64,000 nt of DNA from Odiellus spinosus (taxonomy: Eukaryota; Arthropoda; Arachnida; Opiliones; Phalangiidae): NCBI GenBank assembly GCA_963920705.1, contig OY987230.1, positions 11,557,320 through 11,621,319 of the forward strand. The letters run 5' to 3'. Both the position numbers and the translations under genes were made by a program. Positions 1 through 64,000 of the stretch are shown here, piece by piece (position 1 is the first letter of the stretch; each line of letters begins with the position of its first letter). The notes below the pieces were generated by a model. The model saw only the letters and a program-made list of their open reading frames with translations. It did not search any database and was not told the origin of the DNA.

Positions 1-33
1 ATTCAATTATGGCCAAAAAATATATCGTTTAAT

Positions 34-185
34 TACAAAGAACCAATAATATATTAAATTCTGGCAAAGAACCCATCATGTTTAGTAAATATATAGAATA
101 ACCCATCATATATCGTAAATATGTAGCAAAGAACCCATCATATATCGTAAATATATAGCAAAGAACCGATCATATAGGAAATAGC
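34..185. repeat. Tandem repeat, about 32-33 bp unit
   Basis: Four to five degenerate copies of a unit built on CAAAGAACCCATCATATATC followed by GTAAATATATAG. It begins at the window edge, so the array may extend to the left. No coding content. Confidence 0.8.
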
Positions 186-189
186 CATA

Positions 190-796
190 TTATATAATTA
201 CAAAGACTAAGTCGGCTCAAATCTAAACATTTGAAAGCTTAAGTCGTGTGATTAAACCAGTTAAATATTCTCACACGGTTTTATCAATGTTTTGATTTGA
301 CTCGATCCTTTTTTCCTTTTAACCCCATTGAGCCTCGTGACTAAACCAATTGAATGCTTCTCATAGTTGGTTTATCAATGTTTAAATTTGACTCCTCTTA
401 CCACTCCCCTCTTTCATTTAAATGAATAAAATGACTCAAAACGAGATAACTAACCACTCCGTCATTAAATGAAAACCTGATTCAGTTCCCGCTTCAAGGA
501 ACAGTAAATTATTCCTTCAGGCCCTACCAGGTGAAGTTACGATCGAACGATCGCTTATGTTTTCTAATTCAGGAAACGAAACTAATTAAATATATATAGA
601 ATTTCGTAATGGGGGATCAAATTTATTCCATTTGATTTTTTTATTTCTTTAAAATTTGCCAAAGGACCTAATAATATTCAGAAGATTTTAGAAATAAAAT
701 AGAAAATAGTTATATTTCTTCACTCCAAAAAAAATCGCCAGGAACTTATTTAAATGCTGTGAAGTGAGAACGTTTGGTCTGGCCTTTTTTAATTTA
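190..796. other. AT-rich non-coding stretch with a 90-bp duplication
   Basis: Positions about 248-304 and 337-395 are two diverged copies of one segment (GTGATTAAACCAGTT-type start, TTTATCAATGTTT middle, TTTGACTC end), spaced about 90 bp apart. Beyond this I see no gene, RNA or transposon end here. Confidence 0.5.
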
Positions 797-802
797 ATTT
801 TA

Positions 803-874
<72 letters not shown>
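797..874. repeat. (ATT)n microsatellite running into poly-T
   Basis: About nine ATT triplets are followed by a run of more than thirty T. Similar poly-T tracts occur near 21271, 33737, 44572, 46362, 46905 and 54502. No poly-A-tailed retroelement body is visible next to this one. Confidence 0.9.
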
Positions 875-875
<1 letters not shown>

Positions 876-1030
876 ATGGATTCATGGTTTATTGGAGATA
901 AACACGCCCTCCCTGCCTATATATCTCTCTATAGATTGTAAGATGAAATTTTAAAGTTTCATTTTTGCTTTTGTAAATATGAGAATGAACTCCAGAAATC
1001 CGCCACGGAAAGAGTTTAGTATGTTTACTA

Positions 1031-1390
1031 GATTATTCCGCCTCTGATAGAAATCGAGTAAATATCCAAAAATGGCCCCCATCTTAAAACGACCGTAACT
1101 ATTCTCTACTATCACCTGGGCATAAACCGATACCACCATTAAAAAGAAGACATTCCATAGATTAATTTAAAATAATAAAATTGACACGAGCCACTCATTA
1201 AAGATTATTCCGCCACTGATAGAAATCGAGCAAATATCCAAAAATGACCCCTATCTTAAAATGACCGTAACCTTACCATTGGAATGAACACATTCCATAG
1301 ATAAATTAAAATACGTGTAGTAAAATTGATGTCGAGCCACTCGTTAAAGATTATTCCGCCACTGATAGAAATCCAGCCCAAATCCAGGGC
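1031..1390. repeat. 172-bp satellite-like tandem repeat, locus 1
   Basis: GATTATTCCGCC followed by TGATAGAAATC recurs at 1031, 1203 and 1349. Each is followed by an AAATATCCAAAAATG and ATCTTAAAA(T/C)GACCGTAAC block and preceded by CGAGCCACTCRTTAAA in the later copies. The spacing is 172 bp then 146 bp, the second unit carrying an internal deletion. The same monomer recurs at 47.4-47.85 kb. Confidence 0.8.
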
Positions 1391-1399
1391 GACCACATT

Positions 1400-3070
1400 T
1401 CCTATATTTTCATGTGGGAGTTTAAGGTATTATAATTAAGTTGAACTAAACTTCCTTTGAAAAGCGTATGAAACCTAGATTTTCCTATAATTTCAATAGT
1501 AATTCTATATTTCCCTATATTTAAGTTCCTATAAATCGATGATAAATTTCTTATTTTCCTAGATTTTTTGTGGTTTTTTGTGGTCACCCTGATAACAGGA
1601 GAAAAACATTATGAAGCTCTCAAAATATTTTGAACTTGCGATTTTATTAAGTGAAGGAATGAAAATAAATAAAGAAAAAAAAAATCGAAACATCGAAACC
1701 GAATCTGATCAAAACAAAGTTATAATTTTTGAGCTTCAGTCACGCGCGTACCATCTGCTATACCAAGAACTAATTTATTAAGTCCAAGAACGTAGGGAGA
1801 TAGAAATGGGCTGTAGTGCCGTGCTGTAAGGTTTTTGCCCTACCCGCGGAATATTTGCTTAAATTTCTTATCTCCTCCATTCTTATCCCCAGAGATAAAG
1901 TTCATAGCGACAGCTACTGAGTTATACAAATAATTTAAATTCTGAACGAACGAACGTTTACCACGAGACTGGGCGTCACAAGTCTCATCCTCCATCTGGG
2001 CGGAGTCTGGAGCTATTGAACTTCGTGTTAAAATCGCTCCCAGACTGTGAAGGAGGACTTTTCCATAATGCTTCGCCTAAACTATTTTTATTCAAGTATT
2101 CATTTTACAATCTTATTTGGAAAATGGTTGAAATCATTTTCGTTTTCGACAATTTTGTTCAACTTTCTCGTGACTATAAGCGTCCTAAAAACAAGTTTGT
2201 TGCGCGAAAACATAAAGCCCCGTTTTCACTCAACTCTTTTCAAGCTTTTGGTTTCGTTTTTCCAAGAAAAGCTTATATCAAATCCATTTAGAAGTCCGCT
2301 TCTCTGTCACTAGAAGCCCCGTTAACTTGTGTTAAACGAAAAGCTGTATTTAAGATTCATCTTTGTTTTGACGCAAAAGTTCGATTCTTGGCCAAAAATA
2401 ATCTCTCTTTGCATAATCTCGGGTTTCATAAACTAGTTCTTGCTAAGTTGGCTTTAAGCAATCACTCATTTTGGTTTTTTCAACTTTACTCAGTTAGATT
2501 TGAGTAAAGCCAAAACTACTACGGATATGTTTGAAATAAGATAAAAACAAGCTAAACCACTAAGTTTCTGATCCAGTACATACTTAAACAAATACGTAAT
2601 ATTTTTGTCTGAAGCAGTAAGATAGCGAAAGGGTTAGACTATAACCGTATGTACTTTACTCTCGTAACCTTGAGACGCTTTTTTAAACAATAGAAATTTC
2701 TTTTAGATAAAATTTTCAACGAAGTTCCCTTTTTCAGTCTGACCTTGTCGTTAAATGACGCTACTTTTCAAATTGCTGTTTACTTTCGTTCCAATTCAAA
2801 AGAAGTCTTTTCGCGATAAAAACAAGCTGACATATTTATTTTGTTTTTTTAACTCTGACTTTAACTCGTAAACTAAATGATTATACTTTATTCGTGTGAC
2901 GTTAACGTTGTGAATGAAACCGCCTCGTGTTTTTCCTATTTTGTAAACTCCTATTGAACATAAATAACTACCATAAATTTATTATTAAGCCTAACATATT
3001 TATGGTTAATGTTTTTCATATTTATGGGACTTCTCAAGGATTTTTTAAGAATATTATTTAAAAGTATGTT
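1400..3070. other. Non-coding, mostly unique AT-rich DNA
   Basis: No recognisable gene, RNA or complete transposon. A GC-richer patch at 1960-2050 contains a splice-bounded open segment on the minus strand (1962-2044), discussed as a finding but not strong enough to annotate. Short open frames at 2016-2313 on the plus strand lack start or splice context and have unremarkable composition. Confidence 0.4.
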
Positions 3071-3071
3071 T

Positions 3072-3237
3072 TTAAAGTGACAATGAAGACGAATAACCGG
3101 TTATTTTAGCCCAGGCGCAAAAATCGCTTAATCCGGCGATTAATTTAATAACTATAAATAATCGAGACACTTATGAAACCTTTTTACTGTTTTTATGACT
3201 GTTTTAACGCTTTTAATCGTCTTCATTGTCCCTTTAA
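3072..3237. mobile_element. Short TTAA-flanked MITE (family C)
   Basis: The ends are inverted repeats of about 21 bp: TTAAAGTGACAATGAAGACG on the left, and on the right the complement of TTAAAGGGACAATGAAGACG. Both ends begin at TTAA, as expected for a TTAA target duplication. At 166 bp it is non-autonomous. A diverged relative of one end (GTCTTCAGTATCCCTTTATA) is at about 35275-35295. The first bases resemble family A ends, suggesting the same transposase superfamily. Confidence 0.75.
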
Positions 3238-3734
3238 TATCATCAAAGATAGTCTGGTGCCGACCGATAACTAAGGCTAAGCAATCGTCAAAATAGATAT
3301 ATGGTCAACCGTAGAGATTCTTTGCTTGTAAAGTCGATTTGCAAACATTCGAAACGATTTGAAAAGGGTTTCAAAGTGTCTAGTGTGAACGTACCTTTAA
3401 CCTCAACCTCTATATATCGATTAAATTCCATAAACCTAGTTGCTCTTATTCACGTAGCGGCCTCTATCCAAAAGCCACTGAACTAAATCCGAGATTCCGA
3501 TCTCTTTTTAAGATTAGATAGACGGCGACAGGTTCTCTGAACTTGATTATATGAAACAGGCGCGGAAAAAAATACTACACGACACGAAAAAATAAGTTGT
3601 CACTTTTGGCACGCAATTTCATTTATCAACTCTTGTATATAAATGATTGCCGTCGATAAGGACGAACTCATAACAAATGAGTTTTTTTTTTTTTATTTTA
3701 ATTAGTCAGGGTACATATACAAACCTGGACAACC

Positions 3735-3985
3735 TGAAAATATCAGGAAATTTGAATGTTGTCAAAAAACAGGGAAATATTAGGGAAACTCTTATAAACT
3801 TGGCATAATTCAGGGAAATTTATTCAACTGCGAGTAATTCATTGACACGGCACAACCTCAATCAGCTAAATTAATTGTATTTATTATGTTTTTTAAAATT
3901 GGTGCATCTGAAAATACCAGGGAACATTCAGTCGTAAAATCATAAACAAATCATAGTTTGTTTTTTCAAATGTTGTACGAACCAT
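3735..3985. repeat. Diverged CAGGG/CCTGG dispersed repeat
   Basis: Contains degenerate AACCTGAAAATATCAGG, ACAGGGAAATATTAGGG and TCAGGGAAATTT units and ends in TTGTACGAACCATG. This is the same motif set as the better preserved element at 37745-38157. Confidence 0.55.
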
Positions 3986-3990
3986 GTTGA

Positions 3991-4274
3991 ACAATTATTC
4001 CAACACACCCATTCATGGAAAGGGGTTTTAAATAATTTTATTCCTACCTTGGTTGATTCCATTTAATTACTGACTGTTTTTTAATTGGGGGATTGGAAAA
4101 TAGTTTCTTCGTTGCAAGTCTTAACCGAATCACATCTACAACAATTATTCCCAACGCACTCATTCATAGAAAGGAGTTTTAATTAGTCCTATTTCCTACT
4201 ATGATTAATTTAAATTAGAGCCAATTTTTTCATTTGTGGAATTGTAAAGTGGGTTTCTACATTGAAAGTCTTAA
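3991..4274 (-). repeat. 150-bp tandem repeat (two monomers)
   Basis: ACAATTATTCC with CAACRCACYCATTCAT starts at 3991 and 4141, a 150-bp period. Each monomer runs through AAAGGRGTTTTAA, a GGGATTGGAAAATAG-like block and AAGTCTTAA. A third partial copy (CCGAATCACATTTG) resumes at 4686, after the family A insertion. The family is the reverse complement of the array at 56.1-56.65 kb. Strand is given relative to that array. Confidence 0.75.
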
Positions 4275-4685
4275 AGGGAGAAGGCAGCCTAACACGAACT
4301 GATTTTTAATCGATTCCTTATCGTTTAAATAATCCTAATCCATCAGAAAAAAATAAAAATAAAAAATACAAACCAAAAAATAAATTTAAAACTTGCCCAG
4401 AAAATAGGCTTAGCTGGATTCATGGAGACCCTGATTTCCTAGCGTATAAGGGCTATGTTATTGGAAATCTCGTGGAGATCTCGCTTTAACGACGGGCCTT
4501 TGCTCATTGGTCGTTAGCCCTTATACGCGAGGAATTCAGGGTCTACATGAATCCAGCTAAGCCTATTCTTTTATTTATTTCTTGTTTAATATTTGGTTGT
4601 AATTTTTTTTACTGGTGGGTTAGGCATTTAAACAAAAAGGAATCAATTAAAAACCACTTGTTGTTAGGTTGCATTCTCCCTTTAA
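4271..4685. mobile_element. Family A foldback MITE, copy 1
   Basis: Starts TTAAAGGGAGAAGGCAGCCT and ends GTTGCATTCTCCCTTTAA, with TTAA on each side. Nearly the whole element is a palindrome: one arm carries AGGCTTAGCTGGATTCATGG and the other CATGAATCCAGCTAAGCC. It sits in the second 150-bp monomer. The uninterrupted site AAGTC-TTAA-CCGAATCAC survives at 4116-4133, exactly one period upstream, which proves the TTAA duplication. No ORF of transposase type. Confidence 0.92.
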
Positions 4686-4879
4686 CCGAATCACATTTGC
4701 AGCCAGGGTTCATGCAAACTTGGAATATTTGAATTCTTAACATTCTGATGTTAAGTATATACTTCTAAACTTTTATTGTTTTCATCTAAATATTTTCATT
4801 CATTCACAAATTTGAATATATTTAAAGCGTTAATTTTTTCTGTCAGTCACAACAATATGAGCAATGTTACTTTACATAC

Positions 4880-5017
4880 CAGCATTTGTTTATAAGTGAT
4901 GTTTTCATTTTCATCTTCGGGTTCCTCCGTTATTTGGGGAAACATTTGTAAATCTTTCATGGTGATTTTCACTTCCCGCGTGTAACTCACGCGATACGAA
5001 GTAGAAGAGATCACTTC
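4880..5017 (-). CDS. Internal coding exon of an unidentified gene
   Basis: Read on the minus strand, a pyrimidine-rich acceptor (TTATTTTTCTCATTTTAG) precedes 138 bases that end at a good donor (CTG then GTATGTAAAG). Only one frame is open. It gives 46 codons, phase 0 at both ends, starting EVISSTSYRVSYTREVKI, then a KDLQMFPQ segment, a very acidic stretch (EEPEDENEN) and finishing ITYKQML. The other two frames have stops. The exon is clearly more G+C-rich than its flanks. I do not recognise the protein: no membrane segment, cysteine pattern or catalytic motif is visible. It probably lies in a cytosolic or linker region, with a basic beta-like front and an acidic tail. A chance open frame of this length between two good splice sites is possible but unlikely. 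Confidence 0.62.
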
Positions 5018-7730
5018 CTAAAATGAGAAAAATAAAATAATTCAATTAATTTAAAAAAATCCTATGTAGCATAACCTTATCTATTAGATATGTACGACTA
5101 ACCAATAAATTATAGTAAATTTGTTTTCCAATGACAGAATTCTCACGGTATAGAGACAAATATTCAAATTCAACCACTTTCTTAGAAATGTTCTTTAATA
5201 TAAGCCTGACAACTGTCCGTGTCGTTAGACACGTAGACTGCTGGCATGATAATAGGGGTCGACGACAACGTTAATGTATACTCCCTCGCAATTAGTCCAA
5301 TAAGAAAGGCGAGAAATTTGCCAGGACAACTGGAACTTGTTTATGGGGAAAGGGTAGGAAGCTCTTGTACTCTCTCTTTCTAGGAATTAATGTAGAAGTA
5401 CACATCCAGCTCGTTAGAAACCCTCTTTAACATTTTTCGCCACTTTAATTATTATATTACATTTTTTTCTTTCTTTATATTCCCTCCCTCTGTTCGTGTT
5501 GTCGATTTAAAGAGACCATCTGCTATCTTAAAGATGCAACTGAAAAGATCCCTTATGGCTTATTTATGTCGTCTGCTTATTTTCATCTTCTTTATTTTTG
5601 GTTTCTTCTGGTTACCAAAGAGAAGACAGGAATCTTCTAATCAGACAAACAGATTATCACGATATCCAAGCGGTTTGGCTTTTGGGATCAATTACTAGTC
5701 TAAATACAATAAGAGGAGCGAAAGTACAAATAAGCAGACGACGGTTAACAATTAGATGGGAAGTTAAGAATCAATTAGGCACATGGTGCCTTTAAAAGTA
5801 AAAATCAGAAATACTTATATTTATCTAGGTATATTTTAAAACTTGACTTTTCATTAGTATCCACTTATAAGTGTCAGACGTTTTGAACGTATAGAAATTT
5901 TAAACTTATTAAAATAAATACCCTGGTGAGGACATCGCCATCTGGACTAAATACAAATTCTCCTTAAAGTGAAGATGAATTGCAAAATCTTAAATTATTT
6001 AAATCAATTACCTTAAACCAAAAGAAAAATATTAGAAGAACTTACTGAAGAGTTAATTTAAAGCACCTTTTCCATCATGATATTTTTTGTCAAAAAAAGT
6101 AACTTTTTCGTCTCAATTAACTATTGAAATTTTCTTTAGTTTTGACGAAAAAGTTACTTTTTGGCCAAAAAAATTTGATTTAATCTCGGATTACTATTTA
6201 AAGCTTCCAATAATTGATTCAACTAATTTAATGCTAAAAGCTGGATCTGTTTTACTCTACCCTTTGTGTGTGTTGAACTTGAATCTGTTTTCAAAATTTT
6301 CACGAGTCTTTCCTTTAAGAGGAAAGTGAACCATTAATTCAGAAATCATTGGGCTTTGTGAACTTGCCACGGAAAAATAAATTTTTTCACTTAATTTAAA
6401 ATCTCGAATAAATTTAAGTATTTAATGAATTAGTTGTTTAACCGAAACTCTAATTGTAAATTATTCTTAATGACGTTATCTCGCGTGTTTTTTACACCCT
6501 ACGTGTATCATTCACTTCCTATTTGTTTAAGCTTTTTCTTTTTTAAATAGAGGAGTTGCAACACCATTTTAGTATTTTTTCACAACACAAAATCTTTCAC
6601 TTCCACCCTTAAGTACGTAATCACGTTACAATTTAATTACACAACTTTGTACTTTACCCTCTCGATTTTAAATTTAATTTTTACTGAAATATTAGATCGG
6701 CATTTGAATGAAAACAAGCGTTTCAACTATTGATTTAACGTGTAAGGGAGAAAGTATATATACAATCGTAAATTATTGACGGGGGGTCAAATCAAAGTTC
6801 CCAAACGCCTGATATATGAATCAACTACAAAGATTATTTTATTAAACATGACCCAACCGAACCGATTCTCTCTGATTTTTAAAAAAGGGGCAACATAACT
6901 TAATTGTTCAAGTGTCAGTCACGCTATAACATTTAGTAATTATTACTAAGTATTATTTAACTTACTTAGACCTCGTGCTGAGGGTCAGAGTATAATTAAT
7001 GGAAAGTCGACATTAAATTCAGGAAACATGAGGTTTTCTTGAATATGTCACAAAAAACTTAACAAAAATCATTTGATTTTAAAAAATTCAGAATTCGTTG
7101 TTTTTTCTTTTAATGATCTGATGCACCAATAAGATGTCACCGGCACTTGATATAAAATATGTTTATGTTGTCTTTTTTTCCCCTTGATTTCTCCGTTTCC
7201 GGTTGATGAAATAAAATGTAATAATGATTTCGATATTTTAATACTAGAATATGTTAATAAATAGATTTAGATACGCGTCTTTGGCATTTTGAAAACTTTG
7301 CTCATGCGCGAAGCTGTCTATAACCACCACGAGGTTTTACTCTTTAACTTAACGAAAGGTTTAAAAGTCGAAGAGCGTGGAGATAAAATCACACTCTAGA
7401 ATGAAATATAATGATTTCAGTCGAGGAGAACCGCTTTCAACCGGATTTCTATCCACATTATACCTTCACCTCGAGTATTCTCCCCCAGCTCTGCATAGAA
7501 TTTTACTGTCGAGCTAACTAAATTACTGTCACAATTTATTTCGAAGGTCTATATGTATGGATTATATTTTTAATAGTTCCATATTATTAAAAGCCGATTT
7601 TCAAAATTTTATATATTTTGCTTGACGTCTTTTCAAGAAAGTTCAAAATTAAAATGTCAAATTAATAATGAGGGAAAAACTTGATTAAGTATAAGTTTAA
7701 AATGAAAAGACAAACATCAAACCTTACCCA
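5018..7730. other. Presumed intronic or intergenic DNA
   Basis: No supported gene. An inverted pair GTCGTCTGCTTATTT (5568) and AAATAAGCAGACGAC (5728) brackets about 175 bp but shows no flanking duplication. A diverged family B fragment lies at about 7515-7680 (GTCTATATG, CAAGAAAGTTCAAAATTAAAAT). The minus-strand open stretch at about 5210-5350 has no convincing splice sites. Confidence 0.4.
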
Positions 7731-7734
7731 AAGT

Positions 7735-8045
7735 TTACCTATAGTTTGCCTAAATGTTTTTGCAAACTATTATATTCTATTCTAAACCAATTCCGCAAAC
7801 TTTGCTCAACCTATAGTTTGTCCAAAATTATTTTTGCAAACATAATTAGCAAACTTTTCCTATAGTTTGCCAAAATGTTTTTTGCAAACCTAATCCGCAA
7901 ACGTTGCCCAACTTTTATCTATAGTTTGCCCAAATTATTTTGCAAACCTAATCCGCAAACGTTGCCCAACTTTTATCTATAGTTTGCCCAAATTATTTTT
8001 CAAACCAAATCCCCAAAGCTTGCCTAACTTTTTTTAGTTTTGCAA
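7735..8045. repeat. 58-bp tandem repeat rich in TTTGCAAAC
   Basis: About five copies of CTATAGTTTGCCCAAATTAT, TTTGCAAACCTAATCCGCAA and ACGTTGCCCAACTTTTAT. The last full units are spaced exactly 58 bp (7921 to 7979) and the first copies are more diverged. Reverse-oriented relatives (TTTGCAAAGTATGTTTGG, AGTTGGGTAAGG) are scattered at 12.02-12.28 and 12.64-12.83 kb. Confidence 0.8.
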
Positions 8046-10870
8046 ACTTTCCGTTTCGTAATCAGGGTAATTTTAGCAAAATTCCAGGGCATTTAGAATT
8101 AATAATGAAATCGCAAAATTAAAAATATCATATTATCTTTTAATAGGTAATGTAACGGGTTGCAAAGTGCGTGTGTACCATAGGCATAGAGTTTGGAAAT
8201 GAGGTTAATTGTAATTACGGTAAAGGTTATGACGGCGGTTCTTATCGTTCAGTGAACCGGGGAAAAGTTTTATTCGCTAAGCCGTCCTTTATATGGGTCA
8301 TAGGCGATCGCAAAAAAAACCGTACTAACATCTGCTGGCTGTTAACTAATATTTATATTATTATTATTAGGTACTCAAATAATACCAAGGGCTCAGGGTT
8401 TTTTAGAGTTCGATAATCTAATTCGCGTTTTCATAATAGTTAGGAGGCCAAAGAGAGACCTTGCAACCCGTCATCAACACCATTAGTGGGAAAATTATAT
8501 GATAATCGGTTATTCGCCTCATTAAATCAACATCTTGACGTACTTGACGTTAGTAGGAAACCTTGGTAACAAAATTTATTAAATGTTTTTGCAGAGTTTA
8601 GAAATGGATTGAAAAGGAAGTAGGTCGGCATGTTCTCCAAAAAACTTTATTTAATAAACAATTTTTCTAAATCACGCAGTAAATTAATTTAAAAAAAATA
8701 TTCACCATGGTCAATATATATTGTGTAAAGTGCGATATCGAATCGAAAAGTTAAAAATACTCATACGAGCTTAAATACAATTAAAAGACTTTTTAAGTTC
8801 CGAATCGAAGCTAAAAACCATAAGACAGACAAATTATTGACGCTTTTATATGATGAAAAAGGAGGTACTTAAATCTTCCGAAGCGAGAAGATATAGAAAA
8901 AATGTGTTCTATGCATTCTAAGCAATGATAATGAGGAGTAAAACCCTGAAAACCACTATTTCTCAGACTTTTTTTTCCTCTATATCTTTAGCTTATAGCC
9001 CCGAGTTATAAATTTAGATCAGGGCGACGGTGTATTTTCCTTGCCATTTCCACGGACATTTTACTTGGCAGGGTAAACAGAAATCATATTTTTTCCACGG
9101 CATCATCAACCCTCTTTTTTATTTTTTTGTTGTTTTGGCCGCTAAACAAGAACTCGGAACTTCATCTAGGCTATAACGTAGAAGATTGAAATGGGCGAGG
9201 GTGGCCACATGGATTCTTCGTCTTCTCTTGAGCTACGTTACCAAAACTTACCAATGTGAAAGAAACGAGCAATAAATCTCGTGATATAAAATTTATATAC
9301 TAGTTGCCTCTGTATTCCGTCCACTGAATTAGAGGAAATAAAACATAACGCAGGGAGAATTAGACCTTCTCATAAAGTGAGGCTGATACGATTTTTTTTA
9401 TTAATTCCAAATTAAATTTGAGTAGAATTATCCGAAAGATCGTTAAAAATGATCCAAAATGTATGTGCCATAACATAATCGAAAACATAATCGCAACAGT
9501 AAAAATTAATCATTAGTCAATATATAATTAACTATACTTGGTAAGGAAAGATTTAACAAGGAAAATCCGGTTCTATATGGAAAATTTTCACCCCTAGCCA
9601 GGGTGGGTTCTACTATAGGTACGTCTGTCGCATGGGAACGCTAAGCCTACACGCAAAGTTAGATACTCCTTGAGTTTTTAATATCAAATAGAAAACTGTT
9701 TGTTGCGATGCAACATTCTCCCTTTCAGGAGCACCACCATAATGTATACAGTATCTTCCCCATTTCCACCCCTAATGACTCCGCGAAAAAGGGTCCATAT
9801 ATGAAAAGATCGTAACTTTTGGAAGTAAGAAGCTTATTGACATCCTATACGTCTAACATAGGCATCGTAATAAGATTACCACGTGCTTATTTATCGGGTC
9901 ATAAGGGAGCCGTATCCTAAACATCATAAAACAATGAGTTATTGTTCAGGGATATAGAAAAGGCTAAAATTACGGTTATTTTCTCCTGAAAATGGGATGA
10001 AATGCATGGAGATCAAGGTTATGACCTAAAATATATATTTTTAATATATTTGGATTGTTAAAATATATACCTACATGCTTAAAAAATAGTTAATTATCAA
10101 GTTTAGGAAACTGTTCACTACGATTCTCAAAAAGTTGAGAAATACTGATGACGTTCGTCGAGATGAGTTGGCAAAATTGAGCAAAGCGTATTGATTTACA
10201 ATCTTGAACCTCTTAGGAATAAGTGTAGTATAATTAAATATTCAAACTGTCGATGGATTGAATTTTGAAAAACAAAATCTTAACCTTGTTCTTTTTGAAT
10301 ATCAAGGGAACCACTACCGTAGGGCTATATCGAGGGTGTCCCCGTAATCAGTGTATATGCCTTTAGCTTTGACTGTACTCAAGTAAGCATTTAGTACTAG
10401 TTACGAAAGGCTGTAATCATTTCCGTAATCACGTAATCGGTGTAGATATTTTAGGAAAGTGGCTAGCCCCTCTATATGGTTGTTTAAATGGCACTCGTAA
10501 TTATTTTTACATATACTTGATCATAAACTTCGATGACAGTAAGTTTGTGTAAGTCTTCAAATTTTATTAAGGTTTTTCAAATCATTTGGTGTACGTGGAA
10601 ATATCAGGGGAAATTCAATAGTAACATCAGCGAAATTGTTTTTTACAATGTTGAATTAGTCTCCGAGTCTCATTGCATCATGGTTGCGATAAAGTTTTCC
10701 CCAATTGAGAACGGCATAAGATAATATATTTTAATGTCAGTGCCAAGATCAATTTGCCATTTGTCTCTTACGTTTTAAGCCTAGCTATCTCGTAAGACTG
10801 GTAATGTTTTTATAAGGGGCGCGGTGTGATTAAATGACGTCACTATAGTGAAATGATTCTTTTTAATTCG
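8046..10870. other. Non-coding DNA with repeat fragments
   Basis: Contains a family B end near 9376 (AAAGTGAGGCTGATACG), a partial copy of the dispersed ACGCAAAGTTAGATA repeat near 9625-9680, and at about 10360-10470 a copy of a dispersed repeat rich in TTACGTAATC-type motifs, also seen at 29.75 and 32.15 kb. The plus-strand open frame at 8171-8416 (81 codons) shows no family resemblance I can recognise. Confidence 0.4.
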
Positions 10871-10879
10871 CGTTCTCAC

Positions 10880-10981
10880 CGCGTGGTGATGTCCGTGCCA
10901 AAATGATATTACGCAATTTGGTTAGCTGCTGTGTATCTGGAGTTCGCCCTCCGATACAGCGGCTTATTTCCGAGAAGCATT
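10880..10981 (-). CDS. Probable internal exon, unidentified gene
   Basis: On the minus strand, GAGATCTTCTTCCTAG forms an acceptor and CGCG followed by GTGAGAACG a donor. The 102 bases between are open only in phase 1 (one base carried in, one out) and encode CFSEISRCIGGRTPDTQQLT, then KLRNIILARTSPR. The length is a multiple of three and the composition is richer in G+C than the flanks. It lies on the same strand as the exon at 4880-5017, about 5.9 kb upstream of it. That exon is phase 0, so another exon would have to bridge them if they share a gene. The product is not recognised. The open frame also extends past both splice sites, so a short intronless relic is an alternative. Confidence 0.38.
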
Positions 10982-11287
10982 CTAGGAAGAAGATCTCATT
11001 ATGACAAAGGAAACGCATTGTAGGTCGAACTAGGGTGCATTCACTCCAGGCATTTCCCCCCATCTTTCCCCTTATTTTCTATATACAGAAATAGAAACTG
11101 AATACTCATTACATGTAGAAGAAAGACGATATGAAGATTAATGAATGTATATTATATAATATATTTATAGACGATTTTTTTTATCGTACCGATTTTATAT
11201 TGGGTCGTTTGGCGATCAATATTTTGGTGTTTATGACCTATTTTAAGGACTCGGACCATTGTTGTCTACGGATATTGAGATGGATTG

Positions 11288-11437
11288 CCCGAGAGGACAG
11301 ACACTCTTGAATTAGCTGTAGCCTGTACACCCGACTTCACCGAGTTCGTCTTTGACAGTGCATAGAGTTTGAACTCTTATAAACTTTGAGTTCAACTTTG
11401 ATAGTGCAAAGAGTTCAAAAGTGTCTGGCCCCTTGGG
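11288..11437. mobile_element. Small inverted-repeat element (family D), copy 1
   Basis: The ends pair imperfectly: GACAGACACTCTTGAATTAG at the left, and on the right AAGTGTCTGGCCCCTTGG read as its complement. The interior carries repeated GAGTTCRAACTC-like and TTTGATAGTGCAAAGAG words. A second copy is at 18416-18557. No certain target duplication. Confidence 0.5.
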
Positions 11438-11535
11438 ATTTTTAAAGGTCTTTCTTTCTCAGAATATACGGCATTTGGGATGGTATCCAATTAATTTATA
11501 TTTAAAAATGGTTGTTAGCTCGTTTAGTCGGGATC

Positions 11536-11912
11536 GTAAAGGGAGAATGCAACCTAACAACAATTTTTTATCTATTCCTTATCGTTTAAATAGGCCTAAT
11601 CCACCAGTAAACAAAATTACAAACAAATATTAAATTAGAAATAAATTTAAAGCTTATAATAGGCTTAGCTGGATTCATGGTGATCCTCCATTCCCAATAT
11701 AAGGACTAGCGACCAATGACATTGATCGTTGGCCCTTATATGGGGAATGCAGGATCTTCATGAATCCTGCTAAGCCTATTTTCATGGTAACTTTTACATT
11801 TATTTTTAATTTAATATTTGTTTGTAATTTTTTTACTGGTGGATTAGGTCTATTTAAATGATAAGGAATAGATAACAAAATCACTTGTTATTAGGTTGTA
11901 TTCTCCCTTTAA
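11536..11912. mobile_element. Family A foldback MITE, copy 2
   Basis: AAAGGGAGAATGCAACCTAA at the left and TTGTATTCTCCCTTTAA at the right. The left TTAA has decayed to GTAA and the right one is intact. Arms include GGCTTAGCTGGATTCATGG and its complement around a short centre. Confidence 0.9.
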
Positions 11913-12239
11913 TTGTCTTTCCAAGCGCGAACAAAACCCATTTACGTGTGTAGTATATTTGAATGGACTGTTTTATCCCCCAATGAATTTAAACTCGGCT
12001 TTCACTGGTTTGTATATCTCGGTTGTAAACATATTTGGACAAACTATGTGGATGGATGAAAGTTGGGATAAATTTTCAGATTTGGTTTGCAAAAAGTATT
12101 TCAGTAATTATAGGTAGACGTATTAAAGTTGGGTAAGGTTTGGAAAATTAATTTGGATAAATGAAAGTTGGGAATTAGTTTCATATTGATTTGCAAAAAA
12201 ATTGGGAAGCCTAGGGTTTGGTACATTTGCAGAACTAGT

Positions 12240-12620
12240 TTGCGAAACATATTAAGTGGTTTGTTAAGGTCAGGGACAAAGAGGGAAAACCTGGAAAAAC
12301 CAGGGAAAATGATTTTGAGTCAAAAACTCATCTCAGTGAAAATGATAATTATTTGAGAAAATCGTGGCAATCAAGGAAATTTATATGACGATAAATTATG
12401 CATTCAAAACTGTTTAAAACCCCAATTAAGCGCGATTTTATAGCTCCTGAAAACAGAACTCTCTGTCTTGTTTATTTTCAGGCCTGTTTTTCAATATTTT
12501 TAACCATTTTTTTATTTTAAAGACGCCTTAATGTAAAATATCTCAAGGAAATTTAACAAAAGTAGTTTGAAAAATCTCTAAATAACAGTAAAATTCATTT
12601 TCAGAATCTTGTACGAACTC
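12240..12620. mobile_element. Diverged CAGGG...GTACGAACTCTG element
   Basis: Contains CAGGGACAAAGAGGGAAAAC, CTGGAAAAACCAGGGAAAAT and ends with TTGTACGAACTCTG, the same order of motifs as the clearer copy at 37745-38157. The left end is uncertain. Confidence 0.4.
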
Positions 12621-13069
12621 TGAAGGTTATTAGAACTATAGTTTGCAATTATATTTTGGCATCTAGATAATTGGGTTGGGTAATGTTTGCAATAATAATT
12701 TAGGTCCGAAGGAAATTTACAACAAAACATATTTGGCAAACTTTGAATGTGTGACAGTTGGGTAAGGATGTTAAAACGAAATGTTTGCAAAGTATGTTTG
12801 GGTATTAAACTAGATTGGAAAATTTTCAAAATTATTTTAGTAAACAAGTAAGACTCATACGAGTACAATATATTCTTGTCTGTGATTGTTATCACCAGTA
12901 AATGATCAAAATATAATGCGGTTAGAACATTTCTATCGGGGTACATCAATAATTACATATTGATTTTGTTCCTTCAAGCTTTTGTTTTAAGTTATCGAAA
13001 TTCTAGTTTATTTACTTCTGTATTTCGCTGAATCGCTTAAAATCTTTTATATGATTCTCTGTTATAGTT

Positions 13070-13813
13070 TTCACAACGGTCTACCCCCATTTCGCCCAAT
13101 TTATTTTCGCCCAATTTCATTTCGCCCAATTCCCATTTCGCCCAGTTTCTTTTCGCTCAATTTCATTTCGCCCAATTCCCATTTCGCCCAATTTCTTTTC
13201 GCCCAAATCCCAATTCGCCCAACCCCATTTGGCCCAATTTCTTTTCGCCCAATTTCTTTTCGCCCAATTCCCGTTGGCCCAATTCCCATTTGGCCCAATT
13301 CCCATTTGGCCTAATGTCTTCTCGCCCAATCTCGTTTCGCCCAATTTTGATTTGGGCCAATCTCATTTTGCCCAAGTCACATTTTTCCACTTTTCCCCCC
13401 CAACCTAACCTAACCTAACCTAACCTAACCTAACCCTACCTAACCTAACCTAAATTAAATAAAAGTCAGTTTTTTGGCCTACTAAGACTTTAAATTTTAA
13501 AAGGTTTAAGCTTTAATCGTTTTAGGCGAAAAGGGAAGAGAAATTTTTGGGTTGGGAGAAATGGGAATAGATAATTCTAGGCTAACTGATAAAACGATTG
13601 GGCAAATTGGAATTGGGCGAATTGAGAAAAGGAATTTTTAGTTTGGGCAAAATGGGAAGAGATAATTTAGGGCCAAATGATAAAGCGATTGGGCAAAATA
13701 GGATTGGGCGAAATGAGAATAGATAATTTTGGGCAAAAAATGCCTTGGGCGAAATGGGAATAGATCATTTTGGGCGAAATATTTTGGGCGAAATGGGTAC
13801 ATACCTTCACAAC
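13070..13813. mobile_element. 728-bp foldback transposon with telomere-repeat core
   Basis: An exact 8-bp direct repeat TTCACAAC (13070-13077 and 13806-13813) flanks an element whose ends are GGTCTACCCCCATTTCGCCC and, complemented from the right, GGTATGTACCCATTTCGCCC. The left arm is a degenerate tandem of CCCAATTTCTTTTCG-type units of about 16-17 bp. The right arm is the inverted version (TTGGGCGAAATGGGAATAGA). The centre holds the (CCTAA)n tract. No transposase ORF. Open frames through the left arm are by-products of the short repeat. The 8-bp duplication is compatible with hAT-type or other 8-bp superfamilies. Confidence 0.8.
13402..13454. repeat. Interstitial (CCTAA)n telomere-type repeat
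   Basis: About ten consecutive CCTAA units with one CCCTA variant, i.e. TTAGG on the minus strand, the telomere unit of many arthropods. It lies at the centre of the foldback element, so it is not a chromosome end. Confidence 0.95.
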
Positions 13814-14934
13814 AGTTTGGAAAGTTGAAGCGGATTAATACACGATATTAGACCTCTTAGTGCATAAAAGTAGTACTTTTACTCCGAAACAAGAATAAAT
13901 TACTTAATTTTTGATTTGACACGGTTTTTTTTCTTTAGCTACCAAGACACCAAAATACAAAATATTTTTAAAGTTAAATAATGCGAAGGGTGTTTGTTTC
14001 TATGGGCTGGATGTTATATTAGGAAACGTACTCTTTTTTTTTTCCCGGGGAAGTTGAAAAGTTTGTTTCATTGCCAATTGCTCAAAAACTATATATAAGA
14101 GACTAGAGTGAACTCATTGAATAAGTTTATTAAAAAAAATAAAGGCAAATATAGCGGAAGATATATGATTGGTTATTTTTTTAAATCCAACCCATTTGAT
14201 GGTTGATAAACGTTTTCGGAGGGATATCATATTTGTTCCGTAATATTTAATGAAAGAAAATTATATATTGAACAGGGTTCGTACACGAGAATTGAAAAAG
14301 GATGAGCCCAAAAGGTTAGGGCAATAAAACACTTCATTACAGGTCAACAAAAATATTATGATAAGTTGTAATGAATATTTTAAGCTGAAATATTTTAAGC
14401 TGTTTTTTCTTATATTCGACCCTGATTGATAGGCTGTCAAATTAATTGTAGAAAAAGTGCATTGGAAACATCTCGCGAATATTATTAAAATATTTAATAT
14501 TGGTCTGGCAAATTATTTAGAAATGATCAGGGAAAACCTGGAAAAGTCAGGAAAATCTCATTACGAACATTTCGTACAAACCGGTGAAAGTTTAGAATAT
14601 ACACTTAAATATTTATCTATCAATTTATTTATAATTAATTTTATATTAATTTCCTTTATAAAATGAATAAATTATACATTTAAATAATGGATGATTTTAA
14701 CTTTAAAGATGAAATTAGACTACCAATAAATTAAAATTACGAATAAGATTAGGCTTAGTAGTTTAACGACACGTTTAATTTAGGCTTAGGAGTGTTCAGA
14801 CATTTTATATATGGAAGATGAAAAGATTATTTTATTTATGCTTAATATGGTTTTTAAGTATAAGATTTAATTGTATTACGATATTATCAAAATTCCTAAT
14901 TTTTATATTATGATTAAAATTATATATAGCTTAG

Positions 14935-15060
14935 TAACGAATTTAAATTTAAATTGGGATTAACAAAATATATTTTAACGAATTTAAATTGAAATTAGGC
15001 TGAGCAAAATATATTAAAACGAATTTAAATTGAAATTAGGCTTAGCAAAATTATGCATTT
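14935..15060. repeat. 41-bp tandem repeat, three copies
   Basis: AACGAATTTAAATTGAAATT followed by AGGCTTAGCAAAATATATTA starts near 14937, 14978 and 15019. Confidence 0.75.
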
Positions 15061-16091
15061 AATTAAAAGACGACAGCAGCCATAATTAACTGGCATCTTT
15101 TAAGATTTTTTTTTAATCTAGGAATACGAAAAATAAAATTCCAACATTATTAATTACCGACGTTCTAAATTGTCACAAATTTAACAATAAAAAAAATTCA
15201 AACACTTATACGCTTACCATTGTGGTCTCAGTATTATCTGAAAAACGTGTCAAAGCTATTTTGACAAATTATTTCGCACAATATATCCGAGAAAGGTTTT
15301 TAATATAAAAAAAAATAAAAAGAAATATCACTTTTTTGTTAAAATTTATTCCAAATACGAACTGAATTGTTCGTTAAAAAAAAAAAACTACAATAACTAT
15401 TAGATAATCGCGCGTGGAAAAACTGTTCAAACTTTGTTAGGGATTTGGTTGTTGTGCAACAGAGAATTGAAAAGAGGAAAGCTGTATTGAACACCACGCG
15501 GCACTTTTGCGCCTCGATGCTTTTCAAACCGGTAGGGGGAAAAAACCGGAGCCAAGCATTTTGGCGGGAGTCAAAGGGGTTTCCCCGTTTCTGATTGGTT
15601 TAAATCCTTCCGCGCGATGCGCCGATTTCGTAATTTTCTTTTTCTTCCGCTCTAAAATCTTTTTTCTTTAACATTTTTAAGTCGGATTTATTTTAAGAGG
15701 CAGTTCAGGCAACTCGCGAGAAAGACCTGAACTTGTAGAATATGCATTTTTTTTTATCAGGGATGCAAAAAAATAAAAATAGAAAAGGACCTAGAAAAAA
15801 AGCTGAGAGGGAAAGTAAAAACGCGCGTGGGCGCAAGAAAGTGAAGACTGATTTTTTTGGCGGGAAAATGAAGTGAAACCACTTCTAAGGGTGGGTCAGG
15901 GATTGGAGCCAAATATTATATAATTCGATTAAAAGGACTATATTTAATATATTTCTTATATTTATGATAATATTTCATGTTATTTTCTTTTTCAATTGCT
16001 ACTTTTTGTTTTTAACCGCAAAACTTTCGTCTTTAATCTTTCCACGTGACGTAAACTACCCAAAATTCTAATAGTTAAAGTATGGCACTCA

Positions 16092-16449
16092 TTAAAGGGA
16101 GAATGCAACCTAACAAGTGATTTTTTTATCGATTCCTTATCGTTTAAATAGGCCTATTCCACCAGTAAAAAAATTACAAACCAATATTAAATTAGAAATA
16201 AATTTAAATCTTACCATCAAAATAGGCTTAGCTGGATTCTATTAAATCCTGTGACATTAAAGGCTATCTAACCCAATGAGATTGATCGATGGCCCTTACA
16301 TGGGGATCAGGTGATCTTCATGAAACCAGCTAAGCCTTTCTTACGGGTAAGTTTAAAATTTATTTGTAGTTTAATATTTGTTTGTAGGCTTATTTAAACG
16401 AAAAAGAATTGATTGAAAAATCCCCTGTTAGGTTGCATTCTCCCTTTAA
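16092..16449. mobile_element. Family A foldback MITE, copy 3
   Basis: TTAAAGGGAGAATGCAACCT at the left, GGTTGCATTCTCCCTTTAA at the right, TTAA on both sides. The right arm has lost part of the CCACCAGTAAAAA segment present in the left arm. Confidence 0.92.
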
Positions 16450-16499
16450 ATACTTAAATTTTTTCGCTATTAAATTTTAAACAATAACAATAGAAGAAG

Positions 16500-16735
16500 T
16501 CTTGCTTAGTTAAACATCGCAAAAACTTTATAATCTCGTTAGGCTATATCAACGTTTGAAATTAGGCTTAATTGACGCTTGACCGCACAGTAAAAATAAA
16601 GAAAATCCCCGCGTATTTAGAAATAAAATCCAACCGAAGTTTGCAATTAAGTTTATCGTAGTGAATCTAACTTTCGGTGTGCATTTTATTGCGTTCCCCA
16701 CGGAAGACAGACAGACAGATGCCATGAAAAAAATT
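16500..16735 (+). repeat. Dispersed repeat with GACAGACAGACA end, copy 1
   Basis: Ordered blocks: CGCAAAAACTTTATAATCTC, AACGTTTGAAATTAGG, AAGTTTGCAATTAAGTTTAT, GAATCTAACTTTCGGTGTGC, GCGTTCCCCACGG and then (GACA)n. The same order recurs at 23525-23750 and inverted at about 37345-37490, with weaker inverted traces at 9.6 and 27.87 kb. It looks like a short element whose end has a GACA microsatellite; the superfamily is unknown. Confidence 0.6.
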
Positions 16736-16999
16736 ACCGCGGCAATAAAAAATTATAATTTATAATCGTTATCATCAAATTTTTAAACAACAATTTCAGG
16801 CAATAAGAGTCGCGTGTCTATTATAGAACTAACTGTTGAGTCTTGCACATTCTGGCCCGTCATAAGGTTACTTTCGCTAGGAAACAACTCGCAAATGGTA
16901 GCCCAATTAAAAATAATTTGCCATCAGAGTAAAGTACCACTTTAAAATGGAAATTTCCATTAAACTTTTATTTATAACGGATTAATCGGTCGTGACGTC

Positions 17000-18320
17000 C
17001 AGGTTTTTTTTTTTTTATTATTTTATTTTTCTCGTTTTAATCTTTAAAGTCAAGGCAATCTACTCTTTGAATTTAAATATGTAATATTTCGTTTCGACTT
17101 TCGAAAAGAATGCGGGCTCTTTTTAAAGAGAGTATCGGTGGTGCGTTGTGACGTAACGAACACCATAGGATATACGTGGGTTAAATCTTTAGACGCTAAG
17201 TTGAATGTTTTTCTTTTAAAGGAAAACATCGACTTTTTGAATTTAATTTCAGAATTTGCACCCTAATTTTTTATACAATTTTTGGCGACATTTTACAGAA
17301 CCTAATTTAAATTCTGAAGTTTGGTTAGGTTTGAATTTAAGAGTAGGATAAATTCGGGCACAATCATATTATTTCAGCCTTCAACAGCGCGGATAGAGTT
17401 TCATAAAAACTACGCCAGACATGGTGCAATCTCTATTCGATTTTATACTTCAAACTTAAACTTTAGAAATAAATTTTAATTACAAAAAAAATGACAAATA
17501 ATTGTAAAAAAAAAAAAAAAAAAATCTAATGTTGAGACAGCAAAGAGCCAAGGGTTAAATAAAACTTAACGTCATGTAACCCCCTTTCTGATGGAGCGCT
17601 TTGTAAGGGCGAATAACCCCTCACTAAGGGGGATGACACCGAGGTGAAAGATAGAAACGTATCAATGTCTCCCTTGCTGACTCCTTATACTTTTTTGACA
17701 CGAATATAAACGATTTTATTTTTTTATTTTTTTTTTAACTCCTATTTTCCCTTTAAAAGGCAGGGGGTGGCTTTAAAAACTAGTTGATCTTTAAATGGGG
17801 GCGAATAACTTTTTGGCGCCACTTAATTCAAACATAAGTCTAGGAATAGAAGAAGACGGGAAATCAAGACATTGCTATGCATGGATAAATGCCTTAAAGT
17901 CAGTTTTAGTTGATCCTGATTTTAACGTTAGCAATGTTTTGCAATTAGAGATATCAACATATCAAAATACTATATCTTTACTTTATTATGTAAACAATAG
18001 AATTTAGTCAAATTCCATATAAATTAAACTGTCAAATTTAAGCACGATTTTTTGAAATCAAATTCTGAATTCCATAGAACCTATTTAATTATATATAATT
18101 GAATAAGAATTTTAAGGTCTAGTTATTATTATAATTAGGCACGATAAAGTAACCCATTGTTACGTTATTTTTATTATAAATGAAATGAAAATTCTAACCT
18201 GATTTCTTTATGTCCAAGGTAAAAATTTGAATTTGATTTTGTGTCTAAGAATTTCCAAGAAAAATTAACGTTGATTTGATATAACTTGGTAAACTTTGTA
18301 AAAAATACCTTACGGTTACG
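17000..18320. other. Non-coding DNA with poly-A and a weak ORF
   Basis: Includes an A-run at about 17503-17523. The plus-strand open frame at 17795-18007 (70 codons) has fairly protein-like composition but no splice sites, no recognised motif and no homologue in the window. I do not call it a gene. Confidence 0.35.
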
Positions 18321-18423
18321 GGGCTAGAGATCGGGGTTTGGACAAAATAATCCACAACAATCAGTTAATCATAAAAAAATAATCGGAAATTTTCTTGTCC
18401 AAACCCCGATCTCTAAACGGGGC
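18317..18423. mobile_element. 91-bp hAT-like MITE (TAGAGATCGG ends) with duplication
   Basis: The element proper is 18325-18415: TAGAGATCGGGGTTTGGACA at the left and TTGTCCAAACCCCGATCTCTA at the right, a near-perfect inverted repeat. It is flanked by TACGGGGC and AACGGGGC (7 of 8 identical), the length typical of hAT insertions. It is an internally shortened relative of the 179-bp copy at 47586-47764, sharing also AATAATCCACAAC next to an end. Confidence 0.85.
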
Positions 18424-18557
18424 TGACTCTCGCGAATTCAGGTGTACAAATTTTAAAATATTTGCACTATCAAAGCTGACCTCAGATTTCATAAAGAGTT
18501 CGAACTCAATGCGCTGTCGAAGCTGAACAGCGAATTCAAGAGTGTCTAACCCCTCGG
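18416..18557. mobile_element. Small inverted-repeat element (family D), copy 2
   Basis: Left end CGGGGCTGACTCTCGCGAAT and right end GAATTCAAGAGTGTCTAACC then CCTCGG pair as diverged inverted repeats. Internal AAAGAGTTCGAACTC and TTTGCACTATCAAAGCTGA match copy 1. The hAT-like MITE abuts its left end and shares the CGGGGC bases. Confidence 0.5.
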
Positions 18558-18929
18558 TTTAATTAGAACTACTTTCCTAATAATCACCAACGAGCTGTCA
18601 TGGTGGGATCAAATATTTTTTCCACGAAATTCTATAATTAGTCAATTTTAAACTATCCTAGAGTGAGTGATTTTTGAGTTTCACATTCCATTCTCACTTA
18701 ATTCATCTGTCTATCACAATGAAACACGTACTAATCAATTAAGTATTGAAGCAAACGGAAAGTGTCACACGTATATTTGTTACGTTACTTATGATATAGT
18801 GCACCATTAGAGTCTTAGCAAATATTTAAATTAGAAAATCGTATCGGTATTTATTTAAATAATAGTCTAGCATTTCCATTATCCCTTTCAAAGAAACGTC
18901 TTGTTTACTTTAAAAATTTTGCAATTTGA

Positions 18930-19165
18930 GTTGACATTTTACTGTGCGGGAGTTCAAGGGGTTTCGTAGAAGGGGTTATAGGTTAGCTAGTACCGCGAAT
19001 AGCCCGAGCGCGATCGGTGCTAAGTATAGAATAGGTTGTCATAGCAACGGAGGAAAAGGGATGAGATTGGGAAGTGGACTGAGAAATGAGGATGATGGGC
19101 TTTCATTCGCTCCTATGAATCGGAGTCATCTTTCCCCCATGGCAACCGACACTCGCCGTACTTAA
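18930..19165. promoter_or_regulatory. GC-richer block with two X-box-like sites
   Basis: GTTGTCATAGCAAC at 19035-19048 fits the near-palindromic X-box bound by RFX factors (GTTRCC-type half sites), and a related half site CCATGGCAAC lies about 100 bp to the right. The 73-codon plus-strand open frame across this block begins without context and is basic and low in complexity. Regulatory function is inferred from the motif only. Confidence 0.25.
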
Positions 19166-20204
19166 AAGGTCTTTCAGAAGGTTTAATTTTTACCTCGAAC
19201 TTTTCGGGACCACTTGAGCTGCTAAATTAAGGAATAGAGAATTTAACACCGTAAGATTCAGAAATAACATTAAGGGCCTTAAATATAGTTGGTCCGTGCA
19301 TATGAATAAAAATTTCATCGTCCCAATTTCTAGGCAACTTCTAATAATTTGGCTAATTCCGTTCTATCTTGAGAATGGACAATTTATCGACGTGTTTTGG
19401 ATAGTTAAATTATTTCTTATGGGCCATACAAACAAACCATTAAACGTTTTGACTCAACTTGTTCAATTAAATCAAGTTTGGTCAACTATAGTTAATGGTT
19501 GTTTTTAATAATTGTTGAAATTCTCATACAAAAAATGATTGGTATTCAAATAGTAAAACCCTTTTCCAGTGAAATTTTGGGACCCTTTCAAGGGTGTAAC
19601 ATTCGTATTTCAATACAAATTAAGTTAGTTGTAATTATAAAAGGCGAGGCGTGTAATTTTACGTTGTCGTTTGGTGATCTAGTGTGAACGTAGATTGATT
19701 CTAACTTCAAAGCATTAACTTAAAAATGTTTTCAACATATCCGAATGTACTGGATTTTGATCCAATTCTTGCCAATGTAAACACTTTTCGAAAAGTTTTT
19801 TCTTTCCGAGTTTTCCATTTTTTTTTCTTTTTTTTTTCTTCTCTACAGCATCTTTCCCTAACGTGACCTTGGAATATACTTAATGAATGCGATTACGGAT
19901 TATTACTGTTTAAACCCGAATATTTATTCCCACCAGTATCGTTATATAACCTTGAAAATACAAGGCACAAGGCTTTAAGCAGCATTTTCACACGTCATTT
20001 ATTTTTAGCTCGCTTGGAGAATTGGAGAGCATTAATTGAGGTTAATCTATTCAACAAAATTGGGCTAACTTAGAAAAGATAATATTTTACAACGATGGTT
20101 ACTAAATCATACCGTATTCCAAAATTTTTTACTTTTAATAGTTAACGAATAGTTATTTCTTTTACACAAAACTTATTAATTTAGGAAAGTTGAGACGAAA
20201 AATA

Positions 20205-20410
20205 GTTTTTTAAAGTGAAGCTGTGGAGGATTTTTCATTAACTTCAAATGCAAATTAAGTCATTTTCGGAAAAATCGTTAAAAACGATTAATCCTTAGGA
20301 AAAAATATTAACGCTGCATTAAAAATACATTTCATAATCGCCATTTTAAAAAAATTAAAATCCCCGCAATACTACGTCATCACCATATGGTCGCGATGCT
20401 ATTGTAAAGC
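20205..20410 (-). mobile_element. Family B fragment, inverted
   Basis: AAAGTGAAGCTGTGGAGGAT, GGAAAAATCGTTAAAAACGA and ACTACGTCATCACCATATGG match, in reverse order and orientation, the right half of the complete copy that follows at 20705. Confidence 0.6.
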
Positions 20411-20704
20411 TTACAGTTAATTCTCGCGCGTGATAAGGTTGCTTTCGCGCGGTCTTTTTCGTAAAAGTACTTAATCTAGAAACTCCCAGTTCAATAAATC
20501 GTGGAAAAGCGCCTTTAGCTGCTCCTGGGGCGAGGCAATCTTTTGGAAAGCCTTAACCTACAATCGTGTTTCGCAGAAAGTTATAGCTATCCCTTGACAC
20601 CTCTGTGTATCTTCTCAAAATCACTGATCACTATTAGAAAGACTTATGAGCCCTTCTTCCTACAATATTCAGTCAAATAACATTGAACTATTTAGGAGCT
20701 TTTG

Positions 20705-21122
20705 AAGTGAGGCTGTCACCATTTCTTTCGAAAATCTATAGATTATATTTTAGTTATTTAAAAGCCATATTACAAATTTATACCTCTGAGTTGACAGCTT
20801 CTTAAGAAACTTCAAAACAAAACTACAAAAATTTCGGAAATATGACGTAGTTTTGTTCTGGGACGTCTTTAAAGATATTTTAACACGAAAGGTACCACTT
20901 TTTGAATTAAGAACTTTTACGAAAACACAGTATGACGTGAAAGAAAAAACTGTAGGCTCTAATAATAGACACGCGACCATATTGATGACGTAGTATTTCG
21001 GAGAATTTTTGTTTTAAAAATTAGAAGATGGTGATTTTTTTATTCGTTTTCTTTAAAGATCTTTCAGAAATTCAACTCAATTTTTATTTGATGCTAATGA
21101 AAAGTTCATGACAGCCTCACAT
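20705..21122 (+). mobile_element. Family B MITE, best copy
   Basis: The ends are GAAGTGAGGCTGTCACC and, at the right, TTCATGACAGCCTCAC. Interior landmarks: TGACAGCTTCTTAAGAAACT, ATATGACGTAGTTTTG, CATATTGATGACGTAGTATT and a TTTATTTGATGCTAATGAA stretch. About 418 bp, no transposase. The 76-codon minus-strand frame inside it is not conserved in other copies. I could not fix a target duplication, although several copies begin TTTAAAGTGAGGCTG, hinting at TTAA. Confidence 0.75.
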
Positions 21123-21568
21123 AAAAGGAAAGGGGGGGGGGGTGTTAATATTTCGCTGATTTGGCTCAAATTCTTGAAGTCGTGTCTAGAAATCTAGTTT
21201 CTCATTATTCAAATCGCACGTTCGTCCAGAATATTTTGTTCTTTCGGTGTATTATCATATCGATTATTCATTTTTTTTTTTTTTTTTTTTTTTCCTTGGA
21301 TAATTTTTAAGCAAAATTAGAAGTCTTTATGACTAATAACCCCTTCGGTTGAAAGTTGATTGAAATCGCGAGTTTCAATGAAACATCCATTATTATTTGT
21401 TATTATTATTACTAATTTTAATTTAGATAGAAAATTGTTAGTGAAATGTGGAACGATTCGAACCATAATTCAAGAGTTAAAAATCTCTGATTTTTCCAAA
21501 AATTAAAATTTCATGATATTTCCAAGTATTCCAAGTTTGCATGAACCCTGGTTGTAAATGTGATTCGG

Positions 21569-21940
21569 TTAAAGGGAGAATGCAACCTAACAACAAGTGA
21601 TTTTTTTATCAATTTAATATAGTTTAAATAGGCCTTATCCACCAGTAAAAAAATGTAAAACAAATATTAAACTAGAAATAAATTTAAAACTTTCCTGGAA
21701 AATAGGCTTGGCTAGATTCATGCAGTTTCTGCATTTCCCATATAAGGAATATCGACCAATGGCATTGATGGTGGGCCCGGGCCTCCATGAATCCAGCTAA
21801 GCCTATTTTGAAGGTAAGTTTTAAATTAATTTGTAGTTTAATATGTGTTTGTAACTTTGTTTACTGTTGGACTAGGCCTATTTTAAACAACAAGGAATCG
21901 ATAAAAAATCACATGTTGTTAGGTTGCATTCTCCCTTTAA
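21569..21940. mobile_element. Family A foldback MITE, copy 4
   Basis: TTAAAGGGAGAATGCAACCT to GGTTGCATTCTCCCTTTAA with TTAA at both ends. The left flank, AAATGTGATTCGG, is the complement of the right flank of copy 1, so both copies occupy the same TTAA of one host repeat. Confidence 0.92.
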
Positions 21941-22797
21941 ATTAAAATTGTTTTTTGCAGGCTATGCATAATTAATGAATCAATGACATCAAGAATCTCT
22001 CTAGAATCGAAACATTAATTTATCGATTCATTTTTATCCAAACCAAAGTTTCTCCAAAATCGCTTAATGATAAAGAACGAAACTGGAAGCGTTTCCTTTT
22101 CCTTTGCATTCGAATTCAATGAAAATAAAATCGAAATATAATATATTTCCGGAAATACAGAAAATTACATAAAAATATATCAAGATCTAGATAGTTCCCT
22201 TGGAAACGTCAAATCGTTTGGCTCTCAAAAGTATGGCAATGGGATTTATACCGAATCAGTGCTACAATTGGCGTTAGGCGAAATATATCAGTACTACTTT
22301 TATTTCTATGTAGTTAAACATTTTGTAAAACTCCGTGGTATCATCGAAAAGTGAATATTTTCCGATTGATGTTAAGTATAAAATAAATCCCTATATCACT
22401 GGGGCCATAAAATTGACTGGCCTTAAAAATAAAACGCCAAGTATCTTCTCGATAACTTGAAGGGAAACTAGAACAGTTTTTCAACTGAATGAACTGATTT
22501 TCAAAATTTTTATATATTTTACATAACATTAAATAGCTGTACTTATATTAAAATTTAAGTAATTTTAAAATTCCGATTCTGCAAAATAAAAAATTGATTT
22601 TTAACCTTCAAAACTATATTTTGGGTGAAACTCAAAAAATAGAGTTATAAATCGTCATGGTTTAATTGTATAGACTATTTTTCAACTACCTACCGATCAA
22701 TGAGATAAAGGTCTAGATCTTTTCACAATGTAGCTTTTTTTTTCTTCCACTCTTAGCTTCATAATGTCAAAAATATTGACATTCGAGTTTGGTTCCC

Positions 22798-23147
22798 TTA
22801 AAGGGTGAATGTAACCTAAGTGATTTTTTATCGATTCCTTATAGTTTAAATAGGCCTAATCCACCAGTAAAAATATATATAAACAAATATTAAACTAGAA
22901 ATAAATTTAAAACTTACCATCAAAATAGGCTTAGCTGGATTCATGGAGATCCTGCATTCCCAATATAAGAGCCATCGATCAATGTCATTGGTCGTTAGGC
23001 CTTATACGGGGAGTTTAGGTGATCTCCATGAATCCAGCTAAACCTATTTTCCAGGTAAGTTTTAAATTTATTTCTAGTTTAATATAAGTTTTTATTTTTT
23101 TTTACTGTTGGATTAGGCCTATTTTTTGGGTTGCATTCACCCTTTAG
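22798..23147. mobile_element. Family A foldback MITE, copy 5
   Basis: Left end TTAAAGGGTGAATGTAACCT; right end GGTTGCATTCACCCTTTAG, the last TTAA decayed to TTAG. Both ends share the same G-to-T/C-to-A style difference (AGGGTGAAT), consistent with a subfamily or with correction between arms. Confidence 0.9.
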
Positions 23148-23524
23148 AAATAGAGCAGTCATTCGAAATTGTAAGTTAAGCATTATTTAAAATATTTTCG
23201 GGATGGTCGAAATCCTTGAGGAAATGCTATTTTTACTTTTCACAACGTACAAACATTGCAATATGAACCTTGGTATTAGGAATGTTTAGCAATACAAGTA
23301 AAAACGAAAGTAATATGATAAATTATTGCCAGCAAGTGTGTATTGCTGGTCGAACACATGTACAGGCGCCCCTTAGAATAACACGAGAAACATTCCTCCT
23401 GTAAGTTAGCTTTTCTTCTGAGATCATGTTTTCACAACAGTAGAGAGATTTCTATACCGGCTTTATAGATTTATTAAAACTGCTGAAAATTCTTTTACTT
23501 TGTTTCAGTTCTTTCTTTGTTATA

Positions 23525-23750
23525 TATCGCAAAAAACCTTAAAATCTCCAAATCTTTAAACCATATAATTGAATTAGGCCTTGTTAGGTTTAATCGACGT
23601 TTGAAATGAAGCACGTGACGTGTGTCTCAAACTTGCAACGTGTTTTGAAATAAAAACCCAAGCAGAGTTTGCAATGAAGTTAATTATAGTGCATCTAACT
23701 TTGAGAGTACATTTTAGCGTTCCCCACTGACAGACAGACAGACGTACCTA
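23525..23750 (+). repeat. Dispersed repeat with GACAGACAGACA end, copy 2
   Basis: CGCAAAAAACCTTAAAATCT, CGACGTTTGAAATGAAGC, GCAGAGTTTGCAATGAAGTT, GTGCATCTAACTTTGAGAG, GCGTTCCCCACTGACAGACA. Same block order as at 16500-16735. Confidence 0.65.
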
Positions 23751-24613
23751 GATAATTATATATTTTCATTACTCATAACTTTTAAAGACAATAGTAAGCT
23801 ATTTGCTTATTTCTTTGCATAACGTTAAACACCATAGTGAAAAAGTAGTCGTTAACACTTCTTGAAAAAAAGTTCGATCCTCGCAAGCTAGTTGTTTTTT
23901 CGGCACATGATATTTTTATCAATTTAATTTAGATTTAAATATAGGGTAAGGATTCCAACCTTTACGTTTTATCGTCATATACATGAAAGAGATTGATTAT
24001 TTATTCTGAAATATTTATACCCGTACTAACAGTGAAAATTTATATTCCAAACACTTTAGTTTTTGGCCTGTTTTTTATCGCTGCTGCATTTTTGCGGCTT
24101 TTACGTATATACTTCTATACTACCTTAGATTGCTCTTGAAAAACAGTTTTCAAATAAGAAAAATGTGACACTTTTACAGATGCAACGTGTTTCGTATACA
24201 TATTTCCTTCCCTTTGGGAATTTTTCAAAACAATTTTGTACAACAAAAAAATATTTGTCTGTCAGAATCAGATGAAGTTTTCAGTACTTACAAAGCTATA
24301 GGTGCCCATATGATTTAGTCTTGGAGGAATAAAATAAGATATTCACCGACTATTTCAGTGTTTCCTAGAAACTGGTGGTACCCTTACTACACCCACGCAA
24401 ATTTTGGGGGTGGAGGGATGAAAATTAACCTCCTTAACAAGGAAAATATCCTGAATCTGTTAAAATTTTCTAATTTGGATTTTTTTTTTTGACCAAATTA
24501 GAAGATTTCTCCTCATTGCACGGGAAAGCCGATTTCTTTCGTTATTCTATGGGAGCGTATTGAAATAAAAAGTAGGACTGACGTCACGAGCATTGCGTAG
24601 ACGCGAGATCAAT

Positions 24614-24900
24614 TTAACTGCGTTCATATTAGACCTTGTAATAGATTTAAACCGTTTCAAAACGTTTTGCTATATTGAGTCCTGTGAACTGGAAACCGTC
24701 TTTTCTCGAATAGATTTGATTCGATTTCTCGAAACTGCTTCGGGAACCAGTTTCGTACCGATTCGGTTTCAACAACCGATAGATGAAGTTACAATAAATC
24801 GATTTATAAAGATAATGCGTGAACACGTGACGCTTAAAACGATTTGAATATCGGTTTCATTTAACCGGTTCAAACCGATTAAGAAATGCTAGTGTGACTA
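24614..24900 (+). mobile_element. TTAACTGCGTTCA repeat (family E), copy 1
   Basis: Runs from TTAACTGCGTTCATATTAGA through CGTCTTTTCTCGAATAGATT, AACAACCGATAGATGAAG and ACGCTTAAAACGATTTGAAT to AAGAAATGCTAGTGTGACTA. The ends are weak inverted repeats (CTGCGTTCATRCTAG against CTACGGTCACATTAG in copy 2). The 84-codon frame at 24593-24847 overlaps a similar frame in copy 2, but the differences are not concentrated at third positions and both are short, so I treat it as non-coding. Confidence 0.65.
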
Positions 24901-25419
24901 GCTTTTGGCACAGCCTCGAATGGAGTCATGTTGCGTTTCATGAAGCCTTATCATGCATATATGCGTGGATGGGTTTAGAATATTTTTTAACCCCCATTTT
25001 TTACATAAGTTCTTGACAAAAACAACATTAGCATTGAATAAAATATAATATATGAATATTGTGTATTAATCCGCAACGGCCTTCGAAAGTTTGCAAATTC
25101 TTTTTGAAAATATAACTTATGAACAACTTAGCTCTAAATCCTTGGACTATTTAAGCCCCACTCTCTTAAACACGGGGCTAATAATAGACCCACAATAATA
25201 CATTTTTAAACAGACGTTATCCACCCTTGAAATTGACTCATTGAATAAGGTCAGTAGGAATGTCTGCCGAGTTCTATAACTGACCCTATAAGTCAATGGT
25301 GTGGATCGATAAAATTCCGGTGAATGATAGATTAAAAATAAGTTTTATATAAACTTTACCTTTTCTGTAAGGTTTTAATCATTTAGAAACATATACAGAG
25401 GTAAACTATGTAATTTTGT

Positions 25420-26010
25420 TACGTAAACTTACCGACGGATGTACGCTGGCTCTTCCCGCCGGCGTATTTTCTTTCAAAAATCGGTTAATTTTCATTCGAA
25501 TCTCGCAATGAACGCCGTTTGAATTTAAATTCTAGTGTCAGAAATATACCCCAGCAACAAGCGAAAAACGCTTCGAAAACAGTAAGAGTAGATCGTTTTT
25601 CTCAGCGAATGCACGTGCTGTTTTACCACGGAGTTCGCGCGGCCACCGGGAGCTTTCCAGGCAAACCCAGCTGGAAGAGAGCCGTCAAGCTCCGCCGAGT
25701 CAGCTGCTATGAGTGTATAAAATAGAGGAACATATACTAACCACCTCCGCTAAGCCTAATCTACCCGTTTCTAAGCGATGTGGAAAACGGGGAAACTTAG
25801 GAGAGGAAATTAAAAGCTCTCACTGACACTCGAAACTCTAGTTCTGGCAGGCAACGCCGGTTAAATCTAGGTTACGTAATAGCCACGATTACAAAAGAGA
25901 GCCCGATTAACTCGCTCAATATTTAAATTAGCAAAAAAACACACGTCCGATTACCGTTACTCGATTGCGGTAGGTTATTTTAGTTGCTTATTCTCGCCAT
26001 AGAAAGCATA
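25420..26010. promoter_or_regulatory. CpG-richer, promoter-like block with TATA box
   Basis: Stands out from its flanks by G+C and CpG content (GTTCGCGCGGCCACCGGG, GCTCCGCCGAGTC). A canonical TATAAAATAG lies at 25716-25725 on the plus strand. Read on the minus strand, the block ends in the strong donor GTAAGTTTAC at 25432. It could be a promoter with a first exon on the minus strand, on the plus strand, or both. No transcript evidence is available. Confidence 0.35.
25433..25495 (-). CDS. Possible first coding exon, unidentified gene
   Basis: On the minus strand an ATG at 25493-25495 is the first Met after an in-frame TAG. It opens 21 codons starting MKINRFLKENTPAGRASVHP that run to a phase-0 boundary at GTAAGTTTAC, a near-consensus donor. 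The upstream part of the same putative exon is CpG-rich, as expected for a 5' untranslated region. The Kozak context is weak (C at -3). No domain is recognisable from 21 residues. It could be the start of the gene containing the exons at 10880 and 4880, about 15 and 20 kb downstream, but the phase-0 end fits only the latter directly. It may equally be a non-coding first exon. Confidence 0.28.
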
Positions 26011-28420
26011 TTGATTCTTGGGATCTGGATTTTTTTTTTTCATTTTCCTCCTATTTAATAGTATGATACTGACATCTTTACGCCAGTTTTTGAATTAGAT
26101 TTTATAGTTATGTTGTAGTTTAAAGAAATTTAAAAGGCTTAAGATATTTAGTTAGGAATTGGTAAATTTATTGGTTATTTTTAAATGAGTTTTAGTTGAA
26201 TATTGAATTGGTAGTGTATATTTAGATGGCGGCAGTGTCTTTGCTAGATTCATATGAAATCATGGAACGAATTTAAATAATATCTAAAATGATATTAGTT
26301 AATGAGCAAATTAATTGAAATTGTAAATTAACACATTATGGAGAAAAAAAGGTCATATGTCAAGGTAAACTGGTACTTAAGGTTTTACTTCGTGTGTTCC
26401 ATGCCAAAAAGCATGCTTTCTTATAGATTCGAGCTTGGGGAGTTCAAAATATGATGGTTAAAAATATGTTAATGAATAGTTAATTACTCGGAAGATTAAT
26501 TAGATCATTCCAGCACACAGGAATCAGGCTGCAAGGAGAAATGGTCTAAATAGCGTATCATATTGTCGGGAGGTATATTCTAAATCTTAAAATTGGCACC
26601 ATGGTTGAAACCTCCGAAATTTGAATATATTAGAGAAAAACTATAGGTTACAACTAGGATTATATCTAACATTCCAGGAAACGAATTGCCAAAAGGGTCA
26701 CCCAACATTATAGTCTTAAAAATATCACGGTGAAACCCTCTGAATATTAAACATGTTAAGAGCCCATTGAAAATAAAATCGTACATTTTTTCCCAGATGA
26801 ATTTATTGTATCAAAACCAAAATTATATAACTTTTCTTTATTAATTTCGTCCGCATTGTCATGGTGATTAATTATATTTTTTTCTTATCTTTCCTTAACA
26901 GATGAAGGATAAATTTCCGATTCATTCATCTTATAATAAAGACGACGTGGAAGGGCCAAAGAGTGGTCAATGTCAAAAGCCTACCAACTAAGGGATCAAA
27001 TTTTTAACTGACCATATCAGAGATTGGCCAAGACGCACGAGTCACAAATGTGCTCAAGTTTCCGGTTTCTAAAAAATATATATATATGTTGTGATGAAAT
27101 CAAAAGCCTGAACCTATTTGCGTACAACGTTTCATAAACTTTTTCGTGCTATTCCGACTGTCGGAACTGTGCCAATTCATCATAGACCACCAAAGAGGTA
27201 AGTTTTTTAGTTTTTTCATGTGTTTCAGTCAAACTGAGTGTTTTGTAAGATTTAACGTATGATATGGAATATCTTCGTCCATGTCGATAGGTATCCTATT
27301 CAGATAGCAATATCCATTTGAAGTTTTTTTTTTTTATTTTTTAAATTTGTTTTTGTAAACATATCTCGATGGATCATCATGAAGCAAATGACTGCAATTA
27401 GAATAAGGGATTCTTTTGAATTGATAATGCAATTGGATTATTTTAAGCTCATGAATCAAATTTTTCCAGCCTTTGATGAGTAATGACATAAGACGCAATG
27501 TTTTTTTAGCTGATGACATAAAGCCCCGTTTTCAATCAAGATTTTTTTGGCCAAAAAAGTTAATTTTTCATCGTAATAGAAATTTACCTTAGTTTTGACG
27601 AGAAAATTACTTTTTTGGTCCAAAATATCTTGAGTGAAAACGCGCCTTTAGACGCTGATGATGAAAGCTTTTGATATCATAAGAAGCTACAGATGATAAG
27701 GTTTTATTTGAGTGAAAAATTAGGTATTGTTATATTGGTAAGGTCGTAGTTAAGAGTTCCTGAAATCGAAATTAAATAACAGGATACTCACAAAGAAGCT
27801 AAAGAACTTATGACATTTTAAACGTAGCACGGAAAACGTTTTATTATCAAAAAATATACTTATTTAGGTAAGTGTGTCTGTCAGTCAGTAACACTAAAAT
27901 GGACACGCAAAGTTAGATATATACTATGTTAAACTTCTTCGCAACTTCTTTTGATTTTATATTTCAAAATACCCGGCGAGTTTGAATTTTATTGAAGTTA
28001 GGTCATTTTTTATAGTGAAATCACACGCTTCATTTAAAACGTCGTTTAAAGGAGCATTGTAACCTGACTCGATTCGGGCCTTGTCAATTCAATTGATTTC
28101 ATACGAATCTCGTGAATTTAAACATTTAGGAATTTGAAAATAGTTCCAAGACTGTTTTTCAGGATTCACACAAACCTAGAAATAAATTAAGGCTAAAAAT
28201 TCAGGAACATTTCAGGGAAATTTAAAAATATTAGTGAAATTCAGGGAAATTGGGCATATTTGGTCTAAATTGATTGTTTCATCAAATATTCTAAAAGCCA
28301 ATCCAGGGCGTCCCAATGTTATTACTCCATTTTATTGATAGAAGTGGGTAATAATTAAAAAACTGTTTACGAAGAATGAACCAGTTAGGCGAGAAATATA
28401 AAAATAAAAATGGATAGTTT
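26011..28420. other. Presumed non-coding DNA
   Basis: No supported gene. At 27195 a plus-strand donor-like AAAGAG then GTAAGTTTT follows about 90 open bases, but the upstream acceptor is poor. A (TA)n run lies near 27076. About 27865-28060 is a diverged inverted copy of the GACAGACA dispersed repeat (GTGTCTGTCAGTCAGT, ACACGCAAAGTTAGATA), and a single family A-like end (TTTAAAGGAGCATTGTAACC) sits at 28053. Confidence 0.4.
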
Positions 28421-28430
28421 GGTCTTGGAC

Positions 28431-28520
28431 CTGGAAATTTCAGGGAAATATTTATGGGAAAAACCTGGAAATTTCAGGGAAATATTTATGGGAAAAACCT
28501 GGAAATTTCAGGGAAATCGG
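28431..28520. repeat. 34-bp tandem in a CCTGG/CAGGG repeat
   Basis: CCTGGAAATTTCAGGGAAAT followed by ATTTATGGGAAAAA occurs 2.6 times. It is a local expansion within a diverged CAGGG/CCTGG element (about 28150-28520). Confidence 0.8.
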
Positions 28521-29289
28521 TTTCACAAAAGTTGTATGAAAGCTTTTTTTAGTACGCGTGACGTCGGTTCAACTTTTCATTTCAATAAGCTCCCATTTAA
28601 CTAAAGAAATCACCTTACCCAATGGGGAAAACAATATAATTTGGTCATAAATGGTCCAAATTGGGAAATTCCGACCTAATTCGACCAAATTGACGGGAAA
28701 TAGCAAGTTTTAAATAAATTAGGTAAAAGTAAATAAACCGCTCGCTATAAACCTTTTCCTATTAGGAGGCTCTCATTGAATATGAAACTTAATCCCCCCT
28801 CCCATTCCGGTATTACATTTTTTTGGAAATTTTGCTTAATGTTCTGTAAAAGTGTTCCATCTTTTGAACACCCTCACATTTTGTAAATCAAACTACTCTA
28901 AAGGGGATGAGTCAATTTGTCGTATAATTATTTGAAATCCAATTTAATAAAAATTTAAAATTCCATAAAAATTCCAAAAACTTTTGCCTAAAATAAGCGC
29001 CTCTCTCGCTTGCATAAAATGTAAATCTCTTTGGGAATAGGAGGTTCACCGCGGCGGCTTTTATCAAAATTGAAAAGAAATTTTAAATTCGTGGAGCTTA
29101 GCTTTTTAGAGTAATTTATTTGTTGTTTGTTTGGGGCCAAAGGTGCATGGGCTAGCTGGTTTTCCACGAAGTCATTTTAATACTTAGCCACTTCGGAGAA
29201 ACGTTATATCCCCTCGATGCTTTTATAGTCGGGCGGTTCACGCGATACACCGGAAAGCTAACAACCAAGAAAAGGAGATGGTTTCCCCG

Positions 29290-29575
29290 TAAAGTCTTAA
29301 AGGGAAAGTGAAATCGTAGAAAATATAGTAAAAGGAAAGAAGCTTCAGCTATAGCTTTCCCAATCTAAACTGGGTATCTTCAACTTCCGGAAATCAGCGT
29401 TACACGATAGGGCGCGTCATTTCCTGTCCAGATAGAGAGCAACTGGAAGTAGAAAAAACCCCAGATTGAGATTAACGAAATCCGTCCCCTAAAAATAGTA
29501 CAGTCAAGATTGAAACTTCTATTCCTTTACTATATTTTCTAAGATGAAATCGTGTTCGCCACTTTATTTCTACGT
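29290..29575. repeat. Inverted-repeat element, about 285 bp
   Basis: Left arm AAGTGAAATCGTAGAAAATA with TAGTAAAAGGAAAGAAGCTT. The right arm, complemented, reads AAGTGGCGAACACGATTTCA, TCTTAGAAAATATAGTAAAG and GAATAGAAGTTTC. The arms differ by small insertions. No flanking duplication is recognised. Confidence 0.5.
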
Positions 29576-30109
29576 AACATCTCCGCAAGCCCATTCCCAA
29601 AGCTTTTAGTCCCGAAACCACCTTGAGAATTGTAGAAAAAATTTAAATTTCGAAAAGGTTGGCAAAATATTTCCTGAAGAAGAAATACAGAAAAAAAGCG
29701 CAATTTGTTTCCCTGCTTTCATCACTTAATCACTGTATAATTAAGCCTGTAGCCTTAAGTGTACTAAAGTGATTACGTAACGATGTACGTATTTAACATT
29801 ACCAAAGGATGTAAACAGTTACGTAATCGCGAAATTTTGGTTTTCTCGCAAATTGCTGCATCTTTTTTTCTCCAAATAGCTTTCATAAAAACGAAGCTTA
29901 AGATGCTATAAATTATTCGTTTGGCAGCTTTGCATTGCATAGTCGTTGGGCCTTATGTTTTGTCCCCCGTATAAGCTTATATAAGTCCAAAATCGAAATT
30001 TATCGAACAATATTTTAATTAGACAATTGAGGAATTGTTAAACAATAAATGTTCATTTTCATCATGGTAAATTAAGAATTTAGACCTTTCACTTTCCCTT
30101 TAAACCCGG

Positions 30110-30720
30110 AGTAAATCTTTAATAGGCTCGAGCGGGCATCCAATATTTATTTCCTTCATCTCATTTTGAGACTCCAACCGGGATATTATAGGTGTCGCTA
30201 TAGAATTAGGCGCTAGCACGAGAGAGCGAAGAAAGCGCAGCTACGATATAGGCTTCGAATCCGGAAGAGAAGTCGATGCGCGTTGAAGGTGCGCACTCGC
30301 CTAAGGTCTACCCTCGCTCTCGCGGCTCTTCAGTCTATCTTATCCCACCCCCTATTCGGTAGCTGACTCACAAAGCGTTTTTCTCATCAGAGTCAAAGCT
30401 CGAGTGGCGAACGATTAGGCCTAACTTTCATACTTGGTCCTTGAAAGCCGAAATAAATACGTACCCCTCTCTATTCGGAATTATTAGTCGCGGATTTTAT
30501 CAACAGAGTTTATATGAGACGTGTTAATTCTATTCTTCGCGCGTTTAATGAAACATCCGGCGACCAAAATTAGGCTTAAGCCGTTAAACAGACGCCTTTT
30601 AGTCGATCGAGAGTAGTGTTATACACGCGGGAAAATAAAAGAAAAAGAAAAAAAAAAACAAAAAAAAACGCGCGTTTGACAGGAGTTAGTGCACAAGCCA
30701 AAAGGAATAATATGTGAGTG
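30110..30720. promoter_or_regulatory. CpG-richer block, possible plus-strand promoter and 5' exon
   Basis: A long stretch with unusually many CG dinucleotides for this window (GCGCTAGCACGAGAGAGCG, AGTCGATGCGCGTTGAAGG, CGAACGATTAGG). It ends near 30708 at AATAATAT followed by GTGAGTGATTTTTTG, a plausible plus-strand donor followed by a T-rich stretch. No convincing ATG-initiated frame reaches the donor, so if transcribed this is probably a 5' untranslated exon. An A-rich tract (30643-30669) lies just before the end. Confidence 0.3.
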
Positions 30721-30879
30721 ATTTTTTGTTTACTTTTTTACGTTTCCATGTAAACCAGGCCGGTCTTAAGAACCAGGCAATTGAAGGCTAATTGGTTTAG
30801 GACCAATAATTCAGGGTTAAATTTGTTTACGGATAATCCTAGTTTGCTGAAGTTTGTTAAGGACTAATCCTTATGTACG

Positions 30880-31120
30880 GAAATACGTTTAAGGTTTATT
30901 TATATTCGCAAAATATGGTTTAGGGTTTATTGTTATTGACAAAATATGATTTAGGGTTAATTGTTATTCACAAAATATGGTTAGGGTTAATTATTATTCA
31001 CAAAATATGGTTAGGGTTAATTGTTATTCACAAAATATGTTTAGGCTTAGTTGTTATTCACAAAATATGGTTTAGGGTTAATTGTTATTCACAAAATATG
31101 GTTTAGAGTTGAATATAATT
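30880..31120. repeat. Minisatellite, 30-34 bp unit with TTAGGGTTAA
   Basis: About seven copies of GGTTAATTGTTATTCACAAA plus ATATGGTTTAG. Unit length varies between copies because of one to three T insertions. The TTTAGGG word recalls plant-type telomere repeats but occurs once per unit and is not a telomere array. Confidence 0.85.
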
Positions 31121-31769
31121 CATTTAAACTAGTTTTATTGGAATTCGCAATGCTTGTGATGTTTAAAATAGATTCTAAAATTGATTTTTGGCTAGTAATC
31201 AAGTTAAAATATTTGGGGTTAGTTGTAATTCATGGGAATGTATTTAAAATTTAAACTCAGGATGATTGGTTGACGACGCTTCTTAGATTTATTGATACTT
31301 TAGTGGTGATTACGTTAAAATAGTATTCAAAATAGTATTCATACACAACAGCAATATCCGAGGGGTTTCACATTTACCCCTAATATTGTGTTCCAACAGA
31401 AGTAATTTATTAAGTTAATTCAACAAATAAATTGATTGAAACGATGATCTAACTATCACAGTTGTGTATAATTGGAAAATTGGTTTTGTAAAATAAGTAA
31501 AATATTCCTCCATTTTTCTATTGAAAACACGCGTAACTTAACAAAACCCATTAATTAGGAATAAATTACGCCGAAACAAAAATTAATTATTGTCTAATTT
31601 GAGCCCTAATATGATTTTAAACACTATAACTTTAATAGTAACATATTTAAAGTAATCCATGCTTGGTTAGTATTTTACAATCCCCTTAAGGAAATTGGCA
31701 GAATCCTGCCCAATCCTGCCTTTTACTGTATTAAGAATAGGGGAAAGCCAACTCCCTATTGGATTGAGT

Positions 31770-31786
31770 GGCGGGGGGGGGGGGGA
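31770..31786. repeat. Poly-G tract
   Basis: A run of about fourteen G, next to GATCGGACTGACGGACGGACG, a decayed end of the GACAGACA dispersed repeat. G or C runs also occur at 21131 and 49424. Confidence 0.9.
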
Positions 31787-32129
31787 TCGGACTGACGGAC
31801 GGACGTTCCTATTAATATTTTTTGTCGCGCTGGATTGAATTAATTAAGTCGCACGTATTGAGATTTTTCTCTTACTCATTCGATTTGCGCCTTATTAACT
31901 TATTAGCAGAGGCTTTACCCCGCTAGCAGCTACATACATCACGACTAAAAATGAAGTCTTAATTGCCGCCTAGTTTCCTATATAGCGCGAGTGATTAAAT
32001 GCTTGAATCATCGTAAGAGCTCGTTAGGAATATTATTGGCACTAATTTACCGCGTCGTATTCTGTTCAATTTTCAACCATGCGGTTTAAAGGGATAGAGA
32101 AGAGGCAAATTTCAGGGACAGATCATTCC

Positions 32130-32275
32130 ACGTATTCCATTATTCCTTGTACAATCCCTTAAGTTTTGACTGTAGTAAAAAAGATTACGTAACTGAGTAC
32201 GTATTTAGCATTACTAATGGCTGTAATCACTTACTGAATAACGTAATTGGTGTAAACATTTTATGGAAGTGGTTA
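32130..32275. repeat. Dispersed repeat rich in ATTACGTAAC
   Basis: CCTTAAGTTTTGACTGTAGT, GATTACGTAACTGAGTACG, TATTTAGCATTACTAATGGC and GTGTAAACATTTTATGGAAG. The same succession occurs near 10360-10470 and 29745-29840. Confidence 0.6.
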
Positions 32276-32832
32276 ACCAGTTGGTCAAATTGAATATAAG
32301 TCATATTTTCTGGATTGTGACTGAAAGTTATGAACAATAAGTAATATTTGATCTATTGATTATTCTGAAAATAATTTATTTAAAAACAAACATTTAATTA
32401 GTAATTTATTTCAAACTTCTCAGAAGAAGTATAGGCTTAGATGAGAACAACGTTTTAATGTCGAAGGCATAGTTGCCACAGTCTCATAAGAATCTGTTTA
32501 TTTAAAAGTCAGGGAATTTTGTAATGGTGAATTAAAATATATCTAGATGACTAGAATGTTTTGAAAAACTATTTTTCAAAAGCTAAAATATATACCTCAC
32601 TTAATACTTTTACATAAAGATACTACTTTGTAAAACGTATAAATTTATATGGTAAAAGAAATGTAGATTGTCAGGGAAAATCTTGAAAAGTCACAATTTG
32701 AAAATTAGAAGTCTTTGGCAACCCTGCTTTAATACTATTACACTGACTGGAGGGGCATTTCTTGGCAGTAATCGAATCCCTACTAATTATTTTACCAATA
32801 ATGTAGTCCTTTTTTTATAGAGTGTAATATGG

Positions 32833-33317
32833 CAGGGCTCCCAGACCACCTATAATACCTATAATTACCTATAATTCTGAAGTGATCCTATAAAAACCTA
32901 TAATTTCACTTTTTAACCTATAATACCTATTTTGTGGGGAATTTGTTCAATTTCGGTGATAAAATTCGAAAGGAATGAACTATATAACTATAAAAAATAT
33001 ACTTTTGCTTGAAAAAGTGCAAATGATTGCAAAGAACTAAGCTGTGGCAGAAAGGTTTCCTCTCCTAGGTAACTGGTAATTATTACTCTATTTTTTTAGA
33101 GGTTAGGTAGACTGTCGAGAGGGGCGTGAGTAGCTAGTAGTGCCAAAGAAAGGCAGAGGGACAGGTCTAGAGGCTATAGAACCTATATTTTTCTAAACTA
33201 AAAACCTATAAAAAGTCCTATAAATTGATATTTATGGACCTATAAATTACCTATATTTTTGACTTTTAAAACCTATAATACCTATAATTTTTTCTTGGCT
33301 ATGCGCTGGGAGCCCTG
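32833..33317. mobile_element. 485-bp hAT-like element with CAGGGCTCCCAG ends
   Basis: Left end CAGGGCTCCCAGACC and right end GCGCTGGGAGCCCTG are inverted repeats starting with CAGGG, as in many hAT families. The subterminal regions are crowded with ACCTATAAT words in both arms. Flanks TAATATGG and GATTATGG match in 6 of 8 positions only if the last G is included, so the duplication is uncertain. No transposase. Confidence 0.75.
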
Positions 33318-33697
33318 ATTATGGTCGTATTCGTAAGCATTTGAAATTTTAAAGGCCACTTATTGCTTTATAAGATTTAACATTGTGTTTCAAGCCGTAT
33401 CAGCTTTGTCCATTATATCAACCGCTCCTGAACCGATGTATAAATAGTTCGTTGCGTACCGTTATATAATTTCCCCGCATTCCATTTACATTATTCATTT
33501 ATTCTCGCATTTAGGCCAAACCCAAAATTAACATAATAAACCCATTATGGAAAGTTTATTTTGAATATATTGTACCGGCGTATAAGTACAAGGAATGTGA
33601 ACTATTAACGCTATTATTAACACCGTCTCCGAATCCTTTAAGCCCATTGTGACGATTATGATTCAACTCATTATGCGGTTAGTTTTTAGTTAAAGTG

Positions 33698-34330
33698 AGA
33701 CTGTCCTCATTTTTTAGATTACCTATGGCTATAATTTTTTTTTTTTTTTTTTTTTTTTTGCTAAATTTCTAGGAAATTTCTAGTTTCTTCTGGATACGAC
33801 TGTACAATAAATTTTACACTTTTTAAAGGGAGAATGCAACCTAACAACATGTGATTTTTTTATGGACTCCTTATGGCCTAATATAACAGAAAAAAAATAC
33901 GAACAATTATTAAACTAGAAAATAAATTAAATCTTACCAGGAAAAATAGGCGTAGCTGAATTCATGGAGATTCTCAATTTTACATATAAGGACTCGACCA
34001 ATGACATTGATCGATGGATTTTATATGAAGAATGTATAATCTCCATGAATCCAGATGGTAAGATTTAAATTTATTTCTAGTTTTATATTTTTTCTTAATT
34101 TTTTTACTGTTAGATTAGGCCTATTTAAACAATAAGGATTCGATAAAAAAATCTCTGGTTAGGTTGCATTCTCCCTTTAAAGAAACTTCAAAATTAAAAT
34201 CCCAAAAATATATTTTTTGCGATATATGACGTAGTTTTGTTATTAGTTTTGTCACGTGAAAAACGGTCGAAGTGGCTTTTTGTGACATATTCCATGAACA
34301 TATAGGTTTGGGTGAAAATAAATTTATACT
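33698..34330 (+). mobile_element. Family B element split by a family A insertion
   Basis: GTTAAAGTGAGACTGTCCTC starts the left part. After the family A copy the sequence resumes with AGAAACTTCAAAATTAAAAT and ATATGACGTAGTTTTG. In the intact copy at 20705 this joint reads CTTCTTAAGAAACTTC, i.e. the TTAA used as target. Confidence 0.75.
33833..34180. mobile_element. Family A foldback MITE, copy 6 (nested)
   Basis: TTAAAGGGAGAATGCAACCT to GGTTGCATTCTCCCTTTAA with TTAA duplicated on each side, inserted into a family B element. Arms include TAGCTGAATTCATGGAGATT and ATCTCCATGAATCCAG. Confidence 0.93.
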
Positions 34331-34591
34331 TCTCCTTTAATTCCCCAAGTTCTTAAGCAAGTTATTACCCATCTTATGGCTGTTTTATATAGGAGCTCTC
34401 ATCTCGTAAAAGTCCTGTCTAAACATTCTGTGGCCCCTTCCTTGCTAACACACGTTCCAGCCCTGAGTCTAAGAGGGCCTTTAAAACAAGCAGCCTCTCG
34501 TCAAAATCCTCTATTTACTTTCTCCTAACATTAATCTTCCAAATCTTGCTATGCATGGAAGATCTTATATTTTTAAAGAGATAGTGAACTG

Positions 34592-34650
34592 ATGAAAGGA
34601 GACAGTTAACTAATGAAGGGAGACAGTTAACTAATGAAGGGAGACATTTT
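34592..34650. repeat. 21-bp tandem repeat
   Basis: GGAGACAGTTAACTAATGAAG is repeated nearly three times. A related TATAGTGAAATGATGAAAG block recurs about 150 bp downstream together with a shared ATCTTGCRATGCAT context, so the surrounding 150 bp are also duplicated. Confidence 0.8.
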
Positions 34651-35439
34651 TGGGAAAGAAATTTTAAATCCTCTATTTACGTTCTCTTATCATTAATTTT
34701 CTTAATCTTGCGATGCATATTGAATCTCACATATTTAAAGATATAGTGAAATGATGAAAGAAGTCAGTTTTGAAAATAAATAGTTCCTTAATTATATAAA
34801 ATACGAATTAAATATTTTCTTGATGAATATTTTTTTCGGCTCTTACGTCATTAGGTTTTAATGTCTGAGGGTCCTTTGGCGGACTTCTTGCCCATTTCGC
34901 GCGTCAAGCGAGCGATACCTAATAAGCCAGATGTACACAGACCTATTTTCACGCGTTTCACGCTCGCACGAGCCCATTGACTTATATGCGCGCTAACGTC
35001 AAATGCGTGAAAATTAGGTCTTTGTGCATCCTACACACAGACGTCGCTAATGTATTATGCATGTGCGCATGCGCAGATCGAGCATGGGAAGGCGCGTTGA
35101 CGATCTCCCCAATTTTGAAAGTCAAGAGCAGCGCGCTAATCAAATTTTTCTCAAAATGTAGATAGGCTTAGCAAGCTCAAATATTAACAAGACGCTTTTT
35201 GATGGGTTTTAATAAGGTTTTTACGCTTATATTACCGCTCTTAATCGGTTAAATTAAGAATAACTTTTGACTCGTCTTCAGTATCCCTTTATATTGAGAT
35301 TTGATGGGTTGTATGCTTCTACTTTAATAAATGTAGGCAAGTAGCGGTATAAATGAGATGGACACGGAGCTTAGAAATTTTCTACGCATTCAGCGAGCTA
35401 TAGGCCTATATATAGGGATCACAAAAATATAGCTCGAGA

Positions 35440-35850
35440 TGGGCAGTTGGCTATAGCTGGAGTTTAATAGCGCGCCGTCGGCTAATTCTTGGGAAGTTGG
35501 GCCAACCTCGTGCTGCCTTAGATCCTTATACCATTGGGCAGCTTTCGGTTAGCGTTAGCAAGAGCGACGAAATTCTTCTCACGTCATGGTGCGTGATCCG
35601 GAATTACCCGGTTGTGTGTATAGTAATATAAGTATACCACTGACCGCGCTGTGCGCCTCTCTTTGCACCAGCACGCGGCTTTCTCGGTTAGGGCCAAAGG
35701 GGCTAACGTTCGTCTGCCCAATCTAATCCCTTTTCCTACTCCGCGGCTCAAATAATTGATTGAGTTCCACGCTTCCACCGAACAAAATCCCCTGGCATAC
35801 CGCGTGCCTTTTTGCGTTTCTTCCTACTTAAAGCCACCGACTGCGAAGTG
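35440..35850. other. GC-richer unique block
   Basis: Higher G+C than its flanks (GCGCGCCGTCGGCTAATTC, CACTGACCGCGCTGTGCGCC). It contains TATAGTAATATAAGTATA near 35620, which could act as a TATA region. The minus-strand 64-codon frame at 35584-35778 has no recognised domain. Could be a promoter or a decayed exon; nothing decides. Confidence 0.25.
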
Positions 35851-37344
35851 ATCATGTTCAATTTTGACAAAGTGATTGCCAAGAACCATGCAGTGAGAGA
35901 AGATTTCTACGGTTATAATATTCTATAACTAAAATTGGCTTGGCCCTATGAGGAGAACATCTCCTTTGGTGGGGAAATGTATGAAACGTATTGAAAATGT
36001 TGTAAAAACCATTCCACCTTGAAGCTCAGCGCGCGCTTCACTCCCAAGAAAATAATTTAATAATTTTTACGCGCCCATTAAACCTCTCTCTCTTCCGGAA
36101 CTATTTTCGGTGTTGTTATTCAGAGACTTTGACGTGTTTGTCACGCGAGAATATACGCTTATAAACTTCTGATTCGGAAAGCACGGACTAATTATCGAAG
36201 TGCATTGAGTTAGGAAGCCCAGCTTGATTGCTTGAAACAAGTGATTTAGATAGTTCTTGATGAACATTGTTCTCTAGTTTTAACATTGATAGTACATGCT
36301 CACATTCATACTTCACTCCAAAAGAGAGATCTAATGTACTCCTGGTCCTAATATAATATTTTGGGCTTGTTATTGTTAGATCGGGGGTGGGCGGATAGAC
36401 CAGCTGACTATCTAAACATTCCTTGATCCTATCGAATATTTTGGACTGGTGATCTTTCAGCAGAGAGTTTAATTATGATCAGATCACTCTTCAGTCTGGC
36501 AAGATATTTCATCGAAATTTATCATGATTACTCGCGCAGCTCTTATCCCTATACTGTTCCGAGTATTTGTTTCTACTATTCTTTTCCGCGCTTTCTCTCG
36601 TGACGTGTCGTTCCCCGAGGTACTAATCGACAAAACAACAGACACTAAACGATAGGGAAAAATATCAATTTAGCTTGGCGAGTTGCGAGGCAAAAACGAT
36701 GTCCCAAACGTCCTATTAGATAAATATTTTCGGGACATCAGTTTTTTTTTTTTTTATTTTTATTTTTTTGGTTTGGTGGGTTTTGGCTTTCGTGTTGTGG
36801 TATAATGACGCTTTAATATCGTAATGATCCGTTAAACGAGAGTTCTTTCGTTGATGACGAGAAGGCTGAGAGAGCTGGAAGTCTAAATATTTGGCGTTAT
36901 CGAAGATTTCCAAAAACACTTGGTTTTATTTGACCAAAAAATAAAAAATCAACTTCAATTTACAGTGTTATTTAAAAGCCAAACATTCAGCTTTAGGTGC
37001 AGGTCAAAAGAATACCGTGATATCAAGAACGAATTGAAGCTACTAAGAACGTTAGCGCGTACTGAACGCGTCTGCTTCTTTATTGACCCAGCCTTACCTT
37101 AGATTGACGGAGGAGCTGATCTAAGTTGGCCATGGTGAGACAGGTCCATTGAAAGTCGCCTACGAGTTAGCCTCCCATATATATGTACCAAATATAAAAC
37201 AAATGTAGATAAAACATTATTATAAATATGCAGACTACATTAACGATGAAATGTAATAGAGGAAGACGTTGCGCTGACTGAAGTAAGTCTACTAAAAGGT
37301 TCTTATGGGCTTGAATTCGTTCTTGGTGATTTAAAATATATAAT

Positions 37345-37490
37345 TCTCTAGCTACGTCTGTCTGTCTGTTTGTGGGGAACGATAAAATGTATACGCAAAG
37401 CTAGAGGCGCTATGACTCAAGTCGCGCGCTTTATTTCAAACGTCGATTAAGCCCTGAGCCTAATTTAATTATAATGTTTTGAAGATGAGA
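37345..37490 (-). repeat. Dispersed repeat with GACAGACAGACA end, copy 3
   Basis: Reads on the plus strand as CTACGTCTGTCTGTCTG, GTGGGGAACGATAAAATGTA, ACGCAAAGCTAGAGGCGCTA, TTTCAAACGTCGATTAAGCC: the inverted form of copies 1 and 2. Confidence 0.65.
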
Positions 37491-37739
37491 ATTAGAGAAA
37501 TTCACCAATTTTTATATATTACGGATATGATTATGCCACATGACACATGACGGCTTTTTAATTTTAACAAGTTATTTGACGGGTATTAGATAGTATCAAA
37601 AGTCTATTACTTTATTACATAAAAGTAAACAACGCCTCGTAGCTTAATGCTATCAGCAAAGGGCCACAGGTAGACGTACTAGCCCATCACTTAAACCCTT
37701 TCTGGCTCAAGTGGTTTGGACTCTTCCTCGATATTTAGA

Positions 37740-38162
37740 GTCGGCAGGGCTCGTACACAACCTGGAATACCTGGAAAACCTGGAAAAGTCAGGGAAATAG
37801 AAAATAGGTCCAAAAGGACAGGGAAAAGTCAGGGAAATATATTTTTTGGGTGAAAGTCAGGGAAAACGGTGATGATTTGTAGGAATTGCAAAGTCTGTAA
37901 TATTTTTAGCTGAAATTTTTTATACGGAATTCTTTTTTCTCTCAACACTTTTCAATTTAACGCGCAATTTCTTTTTCTACTAGGCTTAGTGATCCCCATC
38001 ATTTTAGTTCATTCCCACCTTGTGCCAAATCATATAATAGAGAGTGTTTGTTGAAAATATTACAATAATAAGAAGGTCCGGGAATTTATTGAAAAATGGT
38101 CAGGGAAAACCTGGAAAAGTCAGGGAAATTCAATTCGAAAATTTTGTACGAACTCTGGTCGG
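37740..38162. mobile_element. 413-bp CAGGGYTCGTAC element
   Basis: Ends CAGGGCTCGTACACAA and TTTTGTACGAACTCTG form inverted repeats, flanked by the direct repeat GTCGG (37740-37744, 38158-38162). The interior is a run of CCTGGAAAACCTGGAAAAGT and CAGGGAAA words near both ends. Only 5 bp of duplication are visible, shorter than hAT. The plus-strand frame at 38044-38292 starts inside the element and leaves it, and is not a gene. Confidence 0.75.
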
Positions 38163-39307
38163 GAAAGAGTGGCGAAATTTAGGCGGGGCGCGCTCGGCTA
38201 TATTGTCTTCCCTTCCAACTGAGAAATTTCGCCAAAGAGTGGCGCTTCGGATTTCCCTATTTACAGCGACTGCGACCGCTAGAGTGTCTTGAATCAGAAT
38301 CTGCCGGTACATTTACTTGGACCTTTGCTGACAGTATTAAGTGGAATAATGTGATAGACTGTTGTTAGTATTTAATAATTATATTGAAAAACGGCAATTT
38401 AAATTATCAATTCTCTCTTCTTTCGTAAAGCGGAAAAAAATATATATTTTATCAAAGATTGCGGAGGCGGAAAAAGCAAAGTTTGGGAATGTTTTTATTT
38501 TTTTGTCGCGGTGAGATTCCGCAAGCTGCGACCAATTCTTTCTCTCTTCGCTTCTCGTCGCGGCTTTGAAAATTCCCTTCAATTTATTCTTTTGTTTTTG
38601 GGGCTTTCGAAACCGACATATATTATTCCTTCCGGCAACACGTCCTTTCTATATTGATTCTTCTAGATCTTTCTCTTCCAAATATCTTTTGTTGGCTTTC
38701 AATGCCCGCTTTATTACATCCACATACGAGAATCTATAAGCATACATACGCTGTACAGGTAGAGATTTCAGCCAATATAAAAATTCCAATAGCTTTTTAA
38801 ATAAAACCCCTTTCTAAGATATAGGTATATACCTTACAATACAAGAATATCAAGACTGCCCAAAATAAATCACCTTTGTTGGTGTGCCGCTCATTTCTTT
38901 ATTTCTCCTTGTTTAGGCTTAAGATTGATTCATTTAAGTGGAAAGTAAAAGATTTTATGTTTGGGAAGAATATTAGATGTCATTGAAACTCGTCTCTTAA
39001 CCTAATTGGGTTAAATACTTCCGTGACAATTTCACAAAAACACCGTGATCTTTATTAACCTCTCACTTCCCCCTCAGAGGCTAGCTTTTATAATGGCCTA
39101 ATGTATTTAAAGGATCATATTATCTTAATCTATTCGTTCGGTTCAATGCTTTTTGTCACTCAAATTTACTTAAGATAATTGCTCGAATAATTACACTGTA
39201 AATGGTTTGCCTATCTACGGAATGAGTCATGGACATTCTTTGACCTCCAGACCGAGACCCACTATCTTCCAAGGGTATTTTTAGCCTTAAAATATTATTT
39301 TGTATTC
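38163..39307. other. Non-coding DNA
   Basis: Begins with a CpG-richer 160 bp holding an inverted pair GGCGAAATTT (38172) and AAATTTCGCC (38223). No gene is supported in the remainder. Confidence 0.35.
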
Positions 39308-39602
39308 ATCTAGTCAAGGAGGATCAGAGAAGGAGAGGAAATGTGGGGCTGCGTTGAGTTAGAGAGAGAAGAGCCAACCTCCCACTCGGGTGGAAAGGGG
39401 GGATAGGAAATTCTCGAGGTAAACTGTTGTCACGTGGTCGCTAGCTAGCGCGTCTCATAAAGGATTCGTTTTACCCACGCGACAACATTTTACCACGAAA
39501 CGTCTCTACCCCCGTTCTCCCAGAGTGGGAGCTTAGGCCGACGCAGTAGGAACCGCGCCGTCCCCACATTTCCTCTCCTTCTCTGATCCTCCTTGATCTA
39601 GT
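39308..39602. mobile_element. 281-bp MITE with 34-bp perfect ends and 7-bp duplication
   Basis: The element at 39315-39595 begins CAAGGAGGATCAGAGAAGGA and continues GAGGAAATGTGGGG. Its right end is the exact complement over 34 bp. ATCTAGT is duplicated on both sides. The interior is G+C-rich and includes palindromes such as CGCTAGCTAGCG. No coding capacity. The perfection of the ends implies a young insertion. The superfamily is uncertain because a 7-bp duplication is unusual. Confidence 0.88.
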
Positions 39603-40968
39603 TCAACTGTCTTCAGAAATTGATTTTAGGATTGTTTGTAAATTGTAAGCAAAAAAACTGCTACTTGCATATTTAGATATTAGGTAATTAAATAGGATTC
39701 GAAACATTTAAAAGCTTTATCTATACACACGTTTCTCGTACAAAACGTACAACCTCACATAGGAAAATTTAAATTTCTCAGAACTCGAGTAAAATAAAAG
39801 TAAAATAATTCAAATTTACAATTCTAAACAAAACAAAAATTAATGTTTTGTTATAAAACTATAGCGAGACTGTTTTCTGTTTTTGAAATTTTGGAGAGGG
39901 GATATCCCAGTAATCTTAGAAAAGGAATTCCTTTGGGGAAGTCGGACGCTTTAGTTTAGGGCGTTTATATGACGCCATTGAATATATACCTCGTAGTGGG
40001 AACTAATTTCAGTTTGCAGCACGTACAAATTTAGAATATACTTCTAACTCCACTTGTAACAAAAACAACGCGGAGCAAGGGAGTCTTTCATTATTTCTAC
40101 TGACAACTCAAACCTATTTTGACAACCTTATAAAGGTTATTAATTCTAATTCAAAACCGTTTTTTTCTAGAAGGGTTTTAGTTCTTTCCAAGCTTGTAAC
40201 CGAGTAATATATAAGAGATACTAAGATAGAGCTCCTTTTCGAGTTATTCGGGCAGCGGATTTATGTTCTGGAAAAACAAAACTCCAAACCCGTCTGGAAT
40301 AGGTGTCTAGACCGCCTACAATGCCATGCATCTTTCGTCTCTAATTCACCTAAAGATTGCAGCGTATACAATGTTAGAAATCTTTCTTTATCTCTAAGGA
40401 ACTTAATCTAGGAGATAGATCAAACCTACAAGTTTGCACGTACTGCAAACTTATTGTTAAAATAAATTATAGTCCGGATCTATAAAACCTTTCATATCGT
40501 GGTATAAATGTGTCAGAATGATTTGGCACGACGTTGGTGTCTTGGTCCGTCCAGAATTTAATTTAGGTGTAAATTATATTAGTCTTGTTTTCATAATGTT
40601 AATTAAAGCAGCTTTAAAGTGAGAATGTAACGAGAAAGTAGGCTTAACAAGGATCCATGGAAAGTTTTAAATTTCAACTCCGACTAAATAGCAAAAACGC
40701 GCGCTTCTCAAGATAAATTTGAAACGTTTTAATTGATTCGTTAACCACGAGATACCAAACTCACCATGGATTCTTGTTAATTAAGACTCTCCTGAGTTAA
40801 AAATGGATTTCTATATAACTTGTGTTCAAGAGGAGTTGACAAAATTATATAAGCTTATGCCAATTAATTATTACTCAAAATATCATAAAGAAAATATTGT
40901 TATTTTTCTGTTTTGATGAGTTGAAACTACGGTATCCGTATTTAAAATTTTAATGTGAGAAAGTAAAT

Positions 40969-41228
40969 CTGAATTTTCCCAGCTGGTGTGATGAACTAAA
41001 TTGAATTTTCCCAGCTGGTGTGATGAACTAAATTGAATTTTCCCAGCTGGTGTGATGAACTAAATTGAATTTTCCCAGCTGGTGTGATGAACTATATTGA
41101 ATTTTCCCAGCTGGTGTGATGAACTAAATTGAATTTTCTCTGCTTAGTGATGAACTAAATATAATTTTCTCTGCTGGTGTGATAAAATAGATCTGAATTT
41201 TTTTCTGCTTAGTGATAAACTAAATACG
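40969..41228. repeat. 32-bp minisatellite, eight copies
   Basis: GAATTTTCCCAGCTGGTGTG plus ATGAACTAAATT starts at 40971, 41003, 41035, 41067 and 41099 with almost no change. It is followed by three diverged units in which CCCAGCTGG becomes CTCTGCTTAG. The CAGCTG E-box core recurs every 32 bp in the first five. Confidence 0.9.
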
Positions 41229-42371
41229 ATTTGTTGTTTATATTTAATGCGGTAATATCTTTCCGATAATGCAACTCAATTTCTATTTGGAGTTCATGAA
41301 AAATTCGTGACAGCCTTACTTAAAATATCACAACTCAAAACCAATCAATAAAAGACAAAGGGAATTTTCACGAGTTTAAAACTTTAAATTCGGGTACAAT
41401 GAAATATTATGCATTTATTTTAAATAAAAATCTTCGCTTCGTCTTGTTTAAAATCAAAAACTTATTTTCTTCGTTCGCATAAAATGTAAAATGTGAAGCT
41501 ATATACAAAAAAAAATGATATACTTATTTCTTTTTTGATATAGTCTGTTCACAGACTTAGCAATAATGAATTGAATAGCAGGAAGAAAGAGATAGACGTG
41601 TTGGCTTCCTTGCCTTTTTTTTTCCGTCAATGCCTTAAATTATATTGTCTCTAAGTCAGTAAACAGATTGTATGTATTCGTTTTGAATCGTATAGTTGAA
41701 AACTACTTCTTTTCCCTATGAGATTTAATATTATGTATCAATTCTCCCTAACTTATCCCCATTATGCCAACTCCCCTTGAAAATAAGTATATAGTAAATA
41801 GCATCCCACCTTCAACCATTGATTTTACATTTTTTTGAACCACACGTTGTATCATATAAAGTTTATATCTTCCTGTTTGATAATACAGCACGTACAAAGC
41901 TACGATACCCGTTATCTCCTTTCTGGCATAACTTATATAGATACAGCAAGCATATTTACCCGCGCTTACAATTCAAGATGGATACACGTGACATATGCAT
42001 TTTTATTCCCATTTTTATTTCGAGAATTGTGGTGTAGTATTATATGTATAAAATAACTATGGTATTACAAAGAGCCCTGAAAGAAACGCCACTGGCTTTC
42101 GGCCCTCTCAAGTTGTGGAAAGATTGATAGTGGATTTTGGTTCCCTAGTTCTCCATTTGTGACATTAGACCGTGATGTTTTTCAATATGAAAATTCAGCG
42201 AAAATAAAGATGGTGACCTTATTTCTGCCCAAAAATTACAAGATTCCCCCAATCGTTTAAAAAACGGACAATTATAATTACGCCATATGAACAAACTTCA
42301 TTTGGTTATAATTTTTTTAAGTCCGTCATTCATGACGTAGCATAGGTAGTTTTTAATATTTCAGTTTCTCC

Positions 42372-42759
42372 TTAAAGGGATCATGCAACCTAAACACTAG
42401 TGTTTTTTATCGATTCCTTATCGTTTAAATAGGCCTAATCCAACAGTAAAAAAAAATATTAAACTAGAAATCAGTTTAAAACTTACAAGGAAATTAGGCT
42501 TAGCTGGATTCATGGAGATCACCTGAACTTCCCATGTAATGACTATCGACCAATAACATGATCGATAGCCCTTATATGATCAATGTCATTGGTCGCTAGT
42601 CCTTATACGGGGAGTTCAGGATATCTCCATGAATCCAGCTAAGCCTTTTTGATGGTAAGTTTTAAATATAGTTTAACATTTGTTTACTGTTGGATTATGC
42701 CTATTTAAACGATAAGAAATCGATAAAAAAACACTTGTTAGGTTGCATTCTCCCTTTAA
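42372..42759. mobile_element. Family A foldback MITE, copy 7
   Basis: TTAAAGGGATCATGCAACCT to GGTTGCATTCTCCCTTTAA, TTAA at both ends. The centre is expanded: the GACCAATRACAT-GATCGATAGCCCTTATA segment is present twice, giving an asymmetric loop. Confidence 0.92.
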
Positions 42760-42850
42760 TGATAAAATTGACCAATTTAAGTGATGGAACGGGATTTGGA
42801 ATGTTGAACCTCGTATATATTGAATTTTTTTTTTGATCCATAGTGAATAA

Positions 42851-42930
42851 ATTATTTAAAATACTGTTTAATAAAAGGTCTGCTACTTCATGGAGTAGCA
42901 GACCTTTTATTAAAAAGTATTTTAAATAAT
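42851..42930. other. Near-perfect 37-bp hairpin
   Basis: The arms 42851-42887 and 42894-42930 are complementary at 36 of 37 positions around the loop TCATGG. The inner stem is AATAAAAGGTCTGCTACT. RNA from either strand would form a long hairpin. No flanking duplication of a transposon type is obvious. Confidence 0.9.
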
Positions 42931-43589
42931 GTTGAATCTCGTACGATGCAGACACGCATATGCGGCAAAGCATCGTCTTCTCAAAAATTTAATAACTCGC
43001 ATTGCTCGTCAATATAGTTTTGGACTCATGGGTCATTCCACGCGGAAAAAATTCTACATCTCCTTGATATTTTTATTTTATATTTTCCTTTATTTCTCTG
43101 CGATCTAAGTTTATTCTCACTCGCTGGTCACACGTTTTCAAAGCCACTATCTATAAAAGGCTATCGAAAAAAGCCACCAGTTATGTCATTGTACCCTGCA
43201 ATTCTTCCCTTCTCTTTATTGTAGTCGTCTGAAGAATTCCTATATACATGTATTACTTTATTTATCCGAAGATTTATATGGAGTCGTTTCCTTAATATCA
43301 TACTCTTTGGCTCCGTGCCTATATCGCGCACGGGGACTGACCTTTTGATCCGATATCGAGACTACGAGACACGAGAGACTTCCTATAATAGACGGTTGCT
43401 AACTCGTTGTACCATGATACGTGTCCCCGAAACGTCATTGGCATTTTTTTTGCGCAATACCATTTAATAGTACCCTTAACATTGGTCAATTTTTATTGCA
43501 CCAATATATCCAGTAATTGTCTCGTAAGATATTTGGGATAAAACAATACCACACTGTTGTACAACATCTCGCAACAACCGTTAATTAAC

Positions 43590-43886
43590 TTAAGCTGCGT
43601 TCATGCTAGACCTTGGAATCTATTTAAACCTTTTCAAAACGTTTCGCTAGAGTCGTATGAACGGGAAACCGTCTTTTCTCGAATCGAATTGATTCGATTT
43701 CTCGAAACTGCTACGGGAACCAGTTCCATACTGATTCTGTTTCAACAACCGATAGATGAAGCTACAATAAATCGATTTATAAAGATGATGCGTCAACGCA
43801 TGACGCTTAAAACGATTCCTGGTGATTTGAATATCGGTTTCATTTTACCGTTTCAAATCGATTAAGAAATGCTAATGTGACCGTAG
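43590..43886 (+). mobile_element. TTAACTGCGTTCA-type repeat (family E), copy 2
   Basis: TTAAGCTGCGTTCATGCTAG to AAGAAATGCTAATGTGACCG, highly similar to 24614-24900 apart from substitutions and a 7-8 base insertion (CCTGGTGA) near the end. The 102-codon open frame at 43557-43865 spans it. Weak terminal inverted repeats. Confidence 0.65.
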
Positions 43887-44570
43887 GTATAATTAGGCTG
43901 CCAGGTTTTTTCCCACCTTATTCCCTCTACTCTCGACTCATGGGCATTCGAAAAAATGCTGAGAGTCTCACTTTGAGTTGCTTTCTACTTCCGGTCTAGT
44001 ACTATGACTTTTTGTTCTTTGATTTAATTTTGGTATTTAACATTGTTCGGAATAACTGATGTAAATTAATTATGTTTCTTTTATCATTGAATATAGAACA
44101 AAGTTAAAAGCAATGATACAAGGTTTCCATTTTCAAATCCCTAAACTGCATTTATGCGTTTTTTTATTTAACACACTTCTAATCCCAATAAATTCAGAAT
44201 CCATCTAAGATTACACCAATACCTATTCCATCACTACGATTAAAAGCTATTAATAATGAAGAGAAATTTAGCTTGGGTCGCGGTGCAAACTCTAGATAAA
44301 TGATTCCGTTATAAAGACAGGAACTATCGCGGAAACTACGCAACCGCGATGCAATTTCCCATCAGACCTAGGGTATATAGCAAATAATTTCCTCTAGTTC
44401 CTTGTTCCGTATGGCTCTTACAGGGGTTCACCCTCGTAAATAAATTATTAAGGAAGGCTAGGAAAGGGCCAAGAGAGAAAGGAGTACAAAGCGGAAGGGT
44501 ACCAACGGGTAAATTTAATTTTTTTATTCATTCCCCTTTGCTTCTTCCCCTATTTTTCGTGTCGGCCGGG

Positions 44571-44608
<38 letters not shown>

Positions 44609-46356
44609 TTTTTTCGCTCTCTACTTCCCGAGATCGATTTCTTTCTGAAGAGAAGAGTAAAGTAGAGATGGGGATGATGGGCTTTGCTCTTCCCATTCTT
44701 TATAGATATTGCATCGCTTCTCCTACCTTAGATGAACTGCTCTCGCTAAATGAGAGCAAAAAGAGTTTGACATGATTTTATGAATGGTTTGGTTACCCCT
44801 TGTTGGTTTTAGGGTCATTTTTTAAACCAGGGAGCCGTTTTTTAGGAATTATCTGTTAAACCAGGAATTATCAAGGGTTTTGATATTTTCAACTTATTCG
44901 CCACTTTGATAGGCTCTTTTCTCTTGGAGCTCATTTCCAACCGATTTATAGTCCTAAAGAGATTTTAGGGGGTACATTCTACCTCTCTATCCCCCGTTTA
45001 TATGTCAGGGAAGTTAGATTGTTGTTAATTGATGAAATATTAAGGAGATATCTGTGAAAATAAATTGCTATCGACAACAAATCACGGAACGAAAATTAGA
45101 TTGCTATTGACAATTGTATTTTATATATCATTTTCAATTTAGAAGAAACAAAAAAATTTAAGTCACTCAGATCTTTTTCACTAAATTCGAGGTTATTGAA
45201 GTTACAATATTTTTCATCTGGTGTTAGTCTTTCTTTGGCCCTTTCTCTATATCAATTGATGTCTCCCGAAGAGTTTTTCCATCTCCAGCAGCACTTCTTT
45301 CAAAACGCTCCCATCCTCCTTCAACTTCTCTCTCTCTCTTTCTGTTCAATCGGGTCCTCAAATTATGAAACCCCTTCTTGCCTTCATTCTTCTGATCTTC
45401 GTCTCTCGATCTTAGAGCTTTTATTTTCTTCTGACGGTCTGACAGGTTTTTTGCTCTCTTAAATTTTTTTCGGCCGAATGAAGTTCCAACTTGGAAGTAA
45501 TAGAGTCTGATGGTTGTTTATAGTTTTTCCGATATTTGTTTTGAAGTTTTTTTTCTACTCTTTGGTTTCCTCAACTTCCTCCTAAAGTTTGTTCTAGTCA
45601 TTCATATAGAATATTTTTGAGAGACGAACCTAGACAACATCATCCACTGGAAAACCCCAAATCTATTTTTAATCAAAGGCGAAATCGAGACGTCACGGGT
45701 TGTTAGGTTTCAGGGTTTTGGCCGATTTTCTTTTGCTTCGCTTGGAATAATTTTTGGAATTCCCATGTTTTCGTATTACTAAGACATCAATTACGAATTC
45801 GGTAATGAGTTATGGCAATTTTTTACCTATGCATTTTCGCAGCAAAAGGAAAGAGTGTCCCCTCCATAGAGTTTTAATATTATCTATTAATCTGCCTTAG
45901 TTTTTGCCATCTGCAAACTAATCTATGCATAATAATAGCACAATTAAAGTTTTTCACACGCTAATTATTATTCATTGCCATGGTAAAATTTAAAAGATAC
46001 TCATGTAACAAAACGTAATACATTTATTTTACCTAAGCAGCGAGATACAGAGAGCATTCGGCTCTTTATTACAGCGCAATTTACGGGGAAAATCAATGAA
46101 CAATTATTTACATGGAATAAACGCGTGTTACGCCATGAGTATCTTCCTAATTTTATCAAATATTACATTTTGTAGTCGCTTTATATATCTAAATTTATAT
46201 AAACTTATAAAAGTTACAATATTATAGAGATTTAAAGTTCAGTTCCGCGTTGATTCCCACCCACCATGAAAGCTCGCCACTTTCTAAAATTACTTCTATA
46301 ACGCTATTAACACCAGAGTTAGATAATTCGGTGAAAATGATACATATACCGTAATG

Positions 46357-46391
<35 letters not shown>

Positions 46392-46840
46392 AATATTGCC
46401 TTAGATACTTTAATAAAAGAGTGAGCCAGGTAAAAGGGCTTTAATAGTTTGTCCATTTTGTCGAGTTATGCTCTTTTTACATATTTTTTTGTTGTTGTTG
46501 TAAAAACTACTTTTATTCTTAATGAACCTTAACATTGTATATAAATCCACCCCAGCTTGGGCTATTATGCCAAATGTTTTTGAGTAGAAGTATATATATT
46601 GGTATAAAGAGATTTTTATAGTGAAGTTGCCTTTATTTAGTTCCCGTTCGCGGCGCGGGTGGGGTAAATAGATTTAACGTCGAGGGGGTTGAAAATTCTC
46701 TTAAGTTTGGATGAGATTCGGGCTTCTTTTCACACAAAAAATAGTAAGGGGTTCTTTCCTATTTCAGATATACCCCCACTTTCTTTCAAGAGAGGATAGA
46801 ACGAAAAATATATAATTTTTGTTATATGATCGAATGTCCT
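43887..46840. other. Non-coding DNA with poly-T tracts
   Basis: Poly-T at about 44572-44607 and 46362-46390. A minus-strand acceptor-like TTTTGCTCTCATTTAG with donor GTAGGAG 19 bases on (44725-44743) would make an implausibly small exon. Plus-strand frame 45196-45462 (88 codons) is serine- and leucine-rich low-complexity sequence and is not called. Confidence 0.4.
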
Positions 46841-47010
46841 TTTAAAGTGGGGCTGTCACTATTTTATTATATATTATTATTATTATTTTTATTATTATTA
46901 TTATTTTTTTTTTTTTTTTTTCGAATTGCTATGGATTTTATTTTTAGTTTTCTGGGCTGACGCGTTCTTAAAAAAACTTAACAGAGCGGATACTAAGTTG
47001 CTATTTCCAC
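46840..47010 (+). mobile_element. Family B left-end fragment
   Basis: TTTTAAAGTGGGGCTGTCAC, then an (ATT)n and poly-T expansion, then TGACGCGTTCTTAAAAAAAC matching TGACAGCTTCTTAAGAAACT of the full copy. Confidence 0.6.
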
Positions 47011-47389
47011 TAAAGTTTACTATATTTTCATAATTAGGCAAGGTACTATATTATTTATGTAAAAGATACTAACTCTCGTGTGTGGAACTTGAGCGAAAAA
47101 ATGATTTTCTAGCGTAATTTCTCATTTAGCCTTCCCAAAAAAATTGTATATATAGTGGATTGCATTCAAAACATCAAGATACTATGTCAATATATATTAT
47201 TGCAATTCTATGATTAAACCGTCCCTGTTTATAAAATGGCTCATGTTTATTTACGATTTCACTACAATTAAAACTTTGAATACCAACCCTGTGTTTCGTC
47301 AAAGATGAGCCCTATATTACGATACAAACTGTCACAACTTTTCTCTCCTAAACCGATATGACCCTTTGAAAGAAGACATTCCCTAGACT

Positions 47390-47850
47390 AATTTAAAATA
47401 ATAAAATTGACACGAGCCACTCGTTAAAGATTATCCCGCCACTGATGGAAATCCAGAAAATAACCAAAAATGACCCCTATCTTAAAATGGCCGTAACTTT
47501 TCTCTATTATAACCTAGGCATAAACCGATAGTACCATTAGAAAGAAGACATTCAATAGACTAATTTAAAATATTAAAATTGACATTAGAGATCGGCGTTT
47601 GGACAACAAAATTTCTGATTATTTCATCTTTATTCATAACTTAAAATTTTTCGAAAAAAGTCTATGATAAATCCAATGTAATCGCGAATAATTTTCCTAT
47701 TATTTTTTATGATTAACTGATTAACTGATAGTTGTGGATTATTTTGTCCAAACCCCGATCTCTAATTGACATGATCCACTCGTTAAAGATTATTCCGCCA
47801 CTGATATAAATCCAGAAAATATCTTAAAATGGCCGTAACTTTTCTCGATA
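47390..47850. repeat. 172-bp satellite-like tandem repeat, locus 2
   Basis: GATTATCCCGCC at 47429 and GATTATTCCGCC at 47788. Once the 187 bases of the nested MITE and its duplication are removed, the period is 172 bp, identical to locus 1. Monomer words CGAGCCACTCGTTAAAG and ATCTTAAAATGGCCGTAACT are shared. Confidence 0.85.
47578..47772. mobile_element. 179-bp hAT-like MITE nested in the satellite
   Basis: The element proper is 47586-47764, from TAGAGATCGGCGTTTGGACA to TTGTCCAAACCCCGATCTCTA. The exact 8-bp duplication ATTGACAT (47578-47585, 47765-47772) lies where the uninterrupted satellite reads AAAATTGACACGAGCC. Ends and duplication length fit hAT. A 91-bp relative is at 18325. Confidence 0.93.
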
Positions 47851-48695
47851 GGACAATAGCGCATCTATATAAAAAATTTATCATTTTTTAAAGTTCGTAA
47901 TTTTTGACTGATAATAGCTAGTTTCGTAATAATTTCAACGTCTTTGTTATAGCTTTTAGGTACAACGCTCAAAATAGAAATACCTGTATTTTATATTCGT
48001 TAAAAATGTGATGCGATATGGATCTAATATTTATAATACCTGTAATTTATTTTTTATTTTCACGCTCCCTTTAACGCCAAGAGTGAAAGTTATGTAAAGT
48101 AGAGGGGGGATTTTTTTTATCTAAAAACGCGGTGGGAGGTTTTTCAATTTTGAATCCATTTATTTTAAATCTATTCCCATCCTTCCCTTTCATCTCTTCT
48201 CCCCTAGAAAACCTCGAGCAAATATGTTGTAACAAAATTTTAGGAAATAACATTTTAATTTAATAGTCATGATACGGTTTAAATAGAAATCCTAAAATAA
48301 GTTAACACCATGAATTCTTCATAAATCTCTACTTGGCAAGGAATTACCATAATTAATATTTTCAAATTTTCATTTATGAAGTATTGTTCGTGTGCCCATT
48401 GGAAATAGACAATTTTTTGAAACTTAATCTTCGTACTAGTCTGAAATTTTAATTTACCCGTTTATATTGTCATATCTTACACTTTAGATTTTAAATATGA
48501 AGTTTATTTAGAAATTTCTAATTGGGAAGACGCAGGAAACTGGATTAAAATAATGATTTTAGATATTTTTGATGTTCAATTTAACCAGAATATGTATTGA
48601 ATATATTGATTAAGACGTGCTTATCTAGCAATTATTTATACTTTATCACTAACATTAAGCTGAATATTAAGTTTCAATTTACTCCAAAAATGGGC

Positions 48696-49119
48696 TTAAA
48701 GGGAGAATGCAACATAATAACAAGTGATTTTGTTTCGATTCCTTACTGTTTAAATAGGCCTAATCCACTAGTGAAAAAATTTACGAACAAATATTAAACC
48801 AGAAATAAATTTAAAACTTACCCGGAAAATAGGCTTAGCGGGACTCATGGAGATCCTGATTTCCTCGCGTATAATTTCTAGCGACTAATCGAATGCGATC
48901 GTCTCGTGGGGATCTCGCGTGAACGACGGGCCTTTGCTCATTGGTCGCTAGACCTTACACTGAGGTAATTCAGGATTTCCATGAATCCCGCTAAGCCTAT
49001 TCTCTGGTTAAGTTTTAAATTTTATTTGTTTTGTAAACCTTTTATTGGTGGATTAGGCCTATTTAAACGATAAGGAATCGATAAAACACACTTGATATTT
49101 GATTGCATTCTCCCTTTAA
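48696..49119. mobile_element. Family A foldback MITE, copy 8
   Basis: TTAAAGGGAGAATGCAACAT to TTGCATTCTCCCTTTAA, TTAA at both ends. Its centre (TCTCGTGGGGATCTCGC, AACGACGGGCCTTTGCTCAT) matches copy 1, so copies 1 and 8 form one subfamily. Confidence 0.92.
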
Positions 49120-50000
49120 AGAACAAATCGAATCTATTTCCGAAATCATTATTCATATTCATTGAGTTTATCAGAAATATAAGCTTCAATTAAGAATTTA
49201 ATTTAATCTTTAATGGACCGGTACTTAACGATATTTAACGCGATATGGTACCTTAGTTTAAGAAATTATTATTATTTTGAGTTACTTCATTATTGCTCCG
49301 AAGCGCTGGTTTTTTGCCCCCTTTGAGCGTCAAAATTTTAAGGGTAGGAGATTACCTATATTTCTAAAATGGCTGCTCAATTATGCGCGATGACGGATTG
49401 ATCTCATCAGTGCCTTCTGTTGCCCCCCCCCCCCTTCCCCGTCCTTAACCTATCATCATAAAACGCCTTGTTGAAAGCCGCATATCCAACCAACTCTCGA
49501 CTCTTTTTACATTTTTTCCCGCGCGATTTTGAGATGGAGGCTGTAGCGCCGTTAGGCTTAAACTATTCTCATATTTTTATTTTTTGGTTATATTATACTC
49601 TAAGAAAGCCATGCCAGCAACAATGTTTTTGTTTTGAATTTTCCCCTTTATTTTTTCATCATCCTTATTTCTTTTGTAAATCGCTCGCGCCTCGCCATCA
49701 GGTTGCTTCCTTACAACCAAAACAAACCCATAACGCGTTTTTATCGTTCGCAAAAAACGTGGCTCGAATTTTTTCCTGATTTTTATATACGAGAGGGTTT
49801 TTGAATTTTGAATTCAGTCTGGGAAAGTTGTTTTGAAACTTCTGTTTAGATATTTTCATTCTTTCGCGCTTGAAAAGAAAAAAAGTCAGTGATAAAAGTG
49901 ACCAAAGAATTCATTAGAGAACTCGTGGACTGGCCAGCTTAAGGCTAAATATATATTCTTTGTGAAAAAGTAACAATCTTAAGCATAAAACTTAAAAGAC
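49120..50000. other. Non-coding DNA
   Basis: Includes a C-run at 49424. The plus-strand 103-codon frame at 49468-49779 is aromatic- and cysteine-rich with no recognised motif and no splice sites. Not called. Confidence 0.35.
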
Positions 50001-50001
50001 C

Positions 50002-50180
50002 TTACACGGAGGCAATTCAGGATCTCCATGAATCCCGATGAGCCTATTTTCCGGATAAGTTTTAAATTTATTTATAGTTTAATATCTGTTTTGTAAACTT
50101 TTTATTGGTGGATTAGGTCTATTTAAACGATAAGGAATCGATAAAAAAAAAACACTTATTTGGTTGCATTATCCCTTTAA
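50002..50180. mobile_element. Family A MITE, right half only (copy 9)
   Basis: CTTACACGGAGGCAATTCAG, CTCCATGAATCCCGATGAGC, then ATAAGGAATCGATAAAAA and GGTTGCATTATCCCTTTAA. The left arm is missing. It is closest to copy 8, 0.9 kb away. Confidence 0.85.
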
Positions 50181-51061
50181 GAATCTCGAATGTTGCAGAT
50201 TTTTTAATTAAAACAAAAACGATTAAATTTGGAGTCTCTAACATCTTAAAGACACGAAATTAATCTCGTTCTATTGAATGATGTAAAGGGTCATTGGATT
50301 TAGCGTATATAGTCAGAATCAGTTTTAGTTTAATACAAATATAGTCTAACCTTCTATTATTGTGACTTAACTTTGTTTTCGTACTCAAGACTTGCTCTGA
50401 ACTCGAAGCGTTCATTTTTTAACTAGCTATAAAAAATATATATAAATCATTTTGTTTAAAATGAGGTCAGGGAACGATAACATTAAATGATTTCGCGCGA
50501 AACAAGGAGCTGCTGGTGTTGAGTGGCTTTTATGGGAGCCTGGGAGAAAAGACATCGGCTTTGAAAGTTAAGAAAGAAATCACAGTTCACGCCTCAAAGA
50601 TTAAAAAAAAAATGAAAAAGAAAATAAAAAAGGGCAACTTCGAGCTAAAATGAAAAGAGAGGCGAGAAAGAGCTGTGAAATGTTTACTCGCAAACAACTT
50701 CCCTTATTATAAAATTCGCCTTAGAGACATAGCGGCGACCAATCAAATCTTATTACCACCTCGTCCCCCTCTTAGAGAAAACTAGATCAAGGCTGTTTAA
50801 TAAGCTTTCGTATCACGAAAACCAGGGATCGTTTTATCAGACTCTATAACACCAAGACGTTATCGAGAAAAAAATTATTTTGTTTTCTTTTCCCCTCATG
50901 TTAAGTTCGCACGATTTTCGAAATTCGAATTGTAACAGTATTTTTGATTGTTTTCTTAGGGTTAAGCAATAACAGATTTTGCTCGTGGTACTTAGTTAAA
51001 TATTAGTTTAGTTGTGGCCTAGTTTATTAGTTATTGGATATACTTTATATACATTTTAAAT

Positions 51062-51490
51062 TTAAAGTGAGGTTGCATAATATTTCTAGTTAATTTTTTC
51101 ATACTATTTAAAACACACATCATAATTTTATACTTCTATGTTGACGTGTTTTTATGAAACTTCAGAACATAAAATTCCAAAAATTATAATTAGATTTAAT
51201 TTTTTATCACTTTATGACGTAGAATGATTCTGAATCGTAATTAACGATAAGTTTCAAATAAAAGGCGGAACTTTCAGGTTTAAGTAATTTCACGAAAATA
51301 CCTCTTGAGGCTCAGAATAGCAACGTGACCATAGTGATGACGTGGTACTGCGGGAATTTTTGTTTTAAAATATTTTGAAAAAGGCTAAATATAAGGTTTT
51401 TTTACTGACATGGTTTTTTTTCTATAGCATTTCGGTTTTTAACAATTTTACGAAAATGCTACTCATTCCATTTGGTTCTCATGAAATATC
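51062..51490 (+). mobile_element. Family B MITE, diverged copy
   Basis: AAAGTGAGGTTGCATAATAT, ATGTTGACGTGTTTTTATGA, CACTTTATGACGTAGAATG, ACCATAGTGATGACGTGGTA and TTTTTAACAATTTTACGAAA in the same order as 20705-21122. The right end has decayed. Confidence 0.65.
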
Positions 51491-54400
51491 TTAAATTATT
51501 TCAACGACTTACCAGTAAGCTTACGATAGTTAAATGGTTACAGGATATTCAAATATCAACTGTGAATTTTAAAATGATATTTAATTTTGACTACATTACT
51601 ATAAAATTTATAAAACCGTATTTTTTATTAATCTATAGAATTTATATTTAATTATTCCATCTGGATAATAATTCTGTAAATAAGTTACAGAATTTATTGT
51701 ATTTTTATTCGCATAAATTAGCATTACTTCTTTAATCTAGTTTATCTTTTAACTCTGAAACTAGTGTTAAATCATTTCTTCATCCTGAGATAATAGATAA
51801 TAGACCCGTCCTTTTGCCCCGTGGTGGTAGCTTTCCGTTGAGCTCCAAAGCGCGAGGTTTAAAACACTTCTACAGGGGCCGGTAGGAAATATATGGGAAA
51901 GTTCTCTCCTAAATGTAGGCTTCTCTCTCAACTTCGGTGCGCTAGTACTAGGACATTTATACAGGCGTACATTAAATACAATATATATATTTTTAATTCG
52001 TTAATATTGTGTTTAAGACAATCTTATTACTCCCGAAACGACACGAAATTTTGAAAATAAATCATTTTAATTATAATTAAAATAATTATAGTATTAATTA
52101 AATCCACGGTTTATTAAGCGAACATTAAGGCGTAAAAAGAGCCTTCGTCCAACAACGTATATAAATCTTGTTGTTTGTCGCATTAATTTTCTAAGATTTA
52201 TAAGATCCAATTAAGGGTCGCCAACGCTAGCCGAGACGCATAATTAGTTTCGTAATGAGCTGGGCACACATTCTCTCCGGCGAGCCAGAGGACCGGAACA
52301 CATCTCTGCGTTTGCGAACCATCGATGAATAAAAGCATATACAGTGAAAGGGACAAAATCAGTACCATTATTATATTTAAAGGCCATGTCTTATTTAAAT
52401 TGTCGTTTTGGCTTTCCCAATATATTGAAATAAAACTCTCGGAAAGTGGCGAAACCAAATCCCTGGTCCTCGACTAAGACTAAAATCTCACCCCGTACCA
52501 TCCGCAAAATTATCATTATTTACTTTTTAGTAGTATTCTACGTCATTAAGCAAATATGGAATATTGGTTATTATTAAAATCCTAAAACTATTTTCTATAG
52601 ATCTTCGAAAAAATGTGACAACCTTATTTTATGCAATTAAAGTTAGCCACAGGATTTCAATTAATTTAAGATTAGCCGCCGACATTCATCCGATGATCAA
52701 AACAATAGAGTAGCGTGTTTTCTCCAATATTCTCCACTCTCCAATCAAAATGCTCCATAATCGTTAGAGAAGTAATAGTTCGGGTGCTAATACTACTCTT
52801 AGTCACGTTAACTCCCCTTAAACAATATTTTAAAAGTTTAATGTCTTGTTGACCAATAAACGTCATTTTATATTAGATTTGTCCTTTAGGAAACAAGTAG
52901 TCTCATAACTTCTACAAAATTAAACGACTCTACGCGAACTTTTTCCTGGACAAAGAATGGTGCTAGAAAATAACGAGAATTTTGTAAGAAAAAAAATGTG
53001 TCCATAATTAATTTGACGACTTATAGGCCTAATCCTCTTCTATAAGCCTGATTTCAGCATTACTTTTATCTCTTACGAGGCTCAGCATTGGTTATTCATT
53101 CGCCTCCAAATTCCGCTATAGTTTGCAAACAGAAGTATTTACTATAATTATAATCAAATGCAATGAAGCGATTAAAGGGGTATGGGGGGAAAACCCAGTA
53201 TAGATTTACTCACGAAACCATCCGTCTAGCTTTGTAAAACATTGTTTCAAGTACGTTGAACGAAGGAATACATACTTCAGATCATTCTTTTATAGTTTCT
53301 TAAGCTTTTATTTAACGTGTTTTACCGCGTTTTGATTAATAGAGTGGAGGCTACGTATGGTTGGGGTTCTAGTAACTAAACATGGGAAGCTTTGGCTTAT
53401 AGGTAGATGTACGTGTTTCCGACAGTAAGATGGAACCAAAAAAGTATAGAGCCTCAAAAATGATAACGCCTTTGCGAGCTGGTAATGGTAATAAGAATAT
53501 TAAATCTTGTTCTTGAGTAGCTATAAGTATTTGCGTTTCTCGCACCGTTGAGAGAAAATATGATCGAAGGAGGCACTCTTTAGGGAGTTTTAGGAAAATT
53601 TACTATCGTACACGCGTCGATAAAGGGATATTGAAATATGCACGGAAATATTTTTTTTAATCAAATATATATTTCGATCAATTGAAGAATTAAAAAATTA
53701 TATTAAAAACTAAACTCGAAGGACTACTTACTTCACTTAATCTATACTAGAATTATTACCTAATTGAATAATTATTTGGGATTACTAAAGGCGTTGGAAT
53801 TTGTGATTTTAAAGCTATTTTAGGGACTTCAATGTTAATTTCCCATAGAGAACTCTTAAAGATTATGGAAATTAAGCCAAAATTGACCGAATTTGGGATA
53901 GCGTCCGAATCTCTCTGAAATCAGTTACGTAATCGTGTAAACGGGGTACCAAACTAAATCCAAGTAAAGGCCATGGGTTATTCCTAATTGATAGATTTTC
54001 AAATGATCGAAATGGCTTATGGTTATTCTTTACCACAATTCATATCAGTCAATCATTTTAAAGTCGATCTATAATTAGACCTAAAGCTAATCGGGAAGAG
54101 AGTTACTATAGTAATGGCATCATAACCCTAACTTTTATACTCTATTGTCAATGGACAAACTGAATTGACCTTATAATTTTTGCTTTATCAATAACGGTCT
54201 AACCAGTTTTATATTTGTTTTAGCTTTTCATTCTCCCTTTAATTCTTGTTCGAAATAAAGTAGTTCCGGTTTTTCCCAGCACCCCTACCCCCGCGTATTT
54301 CCTGCTTTCCGTTATTTCCTCAACCTGTCACTTACGCTTGTCAAATGTTTGGCGGGAAAAGTTGGGTCCGCGCCTTTTTTTTCACTCTCGTGAGTCGTGT

Positions 54401-54498
54401 GCGTAAATTCTTTTATTCGAGGTACGAGGGGTTATAGTGACTAGTATGTAATCGATAAATAGTACTTTTTTTCCCGCGTGATTCCTAAGCCTTGGTTA

Positions 54499-54538
<40 letters not shown>

Positions 54539-55870
54539 GCGTTGTATTTCACTTTTTTTGGCGTTATTTTATTTTTTATTTATTTTTTCTACTCGGCGTG
54601 GGAGGTACGCAAAAAAATGTCGTTTTTACAGGGTTATAAAATATAATAAAGGCTCCAGGGAGGTTTTGTTTATCCGCCTTTTGTTGAACCTTAATATTGT
54701 TTTCTTTTTTTTCTTTTGCGAAAGCTCTTACTAATTTATCTCGTGCTCGTAAATTTTCGGGAGTTTTTTCTAGCGCGCGAGTGTCTTATCAGGCAAAAAA
54801 AAACGCTCTCCCAAAAAAGCGTGAAATTAGGTTTTATTTATGATACGTGTGGGTTTTCCTTTATATTTTATGAGCGTTTTTTTAACGTAATTAAATTAGG
54901 CGTTTTTTTGTAATAATATGGTTATTGACTATACCAGCATTCGATTCGTTTACAGTAAATTATTATAGAGAGAATGAAGCGTGTACAAGTGATTTTCTAA
55001 CAATTCCTTATCATTAAACGTATGGTCCATCGTGATTGGTCAAAATTTAAATCAACTTAAACTGAAAATTTCAGTCGAAAATACCGTTTTCGTCGGCAAT
55101 CGAAAAAGTTTTAAATTATTGCCATCCTTGTAATTTTACCAGAGCAAACGTAAATTACAAATACCATAACCATCCCATTGCGTATAAAACGACCTCAGTA
55201 TTTCCCGTTCTTTAAGCTTTTCTTGAACCTAAGTTAGTAAATAGCTAATGCGAACAGTTAAAACGACCCTCAGAAGTCATTTATTTCCACTATGTTTCGA
55301 GGTCGGAAAATTAATATTTTTAACATAATGACAGCTTTTTAAGTTTTAGAATTTTTGCTAGTGTCTCTCAAACTTGGTTTTCATAGAAAGCTTAATTACC
55401 TTTAACGATCGACGTATGAAATCTTCAAAATTTTAAACCTTGATATCAAGTTGCGATAAGTTGGGAGTTGGAGAGATCTTAAAGGCTTAGTCTGGGCTTT
55501 TTTAGTACTGGTTGTTCCTACTAGACGGCGATAATGTTTCGATTTCCTACGGTCAATAACTCGGGACTTATCCAGTTATTTAACAGGGATGTTTCAACTT
55601 AAAACTCTTATTTATATTTGTAGAACTATACCATAACCCTTAAAGTTAACTCTAACTAAAATTAAAATCAGTTAAAAGTCAGGAAAATTTAATTATCATA
55701 GATGGCGGTAGAGCGATTCAAAAGTTCAATATATCGACCGAAAACTGGCCTCGAGAAACATAAATTAAACCTACAGTTTTCCTGTTTTCGACTTTAAGTA
55801 ATTACAGAATTCGCGTGTCTCTCCCCGTAAACTGGTTTTTTCCACTTTCTAAAAATTAGGGTAACTTAAA
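51491..55870. other. Presumed intergenic DNA
   Basis: Family B right-end trace at about 52570-52640, isolated family A ends at 54229-54241 and 54964-55020, poly-T at 54502-54534. Minus-strand frames 52198-52458 and 52672-52866 have protein-like stretches (e.g. PVLWLAGENVCPAHYE) but no recognised domain or splice signals, and I do not call them. Confidence 0.4.
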
Positions 55871-55876
55871 ACTAAG

Positions 55877-55882
55877 AAAAAA
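55877..55882 (-). terminator. RNA polymerase III terminator of the tRNA gene
   Basis: Six consecutive T on the minus strand, 12 bases past the tRNA 3' end, the usual Pol III stop. Confidence 0.75.
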
Positions 55883-55894
55883 GTGACTTAATGT

Positions 55895-55978
55895 TGCCAG
55901 AAGTGAGGTTCGAACTCACGCCCTCTTTCGAGGATCAGAGCTTAAATCTGACGCCTTAGACCACTCGGCCATCCTGGC
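55895..55978 (-). tRNA. tRNA-Leu, anticodon UAA
   Basis: The 84-nt gene folds as a class II tRNA. The acceptor GCCAGGA pairs with TTCTGGC (one G-U), with discriminator A. The D arm is GCC-GAGTGGTCTAA-GGC. The anticodon stem TCAGA/TCTGA encloses TTTAAGC, giving anticodon TAA. A long variable arm (TCCTCGAAAGAGGGC region) is followed by T arm GTGAG-TTCGAAC-CTCAC. Internal Pol III boxes are intact (TGGCCGAGTGG and GTTCGAACCTC), there is no intron, and CCA is not encoded, as in eukaryotes. It decodes UUA leucine codons. It stands alone, with no other tRNA in the window, and looks functional. Confidence 0.95.
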
Positions 55979-56089
55979 ACGGCTTGTCTACGCTAACAGC
56001 GAGTTTGCCCAATTTTATACAATCTTTTCGGCTTCAGGAAAAGAGTTCTTGGGATCGAGATTGCGATCAATGCATTAAACAGGGTTGCC

Positions 56090-56655
56090 ACATGTCAGAC
56101 AGTCAGTTGAGACCTGCAATGAAACGATTTTCCAATCCCCAACATTTTAAAAACAGTCAATAACTGGGCATCGCATCAATTTAAAATGGTAATTCGTTAT
56201 AAACGAACCTTTTCGTAGTATCCGAATACTTTTATTAATATTAGAAAAAAGCATCGCGAATGTTAATCAAATTTCTCTCCAAATTGAAAAACAGTCACTA
56301 ATCGATTGCAATTAACAAGAGCAGTCCGAATAAAATGAATTAAAACTCTTTGTACGAATGGATGCGTTGGAATAATTGTTGTAAATGTGATTCGATCAAG
56401 ACCAGCAATGTAGACACCATTTTCCAATCCCCAACAATTGAAAAACAGCAACTAATTTGATTGGTATTAACCAATAATGAAGTAGCACTAATTAAAACTC
56501 CTTTCAAGTTTCAACTAATGGGTGCGTTGTAATAATTGTTGTAAATGTAAGACCAGCAATGTAGGAACCCTTTTCCAATCCCCAAAAATTGAAAAACAGT
56601 AACTAATTGATTGGAATTAACCAAAGAAGGAAGTAGTACTAATTAAAATCTTCCC
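56090..56655 (+). repeat. About 150-bp tandem repeat, four monomers
   Basis: AATTGAAAAACAG-type words recur at 56148, 56286, 56440 and 56591 (spacing 138, 154 and 151). Each is preceded by TTTTCCAATCCCCAA and followed by TAACTAATTGATTGGAATTAACCAA-like sequence and GGTGCGTTGTAATAATTGTT. It is the reverse complement of the repeat at 3991-4274. Confidence 0.85.
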
Positions 56656-57118
56656 TTTACTTGTCCTTTAAGGAGCATCCACAATTGCTGCGTAAAACGT
56701 TCAATATTGTAAAATTATCTTTTGATCTCGTCTTCTTACGTCAAATTTCAATCCCGTTAATCTTATCGCCTGGGCCAATTAACGCGAGGAGAGGTCCTTG
56801 AAAATAAATTGAAGCGTGTGGGAAATGTTTTTCCAGACACTTATCAGTTATGAGCGGGGCTGGACGGGGTGATGCTAATATCAGTTTCTTATCGTTATTA
56901 GCTCTGGGCAAGTCGCAAACACCACTCTGGAAATTAATATATACATATTAAAGAGATGGTGAAACGTCAACAAATAAGTTTGTTTTCATTATTGATATTT
57001 TTTAGTGATGTCAAACGTTTCCCATTATTTGATAATTTGTTGATACGAATTTCAATTATCCAATGAAATTAACGTCCACTAATTTCATTTTAAGATTTAA
57101 AATTCATTAAAATATAGT

Positions 57119-57390
57119 CTCAATTATCAACTAATTTTAATCCTAATTATCAACCAATTTTAATCCCAATTATCAACTAATTTTAATCTCAATTATCAAC
57201 TAATTTTAATCTCAATTATCAACTAATAATAGACTCAACTATTAATTTTAATCTCAATTATCAACGAATTTTAAAATTAATTATCAACGAATTTTAAAAT
57301 CAATTATCAACGAATTTTAAAATCAATAATCAACGAATTTTAAAATCAATTATCAACGAATTTTAAAATCAATTATCAATGAAGTTAAAA
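57119..57390. repeat. 23-bp minisatellite, about twelve copies
   Basis: AATTATCAACTAATTTTAAT + CTC units change midway to AATTATCAACGAATTTTAAA + ATC units, giving two homogenised blocks. Extremely AT-rich. Confidence 0.9.
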
Positions 57391-58372
57391 TCAAATTTTT
57401 ACTGTTGCGGTAATTATTTCTATGACATATGTATATATTTTTTGAATTGTTTTTAACGATATTTCTGAATATGTTACTCTATTTCCATTTTGAGTTCATG
57501 GAAAATCTTTAACAGCCTCAATTTAACATGAATATGTATGAAATCATCATGCAAAATCACTGATTTCATTCTCCCTTTAAAAATTTAAAGTTACTGATAC
57601 GTTTTTCGTTATTATATGCAAAATAATTTAGTATATAATGAATTAGGATAAACACGTTCGTGTTTATCCCTTTATCTAAACTCGAATTTCATCAGAAACC
57701 GTAATGTCTTTTCCAATGGACCCGCGGCGCTTGATAACTGAAATCGTCGTCGTCGTCGTTTCCCTCTTCCCACCGTCCACTGAATTCGAATTAATACAGA
57801 CAAAGGTACTTTTGAAAAAATTTGATAAGACTTCGTTCGGGTACAAGAGTATCTCTAGTTAAACACAGATTTCAATAATGAAATGTTGATTAAGTATATG
57901 AAGTAATAGAAAGTAAGGTGCCTGAATGGGTAACAAAAGGGTGAGATCTTAAGCTTAGCCGAGCTTTACTAATTGCTTCAAAATGATAAACAAAATTTTA
58001 TTTCTTAAACAGTAGAATGATAATGAATATCCATAGAATTCGAGTTAATAGAGAGACAGATGGCTGTATGGGTGATGAAAAGGGTAAAACATATAACTAG
58101 CCGAGCTTTATTAATTGGCTTTAAATTGATAAACAAAAATTGATTTTATTAAACAGTTGATAAGCTTTTTTTATCGTTAACGGAAAATTGCATTTATTGG
58201 GTTCTTTTACTAGGGTAGCCCTCTTCAGCCGTCTAATTTTGACTATTATGTCATATCATGAGTATCCCATGATATTCACCCTAATTCACCGTAATTAAAA
58301 AATCATTTGATTTTTTAACTTTAATAATACATCTCTTCTCGGCCTATATAAACGAGATTAGCAGATTCAGTA
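57391..58372. other. Non-coding DNA before the macrosatellite
   Basis: Family B end near 57503 (AACAGCCTCAATTTAA), an isolated family A end at 57565 and a (GTC)5 run at 57746. At 57716 a plus-strand ATG opens 53 codons starting MDPRRLITEIVVVVSLF across the GTC run. I see no supporting evidence for a gene. A 90-bp duplication (CCGAGCTTTACTAATTG, CCGAGCTTTATTAATTG) lies at about 57958-58140. Confidence 0.4.
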
Positions 58373-58840
58373 CTCAAAGATGCACCGTCTTTGATTGTTT
58401 AGGCAATCGTTTCTCACCTATATTTCGGTGATAAGAGACCTATTTCTCACGATCTTTTGGGTAGAGTACTCGAATAAAGCGAGGCGACTGAATGTAAATC
58501 GCATTACCTAGAAATGTGGCCCATTTAATATATTAAGTCACTGTAAAAACATTTCACAATGAGAGTTCTAGGGATTAAATATCACTTGAGTTGGACTTCA
58601 TATCCTGCCAAGTGCTCGATTACACATGAAATTTATAGTTTAACGTTCTCAATCTCTACTTTATTTTTTAAAATACTTGAGTTTTGCGACTAGGATGTGC
58701 TTTAGATCCAATAGCTTCGTCATTACTACTGCGTAATAATGTTGCTATTAAGTAGTTGGCCAATTATTGAAGTCTGTATCTAAAGCACGTCTAACTTAAG
58801 TATAATAAAAAATAAAGATTTAGAATGTTAAATAGGATAT
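58373..58840. repeat. Macrosatellite spacer, copy 1 (468 bp)
   Basis: Starts ACTCAAAGATGCACCGT and joins directly to CTTTGATTGTTTAGGC, lacking 67 bp present in the other spacers. The rest matches spacers 2 and 3 with a handful of substitutions, down to AATGTTAAATAGGATAT at the array junction. Its left edge is the boundary of the whole macrosatellite. Confidence 0.93.
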
Positions 58841-60005
58841 ACACTTGAAACCAACGACACTTGAAACAAACGACACTTGAAACCAACGGCACTTGAGACA
58901 AACGACACTTGAAACAAACGACACTTGAAACAAACGACACTTGAAACCAACGACAGTTGAAACAAACGACACTTGAAACAAACGACACTTGAAACCTACG
59001 ACACTTGAAACCAACGACACTTGAAACAAACGACACTTGAAACCAACGACACTTGAAACCAACGACACTTGAAACCAACGACACTTGAAACAAACGACAC
59101 TTGAAACCAACGACACTTGAAACCAACGCCGTTGAAACCAACGACACTTGAAACCAACGACACTTGAAACCAACGACACTTGAAACCAACGACACTTGAA
59201 ACCAACGACACTTGAAACCAACGACACTTGAAACCAACGACACTTGAAACCAACGACACTTGAAACCAACGACACTTGAAACCAACGACACTTTAAACCA
59301 ACGACACTTGAAACCAACGACACTTGAAACCAACGACACTTGAAACCAACGACACTTGAAACAAACGACACTTGAAACAAACGACACTTGAAACCAACGA
59401 CAGTTGAAACAAACGACTCTTGAAACCAACGACACTAGAAACAAACGACACTTGAAACCAACGACACTTGAAACAAACGACACATGAAACAAACGACATT
59501 TGAAACCAACGACACTTGAAACCAACGACACTTGAAACAAACGATTCTTGAAACCAACGACACTTGAAACCAACGACACTTGAAACCAACGACACTTGAA
59601 ACCAACGACACTTGAAACCAACGACACTTGAAACCAACGACACTTGAAACCAACGACACTTGAAACCAACGACACTTGAAACCAACGACACTTGAAACCA
59701 ACGACACTTGAAACCAACGACACTAGAAACCAACGACACTTGAAACCAACGACACTTGAAACCAACGACACTTGAAACCAACGACACTTGAAACCAACGA
59801 CACTTGAAACTAACGACACTTGAAACAAACGACACTTGAAACCAACGACACTTGAGACCAACGACACTTGAGACAAACGACACTTGAAACAAACGACACT
59901 TGAAACCAACGACAGTTGAAACAAACGACACTTGAAACAAACGACACTTGAAACCTACGACACTTGAAACCAACGACACTTGAAACCAACGACACTTGAA
60001 ACAAA
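58841..60005. repeat. 16-bp minisatellite array 1 (about 73 units)
   Basis: Unit ACACTTGAAACCAACG, with recurrent variants at the C-C-A positions (CAAACG, CCTACG, CTAACG) and rare ones such as ACAGTTGAAAC, ACACTAGAAAC and GATTCTTG. One unit has lost bases (CCAACGCCGTTGAAACC near 59127), shifting phase. The minus strand is open in all frames with the 16-residue repeat VSLVSSVVGFKCRWFQ. ORFs of up to 377 codons here are by-products. Confidence 0.97.
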
Positions 60006-60540
60006 CTCACAGATGCACCGTACCAATGGGTGGTTTACGTTAGCTTTTAAAATTGTGGCGAACCCTCTCGTTTGTGCAATGGTGACGTCTTTGATTGTTT
60101 AGGCAATCGTTTCTCACCTATATTTCGGTGATAAGAGACCTATTTCTCACGATCTTTTGGGTAGAGTACTCGAATAAAGCGAGGCGATTGAATGTAAATC
60201 GCATTACCTAGAAATGTGGCCAATTTAATATATTAAGTCACTGTAAAAACATTTCACAATGAGAGTTCTAGGGATTAAATATCACTTGAGTTGGACTTCA
60301 TATCCTGCCAAGTGCTCGATTACACATGAAATTTATAGTTTAACGTTTTCAATCTCTACTTTATTTTTTAAAATACTTGAGTTTTGCGACTAGGATGTGC
60401 TTTAGATCCAATAGCTTCGTCATTACTACTACGTAATAATGTTGCTATTAAGTAGTTGGCCAATTATTGAAGTCTGTATCTAAAGTACGTCTAACTTAAG
60501 TATAATAAAAAATAAAGATTTAGAATGTTAAATAGGATAT
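60006..60540. repeat. Macrosatellite spacer, copy 2 (535 bp)
   Basis: CTCACAGATGCACCGTACCA to TTAAATAGGATAT. Contains a hairpin GATTG-TTTAGG-CAATC, a second TCTCACC...GGTGATAAGAGA stem, CCAAT-like TTGGCCAA and several AATAAA words. No ORF of note. Confidence 0.95.
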
Positions 60541-63066
60541 ACACTTGAAACCAACGACACTTGAAACCAACGACACTTGAAACCAACGGCACTTGAGACA
60601 AACGACACTTGAAACAAACGACACTTGAAACAAACGACACTTGAAACAAACGACACTTGAAACCAACGACACTTGAAACCAACGACACTTGAAACCAACG
60701 ACACTTGAAACCAACGACACTTGAAACCAACGACACTTGAAACCAACGACACTTGAAACCAACGACACTTGAAACCAACGACACTTGAAACCAACGACAC
60801 TTGAAACCAACGACACTTGAAACAAACGACACTTGAAACAAACGACACTTGAAACAAACGACACTTGAAACAAACGACACTTGAAACAAACGACACTTGA
60901 AACCAACGACACTTGAAACCAACGACACTTGAAACCAACGACACTTGAAACAAACGACACTTGAAACCTACGACACTTGAAACCAACGACACTTGAAACC
61001 AACGACACTTGAAACCAACGACACTTGAAACCAACGACACTTGAAACCAACGACACTTGAAACCAACGACACTTGAAACCAACGACACTTGAAACAAACG
61101 ACACTTGAAACCAACGACACTTGAAACCTACGACACTTGAAACCAACGACACTTGAAACCAACGACACTTGAAACCAACGACACTTGAAACCAACGACAC
61201 TTGAAACAAACGACACTTGAAACAAACGACACTTGAAACAAACGACACTTGAAACAAACGACACTTGAAACCAACGACACTTGAAACCAACGACACTTGA
61301 AACCAACGACACTTGAAATCAACGACACTTGAAACCAACGACACTTGAAACCAACGACACTTGAAACCAACGACACTTGAAACCAACGACACTTGAAACC
61401 AACGACACTTGAAACATACGACACTTGAAACAAACGACACTTGAAACAAACGACACTTGAAACAAACGACACTTGAAACAAACGACACTTGAAACCAACG
61501 ACACTTGAAACCAACGACACTTGAAACCAACGACACTTGAAACCAACGACACTTGAAACCAACGACACTTGAAACCAACGACACTTGAAACCAACGACAC
61601 TTGAAACCAACGACACTTGAAACCAACGACACTTGAAACCAACGACACTTGAAACCAACGACACTTGAAACCAACGACACTTGAAACCAACGACACTTGA
61701 AACCAACGACACTTGAAACCAACGACACTAGAAACAAACGACACTTGAAACCAACGACACTTGAAACCAACGACACATGAAACAAACGACATTTGAAACC
61801 AACGACACTTGAAACCAACGACACTTGAAACAAACGATTCTTGAAACCAACGACACTTGAAACCAACGACACTTGAAACCAACGACACTTGAAACCAACG
61901 ACACTTGAAACCAACGACACTTGAAACCAACGACACTTGAAACCAACGACACTTGAAACCAACGACACTTGAAACCAACGACACTAGAAACAAACGACAC
62001 TTGAAACCAACGACACTTGAAACCAACGACACTTGAAACCAACGACACTTGAAACCAACGACACTTGAAACTAACGACACTTGAAACTAACGACACTTGA
62101 AACCAACGACACTTGAGACCAACGACACTTGAGACCAACGACACTTGAAACAAACGACACTTGAAACCAACGACACTTGAAACCAACGACACTTGAAACC
62201 AACGACACTTGAAACCTACGACACTTGAAACCAACGACACTTGAAACCAACGACACTTGAAACCAACGACACTTGAAACCAACGACACTTGAAACAAACG
62301 ACACTTGAAACAAACGACACTTGAAACAAACGACACTTGAAACCAACGACACTTGAAACCAACGACACTTGAAACCAACGACACTAGAAACAAACGACAC
62401 TTGAAACCAACGACACTTGAAACCAACGACACTTGAAACCAACGACACTTGAAACCAACGACACTTGAAACCAACGACACTTGAAACTAACGACACTTGA
62501 AACTAACGACACTTGAAACAAACGACACTTGAAACCTACGACACTTGAAACCAACGACACTTGAAACAAACGACACTTGAAACAAACGACACTTGAAACC
62601 AACGACACTTGAAACCTACGACACTTGAAACCAACGACACTTGAAACCAACGACACTTGAAACCAACGACACTTGAAACCAACGACACTTGAAACCAACG
62701 ACACTTGAAACCAACGACACTTGAAACCAACGACACTTGAAACCAACGACACTTGAAACCAACGACACTTGAAACAAACGACACTTGAAACCAACGACAC
62801 TTGAAACCAACGACACTTGAAACCAACGACACTTGAAACCAACGACACTTGAAACCAACGACACTTGAAACCAACGACACTTGAAACAAACGACACTTGA
62901 AACAAACGACACTTGAAACAAACGACACTTAAAACAAACGACACTTGAAACCAACGACACTTGAAACCAACGACACTTGAAACCAACGACACTTGAAACC
63001 AACGACACTTGAAACCAACGACGCTTGAAACCAACGACACTTGAAACCAACGACACTTGAAACAAA
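60541..63066. repeat. 16-bp minisatellite array 2 (about 158 units)
   Basis: Same 16-bp unit. Runs of the CCAACG variant alternate with short runs of three to five CAAACG units, a pattern repeated along the array. The block ACACTAGAAAC ... ACACATGAAAC ... GACATTTGAAAC ... GATTCTTGAAAC seen in array 1 at about 59433-59545 recurs at about 61728-61850, showing block duplication. Minus-strand frames up to 482 codons. Confidence 0.97.
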
Positions 63067-63601
63067 CTCACAGATGCACCGTACCAATGGGTGGTTTACG
63101 TTAGCTTTTAAAATTGTGGCGAACCCTCTCGTTTGTGCAATGGTGACGTCTTTGATTGTTTAGGCAATCGTTTCTCACCTATATTTCGGTGATAAGAGAC
63201 CTATTTCTCACGATCTTTTGGGTAGAGTACTCGAATAAAGCGAGGCGATTGAATGTAAATCGCATTACCTAGAAATGTGGCCAATTTAATATATTAAGTC
63301 ACTGTAAAAACATTTCATAATGAGAGTTCTAGGGATTAAATATCACTTGAGTTGGACTTCATATCCTGCCAAGTGCTCGATTACACATGAAATTTATAGT
63401 TTAACGTTTTCAATCTCTACTCTATTTCTTAAAATACTTGAGTTTTGCGACTAGGATGTGCTTTAGATCCAATAGCTTCGTCATTACTACTACGTAATAA
63501 TGTTGCTATTAAGTAGTTGGCCAATTATTGAAGTCTGTATCTAAAGCACGTCTAACTTAAGTATAATAAAAAATAAAGATTTAGAATGTTAAATAGGATA
63601 T
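63067..63601. repeat. Macrosatellite spacer, copy 3 (535 bp)
   Basis: Same length as spacer 2 and nearly identical. Visible differences are few, e.g. TTTCATAATGAG for TTTCACAATGAG, CTCTATTTCTTA for CTTTATTTTTTA and AAAGCACG for AAAGTACG. Confidence 0.95.
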
Positions 63602-64000
63602 ACACTTGAAACCAACGACACTTGAAACAAACGACACTTGAAACCAACGGCACTTGAGACAAACGACACTTGAAACAAACGACACTTGAAACAAACGACA
63701 CTTGAAACCAACGACAGTTGAAACAAACGACACTTGAAACCTACGACACTTGAAACCTACGACACTTGAAACCAACGACACTTGAAACAAACGACACTTG
63801 AAACCAACGACACTTGAAACCAACGACACTTGAAACCAACGACACTTGAAACCAACGACACTTGAAACCAACGCCCTTGAAACCAACGACACTTGAAACC
63901 AACGACACTTGAAACCAACGACATTTGAAACCAACGACACTTGAAACCAACGACACTTGAAACCAACGACACTTGAAACCAACGACACTTGAAACCAACG
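63602..64000. repeat. 16-bp minisatellite array 3 (25 or more units, truncated by window)
   Basis: The order of variant units at its start (CCAACG, CAAACG, CCAACGGC, GAGACAAACG, two CAAACG, CCAACGACAGTTG) matches the start of array 1 rather than array 2. It continues past the window edge. Confidence 0.95.

Follow-up and report, generated by a model that had tools for sequence, protein, structure and literature searches.

Arrays of a 16-bp Repeat within a Non-coding, Probably Helitron-like Transposon of Odiellus spinosus

Results

The Repeat Block and the Element That Contains It

The window, that is, the whole stretch of 64,000 nucleotides of Odiellus spinosus DNA considered here, corresponds to C6:11557320-11621319 of a 443-Mb genome, and we added to it the next 20 kb on the right. 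Its right part holds arrays of a 16-bp unit alternating with spacers, as a preliminary description had claimed from the sequence alone, and TRF, the sequence itself and our unit scripts all show these to be real. TRF gives the unit as ACACTTGAAACCAACG and reports it at 58841-63067, in a single row that runs across two arrays together with their intervening spacer, and again at 63602-64000; the length and identity of these arrays are far beyond chance.

All features of the block lie on the plus strand, and what precedes the first spacer is the left part of a transposon, without any array. It starts with a left terminus (57643..57669) that includes a terminal hairpin, GGATAAACACGTTCGTGTTTATCC, at 57646-57669 and is preceded by a flank ending in A. 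There follow the left subterminal inverted repeat CTTTATCTAAACTCGAAT (57670..57687), the partner of which lies outside the window, some 40-56 bp before the right terminus, then direct repeats with a period of about 142 bp (57904..58160) belonging to the left module, and then a TATATAAA motif (58345..58352), which is situated just upstream of the segment duplicated with the arrays and which might be guessed to be a promoter. The first spacer core (58386..58842, element 981-1437) leads into array 1 (58842..60004; 58838-60007 by the unit scripts), with 73 units; the second spacer (60005..60541, element 900-1437) into array 2 (60542..63065; 60538-63068 by the unit scripts), with 158 units; and the third (63066..63602, again element 900-1437) into array 3, of which the first part (63603..64000) reaches the window edge. 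The sizes first given for arrays 1 and 2 were thus correct, and the third array comprises 179 units once the sequence past the edge (L029) is included. The repeat periods first given, 1700 and 3061 bp, are likewise accurate, with spacer cores beginning at 58386, 60086 and 63147. The statement that one and the same spacer occurs three times holds for the second and third copies; the first is incomplete, with about 457 matching bp, and lacks 64 bp present in the others (element 917-980). The start of the block had been set at 58373; the object instead begins at 57643 and ends beyond the window, at 79631.

When L015, a copy of the element taken as reference, is mapped onto the window and the next 20 kb, a single continuous element of 21,989 bp emerges, at window-projected positions 57643-79631, with both ends present. 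It begins with the left end and the left module, goes on with the truncated first spacer and arrays 1-6 alternating with spacers, and closes with a last spacer that continues through the remaining element to the palindromic right end at 79631 (C6:11636950). Beyond the window lie arrays 4-6, with 90, 88 and 433 units, their spacers and then the rest of the element. The insertion is flanked by atgaA before the initial TTAGG and by Taaat after the terminal GTATAA. Coding of the repeat units by script distinguishes 39 types among 1021 units, and ACGACACTTGAAACCA, in the phase of the script, is the most frequent with 562 occurrences; these exact copy numbers at C6 derive from one assembly. We regard it as very likely that at C6 a non-coding transposon of Helitron-like (rolling-circle) type inserted once, a reading that combines descent from an array-bearing founder with local growth. 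The element has swollen with 16-base repeats from about 2.6 kb to 22 kb and is apparently young. The locus lies 47% along its contig and is thus not subtelomeric, a location that had been among those proposed for the block.

Two other readings of the block were considered and rejected. An RNA gene in the spacer finds no Rfam match in 57700-64000 at E<=1. Although an open frame runs along much of the arrays on the minus strand, a 16-bp period shifts the reading frame from unit to unit and no other evidence points to a protein, so that coding arrays were also discarded. Elsewhere in the window, Pfam found no domain in any of the six frames of 34001-38998; the 7tm_6 domain has one match in the genome.

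A Dispersed Family of Mostly Array-Free Copies

The preliminary description had proposed a genome-wide search with the spacer. Using a 401-bp query taken from an array-bearing copy, this search gave 40 scored matches (of 1139 first-look candidates) on many contigs, with 98-100% identity; 18 of the 40 belong to clusters on C2, C3, C6, C11 and C13, because of the origin of the query. We then fetched 20 other loci at 10 kb, mostly chosen outside the array clusters, in which the main copies are 94-100% identical to the spacer. The 16-mer is absent in 17 of these loci, and arrays are present in the remaining three (L011, L012, L016). In array-free copies a TATA-containing stretch precedes the spacer and element sequence follows it directly, for example with GGATATA joined to CGAAACGG.

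Both ends could be placed in 15 copies, a list that leaves aside L020 (with the same flanks as L010), L028 (rearranged), L019 (left end missing) and L011, L012 and L016 (right end outside the stretch). Thirteen of them measure 2481-2709 bp, L026 measures 3481 bp and the C6 copy 21,989 bp. Copy L015 has no reading frame longer than 61 residues from stop to stop. The left end, TTAGGATAAACACGTTCGTGTTTATCC, carries the hairpin, which one in 200 shuffled sequences folds equally well, and its 27-mer has 493 copies in the genome at <=1 mismatch. The subterminal inverted repeats, computed on L015, are 17-18 bp long with one gap, and none of 500 shuffles reaches their score. The right end is a palindrome of about 0.5 kb in 16 of 16 copies, with arms of 191-201 bp that are 95.5-100% identical and a loop of 101-117 bp. 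The arms match perfectly in 7 of the 16, which, next to one inverted dimer of the element, gives a hint of hairpin priming. Head-to-tail joining of whole elements is not the norm, since only two exact junctions (gap 0-8) were found genome-wide.

Array-Bearing Copies and Their Probable Common Founder

Junctions between array and spacer are few: With <=2 mismatches allowed, and with other types of join falling outside these counts, the genome contains 14 array-to-spacer junctions on five contigs and 20 spacer-to-array junctions on seven. They correspond to about nine array places on seven contigs, namely C2, C3 (two), C6, C7, C11 (two), C13 and C14. Such scarcity, combined with the identity of the spacer as an internal segment of a dispersed transposon, speaks against the free-standing macrosatellite that had been envisaged. 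It also bears on the possibility that we are dealing with a true centromeric or pericentromeric macrosatellite, itself the evolving unit, which drew in pieces of a transposon. Seven of the nine array places do lie at 0.47-0.56 of their contig, and on C1 18 of the 43 left ends among those listed fall at 15-17.2 Mb of 35.4. Yet the arrays of C6 are flanked by both ends of the element, and the perfect 32-bp dimer of the unit occurs 2914 times in the genome, 398 of them at C6, from which a rough scaling gives about 7,500 units, or about 120 kb of 443 Mb. Moreover, the array places on C2 (0.29) and one of those on C3 (0.72) are off-centre, and the C2 left ends listed cluster near 24-26 Mb, distant from the C2 array at 10.0 Mb. 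We therefore hold this reading to be very improbable; the enrichment at mid-chromosome may follow the element, and a centromeric role is not needed as an explanation. The dimer matches, listed in contig order, begin on C2.

Could the repeated structure be an artefact of assembly, with several loci collapsed or a single locus duplicated? Near-identical neighbouring units are precisely where assemblers err, but the junctions are spread over seven and five contigs, the lengths of the arrays vary and both ends of the C6 element are present. The concern, raised at the outset, is thereby largely answered, and we give an artefact hardly any credence.

The array-bearing copies share features that point to one source. 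The same 64-bp deletion is found in the first spacer of all four array-bearing copies examined (the window, L011, L012 and L016). C2, C3 and C11 have identical last spacers, and C6 and C13 likewise have identical ones, so that last spacers group by their position in the element rather than by locus. The cores of array-bearing copies differ by 0.8% within loci and 1.0% between loci, and by 1.9% from non-array copies (17 and 18 cores). Because of the deletion common to the four first spacers, we conclude that a founder already bearing an array probably moved; a shared deletion and identical last spacers are what one would expect if this founder had its array between two spacers and then transposed. 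In the tree, the support values of which are modest, the C6 spacers fail to form a single clade, as the middle ones group with first spacers from C11 and C14.

Further results also fit this history less well. Unit order in common with C6 is clear in only two of the nine arrays compared, C14 and C3b, which share six and five rare units with it, while 20 shuffles of each gave at most two; the remaining seven share one or two rare units. Shared unit order at all loci was consequently rejected, and the arrays either have a rapid turnover or come from different origins. The joins from array to element also vary, lying at element 900 in the common type, at 789 in L012 and at 1178 in L011. The common join is 27 bp past the start of a TATA-like motif, and one might speculate that it reflects a transcript start.

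Growth at the C6 Locus

The near-identity of spacers noticed in the window extends to the whole C6 copy, the seven spacer cores of which are 98.5-100% identical. Three of them, all middle spacers, are identical, and the beginning of macro-unit 6 agrees with macro-unit 5 at 1940 of 1,941 positions, with one mismatch and one 16-bp gap. Arrays 5 and 6 have a common run of 71 unit codes, and ordered cassettes recur within array 6. From the identical middle spacers and the match of macro-units 5 and 6 it follows that growth continued at C6, and the same data sustain the earlier suggestion of recent exchange with homogenisation of the spacers.

How did an element of 2.6 kb come to contain six arrays? 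In the history that we propose, an ancestral copy would have gained the 16-bp minisatellite between two copies of an internal segment (element 900-1437), and this array-bearing founder would then have spread to about nine places. Within each insertion, arrays would have lengthened and shortened by unequal exchange or slippage, and at C6 duplication would also have affected whole macro-units, each formed by a spacer and an array, so that an element of about 2.6 kb reached 22 kb. Both the sequence in which these events took place and the role of exchange in driving growth are our inference.

Alternatively, macro-units could have been amplified while the element was transposing, through aberrant replication (rolling-circle or hairpin-primed), instead of by exchange after insertion. 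Replication models of this kind have been published (in the part of PMC12628747 drawn on here), and two loci, L039 and L040, contain tandem copies of the whole element joined within the terminal palindrome, and L040 also shows one inverted dimer with a single shared palindrome. Additionally, the palindrome arms differ by 0.9% within copies and by 1.2% from left to right between copies. Left arms, however, differ between copies by 0.8%, as little as arms do within copies, and right arms by 1.7%; since left-arm divergence is no higher between copies than within them, arm co-evolution is weak. The cassettes that recur in array 6 require no transposition either. Hence, we consider multiplication during transposition unlikely. 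Less probable still, and rather doubtful, is its stronger form, according to which the element would represent a new rolling-circle branch with a self-templated terminal palindrome, whose replication multiplies macro-units so that the satellite is made during transposition itself.

Discussion

To which class does the element belong? Insertion is precise: In 14 of the 15 copies with both ends, A occupies position -1 and T position +1, L027 being off or ambiguous at both ends. Copies L014 and L025 lie within copies of one host repeat, so that each represents the empty site of the other, and by eye their flanks join at A^T with neither loss nor duplication. In L024 a stretch of about 27 bp is repeated on both flanks, and this may be a long target duplication or else a tandem repeat of earlier date. 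The element thus shows precise insertion without target site duplication, as in the Helitron superfamily (14 of 15 copies, L024 being ambiguous). An LTR element or other retroelement was rejected on the lack of a coding frame in L015 and of target duplication in the same 14 of 15.

By published definitions, in the portions of PMC4067079 and PMC5148889 on which we rely (Helitron end definitions are also given in part of PMC6544945), insertion at A^T without duplication resembles canonical Helitrons, while subterminal repeats and a terminal palindrome resemble Helitron2/Helentron/HINE elements. With respect to Helitron1, the 3' CTRR and A/T insertion are present if the element strand is the reverse one, the left end then being CTAA next to T. 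The 5' TC is lacking, as the ends are TTAGG or, reversed, TTATAC, and the hairpin adjoins the terminal TAA instead of lying about 11 bp from the 3' end. With respect to Helitron2/Helentron/HINE, the subterminal inverted repeats are present and so is the 3' palindrome, in 16 of 16 right ends, although it is much longer than described; the T-T or oligo-T insertion is replaced by A^T in 14 of 15 copies. A Rep-helicase partner of the element was looked for and not found: The genome contains many Helitron Rep domains (184 candidates, of which 150 were scored), and by eye none lies <=20 kb from the left ends among those listed on C1 and C2; the two 3' stretches (L041 and L042) showed no shared end. 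Given this mixture of canonical and Helitron2/Helentron/HINE features, we lean toward a Helitron-like class, with rolling-circle mobilisation as its presumed mode, without claiming proven membership.

In the part of the literature that we searched, no description was recognised as this element, nor were exact strings of the 16-mer found, though printed sequence split by spaces would escape such a search. The element, its long terminal palindrome and the compound macro-unit appear to be new, whereas the seeding of satellites by internal repeats of transposons has already been described: Internal repeats of Helitrons, Helentrons and foldback elements expand into satellite arrays, as stated in the portions consulted of PMC7492417, PMC9659126, PMC12628747 and PMC4079207. 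The case is ordinary in kind and unusually clear in form. One genome displays ordinary copies, array-bearing copies and one copy that, with its six arrays, reaches 22 kb and keeps both transposon ends, so that the step from transposon to satellite, usually inferred, is caught here and its route becomes measurable. It also illustrates that a swollen transposon, seen from within, can look like a macrosatellite if only the window is read.

The closest parallels, as far as the relevant parts of the sources describe them, are of three kinds, and for the first two the comparison with our element is by structural description only. Cg_HINE of Crassostrea gigas (PMC7492417) has, like the present element, two non-coding modules with tandem repeats between them, subterminal inverted repeats and a palindrome at one end; its copies, too, are dispersed and lack a target duplication. 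Our element differs from it by inserting at A^T and not oligo-T, by a palindrome of about 0.5 kb instead of a short one, by its 16-bp unit, and by the duplication of part of a module with the array, which produces the compound macro-unit. Drosophila DINE-1 (PMC4067079) is similarly of the rolling-circle type, with central tandem repeats that expand to satellite-like arrays, as those of DINE-TR1 also do (as cited in PMC9659126 and PMC12628747), and both differ in target site and ends (PMC4067079, PMC9659126, PMC12628747). The Tetris foldback element of Drosophila virilis (PMC4079207) is likewise non-autonomous, with long inverted repeats and internal tandem repeats that form arrays of kb size. 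Tetris, however, produces target duplications of 8-10 bp, which are absent in the copies of our element examined (L024 being unclear). Tetris also carries its tandem repeats inside terminal inverted repeats, whereas the present element has one palindromic end.

Neighboring Features in the Window

The sole Rfam match at the gathering threshold within the 64-kb window is to tRNA-Leu with anticodon TAA, lying on the minus strand at 55895-55978. Further minisatellites occur at 13088-13375, 30881-31110, 40955-41225, and 57120-57394, with units of 15, 30-31, 32, and 23 bp, respectively, the last ending approximately 250 bp to the left of the Helitron-like element. Elsewhere in the genome (stretch L041, C82:198700-202200), an in-frame tandem repeat translated as KLDIEFE lies downstream of a Helitron Rep domain, at a distance of several kb.

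Terminal Palindromes and Multiple Elements

The two arms of the palindrome at the right end of the element were compared in 16 copies. Within a copy they differ by 0.9% on average, and in 7 of the 16 palindromes, including that of the expanded copy on contig C6 that begins in the window, the match between arms is perfect. Between copies, left and right arms differ by 1.2%, left arms among themselves by 0.8%, and right arms by 1.7%, so that variation is greater in the right arm than in the left.

Whole elements also lie head to tail with a period of about 2.3-2.4 kb in stretches L039 (C2:26273200-26283199) and L040 (C1:15524600-15530600), where the left end of each following element joins within the palindrome that terminates its predecessor, at A^T points that vary. 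Additionally, positions 2548-6001 of L040 contain an inverted dimer: after a complete element comes a second one in reverse orientation, which runs off the end of the stretch, and one terminal palindrome is common to both. Such a dimer with a single palindrome is the form that hairpin-primed replication would be expected to give.
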